From: Gammaproteobacteria bacterium
GTDB taxonomy: Bacteria > Pseudomonadota > Gammaproteobacteria > Burkholderiales > Burkholderiaceae_C
DNA: 64,000 nucleotides
Direction of reading: 5' to 3'
Assembly (NCBI GenBank): GCA_018820395.1
Contig: JAHJOG010000272.1
Coordinates: forward strand, 1-64,000
Below the pieces are notes generated by a model. The model was given only the letters and a program-made list of their open reading frames with translations, was not told where the DNA came from and made no database searches. Made by a program: the position numbers and the translations under genes. Positions 1 to 64,000 of this stretch are shown here, piece by piece; the first letter of the stretch is position 1; every line of letters starts with the position of its first letter.

Positions 1-347
1 CCATCGAGCGGGCTCAGCTTGCCCATCAGCACGAAGTAATAGCCCTTGAAGGCGCCGGTGCGTTCCAGAGCCGCCTGGTCTGCCGGCGTCTCGACCACGC
101 ACAGCTTGGTGGCATCGCGGCGCGCATCGGCGCACACGCGGCAGATCGGAGCCTCGGTGAAGGTGTTGCAGCGATCGCAATGCCGCACCTGCGTCGACGC
201 CTGCTGCAAAGCGCGCGACAGCACCTGCGCGCCGTCACGGTCGTGTTGAAGCAGATGAAAGGCCATCCTCGAGGCCGACTTGACTCCCACGCCCGGGAGC
301 CGCCGCAAGGCTTCGATCAGTCCGTCCAGCGCGCTCGAGTCCGCCAT
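1..347 (-). CDS. recR: Recombination mediator RecR (partial, C-terminus off the window)
   Basis: RecR works with RecFO to load RecA on gapped DNA. About 115 residues are visible, starting [20 protein letters not shown], which is the usual RecR N-terminus with its helix-hairpin-helix segment. The zinc finger follows, with Cys pairs in HCDRC and ICRVC, and then the start of the Toprim domain ([12 protein letters not shown]). The frame is open to the left edge, so the gene is cut by the window and not broken. It lies 19 bases downstream of ybaB in the conserved dnaX-ybaB-recR order. The start was chosen because it fits the family N-terminus; the ribosome binding site is weak. Confidence 0.93.
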
Positions 348-366
348 CAGGCCGTGCGCGCGCTCT

Positions 367-699
367 TCAGAAAGGCAGCTTCATGCCGGGCGGCAGGCCG
401 GGCATGCCAGCGCTCAGCTTGCCCATCTTTTCCTCGCTGGTTTCTTCGGCCTTGCGCACCGCGGCGTTGAAGGCCGCGGCGACCAGGTCTTCGAGCATGT
501 CCTTGTCGTCCGTGAGCAGGCTCGGATCGATGGTGATGCGCTTCACGTCGTGCTTGCACGTCATCAGCACCTTCACCAGGCCGGCGCCCGATTCGCCTTC
601 GACCTCGATGGTGGCCAGCTCTTCCTGAGCCTTCTTGAGGTTGTCCTGCATGGCCTGCGCCTGCTTCATCAGGCCGGCAAGTTGTCCTTTGTTGAACAT
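367..699 (-). CDS. ybaB: YbaB/EbfC family nucleoid-associated protein
   Basis: A 110-residue YbaB/EbfC protein. Family members are dimeric DNA-binding proteins, usually encoded between dnaX and recR. The sequence has the expected helical N-terminus ([20 protein letters not shown]), the central beta region with [13 protein letters not shown], and the short Met/Pro/Gly-rich tail. Length is standard. It sits 60 bases downstream of dnaX and is probably co-transcribed with dnaX and recR. Confidence 0.95.
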
Positions 700-759
700 G
701 TTTCGATCCTGTGTATGTCGTTGGATAAAAGGTTGAAAGAAGAATATTCGAAATCGACT

Positions 760-2700
760 TCAGGCCGGGCGCAAGGTGCCCGGAACGATCCGCGCGTCCC
801 ATTCGCGCATCATGGTCTGGATCTCGGGATCGCTGTGAATGGCCTCCTCGGCCGCCCGCTGTCGTGCTTCGGCCAGCCGCCGGTTACGCATCGCCGGACT
901 GTCGCTCACCATTCCGATTTCGATGGCGATCCTGACGCCGTGGCCCAGTGCGGCCAGCGCCGCCTGCAGCTTGTCACGGCTGCTCGGCTGGTTGAGCGAT
1001 TCTCGCTCGATCCGCAAGAGCCATTGGTCCACGTCGCGCGCCACCAGTTGCGATTGCAGCGCCAGCTCCCTGGCCAACGCCGCAATGGCTTCGGCCGCCA
1101 CCAGGTCGGTCACCAGCGCGTGCCAGAAGTCGCCTTCCTCACTGGACACCATGGCGGTCGCCTCGCTCTCGCTCGCGCGGGCGGCGTCGTATGCCGCTTC
1201 GCGCGCACCGGCCGGAGGCTGCACACGCACCTGAACGGCCATCACCTGCATGTCGGCCTGCTCGATGCGGACGCGAGGCGTTGCGGGTGCGGAATCCGCG
1301 TCGCCGGGTGCGGGGCTCGACCTCGGAGGAAGCGATTCGATCACCGGCAGACGTTGCCCTGGCGGCGCAGCGGGCCTCGACGCGGGGCCTGGCTCGGCCG
1401 GCGCCTGCGCTCTCGACGCGGGCCTTGCCTGGCCCTCCGCGCGTTCGGCCAGGGGTTCGGGCGAGTGCGCAGGGGAAGATGCACGCACAGGTGCGGATGG
1501 GGGCTGAAGAACTGCCCTGGCTGCAGCCGGCACCGGCGTCAACGCCGGTGCCGACGCCTCATTCAGAGTTTTTTTTTCCTCGCTCGCCGCTCCGGACGGC
1601 TTGAAAGCCAGCAGCCGCAGCAACACCATCGTGAGCGCCGCATATTCATCCGGCGCGAGACCCAGCTCGGCGCGACCGTGCAGGCAGAGGCTGTAGAGGA
1701 GTTGAGTCTCGTCGGGCGGCATCAGCGCAGCGAGACGGACCGTTTCGGCTTCATCCGGGTCGGACGCGACGGTGGCTTCGATGCGTGCCGGCACCGCCTG
1801 CAGCACGGCCATGCCCTGCAGCACCGCCGTCATCTCCTCCAGCGTCGAAGCGGCAGAAAGCCCCTCGCGCCGCAGACCTTCGGCCGTTTCCACCACCGTC
1901 TTCCCGTCGCCCAGAGCCAGTGCCTCGATCAGGCGCAGCACGTGGCCGCGGTCGACGCTGCCGAGCATCTGTCGCACACCCGCTTCGACCAATCGGCCGT
2001 CGCCGAACGCGATGGCCTGGTCGGTCAGCGACAACGCATCGCGCATCGATCCGCGGGCGGCACGGGCGATGAGCCGCAAGGCGTGCGCCTCGGCAGGGAC
2101 TTCTTCGGCTTGCAGCACGCGCGTCAGATGGTCGAGCACCGTCTCTGCTGCCATGGGACGCAAATTGAATTGCAGGCAGCGCGAGAGCACGGTGACGGGG
2201 ACCTTCTGCGGATCGGTCGTCGCCAACACAAACTTGAGGTATTCGGGCGGCTCCTCGAGCGTCTTCAACATCGCGTTGAACGCGTGGCCCGTGAGCATGT
2301 GCACTTCGTCGATCATGAATACCTTGAAGCGTCCCTGGACCGGCTTGTACACCGCCTGTTCGAGCAGTGCCTGCACCTCGTCCACACCACGGTTCGACGC
2401 AGCGTCGAGCTCGGTGTAGTCCACGAAACGTCCCGAATCGATGTCGCGGCAGGCCTGGCAAACGCCGCAAGGCGCCGCCGTGATCCCGCCCTGCCCGTCC
2501 GTGCCCTGGCAATTGAGCGACTTGGCCAGGATGCGCGACACCGTCGTCTTTCCGACGCCGCGCGTGCCCGTGAACAGATAGGCATGGTGCAAGCGCTGCG
2601 AAGTCAGTGCGTTTTCCAGCGCCTGCACCACATGCTCCTGCCCGACCATCTCGCTGAACGTACGGGGGCGGTGTTTGCGAGCGAGCACGAGATAGGCCAT
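760..2700 (-). CDS. dnaX: DNA polymerase III subunits tau/gamma
   Basis: This 646-residue protein is the clamp-loader ATPase that loads the beta clamp and couples the polymerase to DnaB. The AAA+ module is at the N-terminus, with Walker A GTRGVGKTT near residue 47, a four-Cys zinc module (CQGTDGQGG region with CGVCQAC), Walker B DEVHML and sensor 1 ATTDPQK. Domain III ends near residue 370. A Pro/Ala-rich linker and the C-terminal tau domain for DnaB and alpha contact follow. Codons 375-377 contain an A9 run with a downstream hairpin (separate entry), suggesting that a gamma form of about 380 residues is also made. First gene of the dnaX-ybaB-recR cluster. Confidence 0.96.
   Translation of the reverse strand: MAYLVLARKHRPRTFSEMVGQEHVVQALENALTSQRLHHAYLFTGTRGVGKTTVSRILAKSLNCQGTDGQGGITAAPCGVCQACRDIDSGRFVDYTELDAASNRGVDEVQALLEQAVYKPVQGRFKVFMIDEVHMLTGHAFNAMLKTLEEPPEYLKFVLATTDPQKVPVTVLSRCLQFNLRPMAAETVLDHLTRVLQAEEVPAEAHALRLIARAARGSMRDALSLTDQAIAFGDGRLVEAGVRQMLGSVDRGHVLRLIEALALGDGKTVVETAEGLRREGLSAASTLEEMTAVLQGMAVLQAVPARIEATVASDPDEAETVRLAALMPPDETQLLYSLCLHGRAELGLAPDEYAALTMVLLRLLAFKPSGAASEEKKTLNEASAPALTPVPAAARAVLQPPSAPVRASSPAHSPEPLAERAEGQARPASRAQAPAEPGPASRPAAPPGQRLPVIESLPPRSSPAPGDADSAPATPRVRIEQADMQVMAVQVRVQPPAGAREAAYDAARASESEATAMVSSEEGDFWHALVTDLVAAEAIAALARELALQSQLVARDVDQWLLRIERESLNQPSSRDKLQAALAALGHGVRIAIEIGMVSDSPAMRNRRLAEARQRAAEEAIHSDPEIQTMMREWDARIVPGTLRPA
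1528..1578 (-). promoter_or_regulatory. Putative programmed slippage site in dnaX (A9 run plus hairpin)
   Basis: On the coding strand, codons GAA AAA AAA ACT give nine consecutive A residues (1577 down to 1569), containing an A AAA AAA heptamer in the reading phase. Fifteen bases downstream is a perfect 11-bp stem with a four-base loop (1553 down to 1528). A -1 shift or an extra A adds Asn-Ser-Glu and then stops. Loss of one A adds Leu and stops. Either way the product ends at residue 378-380, right after domain III. Escherichia coli dnaX (ribosomal frameshift) and Thermus dnaX (transcriptional slippage on A9) use comparable sites. The sequence is direct; the function is inferred. Confidence 0.7.
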
Positions 2701-2842
2701 CGGCGCATTTTAGGTCGCCTGTCCGTCGCGCCCCGGGTGAGTGTGCGCCTAGACTCTTCCGCCCCGAAGACGAGATCGAGCATCGAAGCTCTGCGGAACC
2801 CTCACTCGAAGTTTGGTATTGCGCCCTACCCTACAATGGCTC

Positions 2843-2943
2843 CTGACGGGCCTCCCCGCATGGTGAAGTGGCCAACCGGGTCAGGTGGGGAACCAAGCAG
2901 CCCTAACTGCGTAGTCAGTGCCGGGGGTAAGGCTCGTCAACTA
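2843..2943 (+). ncRNA. ffs: Bacterial small SRP RNA (4.5S RNA)
   Basis: RNA of the signal recognition particle, partner of Ffh in co-translational targeting. The conserved apical hairpin is clear: GGTCAGG, a GGAA tetraloop (2889-2892) closed by GG/CC, then AAGCAGCC. The basal arms pair: TGACG (2844-2848) with CGTCA (2935-2939), GCC with GGC, and CCCCGCA with TGCCGGGG. A -10-like TACAAT lies at 2832-2837. The 5' end is estimated from pairing and the -10. The 3' end lies in the integration repeat; the T-rich stretch expected after it is absent here and is found at 15069-15077. Confidence 0.9.
2926..2943 (+). repeat. Left attachment core (attL), 3' end of ffs
   Basis: The 18-base sequence GGTAAGGCTCGTCAACTA is identical to 15051-15068. 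It forms the 3' strand of the ffs basal stem, so the element restores the RNA end on integration, as tRNA-targeting elements do. Confidence 0.85.
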
Positions 2944-2985
2944 ATTCCGAAGAAGTCCAAGGCTGACAAATAGTTAGCCGCCGAC

Positions 2986-3002
2986 AAGGACTTACCGACC
3001 TC
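2986..3002 (+). repeat. Left arm-type inverted repeat
   Basis: AAGGACTTACCGACCTC matches the reverse complement of 14991-15007 at 15 of 17 positions. It starts 42 bases inside the left core. A TGTATCACTTG follows at 3007, matching TGTATCACCTG at 14981 in direct orientation. The position and symmetry suit arm sites for the integrase or an excision factor. Confidence 0.6.
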
Positions 3003-3077
3003 TCGCTGTATCACTTGCCTGTGTCACTTCCGAAAAACCGGTCCGCGAAGATGCGGTCCAGCACCACGGAAAACGAC

Positions 3078-4754
3078 ATGGCGAAAGTCGAAGGGTTGAA
3101 CCTGCGGGGCTCCCGTTACTACGTCCGGGTACTCATTCCCGACGACCTCAAAGCTGCCTTCGGGAAGCACCGCGTGAACCTCTCCTTGGGCACCAGCGAC
3201 CGCCGCGAGGCGACCCTCCTGGCAACCCTCAAGAGGGCCGAGTGGCTCGCCGACTTCCAGGCGAAGCGGAGCGAGTTGAACCCGTCGCTGGTTGGCGCCA
3301 TCACGCCCGACATGGCCGCACTGTTAGCCGCTCGGGTCCGGGCCTATGTGCTTGCCGACGATGACCGCGTGCGTGCCGATCTGCCGCTCCTTGCGGAGAT
3401 GGTTCACATTCGTCGCGAGCTTGCGAAGCGGGACGCCAACCCGCTCATCATCCCTCAGTGGGAACCCTCAGAGCCCCGTGTCGATGACCTGACCGGCGCC
3501 ACCGAGGAGGAGCGTGAGGAACTGTCCGGCGTGAATGCCTACCTTGATGGGAAAGCTGCCGTGGCACTTGCTGGCCGCAACCTCGCTGCCGTGCTCCCGC
3601 TGGTGCAAGCCGAAGCCGCCAAGCTCGGGGTTGTGTTCGATGCCAAGACACCCGGCGCCCGCGAGGCCCTTTTGTTGGCCCTCAACGCCTACCGCACCGG
3701 GCTACGTGGGGTGACCCTTAGGGACGCCGGGGAGGTGGTCGCTACACCAGTGGTCTCTGCCACCGTGTCCCCGAAGCTTAAGGCCCGCACCCTTCGGGAC
3801 GTATTCGATCAATGGAAGGTGTCGGGTTCCAAGAGGCGCTCGGACGATTCCATCGCGGCCTATGACCGTGCCCTGCGACAGTTCGAGGGGCAGCATCATG
3901 GCGTCAACCTGGAGGCCATCAATCGCGAGCTTGGCAACGCCTACCGCACATGGCTGCGAGGCCAGTCGTCCATCTCGTCCAAGACACAGCGCGACCGCAT
4001 CACGGCCCTCAAGTCCCTGCTCAAGTTCGCTGCTATCGAACTCGAATGGATTCCCAAGCACCCCTGGATGGGGCTCGACATCGAGACCATCACCGAAGAC
4101 CCGCGCCGTGCATGGGAGGATGAAGAACTGGCGACGTTGTTTGCCGCACCGCTGCACGCGAGCTACGTACTTCCGAAGGCCCGCAACGCTGGCCGGGAAG
4201 CGGCCTACTGGCTTCCCCTTCTGGGTCTCTTCACGGGGGCTCGATTGGGTGAACTCTGCCAGCTTCGGACGGCTGATGTGCAGAACGTGAAAGGCATCGA
4301 CGTGCTGGTGGTCACGGACGATGGTGAGGACCAGAAGGTGAAGACCGAGGCCGGACGCCGAAGCGTTCCGATCCACAGCGAACTCATTCGCCTCGGCTTT
4401 CTTCGGTACGTCGAGACCATCAGGGCATCGGAAAGCGACGCCTTATGGCCCTCTCTGCCGCTCCGTGAAGGGAAGCCGAGCGACTACTTCGGGCGATGGT
4501 TCCGCGAGCACCGGACGCCGCTGGGGCTGAAGCCGACCTTCCACTACTTCCGGCATACGGTGCGCCCGTTGATGCGCCGCGCCGGGTTCAGTGAAAGCAC
4601 GCAGGACAAGATCACGGGTCACGAAACAAAAGGGAGTATTGGTAGCACCGTCTACGATCACTGGACGCTGAAAGAGCTTCAGAGCGCCGTAGAAGCGATC
4701 CAGTACCCCACCCTCAGGTTGTGTGTTGTGACGCCGTCAGGGTTGACGGACTGA
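3078..4754 (+). CDS. Tyrosine-type site-specific integrase
   Basis: A 558-residue integrase that probably moves the element in and out of ffs. The N-terminus (NLRGSRYYVRVLIPDDLKAA) resembles the DUF6538-type arm-binding region. A core-binding SAM-like domain is centred near residues 250-330, followed by the catalytic domain. Catalytic residues are visible: Arg in TGARLGELC (about residue 389), HYFRHT with the second Arg (about 492), GHE, and Tyr in TVYDHW (about 526). The ATG at 3078 is preferred over an upstream ATG at 3015, since homology begins there. The gene starts 134 bases inside attL, and its 3' end overlaps the convergent nuclease gene by 41 bases. Confidence 0.92.
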   Translation: MAKVEGLNLRGSRYYVRVLIPDDLKAAFGKHRVNLSLGTSDRREATLLATLKRAEWLADFQAKRSELNPSLVGAITPDMAALLAARVRAYVLADDDRVRADLPLLAEMVHIRRELAKRDANPLIIPQWEPSEPRVDDLTGATEEEREELSGVNAYLDGKAAVALAGRNLAAVLPLVQAEAAKLGVVFDAKTPGAREALLLALNAYRTGLRGVTLRDAGEVVATPVVSATVSPKLKARTLRDVFDQWKVSGSKRRSDDSIAAYDRALRQFEGQHHGVNLEAINRELGNAYRTWLRGQSSISSKTQRDRITALKSLLKFAAIELEWIPKHPWMGLDIETITEDPRRAWEDEELATLFAAPLHASYVLPKARNAGREAAYWLPLLGLFTGARLGELCQLRTADVQNVKGIDVLVVTDDGEDQKVKTEAGRRSVPIHSELIRLGFLRYVETIRASESDALWPSLPLREGKPSDYFGRWFREHRTPLGLKPTFHYFRHTVRPLMRRAGFSESTQDKITGHETKGSIGSTVYDHWTLKELQSAVEAIQYPTLRLCVVTPSGLTD

Positions 4755-5643
4755 CTGAGCTGCCCGCTACATGGAGCGCCAACAAGTCTTTTCCTTCTGC
4801 GTCGCGTGTTGCAACGAACAGAGCTGGATTTCCCATGATCTGCGTAGGCGCCCACAGCACCTTCACGTCACCGAAGGAGTGGCGCCTAACCCCGAAGGTG
4901 GATATCGAGCACGTGACCGGACCTCGGATGTTCATCGCCAGAATCTCCCGGAACACCGAAGGATCGATCTTCTGAATAAAAAATGGCCTACCCAGGGAGT
5001 CGCGGGGGGGTTCCCAGATCAACTCGAACGCCTTGTGCTCGGGGGTTGCTCTCGCTACGAGATGGTCGTGCACGTATTGCTGCTGGACAAGTTTCGCAAC
5101 GACTTCAGAGACATAGCCAAGTAGGTTGCCATTTGCGTCAAACACATTGTTGTCTGGCGAACAGATCACCGTCTCTGCATCGAGTTCTTCCGTCGCGGGA
5201 ACTTTCACCCGAATCTGCTCGACGGAAATAGTTGTTTCCTTCTGCCAGAGCGAACTCCCGATGCCGAACATCGCGGGAAAACGTTCTTCGTCGATGTCAT
5301 CGAGCGCAACAGTCTCCATGTCGTAAAGAGTTGCAGCGCGACGCGCCTCCGGCGTGAATCCTTTGCGGGACGCGAGTATCAGTGCATTCGTCGGAAGACG
5401 GCTATGCTTTTCCTTCATGGCGTCCACCCATCCCACGTCAGCCGGTCGGGCATGGTCTCTGCATTCGACGCATACCCGCACGGGTGTGCCACCCACGCTA
5501 CTTTCGATGCAAACGTCCACCTCCCGCAGCCCCTTTGTGAGACGGTCACGGAGAAGCTTTGACTCGGTAACCTTCGCGCCGTCGGCGAGATTGATCCGAA
5601 TGGCATATATGAGACGCTGAAACTCATTTGAACGTCGCGGCAT
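4714..5643 (-). CDS. Mrr-like PD-(D/E)XK restriction endonuclease-type protein
   Basis: A 309-residue protein. Residues 20-110 resemble the Mrr/type IV restriction nuclease fold. REVDVCIES, VRVCVECRD and the later TNALILASRKGFTPEA fit the beta-hairpin, catalytic strand and following strand of a PD-(D/E)XK core. The usual E-x-K is E-x-R here (ECRD). The remaining 200 residues are not recognised. The start at 5643 has a GGA-type site upstream; an in-frame start at 5697 is possible. The gene converges on the integrase and overlaps its end. It may be a DNA-targeting defence protein, but substrate and activity are unknown. Confidence 0.6.
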   Translation of the reverse strand: MPRRSNEFQRLIYAIRINLADGAKVTESKLLRDRLTKGLREVDVCIESSVGGTPVRVCVECRDHARPADVGWVDAMKEKHSRLPTNALILASRKGFTPEARRAATLYDMETVALDDIDEERFPAMFGIGSSLWQKETTISVEQIRVKVPATEELDAETVICSPDNNVFDANGNLLGYVSEVVAKLVQQQYVHDHLVARATPEHKAFELIWEPPRDSLGRPFFIQKIDPSVFREILAMNIRGPVTCSISTFGVRRHSFGDVKVLWAPTQIMGNPALFVATRDAEGKDLLALHVAGSSVSPSTLTASQHTT

Positions 5644-5911
5644 AAGCTGATTTTCCCATGCGGTCGCGCGGTCCTTGAGCATGGCCGGCAGTAGCACCGA
5701 AGTGACCTATTTCCTGAACTCCGTGGACTCGGGTTCGTGGGGCTTCGGGATCAGCGAGTAGGTAGGCTGGCCACCGGCCGATTGCGCGGTCGCGTGGCAT
5801 GTCGTTTCTGCGGGTAGATGCCACGATGAGCCCTCCCTACCCCTTGCCTCCTCTAAATGGCGTCTCCTGGCCCCTTACAGCGAGCCCGCACGGGGCATCC
5901 TCACCGCCCGT

Positions 5912-6187
5912 TCACTCCGGCAACTGATCCAATTCATCCAGCGTCGCCCTCAGTTCCTTTAACCCCTTCACAGCCGCTTTGAAAGCCGTGATCGACACGC
6001 CCTGCCCTATCGCACAGACCATCACGAACTTCTCGAAGGCATCCCCGATGGGACCCTCCAGCAAGTCATGGCTTTCGAGGATTGAGTTGCCTGCGAGGAA
6101 CAATTCAGCGAGCGCCCGTGCGGGCCGTGAATGGGCCTTGTCGAAGGTTGCCGTGAGGACTGCGAATTCGGCTGGTGAGGCGGGCAT
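5912..6187 (-). CDS. Hypothetical protein (91 aa)
   Basis: A small, mostly helical protein starting MPASPAEFAVLTATFDKAHS and ending LDELDQLPE. The start was chosen for a GGGAG site about seven bases upstream; a longer frame begins at 6337 but has no such site. No family was recognised. It lies alone between the nuclease and the YegP-like gene and has no motif suggesting a function. Confidence 0.45.
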   Translation of the reverse strand: MPASPAEFAVLTATFDKAHSRPARALAELFLAGNSILESHDLLEGPIGDAFEKFVMVCAIGQGVSITAFKAAVKGLKELRATLDELDQLPE

Positions 6188-6395
6188 GAACGGGCTCCCG
6201 AAGCGGCAACAACGATACCGGGTATGGATCGGCAAGTCACGCTCGATCGTTTCGCTCGACGTCTTCAAGGCGTCGTTTCGCTTGCGAGGCCGGTCCTCTC
6301 GGCTAAACCCTGTGGGGGTTGCCCCCTCCGGGCGCACCGTTTAGGCTCCCTCTGAGGCCCGATCCCGATTCCCACGATTCACACAGGAGGCAGAT

Positions 6396-6728
6396 ATGGC
6401 AGGTTGGTTTGAAGTGAGCAAGAGCACCAGGGGTCAGTACTTCTTCGTGCTCAAGGCCGGCAACGCTGAGACGATCTTGACCAGCGAGGAGTACACGAGC
6501 AAGGCGTCTGCGGACGGTGGCATTGCCGCAGTGCAATCCAACTGCACTTCTACCGATCGCTATGAAAAGAAGACCTCCAGCAACGGGAAGCCGTTCTTCA
6601 TCTTGAAGGCCGCGAACCATCAGGTCATCGGGACGAGCCAGATGTATGCGTCGGAGCAGTCTCGCGACGGAGGCATCGAGGCGGTAAAGAGCAACGGCAC
6701 GACGAAGACGATCAAGGACAACACCTGA
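6396..6728 (+). CDS. YegP/DUF1508 family protein
   Basis: A 110-residue protein with two tandem copies of the DUF1508 unit. Each begins with a Tyr/Phe-rich strand (GQYFFVLKAGN and GKPFFILKAAN) and ends in a DGGI segment. Length and two-repeat layout are standard for YegP, a small dimeric protein of unknown function. An AGGAGG-like site precedes the start (CACAGGAGGCAGAT). It is often carried on accessory DNA; its role in this element is unknown. Confidence 0.88.
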   Translation: MAGWFEVSKSTRGQYFFVLKAGNAETILTSEEYTSKASADGGIAAVQSNCTSTDRYEKKTSSNGKPFFILKAANHQVIGTSQMYASEQSRDGGIEAVKSNGTTKTIKDNT

Positions 6729-6768
6729 AGGGGAGCCCGAAGGGGGTCGCACAGATACCCGGAGGGAT

Positions 6769-6785
6769 GCTATCAAAATGATAGC
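6769..6785. repeat. 17-bp inverted repeat GCTATCA-AAA-TGATAGC
   Basis: A perfect 7-bp inverted repeat with a three-base spacer, in the 253-base gap between the YegP-like and BRO-N genes. It could be an operator or a scattered intergenic palindrome. Nothing else is recognised in the gap. Confidence 0.4.
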
Positions 6786-6981
6786 AAAACAAGACGTTGT
6801 CCGAGACCCAAAGGTTTCCAACAGGTGCCCGCCCGTGGATCAGGCATCCATTCAGAACAGAGCACAGCGGCGACCCTTGCTGGTGAGCACAGGAGACGAG
6901 TTCGAGGGCCGATGCACCCTACCCCTCGCCTCGCGGTGATCGCGGCTCCTACGCTGCTACGGCAAGCCTGCGCAGCATCGC

Positions 6982-7626
6982 TTACCGGCTGACCTTTACG
7001 AGCATCTCCATGCCGTCATCAACGCCATACGATCCAGCCGACAACACGACCTCCACCGGCAGGCCCATCTCTCGGGAAACCTTCTCGGCAGACACCCGAC
7101 ACCACTCGCGCTGTTGCGACAGGCTTCTCCAGTGGACATGCTCGGTCTCTTTGTCGTACCTCCGAACGGCTTCCCCAAGGAGGCGCCGAGTGCCCACATA
7201 AAGGGCGTCCTGATCTTCGCGACCCAGTTTGTCGGCGCCTTGGATGTAGGCGCCCTGCTTGCGGATGGTGGGAAGGACCTCATCGGTGATCCAGCGCCGA
7301 AAAGCCTTGGCCTCGGGCTTGTTGGACCCAAAGATGGCCTGAAAGAGCCCGGACTCGCTTATGACCGCTACGCCTCGATTTCCAAAACCGGCGAGTTGCA
7401 GGTTTTGCCGTTGATCGTCGTCGAGCCGCTTGGTCATCTCGTAAGCGTCTGAGTAGTCGAGAGCGTTTGCAACGTCCCTCGCGATGAACCACGGTTCGCC
7501 GTCACGCAGCAGTGCCCGCAGGGAGATGCTGAGGGTCTCTTTCACGGTGAACGTGAAGGTGAACCACTGGGGTGGCGCTGGGGACGTGGACACTCCCTCT
7601 GGCTTCGGGGTCGATGTCATGCTCAT
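6982..7626 (-). CDS. BRO-N domain (phage antirepressor-like) protein
   Basis: A 214-residue protein with a BRO-N domain at about residues 30-125. Hallmarks are GEPWFIARDVANALDYSD, the VISESGLFQAIFGSNKPEAK block and FRRWITDEVLPTIRKQGAY. Such domains bind DNA and occur in phage antirepressors. The C-terminal 85 residues are not a recognised effector domain. A strong GGAGG site precedes the start. The start overlaps the stop of the upstream gene (ATGA), so the pair is probably translated together. Confidence 0.82.
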   Translation of the reverse strand: MSMTSTPKPEGVSTSPAPPQWFTFTFTVKETLSISLRALLRDGEPWFIARDVANALDYSDAYEMTKRLDDDQRQNLQLAGFGNRGVAVISESGLFQAIFGSNKPEAKAFRRWITDEVLPTIRKQGAYIQGADKLGREDQDALYVGTRRLLGEAVRRYDKETEHVHWRSLSQQREWCRVSAEKVSREMGLPVEVVLSAGSYGVDDGMEMLVKVSR

Positions 7627-7925
7627 ACGCCACCCTCCTTGTTTTCAATGGACTGAAACACGCGGGCTCCCGAGGGCTTCGCGAGGGTCATCATCTCGTG
7701 CGCCGCTCGGCGGTTCACGGCGTAGACCAACTGGACTCGCAGGAGGCGGTCTACAGCGGCGGCGTTCGTGAGATGTTCGCCGGTCTTGCTCTTGTGCTCG
7801 CGGATGTAGCTCTTCAGGGCACCGAACGTGGAGTTCCTGAAGGTGATGGAACGAACGATGAGGACTTCCTCGCTGGTGTTCGGGGTGGCTGGCTGAGCGG
7901 CGGGGATGTATGTCAAGGTTGACAT
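7623..7925 (-). CDS. Hypothetical protein (100 aa), coupled to the BRO-N gene
   Basis: A 100-residue protein with no recognised family. The middle part (RSITFRNSTFGALKSYIREHKSKTGEHLTNAAAVDRLLR) has a short strand followed by two helices, loosely like a ribbon-helix-helix DNA-binding unit. It is the first gene of a two-gene minus-strand unit, and its stop overlaps the start of the BRO-N gene by four bases. A regulatory role is possible but not shown. Confidence 0.5.
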   Translation of the reverse strand: MSTLTYIPAAQPATPNTSEEVLIVRSITFRNSTFGALKSYIREHKSKTGEHLTNAAAVDRLLRVQLVYAVNRRAAHEMMTLAKPSGARVFQSIENKEGGV

Positions 7926-8531
7926 GGATTTCTTTCGGTTGAGGATGAAGAAAAGCCCCGCACACCGTGAGGCATGAAGGGCTCGGGGGAAAAGGGCGCC
8001 AGCGCCGGTTTGCGCTTGCAGAGGCGACCTATCGGCAGCGGCTTGGAGTCACGTTATGGCGGACATGAGGGGCAACAAGCCACTGGCGATAGGAAGCTCG
8101 GGAGGGGCATCGTGGATTGAGGAGACCACGAAAGAATCACACCGTCAGAGGTGCAGCGTGAAGGGCTCAGGTTGGACACCTGAGGATGGCCTGAGGGGGC
8201 CACAACCGGGGGCTTCACGGGCATCATTCGGGGCATCCATCATGAGGATGAATCTCCTTGGTCTCACCATCGAACGATGCAGCCTGAAGGGCTCCTGTTG
8301 GTCTCGCTGAGGTCGCCACGCGGGGGTATCAACTGGTCACCTTCAGAAGCGTCTCCGTGTGTTCGGTCCTCCGCTCACCCCTGATGAGGGATGCACCCTA
8401 AGAACATCCTCAGGGCCTCGCCTTCGGCATTGGAAACGTTACCTATACGGCGAAATTGAGGAGCCAGCGTCCATGCGGGTTGCGGGCCGATTGGTGCTTA
8501 TTATTTAAGCAGACAACATGGGGTATTTCCG
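7926..8531. other. Long non-coding stretch of the island with an imperfect repeat
   Basis: About 600 bases without a convincing gene. It holds two 24-bp copies (8152-8175 and 8278-8301) of a TGCAGCxTGAAGGGCTCxxG element differing at three positions, 126 bases apart, and a GCTTA/TAAGC inverted repeat at about 8497-8511 near the end of the next gene. A GC-rich hairpin-like segment with AGCCC/GGGCT arms lies near 7955-7985 upstream of the 7925 gene. The role is unknown; it could be a regulatory region. Confidence 0.4.
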
Positions 8532-9035
8532 TTACACAAGCCCTGGATTGCCGACTTTCCAAAGGGCATACAGAGCCTGCGGCAACTGTCGCTCGGCTCC
8601 GATCAGTTCGAGCCAGTTGCGAGAGAACGCGGAAGCCTCCTCCTGATGCTCCTCAGGGTTGCGTCTACGGTCCGCCATAGGGACGACGAGCCTGCCCTCT
8701 TCGTCAACCGCGCAGGTCTCGATGGATGCCACGATGTCGGCCAAGTCGTCCTCGAACGAGCGGGGCATGGCTTCTGCCTTGGCGCGACTTGCTGCCATCG
8801 CGAGTCGGCCGCAGGGTCGGCATCGGCCTTGACGGAACAGAGGTGGTCGAGACTTGTCGGAGCCGAAGGCGTCCAGAGGAAGCGTGTGTTGACAGGCGGG
8901 GCACCGCTTGGACACCGGCATGGGCGTGCTTGGGGTGGCCCTGAGGGGGTCGGGAGAGATGTTCATGGGCCGTGTGGCTTGTGAGTTGAACGGGAGGGTG
9001 GCGGCATGCGCCGGGCAGGAGAAGCAACAAGCCAT
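8532..9035 (-). CDS. Zinc-ribbon hypothetical protein
   Basis: About 167 residues. The middle has a Cys4 zinc-ribbon or treble-clef pattern, RCPACQHTLPLDAF followed about 15 residues later by GRCRPCGRLA, as in many phage-borne DNA-associated proteins. The rest is helical with no recognised family. The start at 9035 is favoured by a GGCGGA site, but later ATGs at 8966 and 8921 also fit and would still keep the zinc motif. The gene stands alone between non-coding DNA and the KilA-N gene. Confidence 0.5.
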   Translation of the reverse strand: MACCFSCPAHAATLPFNSQATRPMNISPDPLRATPSTPMPVSKRCPACQHTLPLDAFGSDKSRPPLFRQGRCRPCGRLAMAASRAKAEAMPRSFEDDLADIVASIETCAVDEEGRLVVPMADRRRNPEEHQEEASAFSRNWLELIGAERQLPQALYALWKVGNPGLV

Positions 9036-9213
9036 CGTTCCGCCGGATGGAGCGGGCAATCTGGTGTTGAGTGCCGGGACGCACGAGCCTCGGAGTCGGC
9101 CGGCAGGTCCGGGTCGCCGGAGTGGCTTTCAACTGCCTGCCCAAGTAAGGCACCTATTCAGGTAGCTGAACGGCTCGGACGGTGGGCGGGCCAAGTGTGG
9201 GGGGTATTCGGTT

Positions 9214-9549
9214 TTAGCCGGCTGAGTCGGCCGGAGCGGCCGGCGCGGTGACCAGCGAGTCGTATGCCCGGATCACCTTCAGGTGGAACGAGGCGGACAC
9301 CCACATGGCGTAGGCGTAGACCAGTTCCTTGCACACGAAGGTGCCCTCGTAGCGGCCCCGCTCGGCGGCGACCGGCTTAATCCCGGAATTCCGGGAATTG
9401 GAAAGCTCGGCGATCAGTTCGGCCGTGGAGGACACGACGAGCCAGTGGTTCGGTTGGTCCTTCTTCTCCCCTCCAGCCGCCTTGTGGAGGTCGTTCAGGT
9501 TGTACCGGCCGGCGTCGTCGCGGCGGATGAGGATTCCCGAGAGGTCCAT
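9214..9549 (-). CDS. KilA-N domain protein
   Basis: A protein of about 111 residues, almost entirely a KilA-N domain: GRYNLNDLHKAAGG, the GEKKDQPNHWL segment, RGRYEGTFVCKELVYAYAMW and FHLKVIRAYD. KilA-N is a DNA-binding domain of phages and large DNA viruses. No C-terminal effector domain is present, so it is short for the family. The start is uncertain: 9549 fits the domain edge, while 9582 would leave only about 30 bases to the divergent gene. Neither has a clear ribosome binding site. Confidence 0.75.
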   Translation of the reverse strand: MDLSGILIRRDDAGRYNLNDLHKAAGGEKKDQPNHWLVVSSTAELIAELSNSRNSGIKPVAAERGRYEGTFVCKELVYAYAMWVSASFHLKVIRAYDSLVTAPAAPADSAG

Positions 9550-9611
9550 CGGGGTGGGTCGTGGAACGGGGGCCGCTACCATGCCGCCACAATCGCCGCC
9601 GAGGAGACCAC

Positions 9612-10577
9612 ATGAGCGAACAGAATCAGAAAGCCCCAAGCACCGCCATGTGGTGCCTCGCGACCGGGTTGCTCACGGCGGCGTTCCTGTTGGTACTTGA
9701 CCGCTTTATGTACCTTGACCTGTCGGGGCTAAAGCGCGTGCCCACCAGCGCGTGGACAACGTTTGCAATCGCTGTGGTCGCTTTCGGTGGCGTGGTGCTC
9801 ACGACCTACACCCACCGGGCGATCTCCAAGCGGCAACTTACCCACGACGCCACGAAATTCGCAGATCAGTTGGCGCATGACACGCGAGAACGAGGCCGCG
9901 AAATCAACGCGGAGCTTCGACACGAGGTGTACGTTGAGCTTGCTGCTGAGGTAAGCAAGGCGTCCAGCATCTTCGGCAGGATGGGGAAATTCGACTACAA
10001 CGAAAAGAACATTTCAGACGAGCTTGCGGGACTGGGGGAAGCGGTCGCAAAAGTGGCCCTTGTGGCCGACCAAGAGACAGCGTTTGCCGCTGAGCGCTTC
10101 TACGGGTCTTACATGAGGCTGCTGATGGAGTTACTGCCGGAAGTAGCGCCTGCGGCTCGGCTCATGACTCAAGCAAAGATACTCAAAGAGCGGTACGAGA
10201 TCGGCGTGGAGCACATCAAGTACCTCTCTGACAAGCATCGATCCAAAGTCGGCGAACCGAATGGGACGGCAGACGCCTTAGAACAACTGGCGTCGGCGGT
10301 GATGAAGCAGGCTGACTACGCACGTGCTGCGGAGGCTGCGTGGCGGAAGGCAGAGGATGATCGGCATCAGGCCGAAGTGAAGTTCATCCATGTTTTCTTC
10401 GACCGCCATGCGGCGCTAATCGAGCCCCGCGTTGAGGTTCAGTACCTGATCCGGCGTGACCTTGGCCTTGTGTGCGACAAGTCGGCGATGCTGAGTGAAG
10501 CTTATGCCGCCCAAGAGGCTGCTTCGACTGGGGCTCTCCGACTTCTCGGCCTTCTGGCGAACCAGAAGCCGGCTTAA
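9612..10577 (+). CDS. Two-TM membrane protein with a long cytoplasmic domain
   Basis: A 321-residue protein with two predicted N-terminal membrane helices (about residues 13-35, WCLATGLLTAAFLLVLDRFM, and 46-66, WTTFAIAVVAFGGVVLTTY). A long, charged, mostly helical region follows that is probably cytoplasmic. A GAGGAGACC site sits right before the ATG, so this start is firm. No family was recognised. The layout (small membrane anchor plus large helical domain) resembles several accessory-island membrane proteins, but there is no direct evidence of function. It is divergent from the KilA-N gene. Confidence 0.6.
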   Translation: MSEQNQKAPSTAMWCLATGLLTAAFLLVLDRFMYLDLSGLKRVPTSAWTTFAIAVVAFGGVVLTTYTHRAISKRQLTHDATKFADQLAHDTRERGREINAELRHEVYVELAAEVSKASSIFGRMGKFDYNEKNISDELAGLGEAVAKVALVADQETAFAAERFYGSYMRLLMELLPEVAPAARLMTQAKILKERYEIGVEHIKYLSDKHRSKVGEPNGTADALEQLASAVMKQADYARAAEAAWRKAEDDRHQAEVKFIHVFFDRHAALIEPRVEVQYLIRRDLGLVCDKSAMLSEAYAAQEAASTGALRLLGLLANQKPA

Positions 10578-10697
10578 AACTTGTACCTTGTGCGCCAGCC
10601 ATCCTCGCGCATGCCTCCGTAGGCGCAAAAGTCCTTGACGGCGCTTCTGAGCCGGCTCAAAATACGATCTCTATCATATGAGCCGAGGAGGGCTGAC

Positions 10698-11288
10698 ATG
10701 GCGCACATCGCCTACTACCGCGTTTCCACTGCCGACCAAAGCATCGAGGCCCAGAGGGGAGCGATGGGTGGAAAGTTCGATGAAGAGTTCAGCGACTCCG
10801 GGGTCAGTGGGGCCATCCCTGCGGCGAACCGTCCCGGCTTCGCCAAGCTGCTGGCTTTCATCCGCAAGGGGGACACCCTGCACGTCTACGCGGTGGATCG
10901 CCTGGGGCGGGATGCGCTCGATGTCCAAGCCACGGTGCGGGCACTCCTGGACAAGGGCGTGGCGGTCGAGGTGTACGGCCTGGGGAGGATCGCCAAGGGC
11001 GTCGGTGAACTGATCCTCGCGGTGCTTGCTCAAGTTGCCGACATGGAGCGCCACCGGATCAACGAGCGGACGGCTGCGGGGCGAGAGGCTGCGCGGAAGT
11101 CGCTGGCCGAGACTGGGCTGACGCATCGCGGAAAAGCGTCGCTCGGGAGGCCCGCGAAGGGCAACGCTGAGGAGGTCGCGAAGTGGCGCATGGTGAACGG
11201 TGCCAGCATCACGGCAACGGCCAAGCACTTCGGCATGTCGCTTGCGACCGTGAAGCGGTATTGCGCCGTCGGGGCGGCGTCGGCATGA
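10698..11288 (+). CDS. Serine recombinase (resolvase/invertase family)
   Basis: A 196-residue small serine recombinase. The nucleophile Ser10 lies in AYYRVSTADQ. Other active-site regions are present (VYAVDRLGRDALD, and the E-helix segment after GVGELILAVLAQVADMER). A C-terminal helix-turn-helix (SITATAKHFGMSLATVKRYC) binds DNA. Length is normal for Tn3-type resolvases. A GAGGAGGG site precedes the start. Upstream, GAGCCGGCTC (10649-10658) is a perfect palindrome that could be part of a control or recombination site. It may resolve or invert DNA within the element; no target repeats were identified. Confidence 0.9.
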   Translation: MAHIAYYRVSTADQSIEAQRGAMGGKFDEEFSDSGVSGAIPAANRPGFAKLLAFIRKGDTLHVYAVDRLGRDALDVQATVRALLDKGVAVEVYGLGRIAKGVGELILAVLAQVADMERHRINERTAAGREAARKSLAETGLTHRGKASLGRPAKGNAEEVAKWRMVNGASITATAKHFGMSLATVKRYCAVGAASA

Positions 11289-11512
11289 GTACGATGAAAG
11301 CGGGAGCACCGACACCGCGTGGAGCGCCTGCGGAATGGGTGGCTGAGATGGCATCCCGCTTGGCGCACCTGAAGGACGCCCCAGAGGCCACCGTGTGGGA
11401 GGCCATCCCGCCCCTCTTCCCCGAGGTCTACGGAGCGCCTTGCGACCGTGAAAATGCATATCACATCGCCATTGCCGCTGCTGTGGTGAGAGCGGTTCAA
11501 GGTGACCGATAG
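11285..11512 (+). CDS. Hypothetical protein (75 aa) coupled to the resolvase
   Basis: A small protein beginning MSTMKAGAPTPRGAPAEWVA. Its ATG overlaps the resolvase stop (ATGA), which supports real, coupled translation. A helix-rich middle (VAEMASRLAHLKDAPEATVWEAIPPLFPEVYG) has no recognised family. It could be a partner of the recombinase; this is inferred from position only. Confidence 0.5.
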   Translation: MSTMKAGAPTPRGAPAEWVAEMASRLAHLKDAPEATVWEAIPPLFPEVYGAPCDRENAYHIAIAAAVVRAVQGDR

Positions 11513-11604
11513 GCGGATGCTGACAAGCGGGTCACCTCTCTCGCCAAGCCGCCCTGCCGCAGATATGCTTCGGGCCGCAACGTGACTACAACCGGGAGTG
11601 AACC

Positions 11605-11883
11605 ATGCCATTGCAGCGGGGTTGCGATTTGCCGGAAGACAAGCACTTCACCTATGACGGGTGGGATGTGGTGATTTCCATCGACCGCATCTCGCAGGAC
11701 GGTTTCGTCAGCGGCCACGTTGACCTCTCCAGAGACGGAAAGCACAAATGCCGAATCGCTCTCACGGGGAAGTGGTCAGCGCCCGATGAAGCCAAAGAGT
11801 CGCTCACCATGCGCGCTCAAGCGTGGGCTGACGAATGGAAACAGCGACCGCACGTCAGAGACTCGGGATTCGCTGACTTGTAG
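11605..11883 (+). CDS. Hypothetical protein (92 aa)
   Basis: A 92-residue protein with a beta-rich first half (FTYDGWDVVISIDRISQDGFVSGHVDLSRDGKHKCRIALTG) and a helical end. A GGGAGTGAACC site precedes the start. No family was recognised. It lies 92 bases after the resolvase pair and may belong to the same transcript. Confidence 0.5.
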   Translation: MPLQRGCDLPEDKHFTYDGWDVVISIDRISQDGFVSGHVDLSRDGKHKCRIALTGKWSAPDEAKESLTMRAQAWADEWKQRPHVRDSGFADL

Positions 11884-12087
11884 CCTACCCGGCGCCTTTC
11901 TTGGAGCGCCAGAGCGAACCTTGACAGAGCACCCTCACGCGGCCGAAAGGGAATCACGGAGGGGCACGGGGGGGGGGATTCGCCACCCGGATTTCTTCGA
12001 GGGGGCTCAGACATTTTTTCGGAAAAAAGAAAGTGACCTGAGGGAGTAGAGTCGTCTCAGTTCTCGATTCGGCAGTAAAGGAGTTGT

Positions 12088-12675
12088 ATGCCCGATGAAG
12101 GTCGAACGAAAGTTCCGAGGGATATCGTGGTCATAGGCGGGTCAGTCCGTGCAATGTCCGCTCTTGCCCGACTGACCTCGGCCTTCCCCCGCGACTATTT
12201 ATCCGTAATCCTTGTGGCTCTCCAGCGGCCACCAGGAGAGCGAACTGCCGCTGCCTCAATCGAGGACTTCCGGTCACCCCTTCCCATAGGCTATGCCGTG
12301 CATGGCGAGACATTGCAGCGGGGGTGGGTCTACGTCGCGCCTCCAAACAAGCTCATGAGCGTCAAGCCAGACGGCACTATCGGGCTCGAAGACGACCCGG
12401 CTGGTCGTTCGGTGAACAAGGCGGTTGACCACCTCTTCATATCGGCGGCGAGCGTCTACGGCAGAAGGGTTGTGGGCGTGGTGCTGTCTGGAGTCGGGAG
12501 CGACGGGACGGAGGGCTTGATAGCTATCAATGCTGGCGGAGGACTGGGCATCGTCCAAAGCCTTGCAGACGCCCCGTATCCTGGCATGCCCGCCAGCGCA
12601 ATCCTTGACGACCATCCCGATCAGATCGCGATCCTTGACGACATCCCCAAGGCCATCCTGCAGGTGACCCGCTGA
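12088..12675 (+). CDS. Stand-alone CheB methylesterase-like domain protein
   Basis: A 195-residue protein matching the CheB C-terminal catalytic domain with no receiver domain. Landmarks: IVVIGGSVRAM holds the nucleophile Ser position, GWVYVAPPNKLM the conserved YIAP segment, VNKAVDHLF the VDxLF segment, and VVLSGVGSDGTEGL the catalytic Asp motif. The catalytic His of the QHMP motif is not conserved; the equivalent stretch reads VALQRPPGE. Methylesterase activity is therefore doubtful. An AAAGGAGT site precedes the start. Upstream are a G10 run (11968-11977) and a T6-CGG-A6 hairpin (12014-12028). No chemotaxis gene is nearby. Confidence 0.8.
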   Translation: MPDEGRTKVPRDIVVIGGSVRAMSALARLTSAFPRDYLSVILVALQRPPGERTAAASIEDFRSPLPIGYAVHGETLQRGWVYVAPPNKLMSVKPDGTIGLEDDPAGRSVNKAVDHLFISAASVYGRRVVGVVLSGVGSDGTEGLIAINAGGGLGIVQSLADAPYPGMPASAILDDHPDQIAILDDIPKAILQVTR

Positions 12676-12695
12676 GGCGTTGTTGCGCCGGTCGT

Positions 12696-13367
12696 TCAGC
12701 TCGCGTGAGCCACCTCAGGGAGTGCCTCAAGGGCATCCGCAGGGTACTGCCGCATGAACTCCATCGAGTGCCCTGCCGGCGCATCCATCCAGTCACCATA
12801 GGACCCTGCCGGGAGGACGATCACCATGCGCTTCTCCATCTCCGGGCTTGTGATAGTGGCGCATCAGGCCGTGCTCATCGGCGTTCACGGTCAACATGGT
12901 GAAGCTGTGAATGGTCTCCCTGCCGGGTTCCTCCACTGCTCCCACAACCCCGCGATCCCCATCGGCTCACCGTCCGCTCGTGCGATGCGCGTTGCGATAG
13001 CCTTGCCGGTGCGCCAATCGGGTTCGTAGATGGCCTCGGCGGGGATGATGCAGTGCTGCCCTCCCCTTCAAGCGTCTCGAAAGCTCGGCTTCGCGGCGAC
13101 GGTCTCCGTGCGGGCGTTGTAGGTGCTCCGTGCGAGCTTCTCGTCCTTGGCCCAAAACGGCAGAAGCCCGAAGACCCCCTCGACGACCTCCACAGCGGGC
13201 ACCGCCTCGTCCCCTGAGGACCTCTCACGGGGTTTGCGGATGAAGGGCGCCTTTAGCCCCGGATAGATGTGCACGCCTCCCGGTGGAAGCTCCCAGTCAG
13301 GCGGAAGGAAGACGCCCATCTTCTCCAGGCGCTTCCTTGTCTTCTCGGCTTGGTAATGGCTGCACAT
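12696..13367 (-). pseudogene. Decayed SRAP (YedK/HMCES-type) gene
   Basis: SRAP proteins crosslink through Cys2 to abasic sites in single-stranded DNA. The first 99 codons are intact, with Cys2 in MCSHYQAEK and the Asn in STYNARTET. An in-frame TGA then sits at 13068-13070, where the family has Trp. The same frame continues with QHCIIPAEAIYEPDW (catalytic Glu) and GIAGLWEQWRNPAG. A frameshift near 12913-12925 moves homology to another frame (HSFTMLTVNADEHGLMRHYHKPGD, with the catalytic His). A second near 12840 leads to EKRMVIVLPAGSYGDWMDAP and the stop at 12696. There are three lesions in total. It overlaps the upstream 84-residue gene and lies downstream of an SOS box. Confidence 0.8.
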
Positions 13368-13551
13368 CGCCAGATGCTACCGGCTCCAGCCACGCCAAGG
13401 CCGCGTCGGCGGGCGACATCGAGCGCAGCCGCGAGTCCCTCCAGAGGTCCACAGCAACCTCCTCCAGGTCCATAGGATCAACCGTGCGCCATCGCTGCTG
13501 AAGCCCATGGGCGCATTCGGAAATCCATAGGCTGGGCGGCAACTTATCCAT
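13297..13551 (-). CDS. Hypothetical 84-aa protein, first gene of an SOS-box operon
   Basis: A small protein starting MDKLPPSLWISECAHGLQQR and rich in Trp and acidic residues. No family was recognised. It overlaps the SRAP pseudogene by 71 bases on the same strand, so the two form one unit. The start codon lies eight bases from a LexA-type box, leaving almost no leader, so translation may be leaderless from a TATACA-like -10 inside the box. Damage induction is inferred from the box. Confidence 0.55.
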   Translation of the reverse strand: MDKLPPSLWISECAHGLQQRWRTVDPMDLEEVAVDLWRDSRLRSMSPADAALAWLEPVASGDVQPLPSREDKEAPGEDGRLPSA

Positions 13552-13558
13552 GACAACA

Positions 13559-13574
13559 CTGTATATTTAACCAG
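13559..13574. promoter_or_regulatory. LexA-type SOS box between divergent genes
   Basis: CTG-TATATTTAAC-CAG has the CTG(N10)CAG spacing and AT-rich centre of the proteobacterial LexA operator. It lies in the 24-base gap between divergent starts (13551 minus, 13576 plus), so one repressor could cover both. The minus-strand unit leads into a SRAP gene, a family known to be linked with SOS operons. Confidence 0.7.
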
Positions 13575-13575
13575 T

Positions 13576-13866
13576 ATGCGTGTCCAGGTCGAAATGCTTT
13601 ACCGGAGAGGCCGAAGGTTGGCCCAAGTCGAGATTCATGAAAGTGGCCGAATCACCGGCAACATCGAACTGATTCGCGAGGGGCACATCACGTTGGTCCG
13701 CTTGTGGCCGACAGGAGCGGCGTTCAAGCCACCCCCGCTCGCGATGCTGTACCGGCCCACACTCACGGCGATCTATTCGGGCACGCTTACGCTGTCGGGA
13801 GAGGAGCGCGGACCGGCCGGCTCATGGGTGTTCCAGAAGTGGCACTGTAGGGTGGCCACCGGGTGA
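13576..13866 (+). CDS. Hypothetical protein (96 aa), divergent from the SOS-box operon
   Basis: A 96-residue, beta-rich protein (QVEMLYRRGRRLAQVEIHESGRITGNIELI). No family was recognised. Its ATG is two bases from the LexA-type box, so transcription would be nearly leaderless if driven from that promoter. It is real only if that start is used; a later start is not obvious. Confidence 0.4.
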   Translation: MRVQVEMLYRRGRRLAQVEIHESGRITGNIELIREGHITLVRLWPTGAAFKPPPLAMLYRPTLTAIYSGTLTLSGEERGPAGSWVFQKWHCRVATG

Positions 13867-13987
13867 TGCAATGTGAGGCGGTGCCGCGTCTCATGTGCCA
13901 CTCTCCAGACGTTCCGAAACTGTTCGTTGCGGTCATCGACCGGCAGGGCCATGGGAGGCCGTGGACGACACTTTCGGTCCAGGCCAA

Positions 13988-14461
13988 TTAGGCCGAGGGA
14001 AGATCGAGCCAAACGCCGTAGTTGCCTCTGTCGCCTCCTCCCCGGTCCCATCCGCCCCGCACTTCGGCGCCAGCTTTAAAAGTGGACCACTTCGTGTGCT
14101 TGTCCCGTTTGATTGCCTTCCTGAAGTTCTTTGCCATCTGCCGTGGGAGGTAACCCACCGTCAACCCGCGGATGTCCACCCTGACCGCGTTTGAGTCGTG
14201 CTTGTTGTCGTTCTCTAACACAAGGTCCGCTTCGACCCTCACAGCCCCGCCTCCCTCACCGGGCTCGCCAAAAAGCTTGTGAAAGGCCTTCTGGTAATTG
14301 CTCTCGCCCACCACCTCAAACGAATACGTGCCATCCCCACGAATGCGAGGCTCTACGTTTCCAACGTTCGCTGACGCAGATCGCTTCCTGGTGAAGGCGC
14401 GGTAAATGAAGAAGACGATGACAGCGAGGATGACCCAGTGCACCGTCGAGAACGTTCCCAT
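13988..14461 (-). CDS. Membrane-anchored HIRAN-domain protein
   Basis: A 157-residue protein with one N-terminal membrane helix (about residues 6-24, STVHWVILAVIVFFIYRAF), a basic stretch, then a HIRAN-like domain: SFEVVGESNYQKAF, VEADLVLENDNKHDSNAVRVDI and LTVGYLPRQMAKNF. HIRAN domains recognise DNA ends or damaged DNA and are usually fused to helicases or nucleases. Here the domain stands alone behind a membrane anchor. An AAGGAGAG site supports this start. The Gly/Asp/Arg-rich tail is unusual. Confidence 0.75.
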   Translation of the reverse strand: MGTFSTVHWVILAVIVFFIYRAFTRKRSASANVGNVEPRIRGDGTYSFEVVGESNYQKAFHKLFGEPGEGGGAVRVEADLVLENDNKHDSNAVRVDIRGLTVGYLPRQMAKNFRKAIKRDKHTKWSTFKAGAEVRGGWDRGGGDRGNYGVWLDLPSA

Positions 14462-14545
14462 GCTTCTCTCCTTTTTGTCGCGGCGCATCGTGCCACGGAA
14501 AACGATTTCAACCTCAACCTCGCGAGGCCGCGCTGCGATTGAGCT

Positions 14546-14770
14546 TCAACGGCACGACGCTTCGACCAAGAGCAGGAAGATCGCCGCGTGATCCGGGCTT
14601 GTGGTCTCAAGTTCATCGGCGTTGTCCGTGAGACTTTCAGCGGCCCTGAAAGCATCTTCACAGCGAAGCACTGTGGTGCTCCACCAGTCCCCCGTCTGAT
14701 GCCTCATGCAGGCTGCGGCGGCGTTCGTCAGGGCGGAATTAAGGGGGTTCGCTGCGATGCTCGTGGACAT
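14546..14770 (-). CDS. Hypothetical protein (74 aa)
   Basis: A small helical frame beginning MSTSIAANPLNSALTNAAAACMRH, with a WWSTTVLRCEDAFRAAESLTDNADELE segment. No family was recognised. The ATG at 14770 has a poor ribosome binding site, and a TTG at 14812 is the other option. It lies just upstream of the HIRAN gene on the same strand and could be the first gene of that unit. Confidence 0.35.
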   Translation of the reverse strand: MSTSIAANPLNSALTNAAAACMRHQTGDWWSTTVLRCEDAFRAAESLTDNADELETTSPDHAAIFLLLVEASCR

Positions 14771-14885
14771 GGGCTCGTGTGTGATTACAGCGCCGAAGTT
14801 GACGCCTCCCAATCATCAAAGCGAACCCGAGTGGCATCGTCACGTCGCCCCGAAGACCGGCCCGGTGAACCGTGAAATCATCCTC

Positions 14886-14930
14886 ACCCCGTGCCCCTAA
14901 GAGGTCTCGTTAACGAGACGATCACGGGGT
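14886..14930. repeat. Nested palindrome near the right end of the element
   Basis: A perfect 16-bp palindrome GTCTCGTTAACGAGAC (14904-14919) sits inside an outer 8-bp inverted repeat ACCCCGTG/CACGGGGT (14886-14893 and 14923-14930). It lies about 120 bases from attR in non-coding DNA and has no T-run after it. It could be an operator, an excision-factor site or a cruciform. Confidence 0.5.
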
Positions 14931-14990
14931 CAAGACGAGCCCCTGACTGCTACCATCTGAACTTCACTGTGGCACTCACTTGTATCACCT

Positions 14991-15007
14991 GAGGTCGATA
15001 AGTCCCT
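14991..15007 (-). repeat. Right arm-type inverted repeat
   Basis: The reverse complement of this stretch matches 2986-3002 at 15 of 17 positions. It ends 43 bases before the right core, mirroring the left side. It is preceded by TGTATCACCTG (14981), related to 3007-3017. Confidence 0.6.
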
Positions 15008-15050
15008 GTAAGTTGTTGAATTTATTGGACTATTTTGATGGAATGGCGGC

Positions 15051-15068
15051 GGTAAGGCTCGTCAACTA
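15051..15068 (+). repeat. Right attachment core (attR)
   Basis: Identical to 2926-2943 (18 of 18). It is followed directly by TCTTTTTTCC, which is what one expects after the 3' end of ffs. This marks the right edge of the element and the native terminator T-run. Confidence 0.85.
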
Positions 15069-15184
15069 TCTTTTTTCCGACGTCGCGGGCAGACCAAGGT
15101 TTGCGACCGGAATTCCGTCGAAGCCGGCGCGCTTCGGACGTACAGTCGAATATCCGACTACCTCCGAGAACGGCCTTCCAGCCT

Positions 15185-15922
15185 ATGCGCCCAGCCATCG
15201 CCGTGATCACGCCCTATTGCCGGGAGTCGCTGGAAGTCTTGCGGCAATGCCACGAGAGCGTTGCTTCACAAGGCGAGCCTGCCGATCATTTTCTGGTGGC
15301 GGACGGTCATCCGCAGGCGGAAGTGGCGGGCTGGGACGTCGAGCACGTCGTGCTTCCGCAGGCGCATGGCGACAACGGCAACACGCCGCGCGCGGTCGGG
15401 AGCATCCTCGCAGCCGCGCGAGACTATGAATTCATCGCCTTCCTGGACGCAGACAACTGGATTCATCCCGATCATCTGCAATCGCTTGTCGCCGCATGTC
15501 GAAGCACGCAGGCACCCGTGGCGTGCGCGTGGCGGACCTTCCACCAGTTGGACGGCACACCGATGAACGTCGTCGAAGTGGACGAAGACGCCTGCAGGCA
15601 TGTCGATACCAGTTGCTACCTTGTGCACCGAAGCGCTTTCGACTGCCTCTCCTGCTGGAACCGCATGCCGCGAGAGTTATCGCCCATCTGCGACCGCGTG
15701 TTCTTCAAAGCCGTGACTGCGGCGCGGCATCCGATGGCATTCAGTCGACAGCGAACCGTGGCGTTCAGGTCTCAGTACGAGAAGCACTATCGTGCTGCGG
15801 GGCTGATGCCTCCGGCCGGGGCCAAGTCCGATGGCATCTTCGAGCCTTGCAGAAGCTATCTCAGCTCGGTGGAGGGCATCCACGCCAGCGTCGACAGGCT
15901 GGGCTTCTGGCCCTGGTTCTGA
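15185..15922 (+). CDS. Family 2 glycosyltransferase (GT-A fold)
   Basis: A 245-residue protein starting MRPAIAVITPYCRESLEVL, the standard GT2 nucleotide-binding strand. The metal-binding DxD motif is in FIAFLDADNWIHPDH. A GDNGNTPRAVGSILAAA segment also fits. It is a single domain with no membrane helix. The ATG at 15185 was chosen because homology starts there; a frame open from 15101 adds unrelated residues. It is the first resident gene after the element and stands alone. The acceptor is unknown. Confidence 0.85.
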   Translation: MRPAIAVITPYCRESLEVLRQCHESVASQGEPADHFLVADGHPQAEVAGWDVEHVVLPQAHGDNGNTPRAVGSILAAARDYEFIAFLDADNWIHPDHLQSLVAACRSTQAPVACAWRTFHQLDGTPMNVVEVDEDACRHVDTSCYLVHRSAFDCLSCWNRMPRELSPICDRVFFKAVTAARHPMAFSRQRTVAFRSQYEKHYRAAGLMPPAGAKSDGIFEPCRSYLSSVEGIHASVDRLGFWPWF

Positions 15923-15940
15923 GCGAATTGCCGGCGCTCG

Positions 15941-17308
15941 TCAGCTCTGCGGCGCCGGAACGACGACGGTGAAGGTCGTGCCCTCTGCCAACGTCGACGT
16001 GACCGACACCCGTCCACCATGCCCACGGGCAATTTCACGCACCAGATACAGACCGCGCATCGTGGTCCGCGGCTTGTGTGGAGCGCCCGCGTCGCAGTAG
16101 GTGGGTTCGAAGATCGACGACAACGCATCAGCCGGCAGGGGTTTGCCCATGTTGTGCACCGACAACTCGAAGCCCTCGTCGGCCAGGCCGTTCGATTTCA
16201 CTGTGATCAAGCCGCCCTGTTCTCCATGCGTGGCCGCATTCGCCACGAGCACGGCAACGACCTGAGCGATGCGGTTGGCATCGACGCTGTGCTGCCCATT
16301 GCCCGACGCGATGTGCTCGATGCGAACTCCCCCCATGTTGGCTCTGAGCGCCTGGACGACTGTCGCGGTCAGTTCATGAGCGTTCAACATCTCGCGCTGC
16401 AGTTCGAGGCCTGCCCCACCCCCGATCGCCGTGTAGTCGTGCAAGTGGTATGCGATGTGCCGGATCCGCTCGGCCGCCATGGCCATGCTGTTCAGCACGC
16501 TCGTCATCATGGGCGACTGCTTGCCTCGCCTGAGGACACTCACGCCGCCCACCAGAGCAGACACCGGGTCGCCGAGCTCCTTGGCAACCAGGCTGTGAAT
16601 CTGTTCCATCGTGACGCGCCGATCTTCGGCCAGGGATCGGGCCTGCTCCAGCAAGAGGCGGCGCTCCTCGGCCTGTTGGTTGGCCTGGGCCGCTTCGGCG
16701 ATCGCGTCCTCCATGGACTGCCGCATCGCGCGTTGCCGTTCCACCAGCAGTTCGACGCGACGATGTTCCTGCAGCAGAAGTCGCTCGTACTCGTTGCGCT
16801 CTTCTGCGGCAGTGAGCGACACCTGATAGAAAACGCCCGACGGGTCCGGCCTGAGCACGGCATGCACGATGACCGGGAACGAAGGCCTACCGTCGCACCG
16901 GAGGTCGAACTTCACATCGAGCAGCGCCCTGGACAGATTCGGATCGGCATGGCGCAGCACGGCTTCTGAACTGGCGCGCAGTTCCAGCCATTCCTGCAGG
17001 CGCGTCAGCCCGACGATCGATTTGGGCTCACGGCCGACCCACTGGCACAGGGTACGGTTGACCTCCAGGATGACCCCTGCTCCGTCGGTAACCAGAAGTC
17101 CGCACGGAGCGCAGTCGAACAGCTCTCGGGGTTTGAGAATGCGTCGTGGTGCCGGCCTGTCCATCCCGAGCCATTGACGAAACGTTCGCCTGGGTTTCGC
17201 GGAGATCGCCTCACGTGGCGGTTCGATGGCAAGCGCCGCGCTCGACATCGGGGGCTGTGGCTGGGCGGAGTCCGTGGCGGAGGTCTCGATGGACTGATGT
17301 GCGCTCAC
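15941..17308 (-). CDS. PAS/HATPase sensor kinase-like protein with degenerate H-box
   Basis: About 455 residues: a PAS domain (LKPRELFDCAPCGLLVTDGAGVILEVN), a long coiled-coil (ERNEYERLLLQEHRRVELLVERQ onward), a dimerisation region and a C-terminal HATPase (N-box VVAVLVANAATHGEQGG; G2-like region TMRGLYLVREIARGHGG). The region that should carry the phospho-His reads IHSLVAKELGDPVSALVGG, with Lys where SHELRTP has His. Autophosphorylation at the normal site therefore seems unlikely. A GTG at 17308 has the best upstream purine stretch; TTG at 17395 and ATG at 17248 are alternatives. No response regulator is adjacent. Confidence 0.75.
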   Translation of the reverse strand: MSAHQSIETSATDSAQPQPPMSSAALAIEPPREAISAKPRRTFRQWLGMDRPAPRRILKPRELFDCAPCGLLVTDGAGVILEVNRTLCQWVGREPKSIVGLTRLQEWLELRASSEAVLRHADPNLSRALLDVKFDLRCDGRPSFPVIVHAVLRPDPSGVFYQVSLTAAEERNEYERLLLQEHRRVELLVERQRAMRQSMEDAIAEAAQANQQAEERRLLLEQARSLAEDRRVTMEQIHSLVAKELGDPVSALVGGVSVLRRGKQSPMMTSVLNSMAMAAERIRHIAYHLHDYTAIGGGAGLELQREMLNAHELTATVVQALRANMGGVRIEHIASGNGQHSVDANRIAQVVAVLVANAATHGEQGGLITVKSNGLADEGFELSVHNMGKPLPADALSSIFEPTYCDAGAPHKPRTTMRGLYLVREIARGHGGRVSVTSTLAEGTTFTVVVPAPQS

Positions 17309-17431
17309 GCCGAGGTTTCCCGATGAAGACCCCCGAAAAACTGGCGGACGCCGACCGGGGGGAGAAACTATTTCATCCGCACCTACACCGCACAATACGC
17401 GCGATGCACGAGCCGGGCCGCTGCGCGCCGG

Positions 17432-17740
17432 TCAAGACTCGGCAGCGAGGTCCTGCGGCATCGAAGCCGCGCCGTCCGACAGCTTCGCCTGGAGCATCGT
17501 CGCGAGCGCCGCCGTCTTGTGTTCCATGTGTGCCACCGGAAAGCGGCCGAGCGCCTGCCCTTCATAGCTGATGGCTGCGGTCGCGAAGTGCTGACCCAAA
17601 GCGGTCGCAGCGTCGTAGACGCATTCGGCGATCGAACACAGACCGTGACCACCATGACGCTCGTCATCGACATTGCCGATGCTGACGCTGTAGTTGAAGT
17701 ACTGGTCGCGGATTTTTTTAATATCGACCTGGGGGATCAT
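17432..17740 (-). CDS. Hypothetical protein (102 aa)
   Basis: A protein beginning MIPQVDIKKIRDQYFNYSVS. The fragment GNVDDERHGGHGLCSIAECVYDAATALGQHFATAAISYEGQ suggests a small mixed alpha/beta domain of unknown family. The start at 17740 has an AGAGG site; an in-frame ATG at 17863 would overlap the flavoprotein gene. It follows that gene on the same strand and may share its transcript. Confidence 0.45.
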   Translation of the reverse strand: MIPQVDIKKIRDQYFNYSVSIGNVDDERHGGHGLCSIAECVYDAATALGQHFATAAISYEGQALGRFPVAHMEHKTAALATMLQAKLSDGAASMPQDLAAES

Positions 17741-17841
17741 GCTGTGATGGCCTCTTTCGGACTCAATCGAGTGCGCGCCGATTGTCGACGGCGCAGGCCG
17801 CATTTGCACGTCAGCCGGAAGTACGCTTTCTCCCGTTTTAT

Positions 17842-19074
17842 CTACGTCCAATGACGTATGCATGCTCGCGCGGCCGCAGCGCCGCTCGCCATGGAGGCGG
17901 TCAGCAAGTAACCGCCGGTGGGCGCTTCCCAGTCCAGCATCTCGCCTGCGCAGAACACCTCGGGGCAGGCCAGGCAGCGCAAGCCGTCGTCGAGCGACTC
18001 GAAGCGGACGCCGCCCGCGGTGCTGATCGCCTCGTCGAGCGGCCGAGCCGACACCAAGCGGATCGGGAGCCCCTTGATGGCTTCAGCGAGCCGGTCCGGA
18101 TCGCGCATCTCTTCGTGTGTCAGCACCTCGTGCAGCACGCCGGCCTTGATGCCTTCGAGGCCAAGGCGACTCTTCAGATGACTTGTCAACGAACGGGCAC
18201 CGCGCGGATGCCGCACCGCTGATCGCACATGCTCCAGCGTCCGGTCGGGCAGCAGGTCGAGCGAAACGGTGGCGTTGCCCTGGCTCTCGATTTCGTCCCG
18301 AAGCAAGGCCGATGCGGCGTAGACGAGGCTGCCTTCAACGCCGGTGGCCGTCGCAACGAATTCGCCCTTGCGTGCGAATCGATGCCCGTGCGAATCCACC
18401 ATCGAGATCGCGACCGACTTGAAAGGCATCCCGGCGAAACGCTCGATGAAGTACGGGGTCCAACCGGCCACGTCGAAGCCGCAATTGGCGGGCTGCAACG
18501 GCGCGACCTCGACGCCTCTTCGCTCGAGCCAAGGAACCCACCGGCCGTCGGACCCCAGGCGGGCCCAGCTCGCACCGCCCAGCGCCAGCACCGTCGCGTC
18601 GGCAACTGCCTCGATCTCACCCGTCGGCGTGTCAAAACGAAGTGCCGACGGCGAGGAATCCTCGCTCCAACCCAACCAGCGATGCCGCATGTGAAAGCGA
18701 ACACCCGCGGCGCGCAAGCGATGCAGCCAGGCCCGCAAGAGAGGTGCGGCCTTCATCCCCTCAGGAAAGACGCGCCCCGACGTGCCGACGAAGCATCGGA
18801 TGCCCAGCCCCTCGGTCCAGGCGCGCAACTCGGCCGGGCCGAAAGCACGCAGGAGTGGCGCGATGCGATCGCTGCGGCTGCCGAAACGCGAGACGAAAGC
18901 CTCGTAGGGTTCGGCATGCGTCAGGTTCAGCCCGCCGCGGCCGGCCAGCAGGAACTTGCGGCCGACCGACGGCATGGCGTCGTAGAGATCGACGTGCGCG
19001 CCGTGCGAACTCAGAACCTCCGCCGCCATGAGGCCGGCCGGTCCCCCGCCGATGATGGCGACTCGCCGCGTCAC
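17842..19074 (-). CDS. BaiN/HI0933-type NAD(P)/FAD-dependent flavoprotein
   Basis: A 410-residue flavoprotein of the HI0933/YhiN type, closest in style to the PP_4765 subgroup. The FAD-binding Rossmann motif is at the start (RRVAIIGGGPAGLMAAEVL). GRKFLLAGRGGLNLTH is the conserved family block, and the second FAD contact is in VFCAGEMLDWEAPTGGYLL near the C-terminus. The reaction is unknown for most members. The GTG start overlaps the stop of the AddB-AddA gene (GTGA), so the two are probably translationally coupled. Confidence 0.88.
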   Translation of the reverse strand: MTRRVAIIGGGPAGLMAAEVLSSHGAHVDLYDAMPSVGRKFLLAGRGGLNLTHAEPYEAFVSRFGSRSDRIAPLLRAFGPAELRAWTEGLGIRCFVGTSGRVFPEGMKAAPLLRAWLHRLRAAGVRFHMRHRWLGWSEDSSPSALRFDTPTGEIEAVADATVLALGGASWARLGSDGRWVPWLERRGVEVAPLQPANCGFDVAGWTPYFIERFAGMPFKSVAISMVDSHGHRFARKGEFVATATGVEGSLVYAASALLRDEIESQGNATVSLDLLPDRTLEHVRSAVRHPRGARSLTSHLKSRLGLEGIKAGVLHEVLTHEEMRDPDRLAEAIKGLPIRLVSARPLDEAISTAGGVRFESLDDGLRCLACPEVFCAGEMLDWEAPTGGYLLTASMASGAAAARACIRHWT

Positions 19075-22000
19075 GGTTCGAGCACGATCAGTTCACCCTG
19101 GCCTGTCAGAAAGGCCGCGCGCACGGTCTCGCCCGGCCAGGCATCCTGCACCGCCCGGCAGTAGAGCGCCATCTGAGCCAACAGCGCCTCGTCGCGTTCG
19201 GGCCGGGCAGCGGATTTGTAGTCGAGCACCCACCATTCTCGGTCTTCCTTGCGCCGCACGAGCCTGTCGATTCGCAGCGTCTGGCCTTCGTGCACCAGCG
19301 TGACCTCATTGCCTTCCCACTCGAGCTGTTCCGCATCCCAGACCCAGGCGCCGGCGCCCGAACGAATGCGCGACGCCATGGCGGCAGCGGCCCGCGCCGC
19401 ACGCATGTCGATGGCGAACTCGCGCGCCGCGGCGCGGACATGCACCGGCGACATCGGCGCATCGCCGCGGGCCCATTCGAGCAAGCGGTGCATGGCCTGC
19501 CCCAAGGCCGACGCCCGATCGTTGCGGGCGTCGCCGCCCCGCACTGCCGACGCGGCCTCACTGATGCGTGCGGGCGCCTGCACCAGTGGAGGCAGGCGCA
19601 TCAAGACGAAGGTGCCCTGCTGCGGATCGGCCACATCGGCGACGACGGCCCCCGGCACAGCGGCGATCGGATCGCAGAACGCTTCGAGGCGCGACCACCA
19701 GGTCTGGGGATTCACTCGCGGCGCGCGCGTGGCCGACAACACCAGACGCGCCTTGGCCCGTGTCACAGCCACGTACAGACCGTTGATTTCCTCCCGCTGT
19801 CTCGCTGCGACTTCCTCCGCCAAGTCGTCGACGGCACAGGCCGGCGGATGCTTCTCGCTCGCCAGAAAGACGAACCGCTCCGGCGCTGCCGAGCGCCCCG
19901 GCCACTTGACCAAGGCGCCCATGGTTTCCACATTCTTGGGGCGAGGGTCCGTGTCCAACAAGACGACCAGATCAGCCTCCAGGCCTTTGGCCCCGTGCAC
20001 GGTCAACAGTTGAACGGCATCGATCGACGCCAGTGCCGGCGCGCGGGCACGCCCGGCGCGCAGGGCTCGAACCAACCCGTAGGGCGTGGCATACCGCGCG
20101 CCGTCGAGGTCGAGCGAAGCCGCCAGCAGGCCGCGCACGTTGGCCAGCACGCCGGCCCGCATGGGCGCCGGCACCGCGGCCGCAAAGCGCGCGGGCACAT
20201 CCGCATCGTGATAGATGGCGCAGAGCGCGTCGTGCGGCGGAAGCGCAGCGAGCCAGTTCTGCCAACTTTTCAGCTGGGCGCCGATGCCCGCCAGGGAATC
20301 AGGCAGATCGGCGGCCTGCAGCAGTTCGAACCAGCTCGCACGGCGCGCGCGCTGGCGCAACGACAACTCGACCAACGCATCGTCGTCGAGCCCCCAGAGC
20401 GGCGACTTGAGCGCTCTTGCCAAGGAAAGATCATGGTCGGGCGACACCAGTGCGTCGAGCAGTGCGATCAGATCCTGCACTTCGGGCGCGTCGTCGAGCC
20501 GATTCTTCTCGGGCTGCTGCACGGCGATCTGCAACTTGCGCAACTCTTCCTGCAACGCAGTGAGGCGGCTGCGCCGTCGCGCCAGCACCATGATCTTTCC
20601 GGGCACCATGCCGCCCGCGATCTGCTCGGAGATCCAGCGCGCGACCTGCCGGGACTCCTTCTGCAGCAGGTCTTCCTCGGCCACGAAGCGCGGCGTGCTC
20701 AGGCTGTCACGCCAGGCGGGGCCTCCCGCGAGCGCTGCGCCAGCGGCGGTGCCCGCGTCTCGCTCGATCGGCGGCAGCTTGCCCAGACTGCCCAGGTGCT
20801 CCGACTCGGTGGTGTGGTCGCGAAACCCGCTGAATTCGCCCGCCCGCTGCGCGTCCTGCATGGCGGCGTTGACCAGGCCGACGATCGAGCGCGCATTCCG
20901 ACGCGTGTGATCGCAATTGAGCAGATCGCCTTCCAGGCCGCTTCGGACGAACTCCTTGGCCGCCATGAATACCTGCGGTTCGGCCCGACGAAATCGATAG
21001 ATGCTCTGCTTGGGGTCACCCACGATAAACACCCCCGGACGACGCCCGCCGGCGCCCGCATAGCTGCTCAACCATCCGTGCAGCGCCTGCCATTGCAGCG
21101 GGTTGGTGTCCTGGAATTCGTCGATCAGCAGATGGCGGACGCGCGCGTCCAGCCGCTCCTGGACCCAGCCCCAGAGCTCGGCATTGCCGAGCAGAAGATG
21201 TGCGGCCTGCTCCACGTCACTCATGTCGACCCAGCCATGCTCCGCCTTGATTTGTGAGAAGCACCGGATCAACAGCCGGGTCAGCCGGGCCATCCGCTGT
21301 TGATACAACCTGGCGGCGTGCTGAGCGCGCGCATCGAGCCATTGCTGCACGTGGTCCTGTGCGAGACGGATCGCGTCCAGGCCCGGCAGCGATGGCGTGA
21401 ATTTGCGTGGCGCAGCGTCTTTGGTGAAAAGCGCCGCGAGCACGCCGGCAGGATCCCGGTCGGTCACGGCCCGCTCGAGCCCGGCGCCCAGGGCGGCGAA
21501 GCTGGGTGCGTTCGCACGCCCCAACACGCGTGCCGCCTCGTGCAGCACGCTGCGAAACGCCGGATGATCGAGCAACACGTCGTCCGGAGATTCCGCTGCG
21601 GCGAAGGCGGGATACATCGCACCCATCGGGCTCACGGCGTCGTCGACGGCGCCGCGCGCATCGGCCAGCGCGAATTCGACCCGGCGAGTGAGCGCTTGGC
21701 CGAGGGCCTTGGCGGTCTGCGAACGGCCGTGAGCGGCCACCAGTGCGTGATAGTCGGCCGATGCCTCTTCGTCTCTCGTCACGGCAACGAAGAACGGGCG
21801 CCACACGCGTGCGCGTGCTTCGTCGTCTTCCTCGAGCAATTGGTAGCTGGCCGGCAGGCCGAGCCGATCGAGCACCGCCACCGGTGCCGTGCGAAGCAGA
21901 CTGGCAAACCAGGCGTGGAAGGTGCGGAACTGCACGGGCCGGCCCCGGTCGAGCAACTCGCGATGCAAGCCCTGCAGCCTGGGCGCTGCGGCGCGGGCAG

Positions 22001-25000
22001 CGGCAAGGTCCATGCCCCGCGCGACCAGTTCAGGAACCAGGGCTTCGACGGGTTGGCGCGAAAAGCTTTCCAGCCACTCGTCCAGCCGCGCGCGCATTTC
22101 GCCAGCCGCCTTCCGGGTGAAGGTGATCGCCAGGATCTCGTGCGGCGCGCAGGCCTCGTCACCCGTCTGCAGCAAAGCGCGCAGCACGCGCGAAACGAGC
22201 ATCCACGTCTTGCCCGCCCCGGCACACGCTTCGATCGCCACCGAGCGGCGCGGATCGCAGGCGATGGCATAGAAACGCTCGCGCGACACATGGGCGCCGT
22301 TGTGTTCGTAAGCAGGCTCCGAAGCATCGAAGGCGAGTGCTCGCGCGGCGGGCAGCGTGGCCTGCGGTTCGTCCGCCGTGGAGTCGGCTTCGATGGAAGC
22401 GCCGCCCGGTGCGTCGACGTCTGCCGCGAGCGGAGCGTCGAACCCTGCCCCGGCCGCAGGCGCGTCCCAGAAATCGCGGCGGCAGAGTCCTCGCGCGGCG
22501 CAGTGCTTGCACACCGTGCCTTCACCCAGCGCGGGCAGCGGCGCCCCGGCAGCGATTCGCGCGAAGTCGTCGGCGATGCCGGCCAGCAGCATGTCGCGCG
22601 CTTCTCCGATGAAACGCTGCTCGACGGTGCGCGTGCCGGAACTCTTTTCACCGACATTGACATAGGCGGCCCGCGGCGCATCGTCCGCAAGAAGCGCGGC
22701 GTAGAACGCCAGTTGCGTGTCTTCGGCCGGGTCGCTCACGCGGGCTTTGGTCTTGTCCGACGACTCCGTCTTGTAGTCGATCACGAAGGCGTGGCCGTCC
22801 CGCGTGGCGTCGATGCGGTCGAGGCGCCCGATGAGCTTCACGCCATCCAGTTCGCGCTCCATCGACGGTTCGGCTTCGACGAAGGTGGCGAGCTGCTCCT
22901 GTTCGTGCTCGGCGAGCCAGGTCAGATAACCGTCCCGCACCGCCGGCCACGCGGCCGCGAACGGAAGGAATTCGGCGTCGCCAAGCCCGGCCTCGCGCGT
23001 GGCCTGCGCGTTCGCCGCCTCGATCAACGCCCGCCGTTCGGCGAGAGACGTCGTCGGATCGGCCTTCAGCGCTTCGTGGAAGAGACGGAGCACCTCATGC
23101 AGCCAGTTGCCGAAATCGCGCTTGTCGATCTCCGTGTCCAGTTCGTCGCGCTCTCGAAGGCCGAGTTGCCGCAGCGCGAAGAAGCGGTAAGGACAGCGTC
23201 GCAGGTCATCGTAGGCAGACGGAGACAGGGCCGCCAACGGAAGTGCGTCGCCATGAGGCAGGGGCCGACTCGTCGGCCGTGCGGCGATCAGCTCGCTCGC
23301 ACGAGGATCGGCGGCGGCGATGACGGAGCCGTCCGCCTGCAGCAACTGGATCAGCGGGCTCGGACGCGCCGGCTCGCCGCTCGCATCGGATCGTCGCCAG
23401 AGCAGATCGCAATGCGGCGTGCGCCGAACCAGCTCCCATGCAGCGCGGTGAGCGGTCTCGATGTCCTCGCGCGAGGGCAGCCCGAGAGCGGCGCGCTGCG
23501 CGACGGTCCAGTCGCCGGCGGGCTCTGGCGACGCCGGCAGTTTCTGATCGTCGCAACCCGCGACCACCACCGCGCCGAAGCTGCGCGCCAGCAACTGCTG
23601 CATGGGAAGCACCACCACCTGCGCTTCGTCCTGTGAACCGGATGCAGGCAGAAAACTCGCCGCTTCCAGCACGTCCCTGACCCAGTTGCCGAACTCGACG
23701 AACGTAGCGCGCGTGCTGGCGGTGATCTCACCATCTTCCGCATCGAGATAAAGCGCCGCAATGATTTCCGCGCCGGCCGCATCGGCGGCCAGCTTCGACC
23801 ATTGCCCGCCCGCCTCCAGGAGCGCGCGCACCGCCGTCAGCCATTCGGCCCAAGGCCGCACGCGGACCATGGCAGCGCGAAGCGTCTCGATGCTCGACGT
23901 GAAGGCTGCCAGCGCTTCGAGCTTCGGGTCGGGGGTGCGCGCGATGAACGCGCACCAGGCGCGCCAATCGCGCACGCCTTTGTCGCGCAAGCGGAACTCG
24001 AGCGCACGAACCGAGCCGACGTCGACGCTCGGTGATTCCTTGAGCCAGTCGAGCACCTGATCACTGGACGCGTCATGCGCACAGGCGCGCAAGGCACTCA
24101 TGAGCGAAGCGGCCGCGCGGGTGGTCGACAGCTTCCAGCCGGTCTCGTCCCGAAGCGACACCTTGCGTCCCACCAGCTGCGCACTGATGCGACGCGTCAA
24201 CGCCCGGTCGGTTGCCACCAAGGCTACGGGCATGCGGCCTTCTGCCAAATGGCGCAGCACACAGGCAGCCGAACGCTCGGCTTCGTCTTCCGGCCCCGTT
24301 GCGGCATGCAGCGCGACCGCACCGCCGGACGGCGCCGAAGGCAACAGCGAAAGGCGCAGCGTCCGGCTCTCCAGCAGGCTCGCGATGCTGTTCACGAGCG
24401 GATCGCTCTGAAGACCTTCGAGAACGATGAGGCGGTCGACCTGCGCCAGCACCTCGGAATCGAACAGCACATCGCTTGCATAAGCCGACGACCCGACCCA
24501 TGCCAGCGCCGTGGCATTGAGCGCGCTCTCGGCATCGAACCATTCGGAGCCGCGGCCTGCATCGACGACGCCGCGCAGGCGCTGTGCCCAGTCGGTGCGC
24601 GCCGTCGGCGGCTGCGCAGCGGCAAGCGGTGCCAACTGAAGCGCCGTGTCGACCAGCCGCCCCGCAAGGCCCGAGTGGAATGAGGCCAGGCCGGCGCGCG
24701 CGAGCAGAGACTGCGCCGTCAGAAGATCGCGCGCTCGGTCGAATGCGACATCGTCCGCGCCGGGCACGAAGCCGCCCGCACTGGGCGCCCAGCTGCGCGT
24801 GGTCTCGAAGCGTGGAGAGAACCCGGCGATGCCACAGGCGGCCCACATGGAGCGCGCCACCTGGATCAGTTGCCCGAAGGGAAGGAGGACGATCGTGCGC
24901 GAAGGATCGAGTCGCCCCGAGTCAATCTCGCGCGCGATGCGTGCGATCAGTCCGCAGTCGGGCGCGCTCCAGAGGGCCGCGGCCGGATGGGGGTCTTTTG

Positions 25001-25031
25001 CTATCGAGTCGATAGCGTCCACGTCAGCCAT
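19071..25031 (-). CDS. AddB-AddA fusion: double-strand break repair helicase/nuclease
   Basis: One 1986-residue frame holds both parts of an AddAB enzyme, which processes DNA ends for RecA. Residues 1-870 are AddB-like: an inactive helicase-like region, then a Fe-S nuclease with [25 protein letters not shown] (about 747) and the C-terminal Cys cluster [10 protein letters not shown]. An Ala/Asp-rich linker of about 60 residues follows, with no internal Met. Residues 930-1986 are AddA-like UvrD helicase: Walker [10 protein letters not shown] (about 935), [14 protein letters not shown] (about 1302), [15 protein letters not shown], and a second nuclease with WVLDYKSAA (about 1935). These are normally two genes. 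It is divergent from trxA and coupled to the flavoprotein gene. Confidence 0.88.
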
Positions 25032-25107
25032 GCCGGCACTTGGTTTCTGTCACAATGACCCGCACTTTAGCGGCATCGAAACTTCATACATCGCAGAAGG
25101 ACACGCA

Positions 25108-25440
25108 ATGGCCAGCGAACTCATCAAACACATTTCCGATTCCTCTTTCGAGGCCGACGTGCTCAAGTCCGGCAAGCCCGTGCTGGTGGACTACTGGGCC
25201 GAATGGTGCGGTCCCTGCAAGATGATCGCGCCGATCCTCGATGAGGTGTCCAGCACATACGAAGGCAAACTGCAGGTTGCCAAGATGAACGTCGACGAGA
25301 ACCGCGACATCCCCGCCAAGTTCGGAATCCGCGGCATCCCGACGCTGATGCTGTTCAAGGACGGGCAACTCGCAGCCACCAAGGTCGGTGCCATGAGCAA
25401 GGCGCAACTGACGGCGTTCATCGACCAGCAGCTCGCTTGA
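25108..25440 (+). CDS. trxA: Thioredoxin
   Basis: A 110-residue thioredoxin, a cytoplasmic disulfide reductant. The active site WCGPCK and the cis-Pro loop [12 protein letters not shown] are intact. Length is standard. The start at 25108 follows a GAAGGA site and matches the family N-terminus; the open frame extends upstream but without homology. It lies 76 bases from the divergent AddB-AddA gene and upstream of rho, the arrangement seen in many proteobacteria. Confidence 0.96.
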
Positions 25441-25455
25441 ACATCCTCTGAAACC

Positions 25456-25478
25456 CGCCGGCGCGCAATGCGCCGGCG
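25456..25478 (+). terminator. GC-rich hairpin after trxA
   Basis: A perfect 9-bp stem CGCCGGCGC/GCGCCGGCG with a five-base loop, 15 bases after the trxA stop. The T-run after it is weak, so it is either a modest terminator or a 3'-end stabilising hairpin. Confidence 0.5.
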
Positions 25479-25625
25479 ATTCTGATAATTCCTGTCATAA
25501 TAGTCAGCAAATCACCGGCCCTCGCAGGGGCACGGTTCGAGTTCCACGGTTTGTGAGGCAGTTCTCGCCTCTCTGCAAACCTCCCCCCTGTTTATCCGAT
25601 AGATATCCCCGCAAGGGGTCGCTCC

Positions 25626-26891
25626 ATGCACCTAAACGAACTCAAGGCACTGCACGTGTCTGAAGTCCTCAAGCAGGCAGAAGCCCTCGAGATCGAAAAC
25701 GTCGGCCGCATGCGCAAGCAAGAGCTGATGTTCGCGATCATCAAGAAGCGCGCGAAGGCGGGCGAACAGGTCTTTGCAGACGGCGTGCTCGAGATCCTGC
25801 CCGACGGCTTCGGCTTCCTGCGCAGCCCGGACACGAGCTTCACGGCCAGCACCGACGACATCTACATCTCGCCGAGTCAGGTGCGGCGCTTCAACCTGCA
25901 CACGGGCGACATGATCGAGGGCGAGGTTCGCACGCCCAAGGACGGCGAACGCTACTTTGCGCTGACCAAGCTTGACAAGGTCAACGACGGCCTTCCCGAG
26001 CAGAACAAGCACAAGGTCATGTTCGAGAACCTGACCCCGCTGTTCCCCAAGGAGCTGATGCGCCTCGAACGCGATGGCTTCAAGGGCGAAGAAAACATCA
26101 CCGGGCGGATCATCGACATCATCGCGCCCATCGGCAAGGGCCAGCGCGCACTGCTCGTGGCGCCGCCCAAGAGCGGCAAGACGGTGATGATGCAGCACAT
26201 CGCGCATGCCATCAGCGCCAACTACCCTGAAGTGCACATGATGGTCCTGCTCGTCGACGAGCGGCCCGAAGAAGTGACCGAGATGCAGCGCACCGTCAAG
26301 GGCGAGGTGATCGCGTCGACCTTCGACGAACCCGCCGCGCGCCACGTGCACGTGGCCGAGATGGTGATCGAGCGCGCCAAACGCCTTGTCGAGCTCAAGA
26401 AGGATGTGGTCATCCTGCTCGACTCGATCACCCGCCTCGCCCGGGCCTACAACAACGTGGTGCCTTCGTCGGGCAAGGTGCTGACCGGCGGCGTCGACTC
26501 CAACGCGCTTCAGCGGCCCAAGCGCTTCCTGGGCGCGGCACGCAACGTCGAGGAAGGCGGCTCCCTCACCATCATCGGCACGGCGCTCATCGACACCGGC
26601 AGCCGGATGGACGAAGTGATCTTCGAAGAGTTCAAGGGCACCGGCAACTCCGAAATCCATCTCGACAGGCGCCTTTACGAAAAGCGCGTGTTCCCGTCGA
26701 TCCAGCTCAATCGCAGCGGCACGCGCCGCGAAGAGCTGCTGCTGCCCCCCGAGATCCTTCAGAAGACGCGCATCCTGCGACAGCTCATGTACAACATGGA
26801 CGAGATCGAGGCGATGGAGCTCATGTTGAAGAACATGAAGGCGACCAAGACCAATGTCGAGTTCTTCGACATGATGCGCCGCGGCGGCTGA
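25626..26891 (+). CDS. rho: Transcription termination factor Rho
   Basis: A 421-residue hexameric RNA-dependent ATPase. It starts [17 protein letters not shown]. The RNA-binding cold-shock-like region contains GFGFLRS. Walker A is [12 protein letters not shown], the Q-loop follows, and Walker B is [16 protein letters not shown]. The secondary RNA site region [23 protein letters not shown] is intact. Length and sequence are standard. About 185 bases of untranslated leader separate it from trxA, in keeping with leader-based autoregulation known for rho; no specific element was identified. A GC-rich 7-bp hairpin at 26925-26944 follows the stop. Confidence 0.97.
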
Positions 26892-26973
26892 CCGGCCGCG
26901 ATTCGCCGTCTCTCGCGCGCCATGGCGGCCGCAGTGACGGCCGCAGCAATGGCCGCTTTGCCGGCAACGATCT

Positions 26974-28059
26974 TCAGCGTGCTGCCAGCGCGCGCCCTTC
27001 CGCAGCGCTTTGCCTCCCGAGGTCGAGCATCTCCATGAGTTCGACCGCCTGCTGCGGCGGGACGGGATTCGGCCCGGCTCCACGAATGGCGTCGCGCACC
27101 TCGGCGTAGTAGCGGGCATAGTCGCCTGCCGCGTTCGGAAAAGGCCGCGAACTCGTTTCGTCCGCGCCCGCGCCCTGCACAACAGTGAGCTCGCCGGCCT
27201 CGATGTCCACACCCCATCCTGGAGCGCCCGGCCGCCCTCCGGCTCGCAGCGCAGCCTCTTGTGGATCTTCCCCACGCTTCACGTAGCTGCCCCGCGTTCC
27301 GTGCAGGACAAAGCGTGCCGAACCAACGGCCGCCAGGCTGGTCGCATGCAACACGACGCGCAACGGCGCATGCGGCCCCGTCTCATAACGAAGCACGGCG
27401 TGGAAATAGTCTTCGACCTGCGCGCCGTCTCGTAACGCCGCTGTGTCGACCTGCAGCGTGTCCGGACGGCCGAAGAGTTGCAAGGCCTGGTCGACCAGAT
27501 GGGCGCCCAGGTCCAGCCAGAGCCCCGCGCCCGGGACCGCCTGCTCGCGCCATCGCTCTCGCACGCCCGGGCGAAAACGGTCGATGCGCGACTCCAGGTA
27601 GACCGGCCGACCGATATCTCCAGCCTCGAGCAGTGCACGAAGCGTGTGGAAGTCCGAGTCGAAGCGGCGGTTCTGGTAGACCGAGAGAACGAGCGACTTG
27701 TGTTGCGCCAACTGCGCCAGCTCACGGGCTTGGGCCGCATCCAGCGTGAAGGGCTTGTCCACCACCACATGCCGTCCCGCGCTCAACGCGCGATGCGCCA
27801 CCGGGTGGTGTTCGGAATTGGGTGTCGCGACGACGACCAGATCGACGTTTCCGTGGTCGAGCAGGGCCGCGACGTGCGGAAAGACATGCGCCTCGGGCCA
27901 GGCGGCGCGAACTTTGTCAGGCTGAGAGCTGGCGACCGCCGCCAGTGTCAGCCCCGGGACCGCAGTCAGCACGGGCGCGTGAAAGGTCTGGCCCGCAAAG
28001 CCGAAGCCGACCAGGCCGACGCGCAGGTTGTGAAGGTGGTTTGGCACGACAGAAGGCAT
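26974..28059 (-). CDS. Gfo/Idh/MocA family oxidoreductase
   Basis: A 361-residue NAD(P)-dependent sugar or inositol dehydrogenase-type protein. The Rossmann fold starts at LRVGLVGFGFAGQTFHAPVL. The catalytic block VVVDKPFTLDAAQARELAQLA supplies the Lys of the EKP/DKP motif, and HPVAHRALSAGRHVVV fits the family. C-terminal beta domain is complete. It resembles the E. coli YdgJ-like group. It is convergent with rho and divergent from rpmE2. The substrate cannot be told from sequence. Confidence 0.88.
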   Translation of the reverse strand: MPSVVPNHLHNLRVGLVGFGFAGQTFHAPVLTAVPGLTLAAVASSQPDKVRAAWPEAHVFPHVAALLDHGNVDLVVVATPNSEHHPVAHRALSAGRHVVVDKPFTLDAAQARELAQLAQHKSLVLSVYQNRRFDSDFHTLRALLEAGDIGRPVYLESRIDRFRPGVRERWREQAVPGAGLWLDLGAHLVDQALQLFGRPDTLQVDTAALRDGAQVEDYFHAVLRYETGPHAPLRVVLHATSLAAVGSARFVLHGTRGSYVKRGEDPQEAALRAGGRPGAPGWGVDIEAGELTVVQGAGADETSSRPFPNAAGDYARYYAEVRDAIRGAGPNPVPPQQAVELMEMLDLGRQSAAEGRALAAR

Positions 28060-28157
28060 CGAAAGGGGTCAGTATGCGATAATGCCGGGCTTCGCGAAAA
28101 GTGCAGTGACCCGGTCCTCGGCTCTTGTGGCTTTCGCATCGACCCAAAGGAAATTCC

Positions 28158-28421
28158 ATGAAAGAAGGCATTCACCCGAACTACCGTGAAGTCCTGTTCG
28201 TCGACCTGTCGAACGGCTTCAAGTTCGTGACCCGCTCTTGCGCCAACACCAAGGAAATGGGCACCGCCGACGACGGCCGCGAGTTGCCCATCTACAAGCT
28301 CGACACGTCGAGCGAATCGCACCCCTTCTACACCGGCACCCAGAAGTCGGTCGACAACATGGGCGGACGCGTCGAGAAGTTCCGCAACCGCTTCGGCAAG
28401 ACCGGCGCCTCGTCCAAGTAA
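28158..28421 (+). CDS. rpmE2: 50S ribosomal protein L31 type B (zinc-independent)
   Basis: An 87-residue L31 paralogue of the C-minus type. [20 protein letters not shown] is the usual start, with SHPFYTGTQ and [11 protein letters not shown] conserved. Only one Cys is present, so the CxxC zinc site of type A L31 is missing. An AAAGGAAAT site precedes the ATG at 28158. Type B copies replace zinc-binding L31 in zinc limitation in some bacteria. Here no Zur box was noted, so it may be the general copy. It is followed by a strong terminator. Confidence 0.95.
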
Positions 28422-28441
28422 GGCAGGCGCTTCGAAGTCGA

Positions 28442-28472
28442 GGGCAGCCCGGTTTACCGCGCTGCCCTTTTT
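28442..28472 (+). terminator. Rho-independent terminator of rpmE2
   Basis: A 7-bp stem GGGCAGC/GCTGCCC with a 12-base loop followed by five T residues, 20 bases after the rpmE2 stop. Confidence 0.85.
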
Positions 28473-28505
28473 CATTGCGCTTGAACACAGAGCTCTTCCT
28501 TTCGT

Positions 28506-30257
28506 TTGAACAAGCCGACTCCCGCGATTGTTGCCCAGAGCGCCGTGCGCCGGCTGCCGCGCGCGGCATTGTTGCTGCTCTGCGCGTCGTACCTCCTGTC
28601 TGGCCTCTTCGGCCGTGGACCGTGGAAGACCGCGGACATTTCCGCCTTCGGGTACATGGCCGAGCTCGCCGCGGGTTCGGGCGGGTGGCATCGCTGGCTC
28701 GACCCGACCCTGCTCGGCTTGCCCCCCGAGTCGTCGGCGCTGCTTCCTTACTGGATCGGCGCGTGGGCCATCCAGATCGCGCCCGGCTGGATCGAGCCCG
28801 ACCTCGCGGTGCGCATCGTGTTCGCGCTGATGCTCTGGGGCACCTTCACCGCCACCTGGTACGCGGTCTACTACCTCGCCAGAACCCCGCTCGCCCAACC
28901 GGTCGCCTTCGCCTTCGGCGGAGAAGCCCGTCCCACGGACTATGCCCGGGCCATTGCCGATGGCGCACTGCTCGCGCTGATCGCCTGTCTTGGTTTGGCG
29001 CAGTTGGGGCATGAGACCACCCCCGCACTGGCGCAGCTCTACTTCGCATCGCACCTTTTCTACGGCGTGGCGGCACTGCCCTACGGCCGGTTCGGACCGG
29101 TGCTGGCGCTACTGGTCGGGGCCATTGGCCTGACACTGAGCGGCGGGCCGGCCGTGGGGTTGGCGCTGGGCGCCGGCTGCGCGATATTCCTGTACTGGAA
29201 CCGGCGACAGGTGCGCCTGCTCGGCGACGCGGCCACCGATGCAGAACCTGCCTATTCGATGGCGGGCATCGGCGCCATCGTGGCCGTCACTGTCCTGGCG
29301 CTCGTTCTCGCTGCAGCGCTGGGACTGCTCGAATGGAAGATCGAACTGCCGGGCAGCGTGCAGGGTGTCTCGATGGCAGACGACCTGCGCGACCTGAGCC
29401 GGCTATTGCTCTGGTTCACGTGGCCGGCCTGGCCGCTCGCGATGTGGACGCTCTGGCGCTGGAGACGGCAGCTCATGGCGCGCCACGTGGCACTGCCGCT
29501 GTGGTTTGCGCTGGTGCCGCTCGCCGCGACGCTGACGACCAACTATTCGCAGCGTTCGCTGCTGCTGGCGCTGCCGGCGCTCGCGACGCTCGCGGCCTTC
29601 GCATTGCCCACGTTCCGTCGCAGCGCCGCCGCGCTGATCGACTGGTTCACGCTGCTGTTCTTCAGCGGCCTGGCGATCACCATCTGGGTGATCTGGGTCG
29701 CGATGCTCACCGGCGTGCCCGCCAAGCCCGCAGCCAATGTCGCCAAGCTGGCACCGGGTTTCGTGCCCGAGTTTTCGGCCGTGGCCTTCGTCTTTGCGCT
29801 GACCGCCACCATTGCCTGGGGCTGGCTCGTGCGCTGGCGGACCGGGCGCCACCGGGCCGCGCTCTGGAAGACGCTGGTGCTTCCTGCCGGTGGCGCGGCG
29901 CTGTGCTGGACACTGCTGATGACGCTGTGGCTGCCGCTGCTGGACTACGCGCGCAGCTTCGTGCCGCAGGTTCACGCCATCGCGGAGAAGGTCGGACGTC
30001 CGAGCTGCATCTCTGCCTTGGCCTTGAGCCGGCCTCACATCGCGGCGCTGCGCTACCACGGGCACTTCACGCTGCAGCCCCTGGCGCCGGACGTGCCGAC
30101 CTGCCCGTGGCTACTGCTCGGGCCAGACGCCATCGGGCGCCTTCACACAGTGGTGAACCTCGAGGGCTGGCGATTCATGGGCACCCTCCGCCGGCCGACC
30201 AGCGCGAGCGACGACCTGCTGCTTTATCAGAAAGTCACGCCTGCCGGTGGCCAGTGA
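28506..30257 (+). CDS. Polytopic membrane protein, possible GT-C/ArnT-like glycosyltransferase
   Basis: A 583-residue protein with about eleven to thirteen hydrophobic membrane segments and a soluble C-terminal stretch of roughly 90 residues. The first loop (GPWKTADISAFGYMAELA) carries an acidic residue after the first helix, as in lipid-dependent GT-C transferases of the ArnT/PMT type. The overall layout fits but no motif is decisive, so the transferase call is tentative. The start is a TTG with a weak site. It overlaps the MATE gene by 11 bases, so the two are probably co-expressed. Confidence 0.6.
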   Translation: MNKPTPAIVAQSAVRRLPRAALLLLCASYLLSGLFGRGPWKTADISAFGYMAELAAGSGGWHRWLDPTLLGLPPESSALLPYWIGAWAIQIAPGWIEPDLAVRIVFALMLWGTFTATWYAVYYLARTPLAQPVAFAFGGEARPTDYARAIADGALLALIACLGLAQLGHETTPALAQLYFASHLFYGVAALPYGRFGPVLALLVGAIGLTLSGGPAVGLALGAGCAIFLYWNRRQVRLLGDAATDAEPAYSMAGIGAIVAVTVLALVLAAALGLLEWKIELPGSVQGVSMADDLRDLSRLLLWFTWPAWPLAMWTLWRWRRQLMARHVALPLWFALVPLAATLTTNYSQRSLLLALPALATLAAFALPTFRRSAAALIDWFTLLFFSGLAITIWVIWVAMLTGVPAKPAANVAKLAPGFVPEFSAVAFVFALTATIAWGWLVRWRTGRHRAALWKTLVLPAGGAALCWTLLMTLWLPLLDYARSFVPQVHAIAEKVGRPSCISALALSRPHIAALRYHGHFTLQPLAPDVPTCPWLLLGPDAIGRLHTVVNLEGWRFMGTLRRPTSASDDLLLYQKVTPAGGQ

Positions 30258-31587
30258 AAAGCGCCTGATCGCGCGCCATGCCGGCACGGTGCTGGCCGGC
30301 CAACTGGCCGTGATGGCATTCGGCGTGACCGACACCATCGTGGCCGGCCGCTATGCCGAAGGCGCGCTGGCGGCGTTGTCGGTCGGCGCCGCGATCTTCA
30401 TCAGCGTCTTCGTGTCGCTCATGGGCATCCTGCAGGCACTGCTGCCGGTCTGGGCCGAGCTGCATGGCGCCGAGCGCACGTCGGAGGTCGGCGCCTCGGT
30501 GCGGCAGTCGCTCTATCTGTGCGGCCTGACCATCGTCGTCGGCATGAGCGTGCTGCTCTATCCGTCGCCGCTGTTGCGATGGGCCGAGGTCCCGCTCGCG
30601 ATGCGCGCCGACGTCGAAGCCTATCTGCAGGTGCTCGCCTTCGCGCTGGCGCCCGCGTTGCTGTTTCGCCTCTTCAGCACTCTGAACCAAAGCCTGGGCC
30701 GGCCCAAGCTGGTCACCTGGCTGCAGATGGCATCCCTGGGGCTCAAGCTGCCACTGTCGATCTGGCTGACCTTCGGTGGTGCGGGCGTGCCTGCGCTCGG
30801 CCTTGCCGGGTGCGGATGGGCCACGCTGATCGTCAACTACACGATGCTGGGATGCGCGATCTGGCTCTTGCGCTCCCAGCCCTTCTATCGCGAATACCGC
30901 TTCTGGCGGCGCATCGAGCCGCCGGACTGGCCGCAGCTGCGGCAGTTCGCACGCCTGGGCGTGCCGGCCGGGCTGTCGGTGCTGGTCGAGGTCACGTCGT
31001 TCACGCTGATGGCGCTCTTCATCGCGCGGCTCGGCGTGGCGGCGTCGGCCGCGCACCAGATCGCGTCGAACCTGACCGCGGTGGCCTACATGGTGCCGCT
31101 GTCGCTGGGCATTGCCACGAGCGCGCGCGTGAGCTTCTGGCTCGGTGCGGGCGACCCCGAGCGCGCCCGCAAGGTCTGCCGCAACGGCTTCGAGCTGACG
31201 ATGGCACTTGCAATTGTGGTGGCGGGTTCGATGGCCTTGCTTCGCTGGCAATTGCCGAAGATCTACACCGCCAACCCGGACGTGCTGCGGCTGGCCGCAC
31301 AGCTGCTGCTCGCAACCTCGGTGTACCACCTCGCCGATGCGACGCAGACGCTCTGCATCTTCGTGCTGCGCTGCTACCGCGTCACCGTGCTTCCGCTCGC
31401 GATCTACGGAACGTTGCTGTGGGGCGTGGGGCTGGGCGGCAGCTACCTGCTCGCCTATCGCGGTCTCGGCCCCTGGGAGGCGATGCAATCGCCGCTCGCT
31501 TTCTGGCTCATGAGCGCACTGGCCCTGGTTCTAACCGCCGTGCTGTTTCTGGCGCTGCTGCGCCGGACCGTCAGGCGGGCTCGGTGA
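30247..31587 (+). CDS. MATE family multidrug or metabolite exporter
   Basis: A 446-residue, twelve-TM inner-membrane transporter. The N-half signature is in LAGQLAVMAFGVTDTIVAGRYAEGALAALSVG, and the C-half repeat in AAHQIASNLTAVAYMVPLSLGIATSARVSFWLGAGD. These exporters use Na+ or H+ gradients. The GTG start overlaps the end of the previous gene. The 3' end overlaps phoR by 17 bases, tail to tail. The substrate is unknown. Confidence 0.9.
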   Translation: MASEKRLIARHAGTVLAGQLAVMAFGVTDTIVAGRYAEGALAALSVGAAIFISVFVSLMGILQALLPVWAELHGAERTSEVGASVRQSLYLCGLTIVVGMSVLLYPSPLLRWAEVPLAMRADVEAYLQVLAFALAPALLFRLFSTLNQSLGRPKLVTWLQMASLGLKLPLSIWLTFGGAGVPALGLAGCGWATLIVNYTMLGCAIWLLRSQPFYREYRFWRRIEPPDWPQLRQFARLGVPAGLSVLVEVTSFTLMALFIARLGVAASAAHQIASNLTAVAYMVPLSLGIATSARVSFWLGAGDPERARKVCRNGFELTMALAIVVAGSMALLRWQLPKIYTANPDVLRLAAQLLLATSVYHLADATQTLCIFVLRCYRVTVLPLAIYGTLLWGVGLGGSYLLAYRGLGPWEAMQSPLAFWLMSALALVLTAVLFLALLRRTVRRAR

Positions 31588-32908
31588 CCTCGGCCACCAT
31601 CCGCACCCGGCTCGCCGGAAACACCAGTGCGAATCGAGACCCCTTGCCGACCACGCTTTCGATCCGCAATTCGGCGCCATGGCGCTGCGCGATGTGCTTG
31701 ACGATCGCAAGCCCCAGCCCGGTGCCGCCGGTCTCGCGCGATCGACTGCGGTCGACGCGGTAGAAGCGTTCGGTCAGCCGCGGAATGTGCTCGGCAGCGA
31801 TGCCCGGCCCGCTGTCGCGCACCGAGTATTCGCCGCGCCCGTCCGGAAGCAATCGCCATGTGACCACCACCTCGCCGCCGCCCGAGGTGTAACGCACCGC
31901 GTTGCTGACGAGGTTCGACATCGCGCTCTGCAGCTCGGTGGCCGCGCCGGCGATCTCGCAATCGGCTTCGATCGAGAACGACAGCTTGTGTCCCTGGTCG
32001 AAAAGCCGCCGCGAAAGGCCTCGGCCTTCGTTCTCGCATTGCGCCAGCAGAGCCCGCACGCTGATCCAGCGATTCACCGGCGGCGCCGCGCCGCCTTCGA
32101 GCCGCGAGAGCGCCAGCAGATCATTGACCAGGGTCTCCATGCGTTGGGCCTGCTGGCTCATGAGCGCAAGATAGCGCGAACGCTCCTGTGCATCGAGAGG
32201 CAGGCTCTGCAACGTCTCCACGAACCCCGCCAGCACGGTGAGCGGCGTGCGGATCTCGTGCGACACGTTGGCCACGAAATCACGGCGCATCGCCTCGGCC
32301 TGTTCGAGCGCGGTGATGTCCCGTGTGAGCAGCATCCGGCGATCGCCGGCATAGGGATGCGCCTGCACCGACAACCGTGCCGGCCGGCCATGCGTCTGCT
32401 TGAGCGCCAATGCGTCGATGACCACGTCGCGGCTGTAGTTGCCGGAAGCGAGATAGGTCACGAAAGCCGGGTCGCGCACGAGATTGGCCAGGTACTGCAT
32501 GAGATCGCGCTCCGCATCGATCCCGAGTTGCGACGCGGCCGTCTGGTTGCACCACTCGATGCGCCCGAGTTCGTCGAGCAGGATCACGCCGTTGGGAGAA
32601 GCCTGGATCGCCGCCAGGAACTCCTGCAGTCGGCTCTCGGCTTCTCGCGTCTGCTTTTCACGCGCACGAAGCAGCTTGCGGATTCGCTCGGCCATGTCGC
32701 CCCACACACCGCTCCCGTGTTCCGGAAGGCCGACCGCGTCGTTGCGCAGCACGTCGAGCAGGCGTTGCGCGCGCCATGCATCGACGACCATCCAGAGTGC
32801 GGCACCGAGCCACGCGCCCGGCCAGAACGCACGGCCGCTTGAAATCAGGAGCGCACAACCCCCTCCAGCCAGTGAAGCGATCAGGAAGGTGGCGATACGA
32901 AACGGCAT
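31571..32908 (-). CDS. phoR: Phosphate regulon sensor kinase PhoR
   Basis: A 445-residue histidine kinase that phosphorylates PhoB when phosphate is scarce. Two N-terminal membrane helices are followed by a linker, a PAS domain (AIQASPNGVILLDELGRIEWCN), the H-box VANVSHEIRTPLTVLAGF, and the HATPase with N-box MSNLVSNAVRYTSGGGEV, G1 RDSGPGI and G2 GGTGLGLAIVKH. All key residues are intact. ATG at 32908 was chosen over a TTG at 32917. It is the last gene of the pst-pho operon, 40 bases after phoB. Confidence 0.95.
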   Translation of the reverse strand: MPFRIATFLIASLAGGGCALLISSGRAFWPGAWLGAALWMVVDAWRAQRLLDVLRNDAVGLPEHGSGVWGDMAERIRKLLRAREKQTREAESRLQEFLAAIQASPNGVILLDELGRIEWCNQTAASQLGIDAERDLMQYLANLVRDPAFVTYLASGNYSRDVVIDALALKQTHGRPARLSVQAHPYAGDRRMLLTRDITALEQAEAMRRDFVANVSHEIRTPLTVLAGFVETLQSLPLDAQERSRYLALMSQQAQRMETLVNDLLALSRLEGGAAPPVNRWISVRALLAQCENEGRGLSRRLFDQGHKLSFSIEADCEIAGAATELQSAMSNLVSNAVRYTSGGGEVVVTWRLLPDGRGEYSVRDSGPGIAAEHIPRLTERFYRVDRSRSRETGGTGLGLAIVKHIAQRHGAELRIESVVGKGSRFALVFPASRVRMVAEVTEPA

Positions 32909-32948
32909 GCCGGGCAATTATCGTGGCCTGCCGCGGCAGGTCACCGCG

Positions 32949-33641
32949 TCAGACCGTCGCCTGCGAAGTCAGGCGATATCCGGCGCCGCGAACGGTCTCG
33001 ACCATCGCTGCGGCCGGGCCGAGCGACTCGCGCAGGCGCTTCACATGCACGTCGACCGTGCGCTCTTCGATGTACACATGGTCGCCCCACACCTTGTCGA
33101 GCAGTTGCGCACGGCTGTGGACGCGCTCGGCATGCTGCATCAGATAGCCCAGCAACTTGAACTCCGTGGGCCCCACCTTCAGCGGTGCGTTCTGCCAGGT
33201 CACCCGGTGGGTCGACATGTCGAGGGCGAGTTCGCCGATCTCCACGCGTTCGGTCGAGGCCTCCGGCGCGCGTCGCCGCAGCACGGCGCGGATGCGCGCG
33301 AGCATCTCCTGCGTCGAGAAGGGCTTGGTAATGTAGTCGTCGGCCCCCGCATCCAGCCCGGCGACCTTGTCGGGCTCGTCGCCTCGCGCGGTGAGCATCA
33401 GGATGGGCATGTCCTTGGTGCGCGGGTCCTTGCGCCACTGGCGCGCCAGCTGCAGCCCGCTTTGGCCCGGCAACATCCAGTCGAGCAGCACGAGATCCGG
33501 CAGCGCCGTGTCGATCTCGCGCTGCGCCGAAGGACCGTCCGACGCCCACAACGGGTCGAAGCCGTTGTGCCGCAGGTTGACCGCGATCAACTCGGCGATC
33601 GACGACTCGTCTTCGACGATCAGGACGCGCGGCTTCTTCAT
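32949..33641 (-). CDS. phoB: Phosphate regulon response regulator PhoB
   Basis: A 230-residue OmpR-type regulator. The receiver has the acidic pocket (VEDESS), phospho-acceptor Asp54 in LVLLDWMLPG and Lys106 in DDYITKPF. The C-terminal winged helix ends in ERTVDVHVKRLRESLGP and VRGAGYRLT. It should bind the Pho boxes upstream of pstS and ppx. Its start overlaps the phoU stop (ATGA). Confidence 0.96.
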   Translation of the reverse strand: MKKPRVLIVEDESSIAELIAVNLRHNGFDPLWASDGPSAQREIDTALPDLVLLDWMLPGQSGLQLARQWRKDPRTKDMPILMLTARGDEPDKVAGLDAGADDYITKPFSTQEMLARIRAVLRRRAPEASTERVEIGELALDMSTHRVTWQNAPLKVGPTEFKLLGYLMQHAERVHSRAQLLDKVWGDHVYIEERTVDVHVKRLRESLGPAAAMVETVRGAGYRLTSQATV

Positions 33642-34339
33642 TGCAGGGCGGCTTCGATCTCGTTCATCGAGGTGTGCCGGACATCGGCGCCCTTGACGAT
33701 GTAGATGATGAACTCGGCAATGTTCTTCGCGTGGTCGCCGATGCGCTCGATCGCTTTCGCCAAAAAGAGCAGATCGAGGCTGGCCGAGATGGTGCGCGGA
33801 TCTTCCATCATGTAGGTGACCAGCTTGCGCACGAAGCCGTCGAACTCCTTGTCGATCAGGTCGTCGTCCTTCAGGATCGACAAAGCGGCCGCGGTGTCGA
33901 GCCGCGCGAACGCGTCGAGTGCCTTGCGCAGCAGTCCCGACGCCAGGTCGGAGGCGATGCGCAGCTCGGTCGACGGCAAGGCCCGCGCCGATCCGCTTTC
34001 GATGATCGACTTGACCATGCGCGCGATCTTGTTGGCCTCGTCGCCCACGCGCTCGAGATTCGCCGTGGTCTTGGAAATCGCAATCAGCAGGCGCAGGTCG
34101 CGCGCAGTGGGCTGCCGGCGCGCGATGATGGTCGAGAGTTCGCGGTCGATCTCGATTTCCATTGCGTTCACGCGGTTCTCGGTTTCGATCACCCGGTCGG
34201 CGGCTTCGGCATCGAATTCGGCCAGCGCATAGACCGCCTGCTGGATCTGGGCCTCGACCATGCCCCCGAGTTCCATCACGCGCGACGAGACAGCGTTGAG
34301 TTCGCTGTCGAACTGACTGGACAAGTGTTTTTCGCTCAT
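33638..34339 (-). CDS. phoU: Phosphate signalling protein PhoU
   Basis: A 233-residue PhoU made of two three-helix bundles, each with the metal-binding E/DxxxD pattern (VIETENRVNAMEIEIDREL; AIERIGDHAKNIAEFIIYIVKG). It links Pst transport to PhoR and represses the regulon when phosphate is plentiful. Length is standard. It lies nine bases after pstB and overlaps phoB by four. Confidence 0.96.
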   Translation of the reverse strand: MSEKHLSSQFDSELNAVSSRVMELGGMVEAQIQQAVYALAEFDAEAADRVIETENRVNAMEIEIDRELSTIIARRQPTARDLRLLIAISKTTANLERVGDEANKIARMVKSIIESGSARALPSTELRIASDLASGLLRKALDAFARLDTAAALSILKDDDLIDKEFDGFVRKLVTYMMEDPRTISASLDLLFLAKAIERIGDHAKNIAEFIIYIVKGADVRHTSMNEIEAALQ

Positions 34340-34348
34340 GGCGCCTCC

Positions 34349-35131
34349 TCAGCCGAAACGGCCGGTGATGTAATCCTCGGTTTCCTTGCGCTTCGGCTTG
34401 AAGAAGAGTTCTTCGGTCGCACCGAACTCGATCAGGTCGCCGAGGTACATGTAGGCGGTGTAGTCGCTGCAACGCGCCGCCTGCTGCATGTTGTGCGTGA
34501 CGATCACCACCGTGTAGTCGCTCTTCAGCTCGGCGATCAGTTCTTCGATCTTGGCCGTGGAAATCGGGTCGAGCGCCGAGCACGGCTCGTCGAGCAACAG
34601 CACCTCGGGCTTGATCGCGATGCCGCGCGCGATGCACAGGCGCTGCTGCTGCCCGCCGGACAGGCCCGAGCCACTCTGCTGCAGCTTGTCCTTGACCTCG
34701 GTCCAGAGCGCGGCCTTCTTCAGTGCCCACTCGACCCGGTCGTCCATTTCGGACGCGCTCAGGTTCTCGAACAGTTTCACGCCGAAGGCGATGTTGTCGT
34801 AGATCGACATCGGAAAAGGCGTCGGCTTCTGGAACACCATGCCGATCTTGGCGCGGATCAGCGCCACGTCCTGCTTGGACGTGAGCAGGTTCTCGCCATC
34901 CAGCGCAATCACGCCTTCGGCGCGCTGCTCGGGATAGAGCTCGAACATCCGGTTGAACGTGCGCAGCAGCGTCGACTTGCCGCAGCCCGACGGCCCGATG
35001 AAAGCCGTCACCTTGTTCTCGGGAATCTCGAGGTTGATGTCCTTGAGCGCGTGGAACTTGCCGTAATAGAAGTTCAGATCCTTGACTGAAATCTTCGCCG
35101 GCGCCTTGGGAGGGGAAACAGTCGCAACCAT
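34349..35131 (-). CDS. pstB: Phosphate ABC transporter ATP-binding protein
   Basis: A 260-residue ATPase. Walker A is [12 protein letters not shown], the Q-loop [15 protein letters not shown] has the typical PstB wording, the signature is LSGGQQQRL, Walker [13 protein letters not shown] and the H-loop [10 protein letters not shown]. It works with PstA and PstC at the cytoplasmic face. Confidence 0.97.
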
Positions 35132-35159
35132 GTTTTTCTTTCGATGCGGTGTGATCGGG

Positions 35160-36047
35160 TCAGAGCCTGTTGCGTGTCACCACGCGCGCCAGGATATTGA
35201 GAGCGAGCACGGCCACGGTGATCAGGAACACGCCGGCCCAGGCCAACTTCTGCCAGTTCTCGTACGGGCTCATCGCGAACTTGAAGATCGTCACGGGCAG
35301 GCTCGCCATGGGCTGCGTCACGTCGGCAGTCCAGAACTGGTTGCTCAGCGCCGTGAACAGCAGCGGTGCCGTTTCGCCCGCGATGCGCGCCACCGCCAGC
35401 AGGATGCCAGTGATCACGCCAGCGCGTGCTGCCGTCAAGGTGATGCTGATGATCACCTTCCACTTCGGTGTGCCGAGCGCGTAGGCGGCCTCACGCAGGC
35501 CGGGCGGAACCAGCTGCAACATGTTCTCGGTGGTGCGGATCACGACCGGGATCACGATCAGCGCCAGCGCCAGCGCGCCCGCCAGGCCCGAGAAAGACTT
35601 GAAGTAAGCCACCACGATCGCGTAGACGAACAGGCCGATCACGATCGACGGCGCGGACAGCAGGATGTCGTTGACGAAGCGCGTCACCGACGCCAGCCAG
35701 CCCTTGGGGTTGTATTCGGCCAGGTAGATGCCGGCCATGATGCCGATGGGCGTGCCGACGAAGGTCGCCATGCCGACCATCACCAGCGAGCCGAAGATCG
35801 CATTGGCGATGCCGCCGCCGTCTTCGTTCGGCGGGGGAGTCATCTCGGTGAAGGTGGCGATGGCGAGTCCGCCGATGCCGAGGCGCAGCGTCTCCCACAG
35901 GATCCAGACGAGCCAGAAGACGCCGAAGGCCATGGCGGCCAGAGACAGCGACAGCGCCACGATGTTCATGCGCTTGCGGCTGGCGAATTTGGCCGAGCGC
36001 GTTTCGTCCAGCGGCTTCGCGTCGAGCAGGCGTTGCGCGGTGCTCAT
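35160..36047 (-). CDS. pstA: Phosphate ABC transporter permease PstA
   Basis: A 295-residue permease with six predicted membrane helices. The EAA-type loop is visible ([31 protein letters not shown]). It forms the channel with PstC. Its start overlaps the pstC stop (ATGA). Confidence 0.95.
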
Positions 36048-37117
36048 GATTTCTTGCCCTCGCGCTTCTTCATGCGTTGCAACAGCACCTTCGAAGCCGT
36101 GAGCACGACGAAGGTGATGAAGAACAGCACCAGGCCGAGGTACATCAGGGCGGCCTGATGCAGGCCTTCGCCCGCTTCTGCGAACTCGTTCGCCAGAACG
36201 GAGGTAATGCTGTTCGCAGCCTCGAAGACCGAGGGCGAATTGAGCTGGTTGGTGTTGCCGATCACGAACGTGACGGCCATCGTCTCACCCAGCGCGCGCC
36301 CGAGGCCAAGCATGATGCCGCCGACGACACCGGCCTTGGTGTACGGCAGGACCACTTTCGAGACCACTTCCCAGGTCGTGGAACCGAGCCCGTAGGCCGA
36401 CTCCTTGAGCAGCGGTGGCGTCACCTCGAAGACATCGCGCATCACCGAGGCGATGAACGGAATGATCATGATGGCCAGGATGATGCCGGCCGACAGGATG
36501 CCGATGCCGACAGGCGGCCCCGTCACCAGCGTGCCCAGGAAAGGGACACCGTCGAAGAGCTTCTGCAGCGGTTGTTGCACATAGGTCGCGAGGATTGGCC
36601 CGAACACGAGCAGACCCCACATGCCATAGACGATCGAAGGCACCGCCGCGAGCAGTTCGATGGCCGTGCCGAGCGGCCTCTTGAGCCAGCCCGGCGACAT
36701 CTCGGTGAGAAACAGCGCGATGCCGAAGCTCACCGGCACCGCGATGATCAGTGCGATCAGCGACGTGGCGAGCGTCCCGTAGATCATCACCAGGCCGCCG
36801 TACTGGTCTTGTACCGGGTCCCACACGCTGCTGGTGAGAAAGCCCAGACCGAACTTCGAGATGGCCGGCCACGCGCCGACCAGCAAGGACAGAAGGATGC
36901 CGATCAGCATGGCCAGCGTGAGCAATGCTGCGCCTCGGGCCGCCAGGCCGAACAGTCGGTCGGTGGCCGCCCCGGTCCTGGGCTTCTTGGCCGGCGGTGG
37001 GCTGGATGCGGCGCGAGCGCCGTCGGCCGCCAGGTCGACCGCGCTGGCGCTGGATGGGTAGGTGGATGACACAGGTCGCTCCGAAACCGGCGCACTATCG
37101 AGTGGTGTACTGCTCAT
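36044..37117 (-). CDS. pstC: Phosphate ABC transporter permease PstC
   Basis: A 357-residue permease with six core helices and the EAA loop [28 protein letters not shown]. The first 50 residues form a Ser/Ala/Pro-rich tail absent from the E. coli protein; a shorter start is not obvious. It lies 15 bases after pstS. Confidence 0.94.
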
Positions 37118-37132
37118 GTGCGCCAGGCCGGT

Positions 37133-38173
37133 TTACTTCATCGAGACGACGGCCTTGCCGGAGCCGTTCTTGATGTCGCCCCAGGAGGTGTAGATGACGG
37201 TCTTGACCGAATCGGGCATGGGCACGTAGTCGAGTTCAGCGGCGGTCTTGTCGCCGTTCTTGTACGCCCATTCAAAGAACTTGAGCGCGGCAACGGCCTG
37301 GTCGGGCTTTTCTTGCGTCTTGTGCATCAGGATGAAGGTCGCGCCGGTGATCGGCCATGCGTCCTTGCCCGGCTGGTTGGTCAGCACCTGGTAGAAGGTC
37401 TTGGACCAATCGGCACCCGCAGCCGCCGCCTTGAAGGCAGAGTCGTCCGGCGACACGAAGCTGCCCGAAGAATTCTGCATCTGGGCATAGGTCATCTTGT
37501 TCTGCTTGACGTAGGCGTATTCGACGTAGCCGATGGAATTGGGCAGCTTGCTCACGAACTGCGCCACGCCTTCGTTGCCCTTGCCACCCGCACCGGTGGG
37601 CCAGTTGACGGCCGTGCCGTCACCGACCTTGCTCTTCCAGTCGGCGTTGACCTTGCTCAGGTAGTTGGTGAACAGGAACGTGGTGCCCGAACCGTCGGCT
37701 CGGCGCACCGGCGCGATGGCCGCATCCGGCAGCGCGAGCGAACCGTTGAGCGACTTGATCGCTGGGTCGTTCCACTTGGTGATCTTGCCGAGATAGATGT
37801 CGCCAATGACCTGACCGTTCAGCTTGAGTTCGCCGGGCTTGATGCCCTGGATGTTGACGACCGGGATCACGCCGCCGATCACCGTGGGGAACTGCATCAA
37901 CCCCTTGGCCTTCAGGTCTTCGTCGGTGAGCGGCATGTCCGACGCGCCGAAATCGACGGTCTTGGCATCGATCTGCTTGATGCCTGCGCCCGAGCCGACC
38001 GACTGGTAGTTGATCTTGGCGCCACTGACCTTGTTGTACTCCGAGGCCCACTTGGAATAGAGAGGCGCCGGAAAGCTGGCACCTGCGCCGGTGACGTTCT
38101 GGGCGAATGCCGGGGCCTGGGCGAAAGCCAGCGCGGCGATGCCGGCGGCTGCGATTTGGAGGGTGGTTTTCAT
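37133..38173 (-). CDS. pstS: Periplasmic phosphate-binding protein PstS
   Basis: A 346-residue binding protein with a signal peptide (MKTTLQIAAAGIAALAFAQAPAFAQ, cleavage after AFA). The mature N-terminus VTGAGASFPAPLY and the loop RADGSGTTFLFTNYL are phosphate-contact regions. The ATG at 38173 gives the proper signal peptide. It is the first gene of pstSCAB-phoU-phoB-phoR, with a Pho box about 65 bases upstream. Confidence 0.96.
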   Translation of the reverse strand: MKTTLQIAAAGIAALAFAQAPAFAQNVTGAGASFPAPLYSKWASEYNKVSGAKINYQSVGSGAGIKQIDAKTVDFGASDMPLTDEDLKAKGLMQFPTVIGGVIPVVNIQGIKPGELKLNGQVIGDIYLGKITKWNDPAIKSLNGSLALPDAAIAPVRRADGSGTTFLFTNYLSKVNADWKSKVGDGTAVNWPTGAGGKGNEGVAQFVSKLPNSIGYVEYAYVKQNKMTYAQMQNSSGSFVSPDDSAFKAAAAGADWSKTFYQVLTNQPGKDAWPITGATFILMHKTQEKPDQAVAALKFFEWAYKNGDKTAAELDYVPMPDSVKTVIYTSWGDIKNGSGKAVVSMK

Positions 38174-38237
38174 CGATTGCTTCCTAAGGATGTGCAAAGA
38201 GCCCCGCAAGGGGATTGCGTGGACTCTAGGAAGCTTG

Positions 38238-38256
38238 TGTGACAGCGTCGTGACAC
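38238..38256 (-). promoter_or_regulatory. Pho box upstream of pstS
   Basis: Read toward pstS, GTGTCACGACGCTGTCACA contains two TGTCAC units 11 bases apart, matching the CTGTCAT-N4-CTGTCAC layout of PhoB sites. It lies 65 bases before the pstS start. Confidence 0.75.
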
Positions 38257-38315
38257 GGTGTTTCAGAGGAGAAATCGGTGTTGAGGAGCGCGCAGAGGAC
38301 GGCTGCCGGATGACG

Positions 38316-38334
38316 TCGTCACACGATTGTCACA
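38316..38334 (+). promoter_or_regulatory. Pho box facing ppx
   Basis: TCGTCACACGATTGTCACA carries GTCAC units 11 bases apart, reading toward ppx (start 38448). The first half-site is weaker than in the pstS box. It suggests that ppx is also under PhoB. Confidence 0.6.
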
Positions 38335-38447
38335 CAAGAAAAAGCACCTGCGTCGATGGCATGGCCGGCCGAAAATCGGTCGCACGGCGCATCGGCGGCG
38401 CTACGATCGACCCTGCTCTCACCGCACCCGCACTTTCCAACTCAAGC

Positions 38448-39974
38448 ATGCAAAACGGAACTCGCCTCGCTGCGGTCGATCTGGGCTCGAACAGCTTTCG
38501 CCTCGAAATAGGCCGGCTCGATCACGGCCAGATCCATCGCACCGAATACCTGAAGGAAACCGTTCGCCTCGGCAACGGACTCGACGCCTCTCGCAACCTC
38601 ACGCCCGAAGCGATGCAGCGCGGCTGGGACACACTCGCCCGCTTCGGCGAACGCCTGGCCGGCTTCAAGGGCTCTCAAGTGCGCGCGGTGGCGACGCAGA
38701 CGCTGCGCGAAGCCCGCAACCGGGACGAGTTCCTGCTCCGCGCCCGCACGGCTTTGGGCTTCGGCATCGACGTGATCCCGGGCCGCGAAGAAGCCCGCCT
38801 CATCTATCTGGGCGTGGCACACCTGCTGCCCCACTCCGATGCTGCCGACCGCGAACGGCGGTTGGTAGTGGACATCGGCGGGCGCTCGACCGAAATGATC
38901 ATCGGGCGCGCACTGGACATCGAGGTGACCGAGTCGTACCGCGTGGGCAGCGTCGCCTGGTCCATGAAGCACTTCCCCGAAGGCGCCTTCACCCCCGCCG
39001 CCTTTCGCGCGGCCGAAATCGCCGCCAAGGCGGTGCTCGACGATGCCCTCGGCAGCTACACGCCCGATCGATGGGACGTTGCTTATGGCGCCTCCGGCAC
39101 GATCGGTGCGGTCGGTGATGTGCTGGCCGCCGCCGGCGCAGAACCCAATGTGGTCACGCGCGAAGGTCTGGACTGGCTGCTCGACCGGCTGCTCAAGGCG
39201 GGCAGCGCCGATCGGCTTCGCATCGACGGCATGCGCGAGGACCGCAAGGCGGTGATCGGCGGCGGCGTGAGTGTGCTGCGCGCCGTCTTCGACCTGCTCG
39301 AGATCGAGGAAATGAAGGTCGCGCAGGGCGCCTTGCGGCACGGCGTGCTGCACGAGCTGCTCGAACGCGACGAGAGCGTTGCCGACCTGCGCGCCACCAC
39401 CGTGGCGCGGCTCGCCAGCCGCTTCGCAGTCGACGCGCAGCAAGCGCGGCGGGTGGCCGACACGGCCTCCGCGCTGTTTCTGCAGCTCGAGCCCACCGCG
39501 CGCGGCGGCAACACCCAGAGCCGCACGGGGCGGGCCCTGCGCAAGATCGACTGGGCGGCCCAGCTGCACGAGATCGGGTCGCAGATTTCGCACAGCGAGT
39601 ACCACAAGCACGGCGCCTACATCCTCGGCAACGCCGACGCGCCCGGCTTCGCATTGAACGAGATGCAATGGCTCAGCCAACTGGTGCTCGGGCATCGGGG
39701 CAAGCTGCGCAAGCTCGGCACAGCGATCGACGACGACACGTTCGTCGTCCAGTTGCTGGCTCTGCGCCTGGCGGTGATCCTCTGCCACGCCCGGCGCGAC
39801 CCCGATCTTCAGGGGCTGCGCCTGACCCGGCTCGCCAAAGGGGTCTTCTCGCTGACGTGCCCGAAGGACTGGTCCGAGGCCTATCCACAGTCGGCCCATC
39901 TGTTGCGCGAAGAAGTGCTTGCGTGGCAGAAGACGCCGTGGCGCCTCGAAGTCATCGACACCGCGGCGGCCTGA
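38448..39974 (+). CDS. ppx: Exopolyphosphatase (Ppx/GppA family)
   Basis: A 508-residue enzyme that trims inorganic polyphosphate from its ends or hydrolyses pppGpp. The ASKHA phosphate motifs are present: LAAVDLGSNSFRLEIGR, VVDIGGRSTEMIIGR and the region near YGASGTIGAV. The C-terminal HD-like helical part (QLHEIGSQISHSEYHKHGAYI) is complete. The ATG at 38448 starts the family homology. It is divergent from pstS. Confidence 0.94.
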   Translation: MQNGTRLAAVDLGSNSFRLEIGRLDHGQIHRTEYLKETVRLGNGLDASRNLTPEAMQRGWDTLARFGERLAGFKGSQVRAVATQTLREARNRDEFLLRARTALGFGIDVIPGREEARLIYLGVAHLLPHSDAADRERRLVVDIGGRSTEMIIGRALDIEVTESYRVGSVAWSMKHFPEGAFTPAAFRAAEIAAKAVLDDALGSYTPDRWDVAYGASGTIGAVGDVLAAAGAEPNVVTREGLDWLLDRLLKAGSADRLRIDGMREDRKAVIGGGVSVLRAVFDLLEIEEMKVAQGALRHGVLHELLERDESVADLRATTVARLASRFAVDAQQARRVADTASALFLQLEPTARGGNTQSRTGRALRKIDWAAQLHEIGSQISHSEYHKHGAYILGNADAPGFALNEMQWLSQLVLGHRGKLRKLGTAIDDDTFVVQLLALRLAVILCHARRDPDLQGLRLTRLAKGVFSLTCPKDWSEAYPQSAHLLREEVLAWQKTPWRLEVIDTAAA

Positions 39975-39998
39975 CCCGCGTCCCGCTATCATGGTCCG

Positions 39999-40595
39999 AT
40001 GCAACCCGATCACGACACCCAGCCCGCGGCCACGGCCGAGCCGCGCAACTCCTACCTCGAAGAAAAAGCGTTCAAATCCCGAACGCTGCTGATCTTCGGC
40101 ACGATCACCGATTCGGTGGCTGCCGACGTGACGCGACGGCTCATCGCCCTGAACGCCGACAACGCCGACGCACCCATCGACGTGCTCGTGAGTTCACCTG
40201 GCGGGCATCTCGAATCGGGCGACGCGATCCACGACATCATCCGCTTCATCTCGGCCCCGGTGAACATGATCGGCACCGGCTGGGTCGGCAGCGCTGCCAC
40301 GCATCTGTTTCTGGCAGCTCCGCGCGATCGGCGGGTGTGCCTGCCCAACACGCGCTTCCTGATCCATCAGCCGAGCGGCGGAGCCGGCGGCCAGGCCACC
40401 GACATCGCGATCCAGGCGCAGGAAATCATCAAGGCCCGCCAGCGCATCGCCCATGAGATCGCCCGCGAAACCGGCAAGCCGCTCGAAGCCGTTCTCGCCG
40501 ACATCGAGCGCGACCGCTGGCTGTCGGCCGAAGAGGCGGTCGAATACGGGCTCGTCTCGCGCATCATTCAGCGCAAGACCGAGCTGAACAGCTAA
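39999..40595 (+). CDS. ClpP-type serine protease paralogue
   Basis: A 198-residue ClpP-family protease. The catalytic Ser sits in GWVGSAATHLF, His in RFLIHQPSGGAGGQ and Asp in IERDRWLSAEEAVEYGLV, so the triad is intact. The region around the Ser differs from the usual AASM of housekeeping ClpP, marking a divergent paralogue. There is no clpX or clpA next to it. It follows ppx by 24 bases, so it probably shares the phosphate-controlled transcript. Confidence 0.85.
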   Translation: MQPDHDTQPAATAEPRNSYLEEKAFKSRTLLIFGTITDSVAADVTRRLIALNADNADAPIDVLVSSPGGHLESGDAIHDIIRFISAPVNMIGTGWVGSAATHLFLAAPRDRRVCLPNTRFLIHQPSGGAGGQATDIAIQAQEIIKARQRIAHEIARETGKPLEAVLADIERDRWLSAEEAVEYGLVSRIIQRKTELNS

Positions 40596-40628
40596 GCAAG
40601 CCTCGGGACCGGGCAAGCGCCCGGACGG

Positions 40629-41090
40629 TTAGAGCAGTTCGGGCGACTGCACCGTCACCACCACGGTCTGCACGTCGCCGTCACGCTCACGCGAGCGGAT
40701 CCACCACACGGAGCCTTTGCGCACCGGGCAGCTGTCCTGCTTGAGCCCGAGCAGCAGCGCGATCGCATTGCCGAGCGACGGCTGGTGACCGATCAGCAGC
40801 ACCACGGACTTTCCGTTCGGCCAGCCCGCCATGGCGAGCAGCTCGTCCGCCGACGCATCGGGAGCGAGTTCGCTGCGCAACTTGTACTTGCGTCCGAGCG
40901 CCAGTGCGGTCTGCTCGCAGCGCCGCGCGGGGCTGCACACGACACGCGTGCCTTCGGGCAGTTGCCGATCGAGCCAGCCTGCCATGCGCTTGGCCTGTTT
41001 TTCGCCGCGATGCGTGAGAGAGCGCTGCATGTCGTCGCAGCCTTCGGTCCAGTCGTCGGCTTCGGCATGACGCCAGAAAATGATGTCCAT
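40629..41090 (-). CDS. sixA: SixA-type histidine phosphatase
   Basis: A 153-residue branch-1 histidine phosphatase. The catalytic RHA is at MDIIFWRHAEADDW, the second Arg in CSPARRCEQTA, and the second His in VVLLIGHQPSLGNA. It dephosphorylates phospho-His proteins in E. coli (ArcB, NPr). The start at 41090 fits the family. It lies 14 bases after ppk1 on the same strand. Confidence 0.9.
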   Translation of the reverse strand: MDIIFWRHAEADDWTEGCDDMQRSLTHRGEKQAKRMAGWLDRQLPEGTRVVCSPARRCEQTALALGRKYKLRSELAPDASADELLAMAGWPNGKSVVLLIGHQPSLGNAIALLLGLKQDSCPVRKGSVWWIRSRERDGDVQTVVVTVQSPELL

Positions 41091-41104
41091 GGGTGCCAAT
41101 CGGT

Positions 41105-43339
41105 TCAGTCGCGCAACGCGGCGCGGCGGAGCCCCCGCGAGGCATATCGGTTCATGAGAGCGGCCTGAGCGCCGTGTGCCTCGACTGCGCGCGAAGCGCC
41201 CTCCTCACCCGCATTCGTGTCGCGGTCGACGCGGCGATAGACGCCGTCGGGGCCGAGGTCCCACGCATCGCGACCGTCGTGCAGATAGGCCACCAGGCAT
41301 TCGTCGATCAGCCGCTGACGCAGCACAGGGTCGGTCACGGGCCAGGCGAGTTCGACGCGGCGCATCATGTTGCGGTTCATCCAGTCGGCGCTCGACAGAT
41401 ACAGCGATTCTTCCTGGCCTTCGCGGAAATAGAACACCCGCGAGTGCTCCAGAAAGCGCCCGATCACCGACCTCACGCGGATGCGTTCGCTCAGCCCCGG
41501 CACTTGCGCGGGCAACGTGCAGGCGCCGCGCACGATGAGGTCGATCTTCACGCCCTTGTTGCCCGCGGCCATGAGCGCGGCGATCAGGGCTTCGTCCGTC
41601 AGCGCGTTCATCTTGGCGACGATGCGCGATGCCTCGCCGCGGGCGGCAGCCGCGCCCACGGCCTCGATGCGCGCAATCAGGTTGCGATGCAGATCGAAAG
41701 GCGCCAGCCACATGCGATGCAGCTTGGGCATGCGGCTCTGGCTGGCCAAATGCACGAACACCGCCTCCATGTCCGCGGTGAGCAAGGGGTCGGCAGTGAG
41801 GTGGCTGATGTCGGTGTAGAGCTTGGCGGTGCGCGGGTTGTAGTTGCCGGTGGAAAGATGCCCGTAGCGCCGCATCTGCTTGCCTTCGCGGCGCGTGACC
41901 AGGAGCATCTTGGCGTGTGTCTTGAGGCCGACCACGCCGTACACCACCTGGGCGCCGATCGATTCCAGCATCTCGGCCCAGTTGATGTTGGCCTCTTCGT
42001 CGAAGCGGGCCTTGAGTTCCACCACCACCGTCACTTCCTTGCCGCGGCGCACGCCTTCGCGCAGCAGGTCCATCAACTCGGAATCGGTGCCGGTACGGTA
42101 GATGGTCTGCTTGATCGCAAGCACCTGCGGGTCTTGCACGGCCTGGCGCAGAAAGGTGAGCACGCCTTCGAAACTCTCGAAGGGCTGATGGATGAGCGCA
42201 TCGCCACGCTGCAGCCGGTCGAAGAAGGATTGCCCGGTCGACAACGCCGCCGGATAGGACGCCTGGTAAGGCGGAAACCGAAGCTGCGGCTCGTCGAGCA
42301 GATCGATGAGTTGCGTGAGGCGGGCCAGGTTGACCGGACCGTGCACGCGGTAGAGCGCCTGATCGGGTAGATTGAACTGCGCCATGAGAAAGCTCGCCAG
42401 CGACTCTGCGCAGGTGGCCGACACTTCGAGACGCACCGCCTGTCCGTAGTGTCGGTGCTGAAGGCCCAGACGCAGCGCCGTGCGCAGGTTCTTGACGTCT
42501 TCCTCGTCGACCGCAAGATCGGAATGCCGCGTCACGCGGAACTGCGAGAACTCGCCCACCTCGCGGCCGGGGAACATGCTCGAGAGATGGGCACGCACCA
42601 CGCTCGACAGCGCCACGAACGTCGTCTTGTTGCCGGCCACCTTGGCAGGCATGCGGATCATGCGCGGGAGCACGCGCGGCACCTTCACGATGGCGATCGG
42701 GTTTTCGCGGCCGAAGGCATCCTTGCCCGTGAGACGCACGATGAAGTTCAACGACTTGTTCGCCACCTGCGGAAAAGGATGCGCCGGGTCGAGCCCCACC
42801 GGCACCAGCAACGGCTTCACCTCGCGCTCGTAGTAGTCGTGAACCCACTTGCGCTGCGCGGGGTTGCGCTCCCCGTGCGAAATGATGCGGATGCCCAGCT
42901 TGGCGAAGGTCGGAATCAGCTCGTCGTTGTAGAGCGTGTATTGGCGGCCCACCAGCACATGGGCCATTTCGGCCAGCCGCTCGAAAGAGGCGATCGAGTA
43001 GTTGCCTTTTTCGTCGCCGGCCGCGTTGGCGATCAAGTGCGGCGCCGCGCGCACTTCGAAGAACTCGTCCAGGTTGGACGACACGATGCACAGGTAGCGC
43101 AACCGCTCGATCAGCGGGACTTCGGGACGATAGGCCCAGTCGAGCACGCGCTCGTTGAACGCCAGGATGCTGTGATCGCGATCGAGCAAGGGATGCGAAG
43201 GAGCCGCATCCGTGGCGCTTTCGATCAGGTCTGGCATGGAAGCGAAGTCTGGAACAGCCGGCACGAGGGTGCTCGCAGGCGAAGGCAGCGAAGCGTCAGT
43301 GGCAATGAGGTCGATTATGTGGCAAGCGTTGGCGAACAT
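41105..43339 (-). CDS. ppk1: Polyphosphate kinase 1
   Basis: A 744-residue enzyme that makes polyphosphate from ATP. The N-terminal domain starts at SILAFNERVLDWA. The head domain is followed by the two catalytic phospholipase D-like domains, with the autophosphorylated His in YGHLSTGNYNPRTAKLYTD and the second-domain His in YLSSADWMNRNMMRRVELAWP. The ATG at 43339 has a GAGG site; a later ATG at 43237 is also possible. It probably shares a transcript with the upstream acyltransferase and the downstream sixA. Confidence 0.95.
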   Translation of the reverse strand: MFANACHIIDLIATDASLPSPASTLVPAVPDFASMPDLIESATDAAPSHPLLDRDHSILAFNERVLDWAYRPEVPLIERLRYLCIVSSNLDEFFEVRAAPHLIANAAGDEKGNYSIASFERLAEMAHVLVGRQYTLYNDELIPTFAKLGIRIISHGERNPAQRKWVHDYYEREVKPLLVPVGLDPAHPFPQVANKSLNFIVRLTGKDAFGRENPIAIVKVPRVLPRMIRMPAKVAGNKTTFVALSSVVRAHLSSMFPGREVGEFSQFRVTRHSDLAVDEEDVKNLRTALRLGLQHRHYGQAVRLEVSATCAESLASFLMAQFNLPDQALYRVHGPVNLARLTQLIDLLDEPQLRFPPYQASYPAALSTGQSFFDRLQRGDALIHQPFESFEGVLTFLRQAVQDPQVLAIKQTIYRTGTDSELMDLLREGVRRGKEVTVVVELKARFDEEANINWAEMLESIGAQVVYGVVGLKTHAKMLLVTRREGKQMRRYGHLSTGNYNPRTAKLYTDISHLTADPLLTADMEAVFVHLASQSRMPKLHRMWLAPFDLHRNLIARIEAVGAAAARGEASRIVAKMNALTDEALIAALMAAGNKGVKIDLIVRGACTLPAQVPGLSERIRVRSVIGRFLEHSRVFYFREGQEESLYLSSADWMNRNMMRRVELAWPVTDPVLRQRLIDECLVAYLHDGRDAWDLGPDGVYRRVDRDTNAGEEGASRAVEAHGAQAALMNRYASRGLRRAALRD

Positions 43340-43348
43340 GGAGCGGCC

Positions 43349-44212
43349 TCACCGCCCGAGAAAATGCTTGCGGTAGCGGGCCGGCAGATCGTCGATGCGC
43401 ATCATCATCGGCAGGTCGGCGCTGTTGAAGTCCGGGTCCCATGCGGGCGGCCCGAGCACCTTGGCGCCGAGCCGCAGATAGCCCTTGATGAGCGCCGGTG
43501 GCTCCACGTCGAGCGTGCCGTCCAGCCGCTCCACCGGCAGGGGCAGGCGCGGCTGCACGTGGTATTGGATCGGCGCCATATGGCCCGATGACAACTGCCG
43601 CCAGATGCTTGCCGCCGCATCGCCGCTGATCACGCCGTGGTGCCGCATCGGAATGCTCGCGCAGCCGATCATGGTGTCAAGCTTGTTGCGGCTCATGAAC
43701 GCGGCCAAGGCGCCCCAGAGCGCCAGGATGACGCTGCCCTGCCGATGCTCGGCATGCACGCAACTCCGACCCAGTTCGACCATCCGCTCGCGCAGGTCGC
43801 GCAGGCGCGTCAGGTCGAACTCGGTGTCGCTGTAGGTGCTGCCGATCCGGCGCGCCTGCGCCGGAGTCAGCACGCGATAGGTGCCGATCACCTGCCGCGT
43901 CGGCGTGTCGCGCACCACCAGGTGTTCGCAGAAATCGTCGAACAGGTCGATGTCGTGGCCGGCCAGGGGTGTGGACAGCTGCGCCCCCATTTCGCCTGCG
44001 AACACCTCGTAGCGCAGGCGCTGTGCGGCGCGGACGTCGTCGAGATGGCGCGCCCAGAAGACCTCGATGCCACTCCGGGCGGCCAGCGGTTCGGCCAGCA
44101 CTTCCAGTGGCGCAACGACCGCGCCGCCACGCCCTTCTTTCAACGCGGGACGCACTGGCCAGCGCAGACCCAGCTGGGACAACGGAAACATCGGGTTGGG
44201 CAGTTCTTTCAT
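43349..44212 (-). CDS. GNAT-type N-acyltransferase, OlsB-like
   Basis: A 287-residue protein of the OlsB/hemolysin-like acyltransferase family, which adds a 3-hydroxyacyl chain to ornithine to begin ornithine lipid synthesis. Landmarks: RLRYEVFAGEMGAQL, VIGTYRVL, ELGRSCVHAEHRQGSVILALW and the LIKGYLRLGAKVLGPPAWDPDFNSADL segment typical of the group. Ornithine lipids often replace phospholipids in phosphate limitation, which suits its position next to ppk1 (nine bases upstream). Substrate is inferred from family. Confidence 0.8.
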   Translation of the reverse strand: MKELPNPMFPLSQLGLRWPVRPALKEGRGGAVVAPLEVLAEPLAARSGIEVFWARHLDDVRAAQRLRYEVFAGEMGAQLSTPLAGHDIDLFDDFCEHLVVRDTPTRQVIGTYRVLTPAQARRIGSTYSDTEFDLTRLRDLRERMVELGRSCVHAEHRQGSVILALWGALAAFMSRNKLDTMIGCASIPMRHHGVISGDAAASIWRQLSSGHMAPIQYHVQPRLPLPVERLDGTLDVEPPALIKGYLRLGAKVLGPPAWDPDFNSADLPMMMRIDDLPARYRKHFLGR

Positions 44213-44354
44213 TCAGGACCCTTTCTGCGCGCCGAGTCTCCAGAAGGGCGGTGAAACGTCCATGTCAGTTCGATGGCGTTTGCGTGACGACCGCCATCGG
44301 CAGGCACGAATCACCCGGGCGGGTCGCCCAGGCAGGCTAGAATCGAAGGCTAGT

Positions 44355-44431
<77 letters not shown>

Positions 44432-44482
44432 TCGTTTCTTCATTTCATGGATCCGCACGGTCCATCACTGCCCATTTTCCTT

Positions 44483-44559
44483 CTGCCCGTAGCTCAGTTG
44501 GATAGAGCATCGGCCTTCTAAGCCGAATGTCGGGGGTTCGATCCCCTCCGGGCAGGCCA
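44483..44559 (+). tRNA. tRNA-Arg (anticodon TCT)
   Basis: A full 77-base cloverleaf with encoded CCA. Acceptor CTGCCCG/CGGGCAG, anticodon arm TCGGC-CTTCTAA-GCCGA, and T-loop TTCGATC. It lies 51 bases after tRNA-Pro, likely on the same transcript. Confidence 0.97.
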
Positions 44560-44594
44560 TCCTTCGGACCTTCGACAACGACGACTCCGCACGC

Positions 44595-44924
44595 ATGAGC
44601 AAAGAACCCCTTCGAATCCGACTGGGAGCCCACTGGTCGGCCTTCGCCTATGCCAGGGACGACATGGAACTGCTGGGCACCGTCCAGCGCGGCATGCAGA
44701 TCGGCGCTTTGGCGAAGCTGCCCGACAACACCTATGTGCAGGTCAACGGCGACATCCTTCAGCCGCTCAACCGCAGCCGCATCGAAGCCACGCTGCGCTC
44801 GACCCCTGCGGCGCGCACCGACCGGCCCTTCATGAGCATTCCGCCGTCCGCGCCCGCCCCTGTCGTCACCGTCAAGAAGCGCCGCCGCGTGGTGGTTCCC
44901 GACGACCTCGCGCAGTCGCGCTGA
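44595..44924 (+). CDS. Hypothetical protein (109 aa)
   Basis: A 109-residue protein, [19 protein letters not shown], with a compact beta-rich first half ([26 protein letters not shown]) and a basic tail ([14 protein letters not shown]). No family was recognised. It follows tRNA-Arg by 35 bases and may be read from the same promoter. Confidence 0.6.
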
Positions 44925-44954
44925 GCCAGTGCGGCCTGCCGCGGCGACTAGCGG

Positions 44955-45323
44955 CTAGCGCCGCCGCACGTCGAGCAAGTCGCCGCGTACCGACATCAAT
45001 TTCAGGTCGGCATCGCTCACGACCTCCACCTCGTCGGCCAAGAAGCGCAGCTTGCAGTCGCCCATCACGAGCGTGTCGCCGTGCCCGAGCGCCTCGACCT
45101 CCACCCGCTTGCCATTCACCCAGGTGCCGTTGCGGCCGCCCAGGTCGCGAATGATCACGAACGGTTCGGTGAATTCGATCACCGCGTGAAAGCGGCTGGC
45201 GCGCGCCGAATCCAGGACGATGTCATTGACGGTCGCCCGCCCGATCGTGACCGAGGGGGGCGCCAACGTGAACTGCCGGATGTTGCCGACGCCCGAGTGA
45301 AGAATGAGCTTGGGCATTGCCAT
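44955..45323 (-). CDS. Small FHA-domain protein
   Basis: A 122-residue protein consisting of one FHA domain, which reads phosphothreonine. Key residues are Arg in VTIGRATVND, Ser/His in ASRFHAVIEF and Asn-Gly in GGRNGTWVNGK. The C-terminal tail DADLKLMSVRGDLLDVRRR is shared in form with the FHA protein at 57554. No kinase gene is adjacent. Convergent with the 44595 gene. Confidence 0.88.
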   Translation of the reverse strand: MAMPKLILHSGVGNIRQFTLAPPSVTIGRATVNDIVLDSARASRFHAVIEFTEPFVIIRDLGGRNGTWVNGKRVEVEALGHGDTLVMGDCKLRFLADEVEVVSDADLKLMSVRGDLLDVRRR

Positions 45324-45437
45324 TAGTCTTTTGGTATTACATCAGTCAAGAATACATCGTTCAGCCCCTCACACCGTGCCTGACGCGCCATCCGATCGGA
45401 TATTGTTCGACCCTGCGAGGATGGGGACTTAACTTCC

Positions 45438-45665
45438 ATGAACAACAACGATCAAGACCGCAACGACAGGATCTCGAGGTTGCAGGAGCTGGCGCAGGAC
45501 GAGAAAGGCGCCTTGCCTCAACTCGACCGCGACGCTTTCGACACCGCCCTGGCGCGACTGCAGGACGAAGAACGCCACAACGCCCGCCTGCGGTGGGTGG
45601 GCTGGAAAGTCGTTGCGGTCGTCGTGGTGGTGGCGGTCGTGCTCTTCGTGATCGGACTGCGCTGA
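45438..45665 (+). CDS. Small single-TM protein (75 aa)
   Basis: A 75-residue protein with a charged N-terminal part (DQDRNDRISRLQELAQDEKGALPQ) and one C-terminal membrane helix (VVAVVVVVAVVLFVIGLR). No family was recognised. It is convergent with the catalase-like gene. Confidence 0.55.
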   Translation: MNNNDQDRNDRISRLQELAQDEKGALPQLDRDAFDTALARLQDEERHNARLRWVGWKVVAVVVVVAVVLFVIGLR

Positions 45666-45684
45666 AGCCCACATCCAGGTGGGC

Positions 45685-46788
45685 TCAGCCCGGAAGGCCA
45701 TCGAGCGAGGTCGGCTCCCGCACCTGGGTCTCGTTGTGCTCCGAGCGGAAGCGCGCCGCCATTTCGTAGGCAGCCCGGCGAACCCGCATGATCGAGCCGA
45801 TCGGCCGGTGAGCTGCCAAGGTGTGCCACGGACTGAACGACATGCCGTCTTCCACCGCGACCACCCGTGCCTCGCTCCAGGCGTTTTGCGGCTTGGCCAC
45901 CAGGCGCGCTACGGGCACGTAGGGACTCTGGTCTTCCGGCCATGGCACCGAAGCGTCTTCGATCGGCATCTGCTTGAGATCGGTGCAGAGTTGCACGCGC
46001 AACTCCCAGGTGCCGCCTTCTCGCTTGAAATGGTCGACCACCGCCTCGCGGATGACGTTGGGGTGCCCCTTCGCGTCGAGCGGCTGGTCGGTCAGCGCCA
46101 GCAGTTCGCTGGAGACCGGCGCGATCGACAGCTTGGCCATATACGGGCCGTGCAGCAACGGCACCTGGGTGTAGAAGGTCTCGCCCAGGATGTGGGTGAT
46201 CGGATGACCGCCCATCGCCTTCAGCGTGGCGCTTTCGCCGCCGGCGCTCTCGACCAGCGACTCCACCCCTCGCAGCGCGGATGACAGAACTTTCTTCAGG
46301 CCCGGCGCCTTGTCGGTGGTCGCGGCCAGCAGCTTCACGTTCTTCAGGAACCCGCTGGCCGTCGGCACGCTGAAAGCCGGCCCGTTCAGCATCAGGAAGT
46401 CCTGCGTGAAATGGCCTTCGGTGCCCGGCTCGCGCGCGCCGTCGACGCCGACGATCTTGATGGCGAGCGCCCGTGGCGTGGACACAGCGTCGTCCAGCAG
46501 GTCGCCAGGCGGCGTCGAAAAGCGCATCACCACCGGGTAGCGGCCGGGTTTGGCAAAGACGCCCTTCGCCAGCACGGACGGAAGGTCGTCCAACACCTGC
46601 AATTCGGCCACCAGCACGCCGTGCCCCTTGGCGTGCACGCTGCGGTAAGCATGGCCCTCGTCCGCATGGACGATGGTGCTGATCTTGTGCATCTGCTCGA
46701 CGAGTTGGCGGCCGACGTCGGCTTCGCCCTCTTCCCATTGTTCGAACGACGGTTGGTACGCCAGCGGCGCGAAGGGCAAGGCAGTCAT
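45685..46788 (-). CDS. Catalase-family (SrpA-like) haem protein
   Basis: A 367-residue protein of the catalase superfamily, shorter than classical catalases. Distal-side features include the His in SVHAKGHGVLVAELQV and RFSTPPGDLLDD. The proximal haem-ligand Tyr lies in MRVRRAAYEMAARF. Such proteins may act as peroxidases rather than true catalases. ATG at 46788 (MTALPFAPLAYQ) was chosen over an upstream start at 46872 with no homology. Divergent from the 47038 alcohol dehydrogenase. Confidence 0.82.
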   Translation of the reverse strand: MTALPFAPLAYQPSFEQWEEGEADVGRQLVEQMHKISTIVHADEGHAYRSVHAKGHGVLVAELQVLDDLPSVLAKGVFAKPGRYPVVMRFSTPPGDLLDDAVSTPRALAIKIVGVDGAREPGTEGHFTQDFLMLNGPAFSVPTASGFLKNVKLLAATTDKAPGLKKVLSSALRGVESLVESAGGESATLKAMGGHPITHILGETFYTQVPLLHGPYMAKLSIAPVSSELLALTDQPLDAKGHPNVIREAVVDHFKREGGTWELRVQLCTDLKQMPIEDASVPWPEDQSPYVPVARLVAKPQNAWSEARVVAVEDGMSFSPWHTLAAHRPIGSIMRVRRAAYEMAARFRSEHNETQVREPTSLDGLPG

Positions 46789-47037
46789 GGGTAGGTTGTG
46801 GAGAGTTGTATTCAGTGGAGGCTTTGGTGCCGAAAGGCTTCGTCTGATGGACCAGTGACCGCAAAACGGCACGCCACCACCATCTTGATCACGCTAGGCC
46901 TGCCGCGAGTTCAGCGTGTGAGAAGCGCGCCGAGATGAGCGTCAGCGATCCGACGCAGTCGAATCCGGTGTTCACCTACGCCGGGCCTGGCCCATGTAGC
47001 AAACCTGTGAGGACTTATCTCGAAAGGCACCCATCCC

Positions 47038-48219
47038 ATGAAAGCCCTGACCTACCATTCCTCCAAGGACGTGCGTGTCGACAACGTTCCCGATCCCGTG
47101 ATCGAGCAGAGCGACGATGTCATCCTGCGCGTGACCGCGACCGCCATCTGCGGGTCGGACCTCCACATCTATCGCGGCAAGATCCCGGCCATGAAGTCGG
47201 GCGACATCCTCGGCCACGAATTCATGGGCATCGTCGAAGATGCCGGCAGCGGCGTCACGGCGCTCAAGAAGGGCGACCGCGTGGTGGTGCCTTTCACCAT
47301 TTCGTGCGGCGACTGCTACTTCTGCAGCAAGTCGCTCTTTGCCGCCTGCGAGACTACCAACCCGGGCCGCGGCGCCATCGTGAACAAGAAGAGCGTGCGA
47401 TCGGGCGCGGGGCTGTTCGGCTATTCGCACCTGTACGGCGGTTACGCGGGCGGGCAGGCCGAATACGTGCGCGTGCCCAAGGCCAACGTCGGCCCGCTCG
47501 TGATCCCGGCCGGCCTGGCTGACGAACAGGTGCTGTTTCTCTCGGACATCCTGCCCACGGGCTACCAGGCGGCGGTCAACGGCGACGTGCAGCGCGGCTC
47601 CACTGTGGCGATCTTCGGTGCCGGTCCGGTCGGACTGATGGCAGCGGCATCGGCCCGACTGCTCGGTGCGGAGCAGATCTTCATGGTCGATGAACACCCC
47701 TATCGGCTCGAGTTCGCGCGCGCGACCTATGGCGTGGAGCCGATCAACTTCCGGGAAGTCGACGACCCGGCCGAGCTGATCATCGAGCGGACCGGCTCAC
47801 GCGGCGTCGACGCCTCCATCGATGCCGTCGGCTTCGAGGCCAAGGGCAGCGCCGTCGAGACGGTGATGGCCGACCTCAAGCTGGAAGGCTCCAGCGGCAA
47901 GGCGCTGCGCCAGGCCATCGCCGCCACGCGCCGCGGAGGCGTGGTGAGCGTGCCGGGCGTGTACGCGGGATGGATCCACGGCTTTCTCTTCGGCGATGCG
48001 TTCGAGAAGGGCCTGATCTTCAAGATGGGCCAGACGCATGCGCAGCGCTACATGCCCAAACTGCTCGAACACATCCAGGCGGGCGAATTGCATCCGGAAG
48101 TGATCATCACGCACCACATGCCGCTCGCCGATGCGGCCCGCGGCTATGAGATCTTCGAGAAGGCGGAGGAAGACTGCCGCAAGGTGGTTCTGACGCCCGG
48201 AGGTCCAGCCGCTGGCTGA
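47038..48219 (+). CDS. Zinc-dependent alcohol dehydrogenase
   Basis: A 393-residue medium-chain dehydrogenase, similar in form to glutathione-independent formaldehyde dehydrogenases. The catalytic zinc ligands are Cys in [10 protein letters not shown] and the His/Glu pair in [12 protein letters not shown]. The structural-zinc region ([18 protein letters not shown]) is present, and the NAD-binding fold starts at [19 protein letters not shown] purine-rich AAAGGC site precedes the start. The substrate is unknown. Confidence 0.9.
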
Positions 48220-48348
48220 AGTACGCCAGGAGGCGCGGCCGCTATCGCAGGCATGGGGCTAGAACCGCGACGCTGCCGCCGCGATTGGATTGCGGCGGCG
48301 CTCGGCGGCGGTGCGGTCTGAGGCTGCAAAGCAGGAGAGCAGTTGTCG

Positions 48349-49371
48349 CTAGAAGCCAGCGCGGCGTCCGCGCGTTGCCCAGATGCCGGCCAACGCGATC
48401 AGTCCCACACCAGCTGTGAGCAGCCCGATCGTGCGACCATCCGGCCGGCCGGCGCGGAACCCGCCGTCCACGGCGGTACCGCGCGACGCATCGAACAGGT
48501 TGCCGTCGGTCGGTTGTGCGGAGGTCGACCTTGCGAGCGAACGCTCGGTGAGCCACATCATGGTCTTCGCCACGAGATTCGGCGCAATGGCGTGCGCGAG
48601 GATGCCCGGCAGCGCGGGTGCGCCGATGTAGGTCGTCGCCCTCGGCTTCTTCGCGAGCGCGACCAGCGCCCGCGCCACGCGCCGCGGATCGATCACCGGC
48701 GGCGGAGGACGAACCCGGTGCCCGCTGTAGTTGGCGCCGTGCGACATGCCCGGCGTATCGACGAAGGTCGGGAACACCGCGCACACATGGATGCCGGGCT
48801 CGCCCACCAACTCGGCGCGCAGCGACTCGGAGAACCCGCGCAATCCGAACTTGCTCGCGGTGTACGCCGTGGCATAGGGCGCCGCCACCCAGCCGCCGAG
48901 CGAAATCATGTTGATCAACGTGCCCCGCCCCTGCTTGCGGAAGTAAGGCAGCGCGGCGTAGGCGCCGTGGATGTGGCCCAGCAGGTTGGCTTCGATCACG
49001 CGGCGGTGTGCGGCCAGAGGCGTTTCGTCGAAGAGCCCCACCGCGCCCACGCCGACGTTGTTGATCCACACGTCGATCCGGCCGAAGCGATCGACGGCGG
49101 CGCGCGCCAGCGACGCCACGGCGTCGGGGTCGGTCACGTCGGTCGGCACGGCCACCGCGCTCCCGCCGGCCTGCTCGCATTCCTGCACGACCTCGGCGAG
49201 TGCCTCGGCGTTGCGCGATGCGAGGACGAGTTGAGCACCGTCTTCCGCGAAAGCGAGCGCGGCGGCGCGGCCGATGCCGCTGGATGCGCCTGTGAGCACG
49301 ACGACCGGGCCGCCGTTCGACGCGGGCATGTCGGATGAAGTCTGCGCGGCGGTTGTTTCGGGTTCCTGCAT
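48349..49371 (-). CDS. SDR family oxidoreductase with C-terminal membrane helix
   Basis: A 340-residue short-chain dehydrogenase. The cofactor motif is LTGASSGIGRAAALAF, the NNVG strand VWINNVGVGA and the catalytic Tyr/Lys in YATAYTASKFGLRGF. A C-terminal hydrophobic helix (GLLTAGVGLIALAGIWATR) suggests membrane attachment. The ATG at 49371 follows an AAGGAGA site. The substrate is unknown. Confidence 0.9.
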   Translation of the reverse strand: MQEPETTAAQTSSDMPASNGGPVVVLTGASSGIGRAAALAFAEDGAQLVLASRNAEALAEVVQECEQAGGSAVAVPTDVTDPDAVASLARAAVDRFGRIDVWINNVGVGAVGLFDETPLAAHRRVIEANLLGHIHGAYAALPYFRKQGRGTLINMISLGGWVAAPYATAYTASKFGLRGFSESLRAELVGEPGIHVCAVFPTFVDTPGMSHGANYSGHRVRPPPPVIDPRRVARALVALAKKPRATTYIGAPALPGILAHAIAPNLVAKTMMWLTERSLARSTSAQPTDGNLFDASRGTAVDGGFRAGRPDGRTIGLLTAGVGLIALAGIWATRGRRAGF

Positions 49372-49563
49372 GGCGTCTCCTTCGTTGCAAAGACGCTCCA
49401 CGCTAGGCGCATTGAGCGCGCCAGCCGTGCGACACCGACGCGTCGGCGCCTAGGCGCATGCCTACCCCAGCGGCCTGGCCCCCTGAATCTGGTGAATTCT
49501 GAACGACGGGCCGTAGCCATGCCGTACGACGCAATCATCTCGGCCTCACGAGGGAGAGAACGA

Positions 49564-50136
49564 GTGCGCTACATGCCGGATTCACACAATTCCAGGTCGT
49601 TTCTGTCACGTTGGTTGGCGCCCTGGGGCTGGGCGTTCGAAGGCTGGACCGTGGTCTTCGTCGCCATGTTCGGAGCGAGCTTCGGCCTCGTCGTCTCGAC
49701 CGTCGACTACATGCGCAGGTACAGCACGCCGCTTCTCGAGGTCAAGACGCACATCGCACATCACAAGGTCGTCGACGCGACGAGCGGCACACGAGAACTA
49801 CTACTGATTCCAACCGAAGGAGACGTTTACTTCCGGCTCGTCGAGCCCTACGACCGATTGCTCGAACCCGTTCCATCCGACGATCAGCCAGTGAGCTTCA
49901 GCTACCACCGCGTCGACTGCGAGCCGCGGCTCAGACGCCCGGACTCCGTCGACGACCACGTGCTGCTATGCCGCCCTTCTCGAGTTCTGGTCGGCACGGA
50001 TGTCGTGCTTTCGACCGGACGTACGCGTCGAGAACAGATTCTCATCATCTTCGGGTACGCACTGCTCCTTGTCGGGAGCATCGCGCTGGGGTTCAAAGTT
50101 CGATCTATCGAACGTTGGTGGTGGCGTTCGAATTAG
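49564..50136 (+). CDS. Two-TM hypothetical protein
   Basis: About 190 residues with one membrane helix near the N-terminus (WTVVFVAMFGASFGLVVSTV), a periplasmic-type beta-rich middle and a second helix at the C-terminus (QILIIFGYALLLVGSIALGF). No family was recognised. The GTG at 49564 has a GGGAGAG site at good spacing; ATG at 49573 and GTG at 49492 are possible. Its stop abuts the universal stress protein remnant on the other strand. Confidence 0.5.
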   Translation: MRYMPDSHNSRSFLSRWLAPWGWAFEGWTVVFVAMFGASFGLVVSTVDYMRRYSTPLLEVKTHIAHHKVVDATSGTRELLLIPTEGDVYFRLVEPYDRLLEPVPSDDQPVSFSYHRVDCEPRLRRPDSVDDHVLLCRPSRVLVGTDVVLSTGRTRREQILIIFGYALLLVGSIALGFKVRSIERWWWRSN

Positions 50137-50200
50137 CGCACCAGCAGCACCGGCACCCCGCAACGCGCCAACACGCGCGAGGCGCCCACGGCCAAAAGAA
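50133..50200 (-). pseudogene. Fragment: C-terminus of a universal stress protein
   Basis: On the minus strand these bases read AVGASRVLARCGVPVLLVR and then a stop, which closely matches the last strand of UspA-type proteins (GS-x-A-x-x-V-L-x-x-x-CPVLVVR). Nothing upstream continues the domain; the next 1.1 kb is the quinone-reductase-like gene. It is a remnant left by deletion or replacement. The match is short, so the call is moderate. Confidence 0.5.
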
Positions 50201-50203
50201 CCC

Positions 50204-51355
50204 TCAGTCGCTGGCCTTCGACGGGTTGAGCAAAAACTTCTCCCCGGTCGCGTGCTTCGAGTAGACGGCCACGGCATCCGGCTGCAGCGCCTCGACCATC
50301 GACACCTCGCGCGTGTAGTGGCTCGCGAACGTGGTCTTGAGTTCCGCTGCCACGCGCTGCTTGAGCCGCGCGGCGCCGTCGGCACCGATCTTCTGCATGA
50401 ACTGGAACAGCAGCCAGCCGCCCATGCCCCAGGTCATGCCGAAGCCGCGCACGATCTCGGTTGGGCTGCGGTCGAGGCCGCCATAGATGTAGACCTGCTT
50501 CAGCGTGTTCGAGCCGTAGCGGCTGTACTCGGCCGGTGCGGTTTTGGCGAGTGCCGCTTCCATGCAGTTGAGGATCTGGCTAGCCAGCGGGCCGCCACCG
50601 ATCGCGTCGAAGGCCAACGTTGCGCCGGTCTCGGCGAGCGCGTGGGTCAGGTCGGCCAGGAAGCTGGGCGAACTCGAATCGCAGACGTACTTGGCGCCCT
50701 GCTCGCGCAGCAGCTTTTCCTGGTCGGGCTTGCGCACGATGTTCACCAGCGCGATGCCGTCCTTCTGGCAGATGCGGTTGAGCATCTGGCCCAGGTTGGA
50801 GGCCGCCGCCGTGTGCACCAGCGCCTTGTGCCCTTCGAGTCGCATCGTCTCGACCATGCCCAGCGCAGTGAGCGGGTTGATGAACGACGACGCGCCGTCG
50901 GCAGCCGTAGCGCCTTCAGGCAGCAGCATGCACTGGCTGGCCGCGATCGTGCGGAACTGCGTGTACATCGCGCCGCCGAGCATCGCGACCGTCTTGCCCA
51001 TCAGGGCCTGCGCTTCGGGCGATGCACCCGCCGCGACCACCGTGCCGGCGCCCTCGTTGCCGACCGGCATCGACATGTCCATGCGTGCGGCCATGCTCTT
51101 CATCGCAGCTTCGGGCACGCGCGCCGTGATCACCGGCCTTTCGGGCGTGCCCGACGCCTTCGCCGTGCGCATGTCGGCCGCGCCGAAGAGCAGGCCGAGG
51201 TCCGACGGGTTCATGGGCGACGCCTCGACGCGCACCACCACCTCGTCCGGCTTGGGCTCGGGCAACGGCTCTTCGTGCAGCGAAAGTTCGAGTTCTCCGC
51301 TGGCTTTGACGAGCGAGCGGATCTGAAGCGTGGTCTTGCCGGGTGCAGCGGTCAT
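50204..51355 (-). CDS. Zinc-binding-type dehydrogenase (quinone reductase-like MDR)
   Basis: A 383-residue medium-chain dehydrogenase/reductase. The GroES-like start contains PDEVVVRVEASPMNPSDLGLL, and the NAD(P) fold contains ALVHTAAASNLGQMLNRICQ. It lacks the catalytic zinc Cys, so it belongs with quinone- or enoyl-reductase-type members. ATG at 51355 follows a GGAGACC site. The substrate is unknown. Confidence 0.85.
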   Translation of the reverse strand: MTAAPGKTTLQIRSLVKASGELELSLHEEPLPEPKPDEVVVRVEASPMNPSDLGLLFGAADMRTAKASGTPERPVITARVPEAAMKSMAARMDMSMPVGNEGAGTVVAAGASPEAQALMGKTVAMLGGAMYTQFRTIAASQCMLLPEGATAADGASSFINPLTALGMVETMRLEGHKALVHTAAASNLGQMLNRICQKDGIALVNIVRKPDQEKLLREQGAKYVCDSSSPSFLADLTHALAETGATLAFDAIGGGPLASQILNCMEAALAKTAPAEYSRYGSNTLKQVYIYGGLDRSPTEIVRGFGMTWGMGGWLLFQFMQKIGADGAARLKQRVAAELKTTFASHYTREVSMVEALQPDAVAVYSKHATGEKFLLNPSKASD

Positions 51356-51439
51356 GCGAGGTCTCCGAAGTCGGGCTGCGAGTATAGGAGCGCACTCCCG
51401 TTCACGCAGCGACACGGCCGCGATGCCGCAGCGCCGACC

Positions 51440-52363
51440 TCAGGACACGACCTGGTAGTACAGGTTCTGCGGGTGCTTCGCCTGGGCGAAGAAGAACCAG
51501 CGGTCGGCCACCAGCCCCGGCACCTGCACCAGCAGCGCCAGCACGAAGGCGAGCGTCGACGCGCCTGCGATGCCCCACAGCAGCAGCAGTGCCGGCAGCA
51601 CGAAGCCCAGCACGATGAAGCCGAGCTTGATCTGCCCGAGCGCCGCGCGGCTCGCACCGTGGAAGAACTCGCGGGTGTTGAAAGAACCGGCCGACATGCC
51701 CATCGACTTCTGCACCAGCCGCGTGGCCTGGATGCCGGTGGCCGACTGCAGGGTCGAGCGATGCTTGAGCGTGGCGTTGTGGCGCAGCGCCAGCATGCGG
51801 GTGCCCCAGGCCACGAGCGTGACCACCAGCGCGCACGGAGCGCTGATGCGCAGCAACGCCACTTCACCCCAGAGCGCCGCGAGCGCGCTGGTCAGGATCA
51901 GGCCGGACGACAGGCCGAGCAAGGTGAAGTTGACAATGGTGAGCGGCTGCGCCCATTCCTGGATGAAGCGCAGGCACGCGTAGATCATGCCGGTGCAATA
52001 CCAGAGCAGCGCGGCCACGACGATCGCTGCCAGCGGCAGCAGCGGCGTCTGAACGCCGTTGCGCAAGGCGAACCACCAGAGCGCGACCACGCCGATGAAC
52101 GCCGGCAGCACGATCACCTCGCGCGACAGCCACGAGGTGCGCCACATCAGCGCCGCGCGCCACGCTCGCTCGGGCCGGCCCAGGTGCGCGAACGACGCGC
52201 CAAGGCCGATGAGCAGCATCGCCTCGGCGACGATCAGCGCCATGCTGGCGAAGCCGGGCGCGATCTGCATTCCCGCCAACAGCGCCAGCGCGAGCGTGAC
52301 CACCATGCCCTGCGCCGCGCCCGCGACGGTCGTGAAGATGATGACCGAGAAGGCCGGGTTCAT
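51440..52363 (-). CDS. soeC: Membrane anchor subunit, SoeC/DmsC-type
   Basis: A 307-residue integral membrane protein with eight hydrophobic segments, of the DmsC/NrfD-like anchor group. It should pass electrons between the Fe-S subunit and quinone. Its start overlaps the stop of the Fe-S gene (ATGA). Third gene of the soeABC-type operon; the symbol follows from the operon assignment. Confidence 0.75.
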   Translation of the reverse strand: MNPAFSVIIFTTVAGAAQGMVVTLALALLAGMQIAPGFASMALIVAEAMLLIGLGASFAHLGRPERAWRAALMWRTSWLSREVIVLPAFIGVVALWWFALRNGVQTPLLPLAAIVVAALLWYCTGMIYACLRFIQEWAQPLTIVNFTLLGLSSGLILTSALAALWGEVALLRISAPCALVVTLVAWGTRMLALRHNATLKHRSTLQSATGIQATRLVQKSMGMSAGSFNTREFFHGASRAALGQIKLGFIVLGFVLPALLLLWGIAGASTLAFVLALLVQVPGLVADRWFFFAQAKHPQNLYYQVVS

Positions 52364-53163
52364 TGAAAGCCTCCCGCCGTCGCGCCCGTGTCGGGCGCCG
52401 CTTTCGACGTGTCGTCGAGGACGCGCCGTGGCAGGTACTGGTTGGCCGGGCTGGTTTCCCATTCGGGCATGAGCGAGTAGCCGCCGCGCTCGCGGATCGC
52501 GATCGACACCTCGGAGTTCGGGTCCTTCACGTCGCCGAAGAGGCGTGCGCCGGTCGGGCAGGCCTTCACGCAGGCGGGCTTGCGGTCTTCCTTGGGCAGC
52601 TTCTCGTCGTAGATGCGGTCGACGCACAGCGTGCACTTGGTCATCACCTGGCGCTCTTCGTCGAGTTCGCGCGCGCCGTACGGACAGGCCCAAGCGCAAT
52701 ACTTGCAGCCGATGCACTTGTCATAGTCGACCAGCACGATGCCGTCTTCCTTGCGCTTGTAGCTGGCGCCCGTGGGGCACACCGGCACGCAGGGCGGGTC
52801 TTCGCAATGCAGGCAGCTCTTCGGAAAGTGGACCGTGTCGGTGCCCGGGAACGAACCGGCCTCGTAGGTCTGCACGCGGTTGAAGAAGGTGCCGGTCGGG
52901 TCCGCGCCATAGGGGCTCTCGTCGGCCAGCGGGCCAGCGCTGCCGGAGGTGTTCCATTGCTTGCACGAGGTCACGCAGGCGTGGCAGCCCACGCACACGT
53001 TGAGGTCGATCACCAGCGCGAGCTGCTTGGCGAGCGTCTCGCCTGGCTGTGCACGCACGCTGCCGCCTCCATGGCCGGCGCTGCCGTGACCGGCGACGCC
53101 CTCGCCCACCAGCGCCATCGGTTCAGCGCCGCCGTTCAACAAGTCCTTGAGCCACTGGATCAT
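52360..53163 (-). CDS. soeB: Four-cluster Fe-S electron transfer subunit, SoeB/DmsB-type
   Basis: A 267-residue ferredoxin-like subunit. Four Cys groups for 4Fe-4S clusters are visible: VCVGCHACVTSCK, HCEDPPCVPVCPTG, KCIGCKYCAWACPYG and KCTLCVDRI with ACVKACPTGA. It carries electrons from the molybdenum subunit to the membrane anchor. ATGA overlaps occur at both ends. Confidence 0.85.
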   Translation of the reverse strand: MIQWLKDLLNGGAEPMALVGEGVAGHGSAGHGGGSVRAQPGETLAKQLALVIDLNVCVGCHACVTSCKQWNTSGSAGPLADESPYGADPTGTFFNRVQTYEAGSFPGTDTVHFPKSCLHCEDPPCVPVCPTGASYKRKEDGIVLVDYDKCIGCKYCAWACPYGARELDEERQVMTKCTLCVDRIYDEKLPKEDRKPACVKACPTGARLFGDVKDPNSEVSIAIRERGGYSLMPEWETSPANQYLPRRVLDDTSKAAPDTGATAGGFQ

Positions 53164-56087
53164 TTCTTCTTCCCCGCGAAATAGGTGAGCACGCTGGCCG
53201 CTTTGCCGAGCACGCCGGGCACGCTCGGCATGCTCGCGATCTGCGGAAAGCTTTCTTCGGGCTCTTCGGCCGCCGCCGGCCGGATGCGCACGCGCACGTC
53301 GTACCAGCCCGCCTGCCCGGTGATCGGGTCGGAATTGCTGATGGTGGTCGCACCCTTGGCGCCCGGGAACGGCAACTCTTCGGAGATCAGATGGTTGAGC
53401 AGGAAGCCCTTGCGCGCCTCGTCGGCACCCGGGGCCAGCTGCCAAGCGCCGTCGGCCTTGCCGATGGCGTTCCAGGTCCATACGGTGCCGGGCTCGACGG
53501 CCTCGGTGTAGCGGACCATGCAGCGCACCTTGCCCCACTGGCTCTCGACCCAGCACCAGCCGCCATCGGCAATGCCCGCGGCTTCGGCAGTGAGCGGATT
53601 CACCTGCAGGTAGTTGTGGCTGTGGATCTGCCGCAGCCAGGCGTTCTGCGAGTCCCACGAGTGGTACATCGCCATCGGCCGTTGCGTGATCGCGTTCAGC
53701 GGATAGGCGGCCAGGTCGGTGGCCGCTTCTTCGAGCGGCGCATACCAGAAGGGCAGCGGATCGAAGTACGTGTCGATGCGCTGGCGCAATTCATCCGGCG
53801 GCTGCCGGCCCTTCGTCTTGCCCTGCGCGGCGAGGCGAAAGCTCTGCAGCGTGTCGGAATAGAGCGCCAGCTGCACCGGGTCGTTGCGCTGGCGCCAGCC
53901 CTTGTCCTTGGCAAAGTCGAGGTACTCGCGGTTCCAGTTGCGCATGAACTGCGCCGTCTCGGGCATGTGGTACTGGAAGACGCAGTTGTTGGCCTCGTAC
54001 GCTTCCCACTGCTTGGGGTTGGGCGCGCCGCGCAGGTGCTCGGTGCCGTCCTTGCCGCGCCAGCCCATGAGAAACCCGATGCCCGGCGCCGGCTCGAAAT
54101 TCACGACGAAATCCGGATAGCCGGTGAACTTGCGCCCGCCCTCGGGCGTGGTGAAGGCCGGAAACTTCAGCCGCGAGGCCAGCTCGATCAGCACTTCCTG
54201 GAACGGCTTGCACTGCCCCGTCGGCGGCACGACCGGGACACGCACCGAATCGACCGGCCCGTCGAATTCCGAGATCGGCCGGTCGAGCATGCTCATCACG
54301 TCGTGACGCTCGAGGTAGGTGGTGTCGGGCAGCACCAGGTCGGCGAAGGCCACGGTCTCGCTCTGAAAGGCGTCGCACACCACCAGGAAGGGGATCATGT
54401 AGTCGCCCTTCTCGTCCTTGCGGTTGAGCATCTCGCGCACCGCCATGGTGTTCATGCTCGAGTTCCAGGCCATGTTGGCCATGAAGATGAGCAGCGTGTC
54501 GATGCGGTACGGGTCGCCCTTGACCGCGTTGGTGATCACGTTGTGCATGAGCCCGTGCGCCGACAGCGGATGCTCCCACGAGAAAGCATGGTCGATGCGG
54601 ATCGGCGAGCCGTCGGGGTTGATGGCCAGCTCTTCGGGGTTGGCCGGAAAGCCCAGTGGCGCGGCATTGAGCGGCGTGTTGGGCTTGATCATGTCCGGCG
54701 CATCGAATGCCCGGTAGTTCGGCACGATGTGGCGCGGGTACGGCGCCTTGTGGCGAAAGCCGCCGGGCGCGTCGATAGTGCCCAGCACGCTCATCAGCAC
54801 AGCCAGCGCGCGCACGGTCTGAAAGCCGTTCGAATGCGCGGCCAGCCCGCGCATCGCATGAAAAGCCACCGGCCGGGCCTGCGTGGTCGCATGCTTCTTG
54901 CCCCAGGCGTCGGTCCAGGGAATGGGCAGCTCGAAAGCCTGCTGCAGTGCGGTCTCGCCCATCTCGCGCGCGAGCTTGCGGATGCGCGCGGCGTCGATGC
55001 CGGTGATGGCCGAAGCCCATTCGGGCGAGCAGCTCGCGACGCGATCGCGCAGCAACTGAAAGGACGGCACGACGCGCGTGCCGTCGGCCAACCGGTATTC
55101 GCCTTCGAGTGCCGGATCGCAGCCGTCGGCAATGCCTTCGGGGTAGGCCGGCTTGATGCTGCCGTCGGACTTGTCCCAGACCAGCTTGTTGTGCGGCTCG
55201 CGGCCGTCGCCCGGCGGGCCCCGCTCGGGATCGAAGGCGAAGAGCCCCTCGCGCTCGCCTTCGTCGAGCACCACCAATTGCGGCGCATTGGTGAAACGCT
55301 TGAGAAACGCGTGGTCGATCAGGTCGCTGGCGATCAGCTCGTGCAGCAGCGCCATGAAGAGCGCGCCGTCGGTGCCGGGCTTGATCGGGATCCACTCGTC
55401 CGCGATGGCCGAGTAGCCGGTGCGCACCGGGTTGATGGAGATGAAGCGCCCGCCCGACCGCTTGAACTTGCTGATGGCGATCTTCATCGGGTTGCTGTGA
55501 TGGTCCTCGGCCGTGCCGATCATCACGAACAGCTTGGCGCGGTCGAGGTCGGGCCCGCCGAACTCCCAGAAGCTGCCGCCAATGGTGTAGATCATCCCCG
55601 CGGCCATGTTGACCGAGCAGAAGCCGCCGTGCGCCGCGTAGTTGGGCGTGCCGAACTGTCGCGCGAACAGGCCGGTGAGCGCCTGCATCTGGTCGCGGCC
55701 GGTAAAGAGCGCGAACTTCTTCGGGTCGGTGGAGCGGATCTTGCCCAACCGCTCGGTGAGGATCTCGAAGGTGCGTTCCCAGCTGATCGGCTCGAACTCG
55801 CCAGCGCCGCGGTCGGTGCCGGGCTTGCGCAAGAGTGGCTGCGTGAGCCGCGCGGGCGACACCTGCTTCATGATGCCCGACGAGCCCTTGGCGCAGATCA
55901 CGCCCTGGTTCAGCGGGTGATTGGGGTTGCCGTCGATGTAGCGGACTTCGCCGTCGCGCAGGTGCACGCGGATGCCGCAGCGGCAGGCGCACATGTAGCA
56001 GGTGGTGGTCTTGACTTCGGTGTCGGCGGTCGGCGTGGGCGACGCGAGCGGGTCGTGCAACGGCTCGCTGGAGAGAAAGTTGAACAC
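53160..56087 (-). CDS. soeA: Molybdopterin oxidoreductase, SoeA-type (sulfite dehydrogenase candidate)
   Basis: A 975-residue bis-MGD enzyme. The N-terminal 4Fe-4S motif is TTTCYMCACRCGIRVHL with the fourth Cys in GVICAKGSSG. Cofactor regions include FALFTGRDQMQALTG, GGFCSVNMAAG and VMIGTAEDHHSNP. There is no Tat signal, which points to a cytoplasmic enzyme, as in SoeABC sulfite dehydrogenase, and unlike DmsABC. Wording around CYMCACRCGI and FTGRDQ resembles SoeA as I remember it. Thiosulfate, polysulfide or DMSO reductase roles remain possible. It is divergent from a LysR gene. Confidence 0.75.
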   Translation of the reverse strand: MFNFLSSEPLHDPLASPTPTADTEVKTTTCYMCACRCGIRVHLRDGEVRYIDGNPNHPLNQGVICAKGSSGIMKQVSPARLTQPLLRKPGTDRGAGEFEPISWERTFEILTERLGKIRSTDPKKFALFTGRDQMQALTGLFARQFGTPNYAAHGGFCSVNMAAGMIYTIGGSFWEFGGPDLDRAKLFVMIGTAEDHHSNPMKIAISKFKRSGGRFISINPVRTGYSAIADEWIPIKPGTDGALFMALLHELIASDLIDHAFLKRFTNAPQLVVLDEGEREGLFAFDPERGPPGDGREPHNKLVWDKSDGSIKPAYPEGIADGCDPALEGEYRLADGTRVVPSFQLLRDRVASCSPEWASAITGIDAARIRKLAREMGETALQQAFELPIPWTDAWGKKHATTQARPVAFHAMRGLAAHSNGFQTVRALAVLMSVLGTIDAPGGFRHKAPYPRHIVPNYRAFDAPDMIKPNTPLNAAPLGFPANPEELAINPDGSPIRIDHAFSWEHPLSAHGLMHNVITNAVKGDPYRIDTLLIFMANMAWNSSMNTMAVREMLNRKDEKGDYMIPFLVVCDAFQSETVAFADLVLPDTTYLERHDVMSMLDRPISEFDGPVDSVRVPVVPPTGQCKPFQEVLIELASRLKFPAFTTPEGGRKFTGYPDFVVNFEPAPGIGFLMGWRGKDGTEHLRGAPNPKQWEAYEANNCVFQYHMPETAQFMRNWNREYLDFAKDKGWRQRNDPVQLALYSDTLQSFRLAAQGKTKGRQPPDELRQRIDTYFDPLPFWYAPLEEAATDLAAYPLNAITQRPMAMYHSWDSQNAWLRQIHSHNYLQVNPLTAEAAGIADGGWCWVESQWGKVRCMVRYTEAVEPGTVWTWNAIGKADGAWQLAPGADEARKGFLLNHLISEELPFPGAKGATTISNSDPITGQAGWYDVRVRIRPAAAEEPEESFPQIASMPSVPGVLGKAASVLTYFAGKKK

Positions 56088-56171
56088 GCGCGGTCCTTTG
56101 TTTTTTCGTGCGGGGCAGAGGCGATGTTAGAGACGAAGCCTCAAATGAAAAAGCGGAGAATATCGGTCATC

Positions 56172-57104
56172 ATGACCGGAAAAACAGATCAGTCTTCCGT
56201 CCAGCGGCTGCGGCTCAACCTGCGCCAGCTCGAGGTCTTCGTCGCCACCGCGCGGGGCGGCAGCACGCGGGCCGCGGCCGACCGCGTCTCGCGCTCGCAA
56301 TCGGCGGCGAGCAGCGCGCTGGCCGATCTCGAAGAGTCGCTGGGCGCGCAGATCTTCGATCGCCGGGGCCGGCGGCTGGTCCTCAACGAGAACGGCCGCG
56401 CCCTGCTCCCGCGCGCGCAGTCGCTGCTCGACCAGGCAGCCGAACTGCAGGCGCTCTTCAATGGCGAGCACGCCGCGCCGCTGCGTGTGGCGGCGAGTTT
56501 CACGATCGGCGAGTACCTGTTGCCGGAGCGGGTGGCTCAGTGGACCAACATGCATCCGCAGAGCCAGGTGCATCTGCACATCGCGAACACGCGCGACGTG
56601 ATCGAGGCAGTGGCTGGCTTCGACGTGGACGTAGGCTTCATCGAGGGGCCGCAGACGCACCCGGACCTGGTGGTGCGCGCCTGGCGGGACGACGAGCTGG
56701 TGATCGTGGCGGCACCGGGGCATGCGCTGGCGGGCCGGACGGTGACGCACCGGCAGCTGGCGGCGGCGACCTGGGTGCTGCGGGAGCACGGGTCGGGCAC
56801 GCGGCAGGTGACGGATGCGTGGCTGGTGCAGAACCTGGAGCAGGTGCACGTGGGCTTCGAGCTGGGGAGCACGGAGGCCATCAAGCGGGTGGTGGCGGCG
56901 GGCAGCGGGCTGGGGTGTCTGTCGCGGCATGCGGTGGCGCAGACGCTGGACGACGGGCATCTGGTCGAGCTGCGCACGCGACTGCCGGCGGCGGTTCGGA
57001 GCCTGGCGACGGTGATGCATCGGGACAAGCGGCAGGGGCGTGCGACGGCGGGTTTCTTGCGGCACTGTGGGGCGAAGGTGCCGCGGGGGATGGGGACCGG
57101 CTGA
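56172..57104 (+). CDS. LysR-family transcriptional regulator
   Basis: About 310 residues. The helix-turn-helix is in LRQLEVFVATARGGSTRAAADRVSRSQSAASSALADLEESLG, and the ligand-binding domain follows (AASFTIGEYLLPERVAQW). The start is uncertain: 56172 fits the family best, while ATGs at 56124 and 56145 are upstream in frame. It is divergent from soeA with a gap of about 84 bases and probably controls that operon. Confidence 0.88.
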   Translation: MTGKTDQSSVQRLRLNLRQLEVFVATARGGSTRAAADRVSRSQSAASSALADLEESLGAQIFDRRGRRLVLNENGRALLPRAQSLLDQAAELQALFNGEHAAPLRVAASFTIGEYLLPERVAQWTNMHPQSQVHLHIANTRDVIEAVAGFDVDVGFIEGPQTHPDLVVRAWRDDELVIVAAPGHALAGRTVTHRQLAAATWVLREHGSGTRQVTDAWLVQNLEQVHVGFELGSTEAIKRVVAAGSGLGCLSRHAVAQTLDDGHLVELRTRLPAAVRSLATVMHRDKRQGRATAGFLRHCGAKVPRGMGTG

Positions 57105-57478
57105 GTTGGTGGGAGTGCCCGTGGGTGGGGTGCAGCGCTCATGTTCGTTGGCGGGAGCGCCTGTGGGGGGATCGAAGGTTGTGTGCACCGCTCGAGAGCC
57201 CTGGCGGTAGGGCGTGACGATCGCTTCTCAACGCTCGCCGACACGGCGGCAGCCTCCGCGACGCACAACGGCGGTGCATGTTCATCGGAAGTTGAGCGCA
57301 GTGCCTCCAGACCGGGCAACCTGCTGGAACGCCAGTGCTGGCAACGGATGTGACGAGTTGATGACCGGTTATGCACAAGGAAGTCCACCGCCGCGGTGGA
57401 CAGATCGGGCTAGCACGGGTCTTGCTTGCAGTTGCGAGGTCTTTACGGCTGTCTCCTCTGCCCGCTGGGGTGGAATTC
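57105..57478. other. Non-coding stretch ending in a strong terminator
   Basis: About 370 bases with no convincing frame on either strand. The first part is G-rich after the LysR stop. The last 100 bases before the terminator at 57479 are less GC-rich and could encode a small RNA or be the end of a lost gene. Confidence 0.35.
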
Positions 57479-57512
57479 GCCCCGGGACCGCAAGGCCCCG
57501 GGGCGTTTTTTT
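57479..57512 (+). terminator. Rho-independent terminator
   Basis: A perfect 8-bp stem GCCCCGGG/CCCGGGGC with a ten-base loop, then G and seven T residues. It lies 375 bases after the LysR stop and 42 bases before the FHA gene, so it probably ends a transcript of its own. Confidence 0.85.
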
Positions 57513-57553
57513 GGACCTATGATCCGGCACCCGAGCGACGACGAGGTGGAATC

Positions 57554-57976
57554 ATGCCAAGACTGATCGTGATGGAACACGCCGGAAAGACCCGGCAAGT
57601 CGAACTGAAGCCTTCGGGCAACCGCATCGGCCGCGGCCCGGCGAACGACGTGGTGCTCGACACCCAGCAGGCGAGCCGGGTGCACGCGCTGATCACGGTG
57701 GAACTGGAGATGGTCACGATCACCGACCGGGGCAGCCACAACGGGACTTTCGTCAACGGCGCGCGCATCGACAGCCAGATGCTGGTGAATGGCGACACGA
57801 TCCGCATCGGGACGTGCGAGATTCGTTTTCTTTCGAGCGACCGGGAAGTCTCGCAAGTCGACGCGTTGCGTCTGATGACGGCGCCGGGACAGCTGGTCGA
57901 GATCGACAGGCGGTCGACCCACAGCGGCTCGGGGCCGCTGGCGGATCCCACGGGCCGGACGCTGCCGCAGCGCTAG
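57554..57976 (+). CDS. Small FHA-domain protein (paralogue of 44955)
   Basis: A 140-residue FHA protein. Key residues: Arg in NRIGRGPANDVVL, Ser/His in ASRVHALITV and Asn-Gly in GSHNGTFVNGAR. It shares the start (MPRLIV versus MPKLIL) and the post-FHA tail (VDALRLMTAPGQLVEIDRR) with the protein at 44955, then adds about 20 residues. A GAGGTGGAA site precedes the ATG. No kinase gene is adjacent. Confidence 0.88.
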   Translation: MPRLIVMEHAGKTRQVELKPSGNRIGRGPANDVVLDTQQASRVHALITVELEMVTITDRGSHNGTFVNGARIDSQMLVNGDTIRIGTCEIRFLSSDREVSQVDALRLMTAPGQLVEIDRRSTHSGSGPLADPTGRTLPQR

Positions 57977-58040
57977 CCGGCCGGCGGGCGTCGGCGCCGA
58001 GACTGATGCGCTTCGGCCGACGAGCGACTCGGTTTGGCGG

Positions 58041-58247
58041 CTAGATCGAGCGAGCGAGGTAGACCGTCGCGGCACAGGCCAAGGCGATCGCGACGCCGCC
58101 GGCACCGATGCGCCGCCACACCATGGCAAAAAAGGCCTGGCGGATGGCGCGGTTGAACTCCATTTCGAAGCGGGTCTGTTGTGGATCGGAGCGGTCTTCC
58201 CACCAGTTCCCGGACTGGGTATCGTTGCTTTGCATCATGTAACCCAT
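58041..58247 (-). CDS. Small single-TM protein (68 aa)
   Basis: A 68-residue protein starting MGYMMQSNDTQSGNWWEDRS with a C-terminal membrane helix (IGAGGVAIALACAATVYLARS). No family was recognised. An AGGGTAAG site supports this start; the longer frame to 58415 has no homology. Confidence 0.5.
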   Translation of the reverse strand: MGYMMQSNDTQSGNWWEDRSDPQQTRFEMEFNRAIRQAFFAMVWRRIGAGGVAIALACAATVYLARSI

Positions 58248-58414
58248 TGTGCTTACCCTGCGCCGAACCTCGAAGGGACAATTACACACTTTGGTTTTCA
58301 GACTTGGCGGCGGGCAGGCCGTCAGCGCAGACTGACGCACGAATGAGCGGCATCGCCCATGCAAACCGTTCCGGCATGCGCCATCTTCCGAGCATTCAAA
58401 GGAGACTTCCGACA

Positions 58415-58678
58415 ATGCTCACCCCCAGCCAGAAATCCCGCATCCTGACGCGCGCCGGTATCGATATTCCGCCGGTCCCGGCGGTGAATCTGCCGGCACA
58501 GGAGAAGACTTTTCAGGTGGCCGCGCAGGCCTGGGTCCGAGAGATCGAGAAGCTGTACGACGTGTATGTCGCCACGCGCGCCGCGCAGAGCCTGCGCGAC
58601 GCGGCGCTGCCGGACACGCTGCATCGGAGGCGCTGGACCGACGGCGGGCTGAATTTTCAGATGCCGGCTCGATACTGA
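58415..58678 (+). CDS. Hypothetical protein (87 aa)
   Basis: An 87-residue helical protein, MLTPSQKSRILTRAGIDIPP, with QVAAQAWVREIEKLYDVYVATRAAQSLRDA. An AAAGGAGA site precedes the ATG. No family was recognised. It is convergent with the CoA-transferase gene. Confidence 0.6.
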   Translation: MLTPSQKSRILTRAGIDIPPVPAVNLPAQEKTFQVAAQAWVREIEKLYDVYVATRAAQSLRDAALPDTLHRRRWTDGGLNFQMPARY

Positions 58679-58730
58679 GTTTCAGGAGTTGGCCGCGAAG
58701 GGGGTCGCTGCACTGCGACCTCGATGGGGC

Positions 58731-59933
58731 CTATTCGACGATCCCGTCGCGCTTCATCCGATCGATCGAGCCCGAGTCGTAACCGAGTTCGGCAAGCAGT
58801 GAGAACGTCTGTTCGCCAGGGTCCGGCGCCGCGCTGTGGAACTGTTGCGGGTGCGGACAGGCAGACATATTGATCGGCGTGCGGATCAGCTCTATTTCGC
58901 CAAGCACCGGGTGCACCGCCGGTCGCGTCATGCGCAGATGCTTCGCCTGCGGATCTTCGAAAGCCTGGCCGATGTCGTACACCGGCCCGCATGGAACCCC
59001 GGCGGGATTGAGCCGCGTGACCAGGTCGGCCGCGCTGAAGCGGCGAGTCAAGGCGTTGATGTCGTCGTTGAGTGCAAAGCGGTGTGTCATGCGCGAGGCG
59101 GCATCGCGGTATTCCGGGTTCTGCAGCAGCCGGTCCGCGCCGAGCACTTCACAGAAAGCTGCCCACATGCGCGGAGTTCCGGCGCAGATGTTGACCAGTC
59201 CGTCGCTCGCCTCATAGGTGCCCATCGGCACCAGCGTCGGATGGGCGTTGCCCTCCTGCCCCGCAACGCTGCCCGACACGGTGTAGCGCGCGGCCTGGAA
59301 GTCCAGCTTGTTGAGCATGCTCTCGATCAGCGAGGTGTGCACCCATTGCCCCTCGCCGGTTCGTTCGCGATGCAGCAGCGCCAGCAGAATGCCTTGGCCG
59401 AGAAACATGCCCGCCGTGGTGTCCGAGATCGCGATGCCAGCGCGCACCGGGCCGCGACCAGGCTCGCCGGTGATCGAACTCAGCCCTGACATGCCCTGCA
59501 CGACCTGGTCGACGCCAGGGCGGTCGGCGTAGGGCCCGTCCTGGCCGAACCCGGAAATGCTCGCCAGAATGATGCGCGGGTTGATCGACTTCAGGCTCTT
59601 GTAGTCGAGACCCAGTTTCTTCTTGACGGCCGAACGGAAGTTCTCGACCACCACGTCGCTGCGTTCGACCAAGCGGCGCAGCACGTCGGCGCCTTCGGGG
59701 CTCTTGAGATCGACGCAGATGCTGCGCTTGTTGCGATGGAGGTTCTGCTCGTCCGATCCACGGCGGCTGCCGGTGACGGAGCCGGCGTCCCGAAGGGAGG
59801 GCGGCTCGACGCGCGTCACGTCCGCGCCCCAGTCGGACAGGAGGCGCACCGCCACCGGGCCGGCACGGGCGACGGTCAGATCGATGACCTTGAGGTTGGC
59901 GAGCGGCGGCTGGGCGAGAGAGGATGAAGGCAT
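58731..59933 (-). CDS. CaiB/BaiF family (class III) CoA-transferase
   Basis: A 400-residue class III CoA-transferase. The N-terminal fold is LKVIDLTVARAGPVAVRLLSDWGADVTRVEPP. The catalytic Asp is in YADRPGVDQVVQGMSGL. The segments RNKRSICVDLKSPEGADVL and DVVVENFRSAVKKKLGLDY are also typical. It moves CoA between carboxylic acids; the acids are unknown. Confidence 0.92.
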   Translation of the reverse strand: MPSSSLAQPPLANLKVIDLTVARAGPVAVRLLSDWGADVTRVEPPSLRDAGSVTGSRRGSDEQNLHRNKRSICVDLKSPEGADVLRRLVERSDVVVENFRSAVKKKLGLDYKSLKSINPRIILASISGFGQDGPYADRPGVDQVVQGMSGLSSITGEPGRGPVRAGIAISDTTAGMFLGQGILLALLHRERTGEGQWVHTSLIESMLNKLDFQAARYTVSGSVAGQEGNAHPTLVPMGTYEASDGLVNICAGTPRMWAAFCEVLGADRLLQNPEYRDAASRMTHRFALNDDINALTRRFSAADLVTRLNPAGVPCGPVYDIGQAFEDPQAKHLRMTRPAVHPVLGEIELIRTPINMSACPHPQQFHSAAPDPGEQTFSLLAELGYDSGSIDRMKRDGIVE

Positions 59934-60007
59934 GCATGCACCGATGGGTTGTCGACGAGAGTTCGGCTCCGGTTCGCGAAGACGACGGGCGTCCGGGCGA
60001 TGCTGGA

Positions 60008-60883
60008 TCAGCCCGCTTCGCCCGCGCCTCCCGCTGCCCCGGCCTCGAAGTCGCCCGCATCATGCCGCTCTCGCAGCTGCTCGGACGCCTCGCCCCAGGT
60101 GCGATTCACCCGCCGCCCGCGCTCCACGGCCGGCCGCGCGGCGATCTGGTCGGTCCAGCGCTGCACGTGGGTGTACGACCCGACGTCGAGAAACTCGCCG
60201 GCGTTGTAGGTCTGCCCCTTGACCAGCGTGCCGTACCACGGCCACACGGCCATGTCGGCGATGGTGTAGTCGTCGCCGGCCAGATAGGCCGTTTCGGAAA
60301 GCCGCCGGTCGAGCACGTCGAGCTGGCGCTTGACTTCCATCGCGAAGCGGTCGATCGCGTATTCGATCTTGGTGGGGGCGTAGGCGTAAAAGTGACCGAA
60401 GCCGCCGCCCAGATACGGGCCCGCACCCATCTGCCAGAAGAGCCACGACAGGCACTCGGCACGGCGCGCGCGCTCGGTCGGCAAAAAGGCGCCGAACTTC
60501 TCGGCCAGGTAGACGAGGATCGAGCCGGACTCGAACACCCGCACCGGCTTGGGTTCGCTGTGGTCCATGAGGGCCGGAATCTTCGAGTTCGGATTCACGC
60601 CGACGAAGCCGCTGCCGAACTGGTCGCCCTTGCCGATCTCGATCATCCACGCGTCGTACTCGGCGCCCGCATGGCCCGCGGCCAGCAACTCTTCGAGCAT
60701 GACGGTGACCTTGACGCCGTTGGGCGTGGCCATGGAATACAGCTGCAGCGGGTGACGGCCCACCGGCAGTTCCTTGTCGTGCGTCGGCCCGGCAATCGGG
60801 CGATTGATGCTGGCGAACTTGCCGCCGCTTTCCTTGTTCCAGGCCCAGACCTTGGGGGGAACGTATTCGGTGTCGTCTGCCAT
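60008..60883 (-). CDS. yghU: YghU-type glutathione S-transferase
   Basis: A 291-residue GST-fold protein of the YghU/nu class. The N-terminal extension (YVPPKVWAWNKESGGKFASINRPIAGPTHDKELPVG) is typical, and HPLQLYSMATPNGVKVTVML starts the thioredoxin-fold domain. E. coli YghU has disulfide-bond reductase activity with glutathione. A GGAGAAC site precedes the start. It lies 39 bases after zwf on the same strand. Confidence 0.9.
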   Translation of the reverse strand: MADDTEYVPPKVWAWNKESGGKFASINRPIAGPTHDKELPVGRHPLQLYSMATPNGVKVTVMLEELLAAGHAGAEYDAWMIEIGKGDQFGSGFVGVNPNSKIPALMDHSEPKPVRVFESGSILVYLAEKFGAFLPTERARRAECLSWLFWQMGAGPYLGGGFGHFYAYAPTKIEYAIDRFAMEVKRQLDVLDRRLSETAYLAGDDYTIADMAVWPWYGTLVKGQTYNAGEFLDVGSYTHVQRWTDQIAARPAVERGRRVNRTWGEASEQLRERHDAGDFEAGAAGGAGEAG

Positions 60884-60922
60884 AGGGATTTGTTCTCCAG
60901 GGAAAAGATTTGAGTGAGAGGC

Positions 60923-62398
60923 TCAGGGCCCGATGGCATGCCACTGGCGGCCGTCGCGCTCGATGAGCTCTTCTGCGCACTTGGGCCCGGCGCTGCCGGC
61001 CACGTAGGCTTCGGGTTCGCCGCCGGACTGCCAGGCCTCGATCACCGGCTGCAGCGCAAGCCACGCGGCCTCGATCTCGTCGGCGCGCTGGAACAGCGTC
61101 TGGTCGCCGTGCAGCAGGTCGTAGAGCAAGGTCTCGTAGCCGGTGGTGCGCGAGGGGCCGAACGCGTTCGCATGGCTAAAGTTCATCTGCACAGGCGCCG
61201 GCTCCAGCTCGGGGCCGGGGCGCTTGCCGATCAGGTCGAGCGTCATGCCCTCGTCGGGCTGGATCTGGATCACCAGCTTGTTCGGCGGCAGCCGGCTGAC
61301 GTCGATGCCCCGAAACTGTGCAAAGGGCACAGGCCGAAAGGTCAGCACCACTTCGCTGTCGCGGTGCGAGAGCGCCTTGCCGGTGCGCAGGTAGAAGGGC
61401 ACGCCGGCCCAGCGCCAGCTGTCGACAGTGAGCTTGAGTGCGGCATAGGTTTCGGTGCGGCTGTCCGGCGCCACGTCCTTGGCGGCGCGGTAGTCGCCCA
61501 CCTTGCGATCGCCGATGCGCCCGGCGCTGTAGCGGCCGCGCACGGCATCGCGGCCGACGTCTTCGGGCCGCGGGCCGCGAATGGCGCGGAACACCTTCGC
61601 CTTCTCGTTGCGGACCGCTTCGGCGTCGAAGGAATTGGGCGGCTCCATGCAGATCATCGCGAGCAGTTGAAAGAGATGGTTGGGCACCATGTCGCGCAGC
61701 GCGCCGGCCGCGTCGTAGAAGCTGCCGCGGCCGCCGACGTCCACCGTTTCGGCCACGGTGATCTGCACGTGCTCGATGTACTTGCTGTTCCAGACCGACT
61801 CGACCATGGTGTTGGCGAAACGTGTCACCATGATGTTCTGCACCGTTTCCTTGCCGAGGAAATGGTCGACGCGGTAGACCTGCTTCTCGTCGACGAGCGA
61901 CAGGATCTTGCGGTTGAGTTCGCGCGCAGATTCGAAGTCGTGGCCGAAGGGTTTTTCGATCGCGACACGGCGAAAGGCACCCTCGTGCTCGCGCAGCAGC
62001 CCCGCGTTCGCGAGCTGGTGGATGATGTCGTCGAAGAACTCGGGCGCCGTCGCGAAATAGAAGGCCACGTTGCCGTCGCCCCGCTCCTCGAGCATGCTGG
62101 CGAGCCGCTCGTAGGTCGCGGGCTGCTTCAGGTCGCCGCGCAGGTAGCTGATGCGCCCGCGCAGAGATTCCCAAGCCGTGGCCGGGGTCGACGTCTTGGC
62201 CTCGTCGGGGTCGAAGCCGCTTCGGAGCCATTCATCGTCGCCTTCGGTCCTGCCGATGCCGATGATGGAGAGCTGGTCGTCCACCAGGCCCGACGCTGTC
62301 ATGTTGATCAGCGACGGCATCAGGAGCCGGTGGCTCAAATCGCCGGTGATGCCGAAGATGACGAGTGTGGCCTGGGGTGCGGGTGGCGTGCCCGTCAT
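60923..62398 (-). CDS. zwf: Glucose-6-phosphate 1-dehydrogenase
   Basis: A 491-residue enzyme that makes 6-phosphogluconolactone and NADPH. The NADP motif is FGITGDLSHRLLMPSL, the substrate-binding block with catalytic His is VYRVDHFLGKETVQN, and the EKPFGHD motif is present (IEKPFGHDFESA). Length is standard. It may give NADPH for the YghU-type gene downstream. Confidence 0.95.
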   Translation of the reverse strand: MTGTPPAPQATLVIFGITGDLSHRLLMPSLINMTASGLVDDQLSIIGIGRTEGDDEWLRSGFDPDEAKTSTPATAWESLRGRISYLRGDLKQPATYERLASMLEERGDGNVAFYFATAPEFFDDIIHQLANAGLLREHEGAFRRVAIEKPFGHDFESARELNRKILSLVDEKQVYRVDHFLGKETVQNIMVTRFANTMVESVWNSKYIEHVQITVAETVDVGGRGSFYDAAGALRDMVPNHLFQLLAMICMEPPNSFDAEAVRNEKAKVFRAIRGPRPEDVGRDAVRGRYSAGRIGDRKVGDYRAAKDVAPDSRTETYAALKLTVDSWRWAGVPFYLRTGKALSHRDSEVVLTFRPVPFAQFRGIDVSRLPPNKLVIQIQPDEGMTLDLIGKRPGPELEPAPVQMNFSHANAFGPSRTTGYETLLYDLLHGDQTLFQRADEIEAAWLALQPVIEAWQSGGEPEAYVAGSAGPKCAEELIERDGRQWHAIGP

Positions 62399-62525
62399 GG
62401 GTGCGCCTCCGGCGCGATGTCGAAACGTGGCATGCCGATGTCTTGCGAGAGCTCCATGCAGAACATCTTAGGGCGCTCGCATGCACGTTGCAGCGCACTG
62501 GTATTTGCGCGCCAGGGTGGCCACA

Positions 62526-63083
62526 ATGTACGGCATGAGCATTCCCACCACCGCGGTTCTCGTGATCGACGTGCAGCAAGGGCTGTTCGAAGGCAAGCAC
62601 GCGGTCTTCGATTCAGAGCAGCTTCTCGCCCGCATCAATCAGGTCACGGCGAAGGCGCGCGCCGCCGGGGCGCCCGTGATCTTCGTCCAGCACCAGACGG
62701 ACGTCGACTTCCTGCGTTTCCAGACGCCTTCCTGGGAGCTGGCGAGCGGACTGCACGTCGAGGCGAGCGACCTGCGCATCCGCAAATGCACGCCCGACGC
62801 CTTTCTCGGCACCGAGCTCGAATCCCTGCTCGACGAACACGGCATCGCCGACCTGGTGATCTGCGGCGTCCACACCGAGTTCTGCGTCGACACCACCGCC
62901 CGCCGTGCGATGGCGCTCGGCTATCCCGTCGTACTCGTGCAAGACGGGCACAGCAGCGAAGGCAACGCGCATCTGACGCCGAGCCAGGTGATCTGGCACC
63001 ACAACACCACCCTCACCCACATCCACAGCTTCGGGCCGCGCGTGCGCTTGCAGACGGCGGCCGACCTGCAGTTCGGGGACTGA
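62526..63083 (+). CDS. Isochorismatase-family cysteine hydrolase
   Basis: A 185-residue hydrolase. The triad is visible: Asp in AVLVIDVQQGLFEG, Lys in IRKCTPDAFLGTELE and Cys in VICGVHTEFCVDTTARRA. The family includes nicotinamidases and isochorismatases; this one lacks features assigning a substrate. ATG at 62526 has an AGGGTGG site; 62535 is an alternative. Divergent from zwf. Confidence 0.9.
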   Translation: MYGMSIPTTAVLVIDVQQGLFEGKHAVFDSEQLLARINQVTAKARAAGAPVIFVQHQTDVDFLRFQTPSWELASGLHVEASDLRIRKCTPDAFLGTELESLLDEHGIADLVICGVHTEFCVDTTARRAMALGYPVVLVQDGHSSEGNAHLTPSQVIWHHNTTLTHIHSFGPRVRLQTAADLQFGD

Positions 63084-63138
63084 CTGCGCGGCTCGCACCC
63101 ACTCCCTCGACCCTCCTCATCCCGCGAAAGAATCAGCC

Positions 63139-63930
63139 ATGGATCTCAAGCTCAAAGGCAAGCTGGCGCTGGTTTCCGGCAGCACCGCCGGCATCGGCCA
63201 TGCGATCGCCGCCGCACTGGCGGCCGAAGGCGCCCGCGTCATCGTCAACGGACGCTCTCAGGCCTCGGTGGACAGCGCCTGCGCGCAGATCCAGGCCGCG
63301 CCCGGCGGCCAGGTGCTGGGATTTGCCGGCGACCTGAGCTCGGCGGCCACGGCCGAGGCGCTCGTGGCGGCGCACCCTGGCATCCAGATCCTGGTCAACA
63401 ACCTCGGCATCTTCGAGCCCAAGGCCTTCGAAGACATCCCGGACGTCGACTGGCTGCGCTTCTTCGACGTGAACGTGCTGAGCGGCGTGCGGCTCGCGCG
63501 CCTCGTGCTGCCCGCCATGAAGCGTGTGGACTGGGGCCGCATCATCTTCATTTCCAGCGAGAGCGCGGTGCAGATTCCGGCCGAGATGATCCACTACGGC
63601 ATGACCAAGACGGCGCAGCTCGCCGTCTCGCGCGGCCTGGCCGAAGCGGTGGCCGGCACCGGCATCACGGTCAACAGCGTCCTGCCGGGCCCCACGCGCT
63701 CGCGCGGCGTGGGCGACTTCGTGGAGGCACTGGCCAAGAGCGATGGCAAGTCGGCCGACGAAGTCGAACGCGAGTTCTTCGCCACGGCGCGGCCCACCTC
63801 GCTCATCAAGCGCTTCGAAACGCCGGAAGAAATCGCCTCGCTGGTCGCCTACATCGCCAGCCCGCTGTCGTCGGGCACCACGGGCGCCGCGCTGCGGGTG
63901 GACGGCGGCTGCACCAAGAGCGCGTTCTGA
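63139..63930 (+). CDS. SDR family oxidoreductase
   Basis: A 263-residue classical short-chain dehydrogenase. Cofactor motif VSGSTAGIGHAIAAAL, NNLG in ILVNNLGIFEP, catalytic Ser/Tyr/Lys in IFISSESAVQIPAEMIHYGMTKTA. It lies 55 bases after the isochorismatase gene, possibly on the same transcript. The substrate is unknown. No gene is seen in the last 70 bases of the window. Confidence 0.9.
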   Translation: MDLKLKGKLALVSGSTAGIGHAIAAALAAEGARVIVNGRSQASVDSACAQIQAAPGGQVLGFAGDLSSAATAEALVAAHPGIQILVNNLGIFEPKAFEDIPDVDWLRFFDVNVLSGVRLARLVLPAMKRVDWGRIIFISSESAVQIPAEMIHYGMTKTAQLAVSRGLAEAVAGTGITVNSVLPGPTRSRGVGDFVEALAKSDGKSADEVEREFFATARPTSLIKRFETPEEIASLVAYIASPLSSGTTGAALRVDGGCTKSAF

Positions 63931-64000
63931 TTCGGCTTCACGCTCAGACCTGACTCGTTCTGCCCGCGCGTGACTCGGCAGCGCGCCCGCAGGGGAGGCG

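What the first reader, a model, noticed from the sequence alone, without database searches (positions are those of the whole stretch)
1528..1578. Likely programmed slippage site in dnaX giving a gamma subunit
dnaX codons 375-377 form an A9 run, followed 15 bases later by a perfect 11-bp hairpin. Both shifted frames reach a stop within one to four codons, right after domain III. Comparable sites make gamma in E. coli and Thermus; I do not know of one described for this group.
Basis: partly seen in the sequence, partly recalled or inferred. Interest (0 to 1): 0.7.

Follow-up and report, generated by a model that had tools for sequence, protein, structure and literature searches.

The report
Conserved A9 slippage site in dnaX
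A run of nine As in the gene for a DNA-replication clamp loader, kept across a large group of soil and water bacteria with stop codons waiting in both wrong reading frames, very likely makes the cell produce a short as well as a long version of the protein.

Summary
dnaX (window 2700-760, minus) has A9 at 1569-1577, ten codons after domain III. Slipped readings stop at once: A8 gives 378 aa, A10 380, A11 379, against tau of 646.

The genus is Variovorax. A9 is kept in 95 of 96 genus sites seen (37 of them by motif match only), 80 of 80 named close relatives, and 86 of 92 rows of one clade on a dnaX tree; the other six carry A8 (2), A10, AAAAAAG (2) or an AAAAAG site with one unread base. The linker around it is nearly unalignable. 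Of 134 A9 genes, 130 meet a stop within 3 codons in the +1 frame (6.5% in codon shuffles) and 126 within 7 codons in the -1 frame (12.9%). E. coli-type sites keep only the -1 stop that close. Keeping both is what RNA-polymerase slippage (Thermus type) needs; -1 ribosomal frameshifting needs one.

The 11-bp hairpin is real but not conserved. My searches found no report of this site in this group. No RNA or protein data were available: gamma, its amount and the mechanism are inferred.

The parts
760..2700 (-). dnaX, full-length tau reading frame (646 aa, 69.2 kDa)
1569..1577 (-). A9 run in GAA AAA AAA ACT: the slippage site (also reads A_AAA_AAA in the phase for a -1 ribosomal shift)
1563..1565 (-). 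TGA met in the +1 frame (runs of 8 or 11 A): gamma of 378 or 379 aa, ending KKL or KKKL
   Evidence: nearness of this stop in relatives
1559..1561 (-). TGA met in the -1 frame (runs of 7 or 10 A, or a -1 ribosomal shift): gamma of 379 or 380 aa, ending NSE
   Evidence: nearness of this stop in relatives
1528..1553 (-). perfect 11-bp inverted repeat (13 bp when folded, 1526-1555) after the run; peculiar to this species, probably not required

Best explanation
The A9 run is a programmed slippage site that lets one dnaX gene give two clamp-loader subunits. RNA polymerase slips on the run of nine template Ts and makes dnaX mRNAs with 8, 9, 10, 11 or more As. Those with 9 (or 12) As are read through to tau (646 aa, with the C-terminal domain that Pfam describes as binding the polymerase). 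All others meet a stop within a few codons in whichever shifted frame results, giving gamma of 378-380 aa, about 41 kDa, made of domains I-III only. Shown here: the run, the stops, their conservation, the predicted products. Inferred: that slippage happens, that it happens at the polymerase rather than the ribosome, the tau:gamma ratio, and that gamma is used. A -1 ribosomal slip on A_AAA_AAA may add to it and would give the same 380-aa gamma.
For: A9 kept in 57 of 58 genus genes read, by motif in 94 of 101 genus genomes plus G407 by reading, in 80 of 80 named loci, in 77 of 104 family genes outside the genus, 69 of 95 genera, in 86 of 92 rows of one tree clade whose other 6 rows have another slippery sequence. 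Lys codons elsewhere in domains I-III of these genes are AAG 1163: AAA 269, yet the site is AAA AAA. The run survives amino-acid changes: ACN or AGN after it, GAA or CAA before it. Flanking linker identity is 0.34-0.39 and linker length 6-78 nt. Stops: +1 within 3 codons in 130 of 134 and -1 within 7 in 126 of 134, against 6.5% and 12.9% in codon shuffles; both within 7 in 91.8% against 1.6%; outside the genus 73, 70 and, for both, 66 of 77. Mechanism: A_AAA_AAG sites have the -1 stop at codon 1-4 in 6 of 6 (E. coli control included) and the +1 stop at 7-59. No Shine-Dalgarno enrichment upstream. The window's genome has tRNA-Lys CUU and UUU, as the review says of Thermus. Runs of 9 A or T are reported as highly slippage-prone in vivo (PMC5009743 passage).
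Against: No transcript or protein data. The phase of the run never changes (137 of 137 runs of 8 or more) and fits the -1 heptamer A_AAA_AAA, which polymerase slippage does not require, though common descent explains it too. Some A9 genes lack a near +1 stop: L084, L137 and L306, and 8 of the 80 named loci have it beyond codon 3. The five A9 genes found outside the family have no +1 stop within 3 codons. The two-tRNA-Lys pattern does not separate genomes with and without the site. 22 of 104 family genes have no site at all, so gamma is not universally needed. The codon-shuffle null ignores shared descent.
Confidence: 0.75

Rival explanations
1. -1 ribosomal frameshifting alone: tandem slip of tRNA-Lys on A_AAA_AAA, then AAC TCT GAA TGA, giving a 380-aa gamma as in E. 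coli.
For: The run is always in the phase that fits the heptamer. The -1 stop is near in 126 of 134. Two clade members carry A_AAA_AAG, one of them (L185) with a hairpin 6 nt later. The five A9 genes outside the family have the -1 stop at codon 1-10 and no +1 stop within 3 codons.
Against: It does not explain a +1 stop within 3 codons in 130 of 134 genes, nor nine As where seven suffice. [quoted passage not shown] coli (passage).
Confidence: 0.17
2. A protein-level motif: E/Q-K-K-T/S is kept for a function of the tau linker, and the codons are incidental.
For: The residues are indeed kept, with C as the first base of the second codon after the second Lys codon in all 77 family A9 genes.
Against: AAG is the usual Lys codon (81% in domains I-III) but AAA AAA is used; E to Q and T to S changes keep the run; the near stops in both shifted frames have no meaning for tau.
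Confidence: 0.04
3. A DNA-level contingency (phase-variable) run that switches between tau and gamma-only alleles by replication slippage.
For: One genus genome (G004) has A8 and its frame stops at 387 aa while a long open frame continues in another frame.
Against: 95 of 96 genus sites are A9; loss of tau should be very costly; a homopolymer error in that assembly is as likely.
Confidence: 0.04

Closest known systems
Thermus thermophilus dnaX transcriptional slippage (Larsen et al. 2000; read only through passages of PMC1088944, PMC3711429 and PMC5009743; the paper itself is not held)
   Same: Nine As in the sense strand, tau in one frame, stops close by in both other frames, two tRNA-Lys species in the genome.
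   Different: Different phylum; here conservation across many genera is shown by comparison while slippage itself is not shown. [quoted passage not shown] here it is at 58%, straight after domain III.
Escherichia coli dnaX -1 programmed ribosomal frameshift
   Same: Same gene, same place after domain III, gamma ends within a few codons, Lys-Lys codons.
   Different: E. coli has A_AAA_AAG at codon 428, -1 stop at codon 1, +1 stop at 11. The Variovorax site has A9, no consistent SD or hairpin, and both stops near. Two clade members (L135, L185) do have the E. coli heptamer.
Neisseria dnaX site (A_AAA_AAG; listed in Recode-2 and in the logo of PMC3711429, passages only)
   Same: A gamma site in another beta-proteobacterial lineage.
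   Different: Ribosomal heptamer, not A9.
Two-ORF dnaX genes of Antonov et al. 2013 (PMC3711429, passages)
   Same: Poly-A runs (often 10 A) at the same kind of place, transcriptional slippage proposed.
   Different: There the zero frame stops and slippage is needed for tau; here tau is the zero-frame product (G004 with A8 would be of that reversed kind if real).

Membership tests
Thermus-type dnaX transcriptional slippage site | Homopolymer of nine As in the dnaX coding strand | tested here: met
Thermus-type dnaX transcriptional slippage site | Stops close by in both non-zero frames | tested here: met
   window: codon index 1 (+1) and 3 (-1); 130 and 126 of 134 A9 genes at the thresholds
Thermus-type dnaX transcriptional slippage site | tau encoded in a single zero frame | tested here: met
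   646-codon ORF with domain V
Thermus-type dnaX transcriptional slippage site | mRNAs heterogeneous in A-run length | not testable with these tools
   no RNA reads held
Thermus-type dnaX transcriptional slippage site | tau and gamma both present in the cell | not testable with these tools
   no protein data held
Thermus-type dnaX transcriptional slippage site | separate tRNA-Lys for AAA and AAG (suggested correlate) | tested here: met
   tRNA-Lys CTT and TTT in the window's genome; but family genomes without the site have both too
E. coli-type dnaX -1 frameshift | A_AAA_AAG heptamer | tested here: not met
   window reads A_AAA_AAA then C; L135 and L185 meet it
E. coli-type dnaX -1 frameshift | Shine-Dalgarno-like stimulator upstream | tested here: not met
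   134 A9 genes: longest match 0 in 66, 3 in 45, 4 in 23, none longer; shuffles reach 5 or more in about 4%
E. coli-type dnaX -1 frameshift | conserved downstream stem-loop close to the shift site | tested here: not met
   window stem starts 13-15 nt after the run and is not conserved; downstream mean z -0.29 to -0.46
E. coli-type dnaX -1 frameshift | only the -1 frame needs a near stop | tested here: inconclusive
   window has both; this does not exclude a ribosomal contribution
Two-ORF dnaX (tau made by recoding) | zero frame stops at the site | tested here: not met

The most novel reading that the evidence does not exclude
Almost a whole family-sized lineage (Comamonadaceae-type dnaX) depends on RNA-polymerase slippage at one fixed A9 to make gamma, and within it some lineages have swapped polymerase slippage for E. 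coli-type ribosomal frameshifting (A_AAA_AAG with only the -1 stop kept near). gamma would then be under long-standing selection in these bacteria, with the route to it free to change.
Probability: 0.7. Interest if true: 0.65.

Novelty: new member of a known kind. Interest (0 to 1): 0.55.

Why it matters
Whether gamma matters has been argued over; one review (PMC3290774, passages) says most bacteria outside enterobacteria and Thermus do not keep frameshift signatures in dnaX and may make no gamma. A slippage site kept to the base across dozens of genera, in a linker that otherwise drifts freely, says that gamma is selected for in a large group of common soil and water bacteria. It offers a second, polymerase-based model in mesophiles that can be grown and engineered, and a natural comparison between polymerase and ribosome slippage at the same place in one gene.

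Tried and rejected
Downstream hairpin as stimulator: rejected as a conserved part. Perfect stems of 8 bp or more in 9 of 134 A9 genes against 2.9% in codon shuffles, 11 bp in 2; mean structure z of the 60 nt downstream -0.46.

Upstream (nascent-RNA) stem, as described for a Roseiflexus transposase in PMC5009743 (passage): structure just upstream looked strong (mean z -1.06; -0.60 to -1.35 in 45-nt windows ending within 24 nt of the site). But the signal sits on the domain III codons, appears also in order genes with no site (-0.75; same-family genes with no site -0.14), and the linker alone gives -0.28. No uniform stem abuts the run. Left as inconclusive.

tRNA-Lys set as the reason for A9 rather than A_AAA_AAG: exact-pattern search in 32 chosen genomes found both species in 21, one in 9, none in 2; family genomes without the site have both as well. 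Not a discriminator, and the exact pattern can miss variants.

Short 'tau' frames in L202, L215 and L222 looked like reversed dnaX genes; refetching showed that the contigs end there.

Rows dropped: L002 (a paralogous hit), L060 and L061 (second copies of L032 and L053), L324-L326 (refetches of L215, L202, L222). Coverage: 104 of 197 family genomes outside the genus were read, the lower-scoring ones under-represented; 72 of 116 order genomes with a match; 36 of 106 class genomes outside the order with a match, three of them cut short by contig ends. The 80 named loci are the best 80 of 585 and overlap the unnamed set.

Literature: searches. dnaX + frameshift + Variovorax and dnaX + slippage + Burkholderiales gave 0 papers. 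Larsen et al. 2000 is not held, supplements could not be read, and most subscription papers are outside the library.

Full report
What is there. dnaX lies on the minus strand at 2700-760, with ybaB (699-367) and recR-like (347-3) reading frames behind it (recR named from the sequence, not searched). The protein has the clamp-loader domains, domain III ending at residue 365, and tau domain V at 514-638. A run of nine As (1569-1577) spans codons 375-378 as GAA AAA AAA ACT. With 8 As the frame ends at CTC TGA (378 aa, 40.9 kDa), with 10 at AAC TCT GAA TGA (380 aa, 41.2 kDa), with 11 at 379 aa; 9 and 12 give tau of 646 and 647 aa. The genome has 7 places with A9 or longer.

Which organism. The window's genome (G000) is unnamed, but contigs of its genus-mates match named Variovorax records in length and dnaX position (for example G019 and L226, Variovorax sp. 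YR216; G039 and L234, V. paradoxus). The genus is therefore taken as Variovorax.

Conservation of the run. Of 61 genus genomes searched, 59 had a dnaX match; 58 genes were read and 57 have A9, one (G004) A8. Across all 101 genus genomes held, the pattern G-A8-(0-3 bases)-CTCTGA was found in 95, as A9 in 94 and A8 in G004; two genomes had one further, unrelated match each. Of the six without a match, G407 has A9 with a changed following codon, G022 holds only part of the gene, and in G383, G408, G012 and G037 no dnaX was found. That makes 95 A9 to 1 A8 among 96; 37 of these rest on the motif match alone. Outside the genus, 104 family genes from 95 genera were read: A9 in 77 (69 genera), A10 in 1, A8 in 1, A_AAA_AAG in 2, one (L141) with AAAAAG behind an unread base, none in 22. 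The 80 best named loci of the genome collection all have A9; their titles include Variovorax, Acidovorax, Rhodoferax, Ramlibacter, Hydrogenophaga, Comamonas, Curvibacter, Xenophilus, Diaphorobacter and Giesbergeria. They overlap the unnamed set and are biased to close kin. Outside the family the site is rare: of 72 order genes, 4 have A9, 1 A10, 2 A8, 1 A_AAA_AAG; of 36 class genes, 1 A9, 1 A10, 4 A8, 1 A_AAA_AAG.

History. On a FastTree tree of 154 DnaX N-terminal sequences one clade of 92 rows (local support 93, below the 95 mark) holds 86 A9 genes. The other six are A8 (L033, L159), A10 (L156), A_AAA_AAG (L135, L185) and L141. So no row of that clade clearly lacks a slippery sequence. One further A9 gene (L170) branches at the base of the family, and the 22 family genes without a site lie outside the clade. 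Support inside the family is weak, so the number of gains is not settled.

Selection acts on nucleotides. In domains I-III of the A9 genes Lys is AAG 1163 times and AAA 269 times. The codon after the run is ACT, ACA, AGC, AGT, ACG or ACC and in 5 of the 80 named loci the codon before is CAA instead of GAA: the residues change, the A9 stays. In the 77 A9 genes outside the genus, column identity is 0.34 upstream (-36 to -7) and 0.39 downstream (+21 to +60) (the 1.00 over the run itself is by selection of these rows). The distance from domain III to the site varies from 6 to 78 nt.

Both shifted frames are closed. Of 134 A9 genes (57 genus, 77 family), 130 meet a +1 stop by codon index 3 and 126 a -1 stop by codon index 7; codon shuffles of the same linkers give 6.5% and 12.9%, and for both within 7 codons 91.8% against 1.6%. 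Outside the genus the counts are 73, 70 and, for both, 66 of 77. In the named set 72, 69 and 61 of 80. Sites that look ribosomal differ. The six A_AAA_AAG-type sites, E. coli K-12 and the incompletely read L141 included, have the -1 stop at index 1-4 and the +1 stop at 7, 40, 39, 12, 59 and 11 (L135, L185, L141, L217, L368, E. coli). The A8 gene L159 has -1 at 3 and +1 at 35; the A10 gene L156 has +1 at 1 and -1 at 5. A +1 stop is of no use to a -1 ribosomal shift; it is needed if mRNAs lose one A or gain two. This is the main argument for polymerase slippage. Against it: L084, L137 and L306 have A9 but a distant +1 stop, and the five A9 genes found outside the family do not have the +1 stop within 3 codons, so some A9 sites may work as ribosomal sites.

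Stimulators. The window hairpin is strong but specific to this species, and downstream structure over the set is slight. No SD-like enrichment exists upstream. Upstream structure is notable but is explained at least in part by the domain III codons. Slippage on nine As is described as efficient without such help (PMC5009743 passage).

Known context. In Thermus the same arrangement, nine As with stops in both other frames, gives tau and gamma by transcriptional slippage; in E. coli it is a -1 ribosomal shift; in Caulobacter proteolysis (PMC5009743, section 21 read). PMC3711429 (passages) adds two-ORF dnaX genes with poly-A runs and a ribosomal site in Neisseria. PMC3290774 (passages) says that most other bacteria lack such signatures. 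None of the passages seen mentions Comamonadaceae, and targeted searches found nothing, but the library is partial. The finding is therefore a new, broadly conserved member of a known kind, with a few clade members that seem to have changed to the ribosomal form.

What is not shown. Slippage, gamma and its ratio to tau were not observed. Mechanism odds: polymerase slippage, with or without a ribosomal contribution, 0.75; ribosomal alone 0.17; the remainder protein motif or DNA-level variation.

Noticed in passing
L033 (G004), A-run at L033 about 1150; also L323: The only genus genome with A8 instead of A9: the zero frame stops at 387 aa and a long open frame continues in another frame. Either a homopolymer error or a strain that needs slippage to make tau.
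   Followed up: partly
L185 (G087) and L135 (G149): Two family members whose dnaX has the E. coli heptamer A_AAA_AAG at the place of the A9; L185 also has an 11-12 bp interrupted hairpin starting 6 nt after it and the -1 stop after one codon.
   Followed up: partly
L101 and L336 (one genus of another family), L350, L371, L214: Scattered A9 runs just after DnaX domain III outside the family, with a near -1 stop but no +1 stop within 3 codons: perhaps independent, ribosomal-type sites.
   Followed up: no
window 2845-2941 (+) and 3015-4754 (+): A small SRP RNA gene sits divergently next to dnaX, and a tyrosine-recombinase reading frame starts 74 bases after it, as if an integrated element lies beside the SRP RNA gene.
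   Followed up: no
G383 (genus genome, 99% complete): No dnaX match at E 1e-30 although the gene should be essential; probably a gap or withheld stretch in the assembly.
   Followed up: no
L317-L322 (G000): The other six places with A9 or longer in the window's genome; by eye some lie at gene ends or between genes, not annotated further.
   Followed up: partly
window 44355-44431 and 44483-44559 (+): tRNA-Pro (TGG) and tRNA-Arg (TCT) genes in tandem.
   Followed up: no
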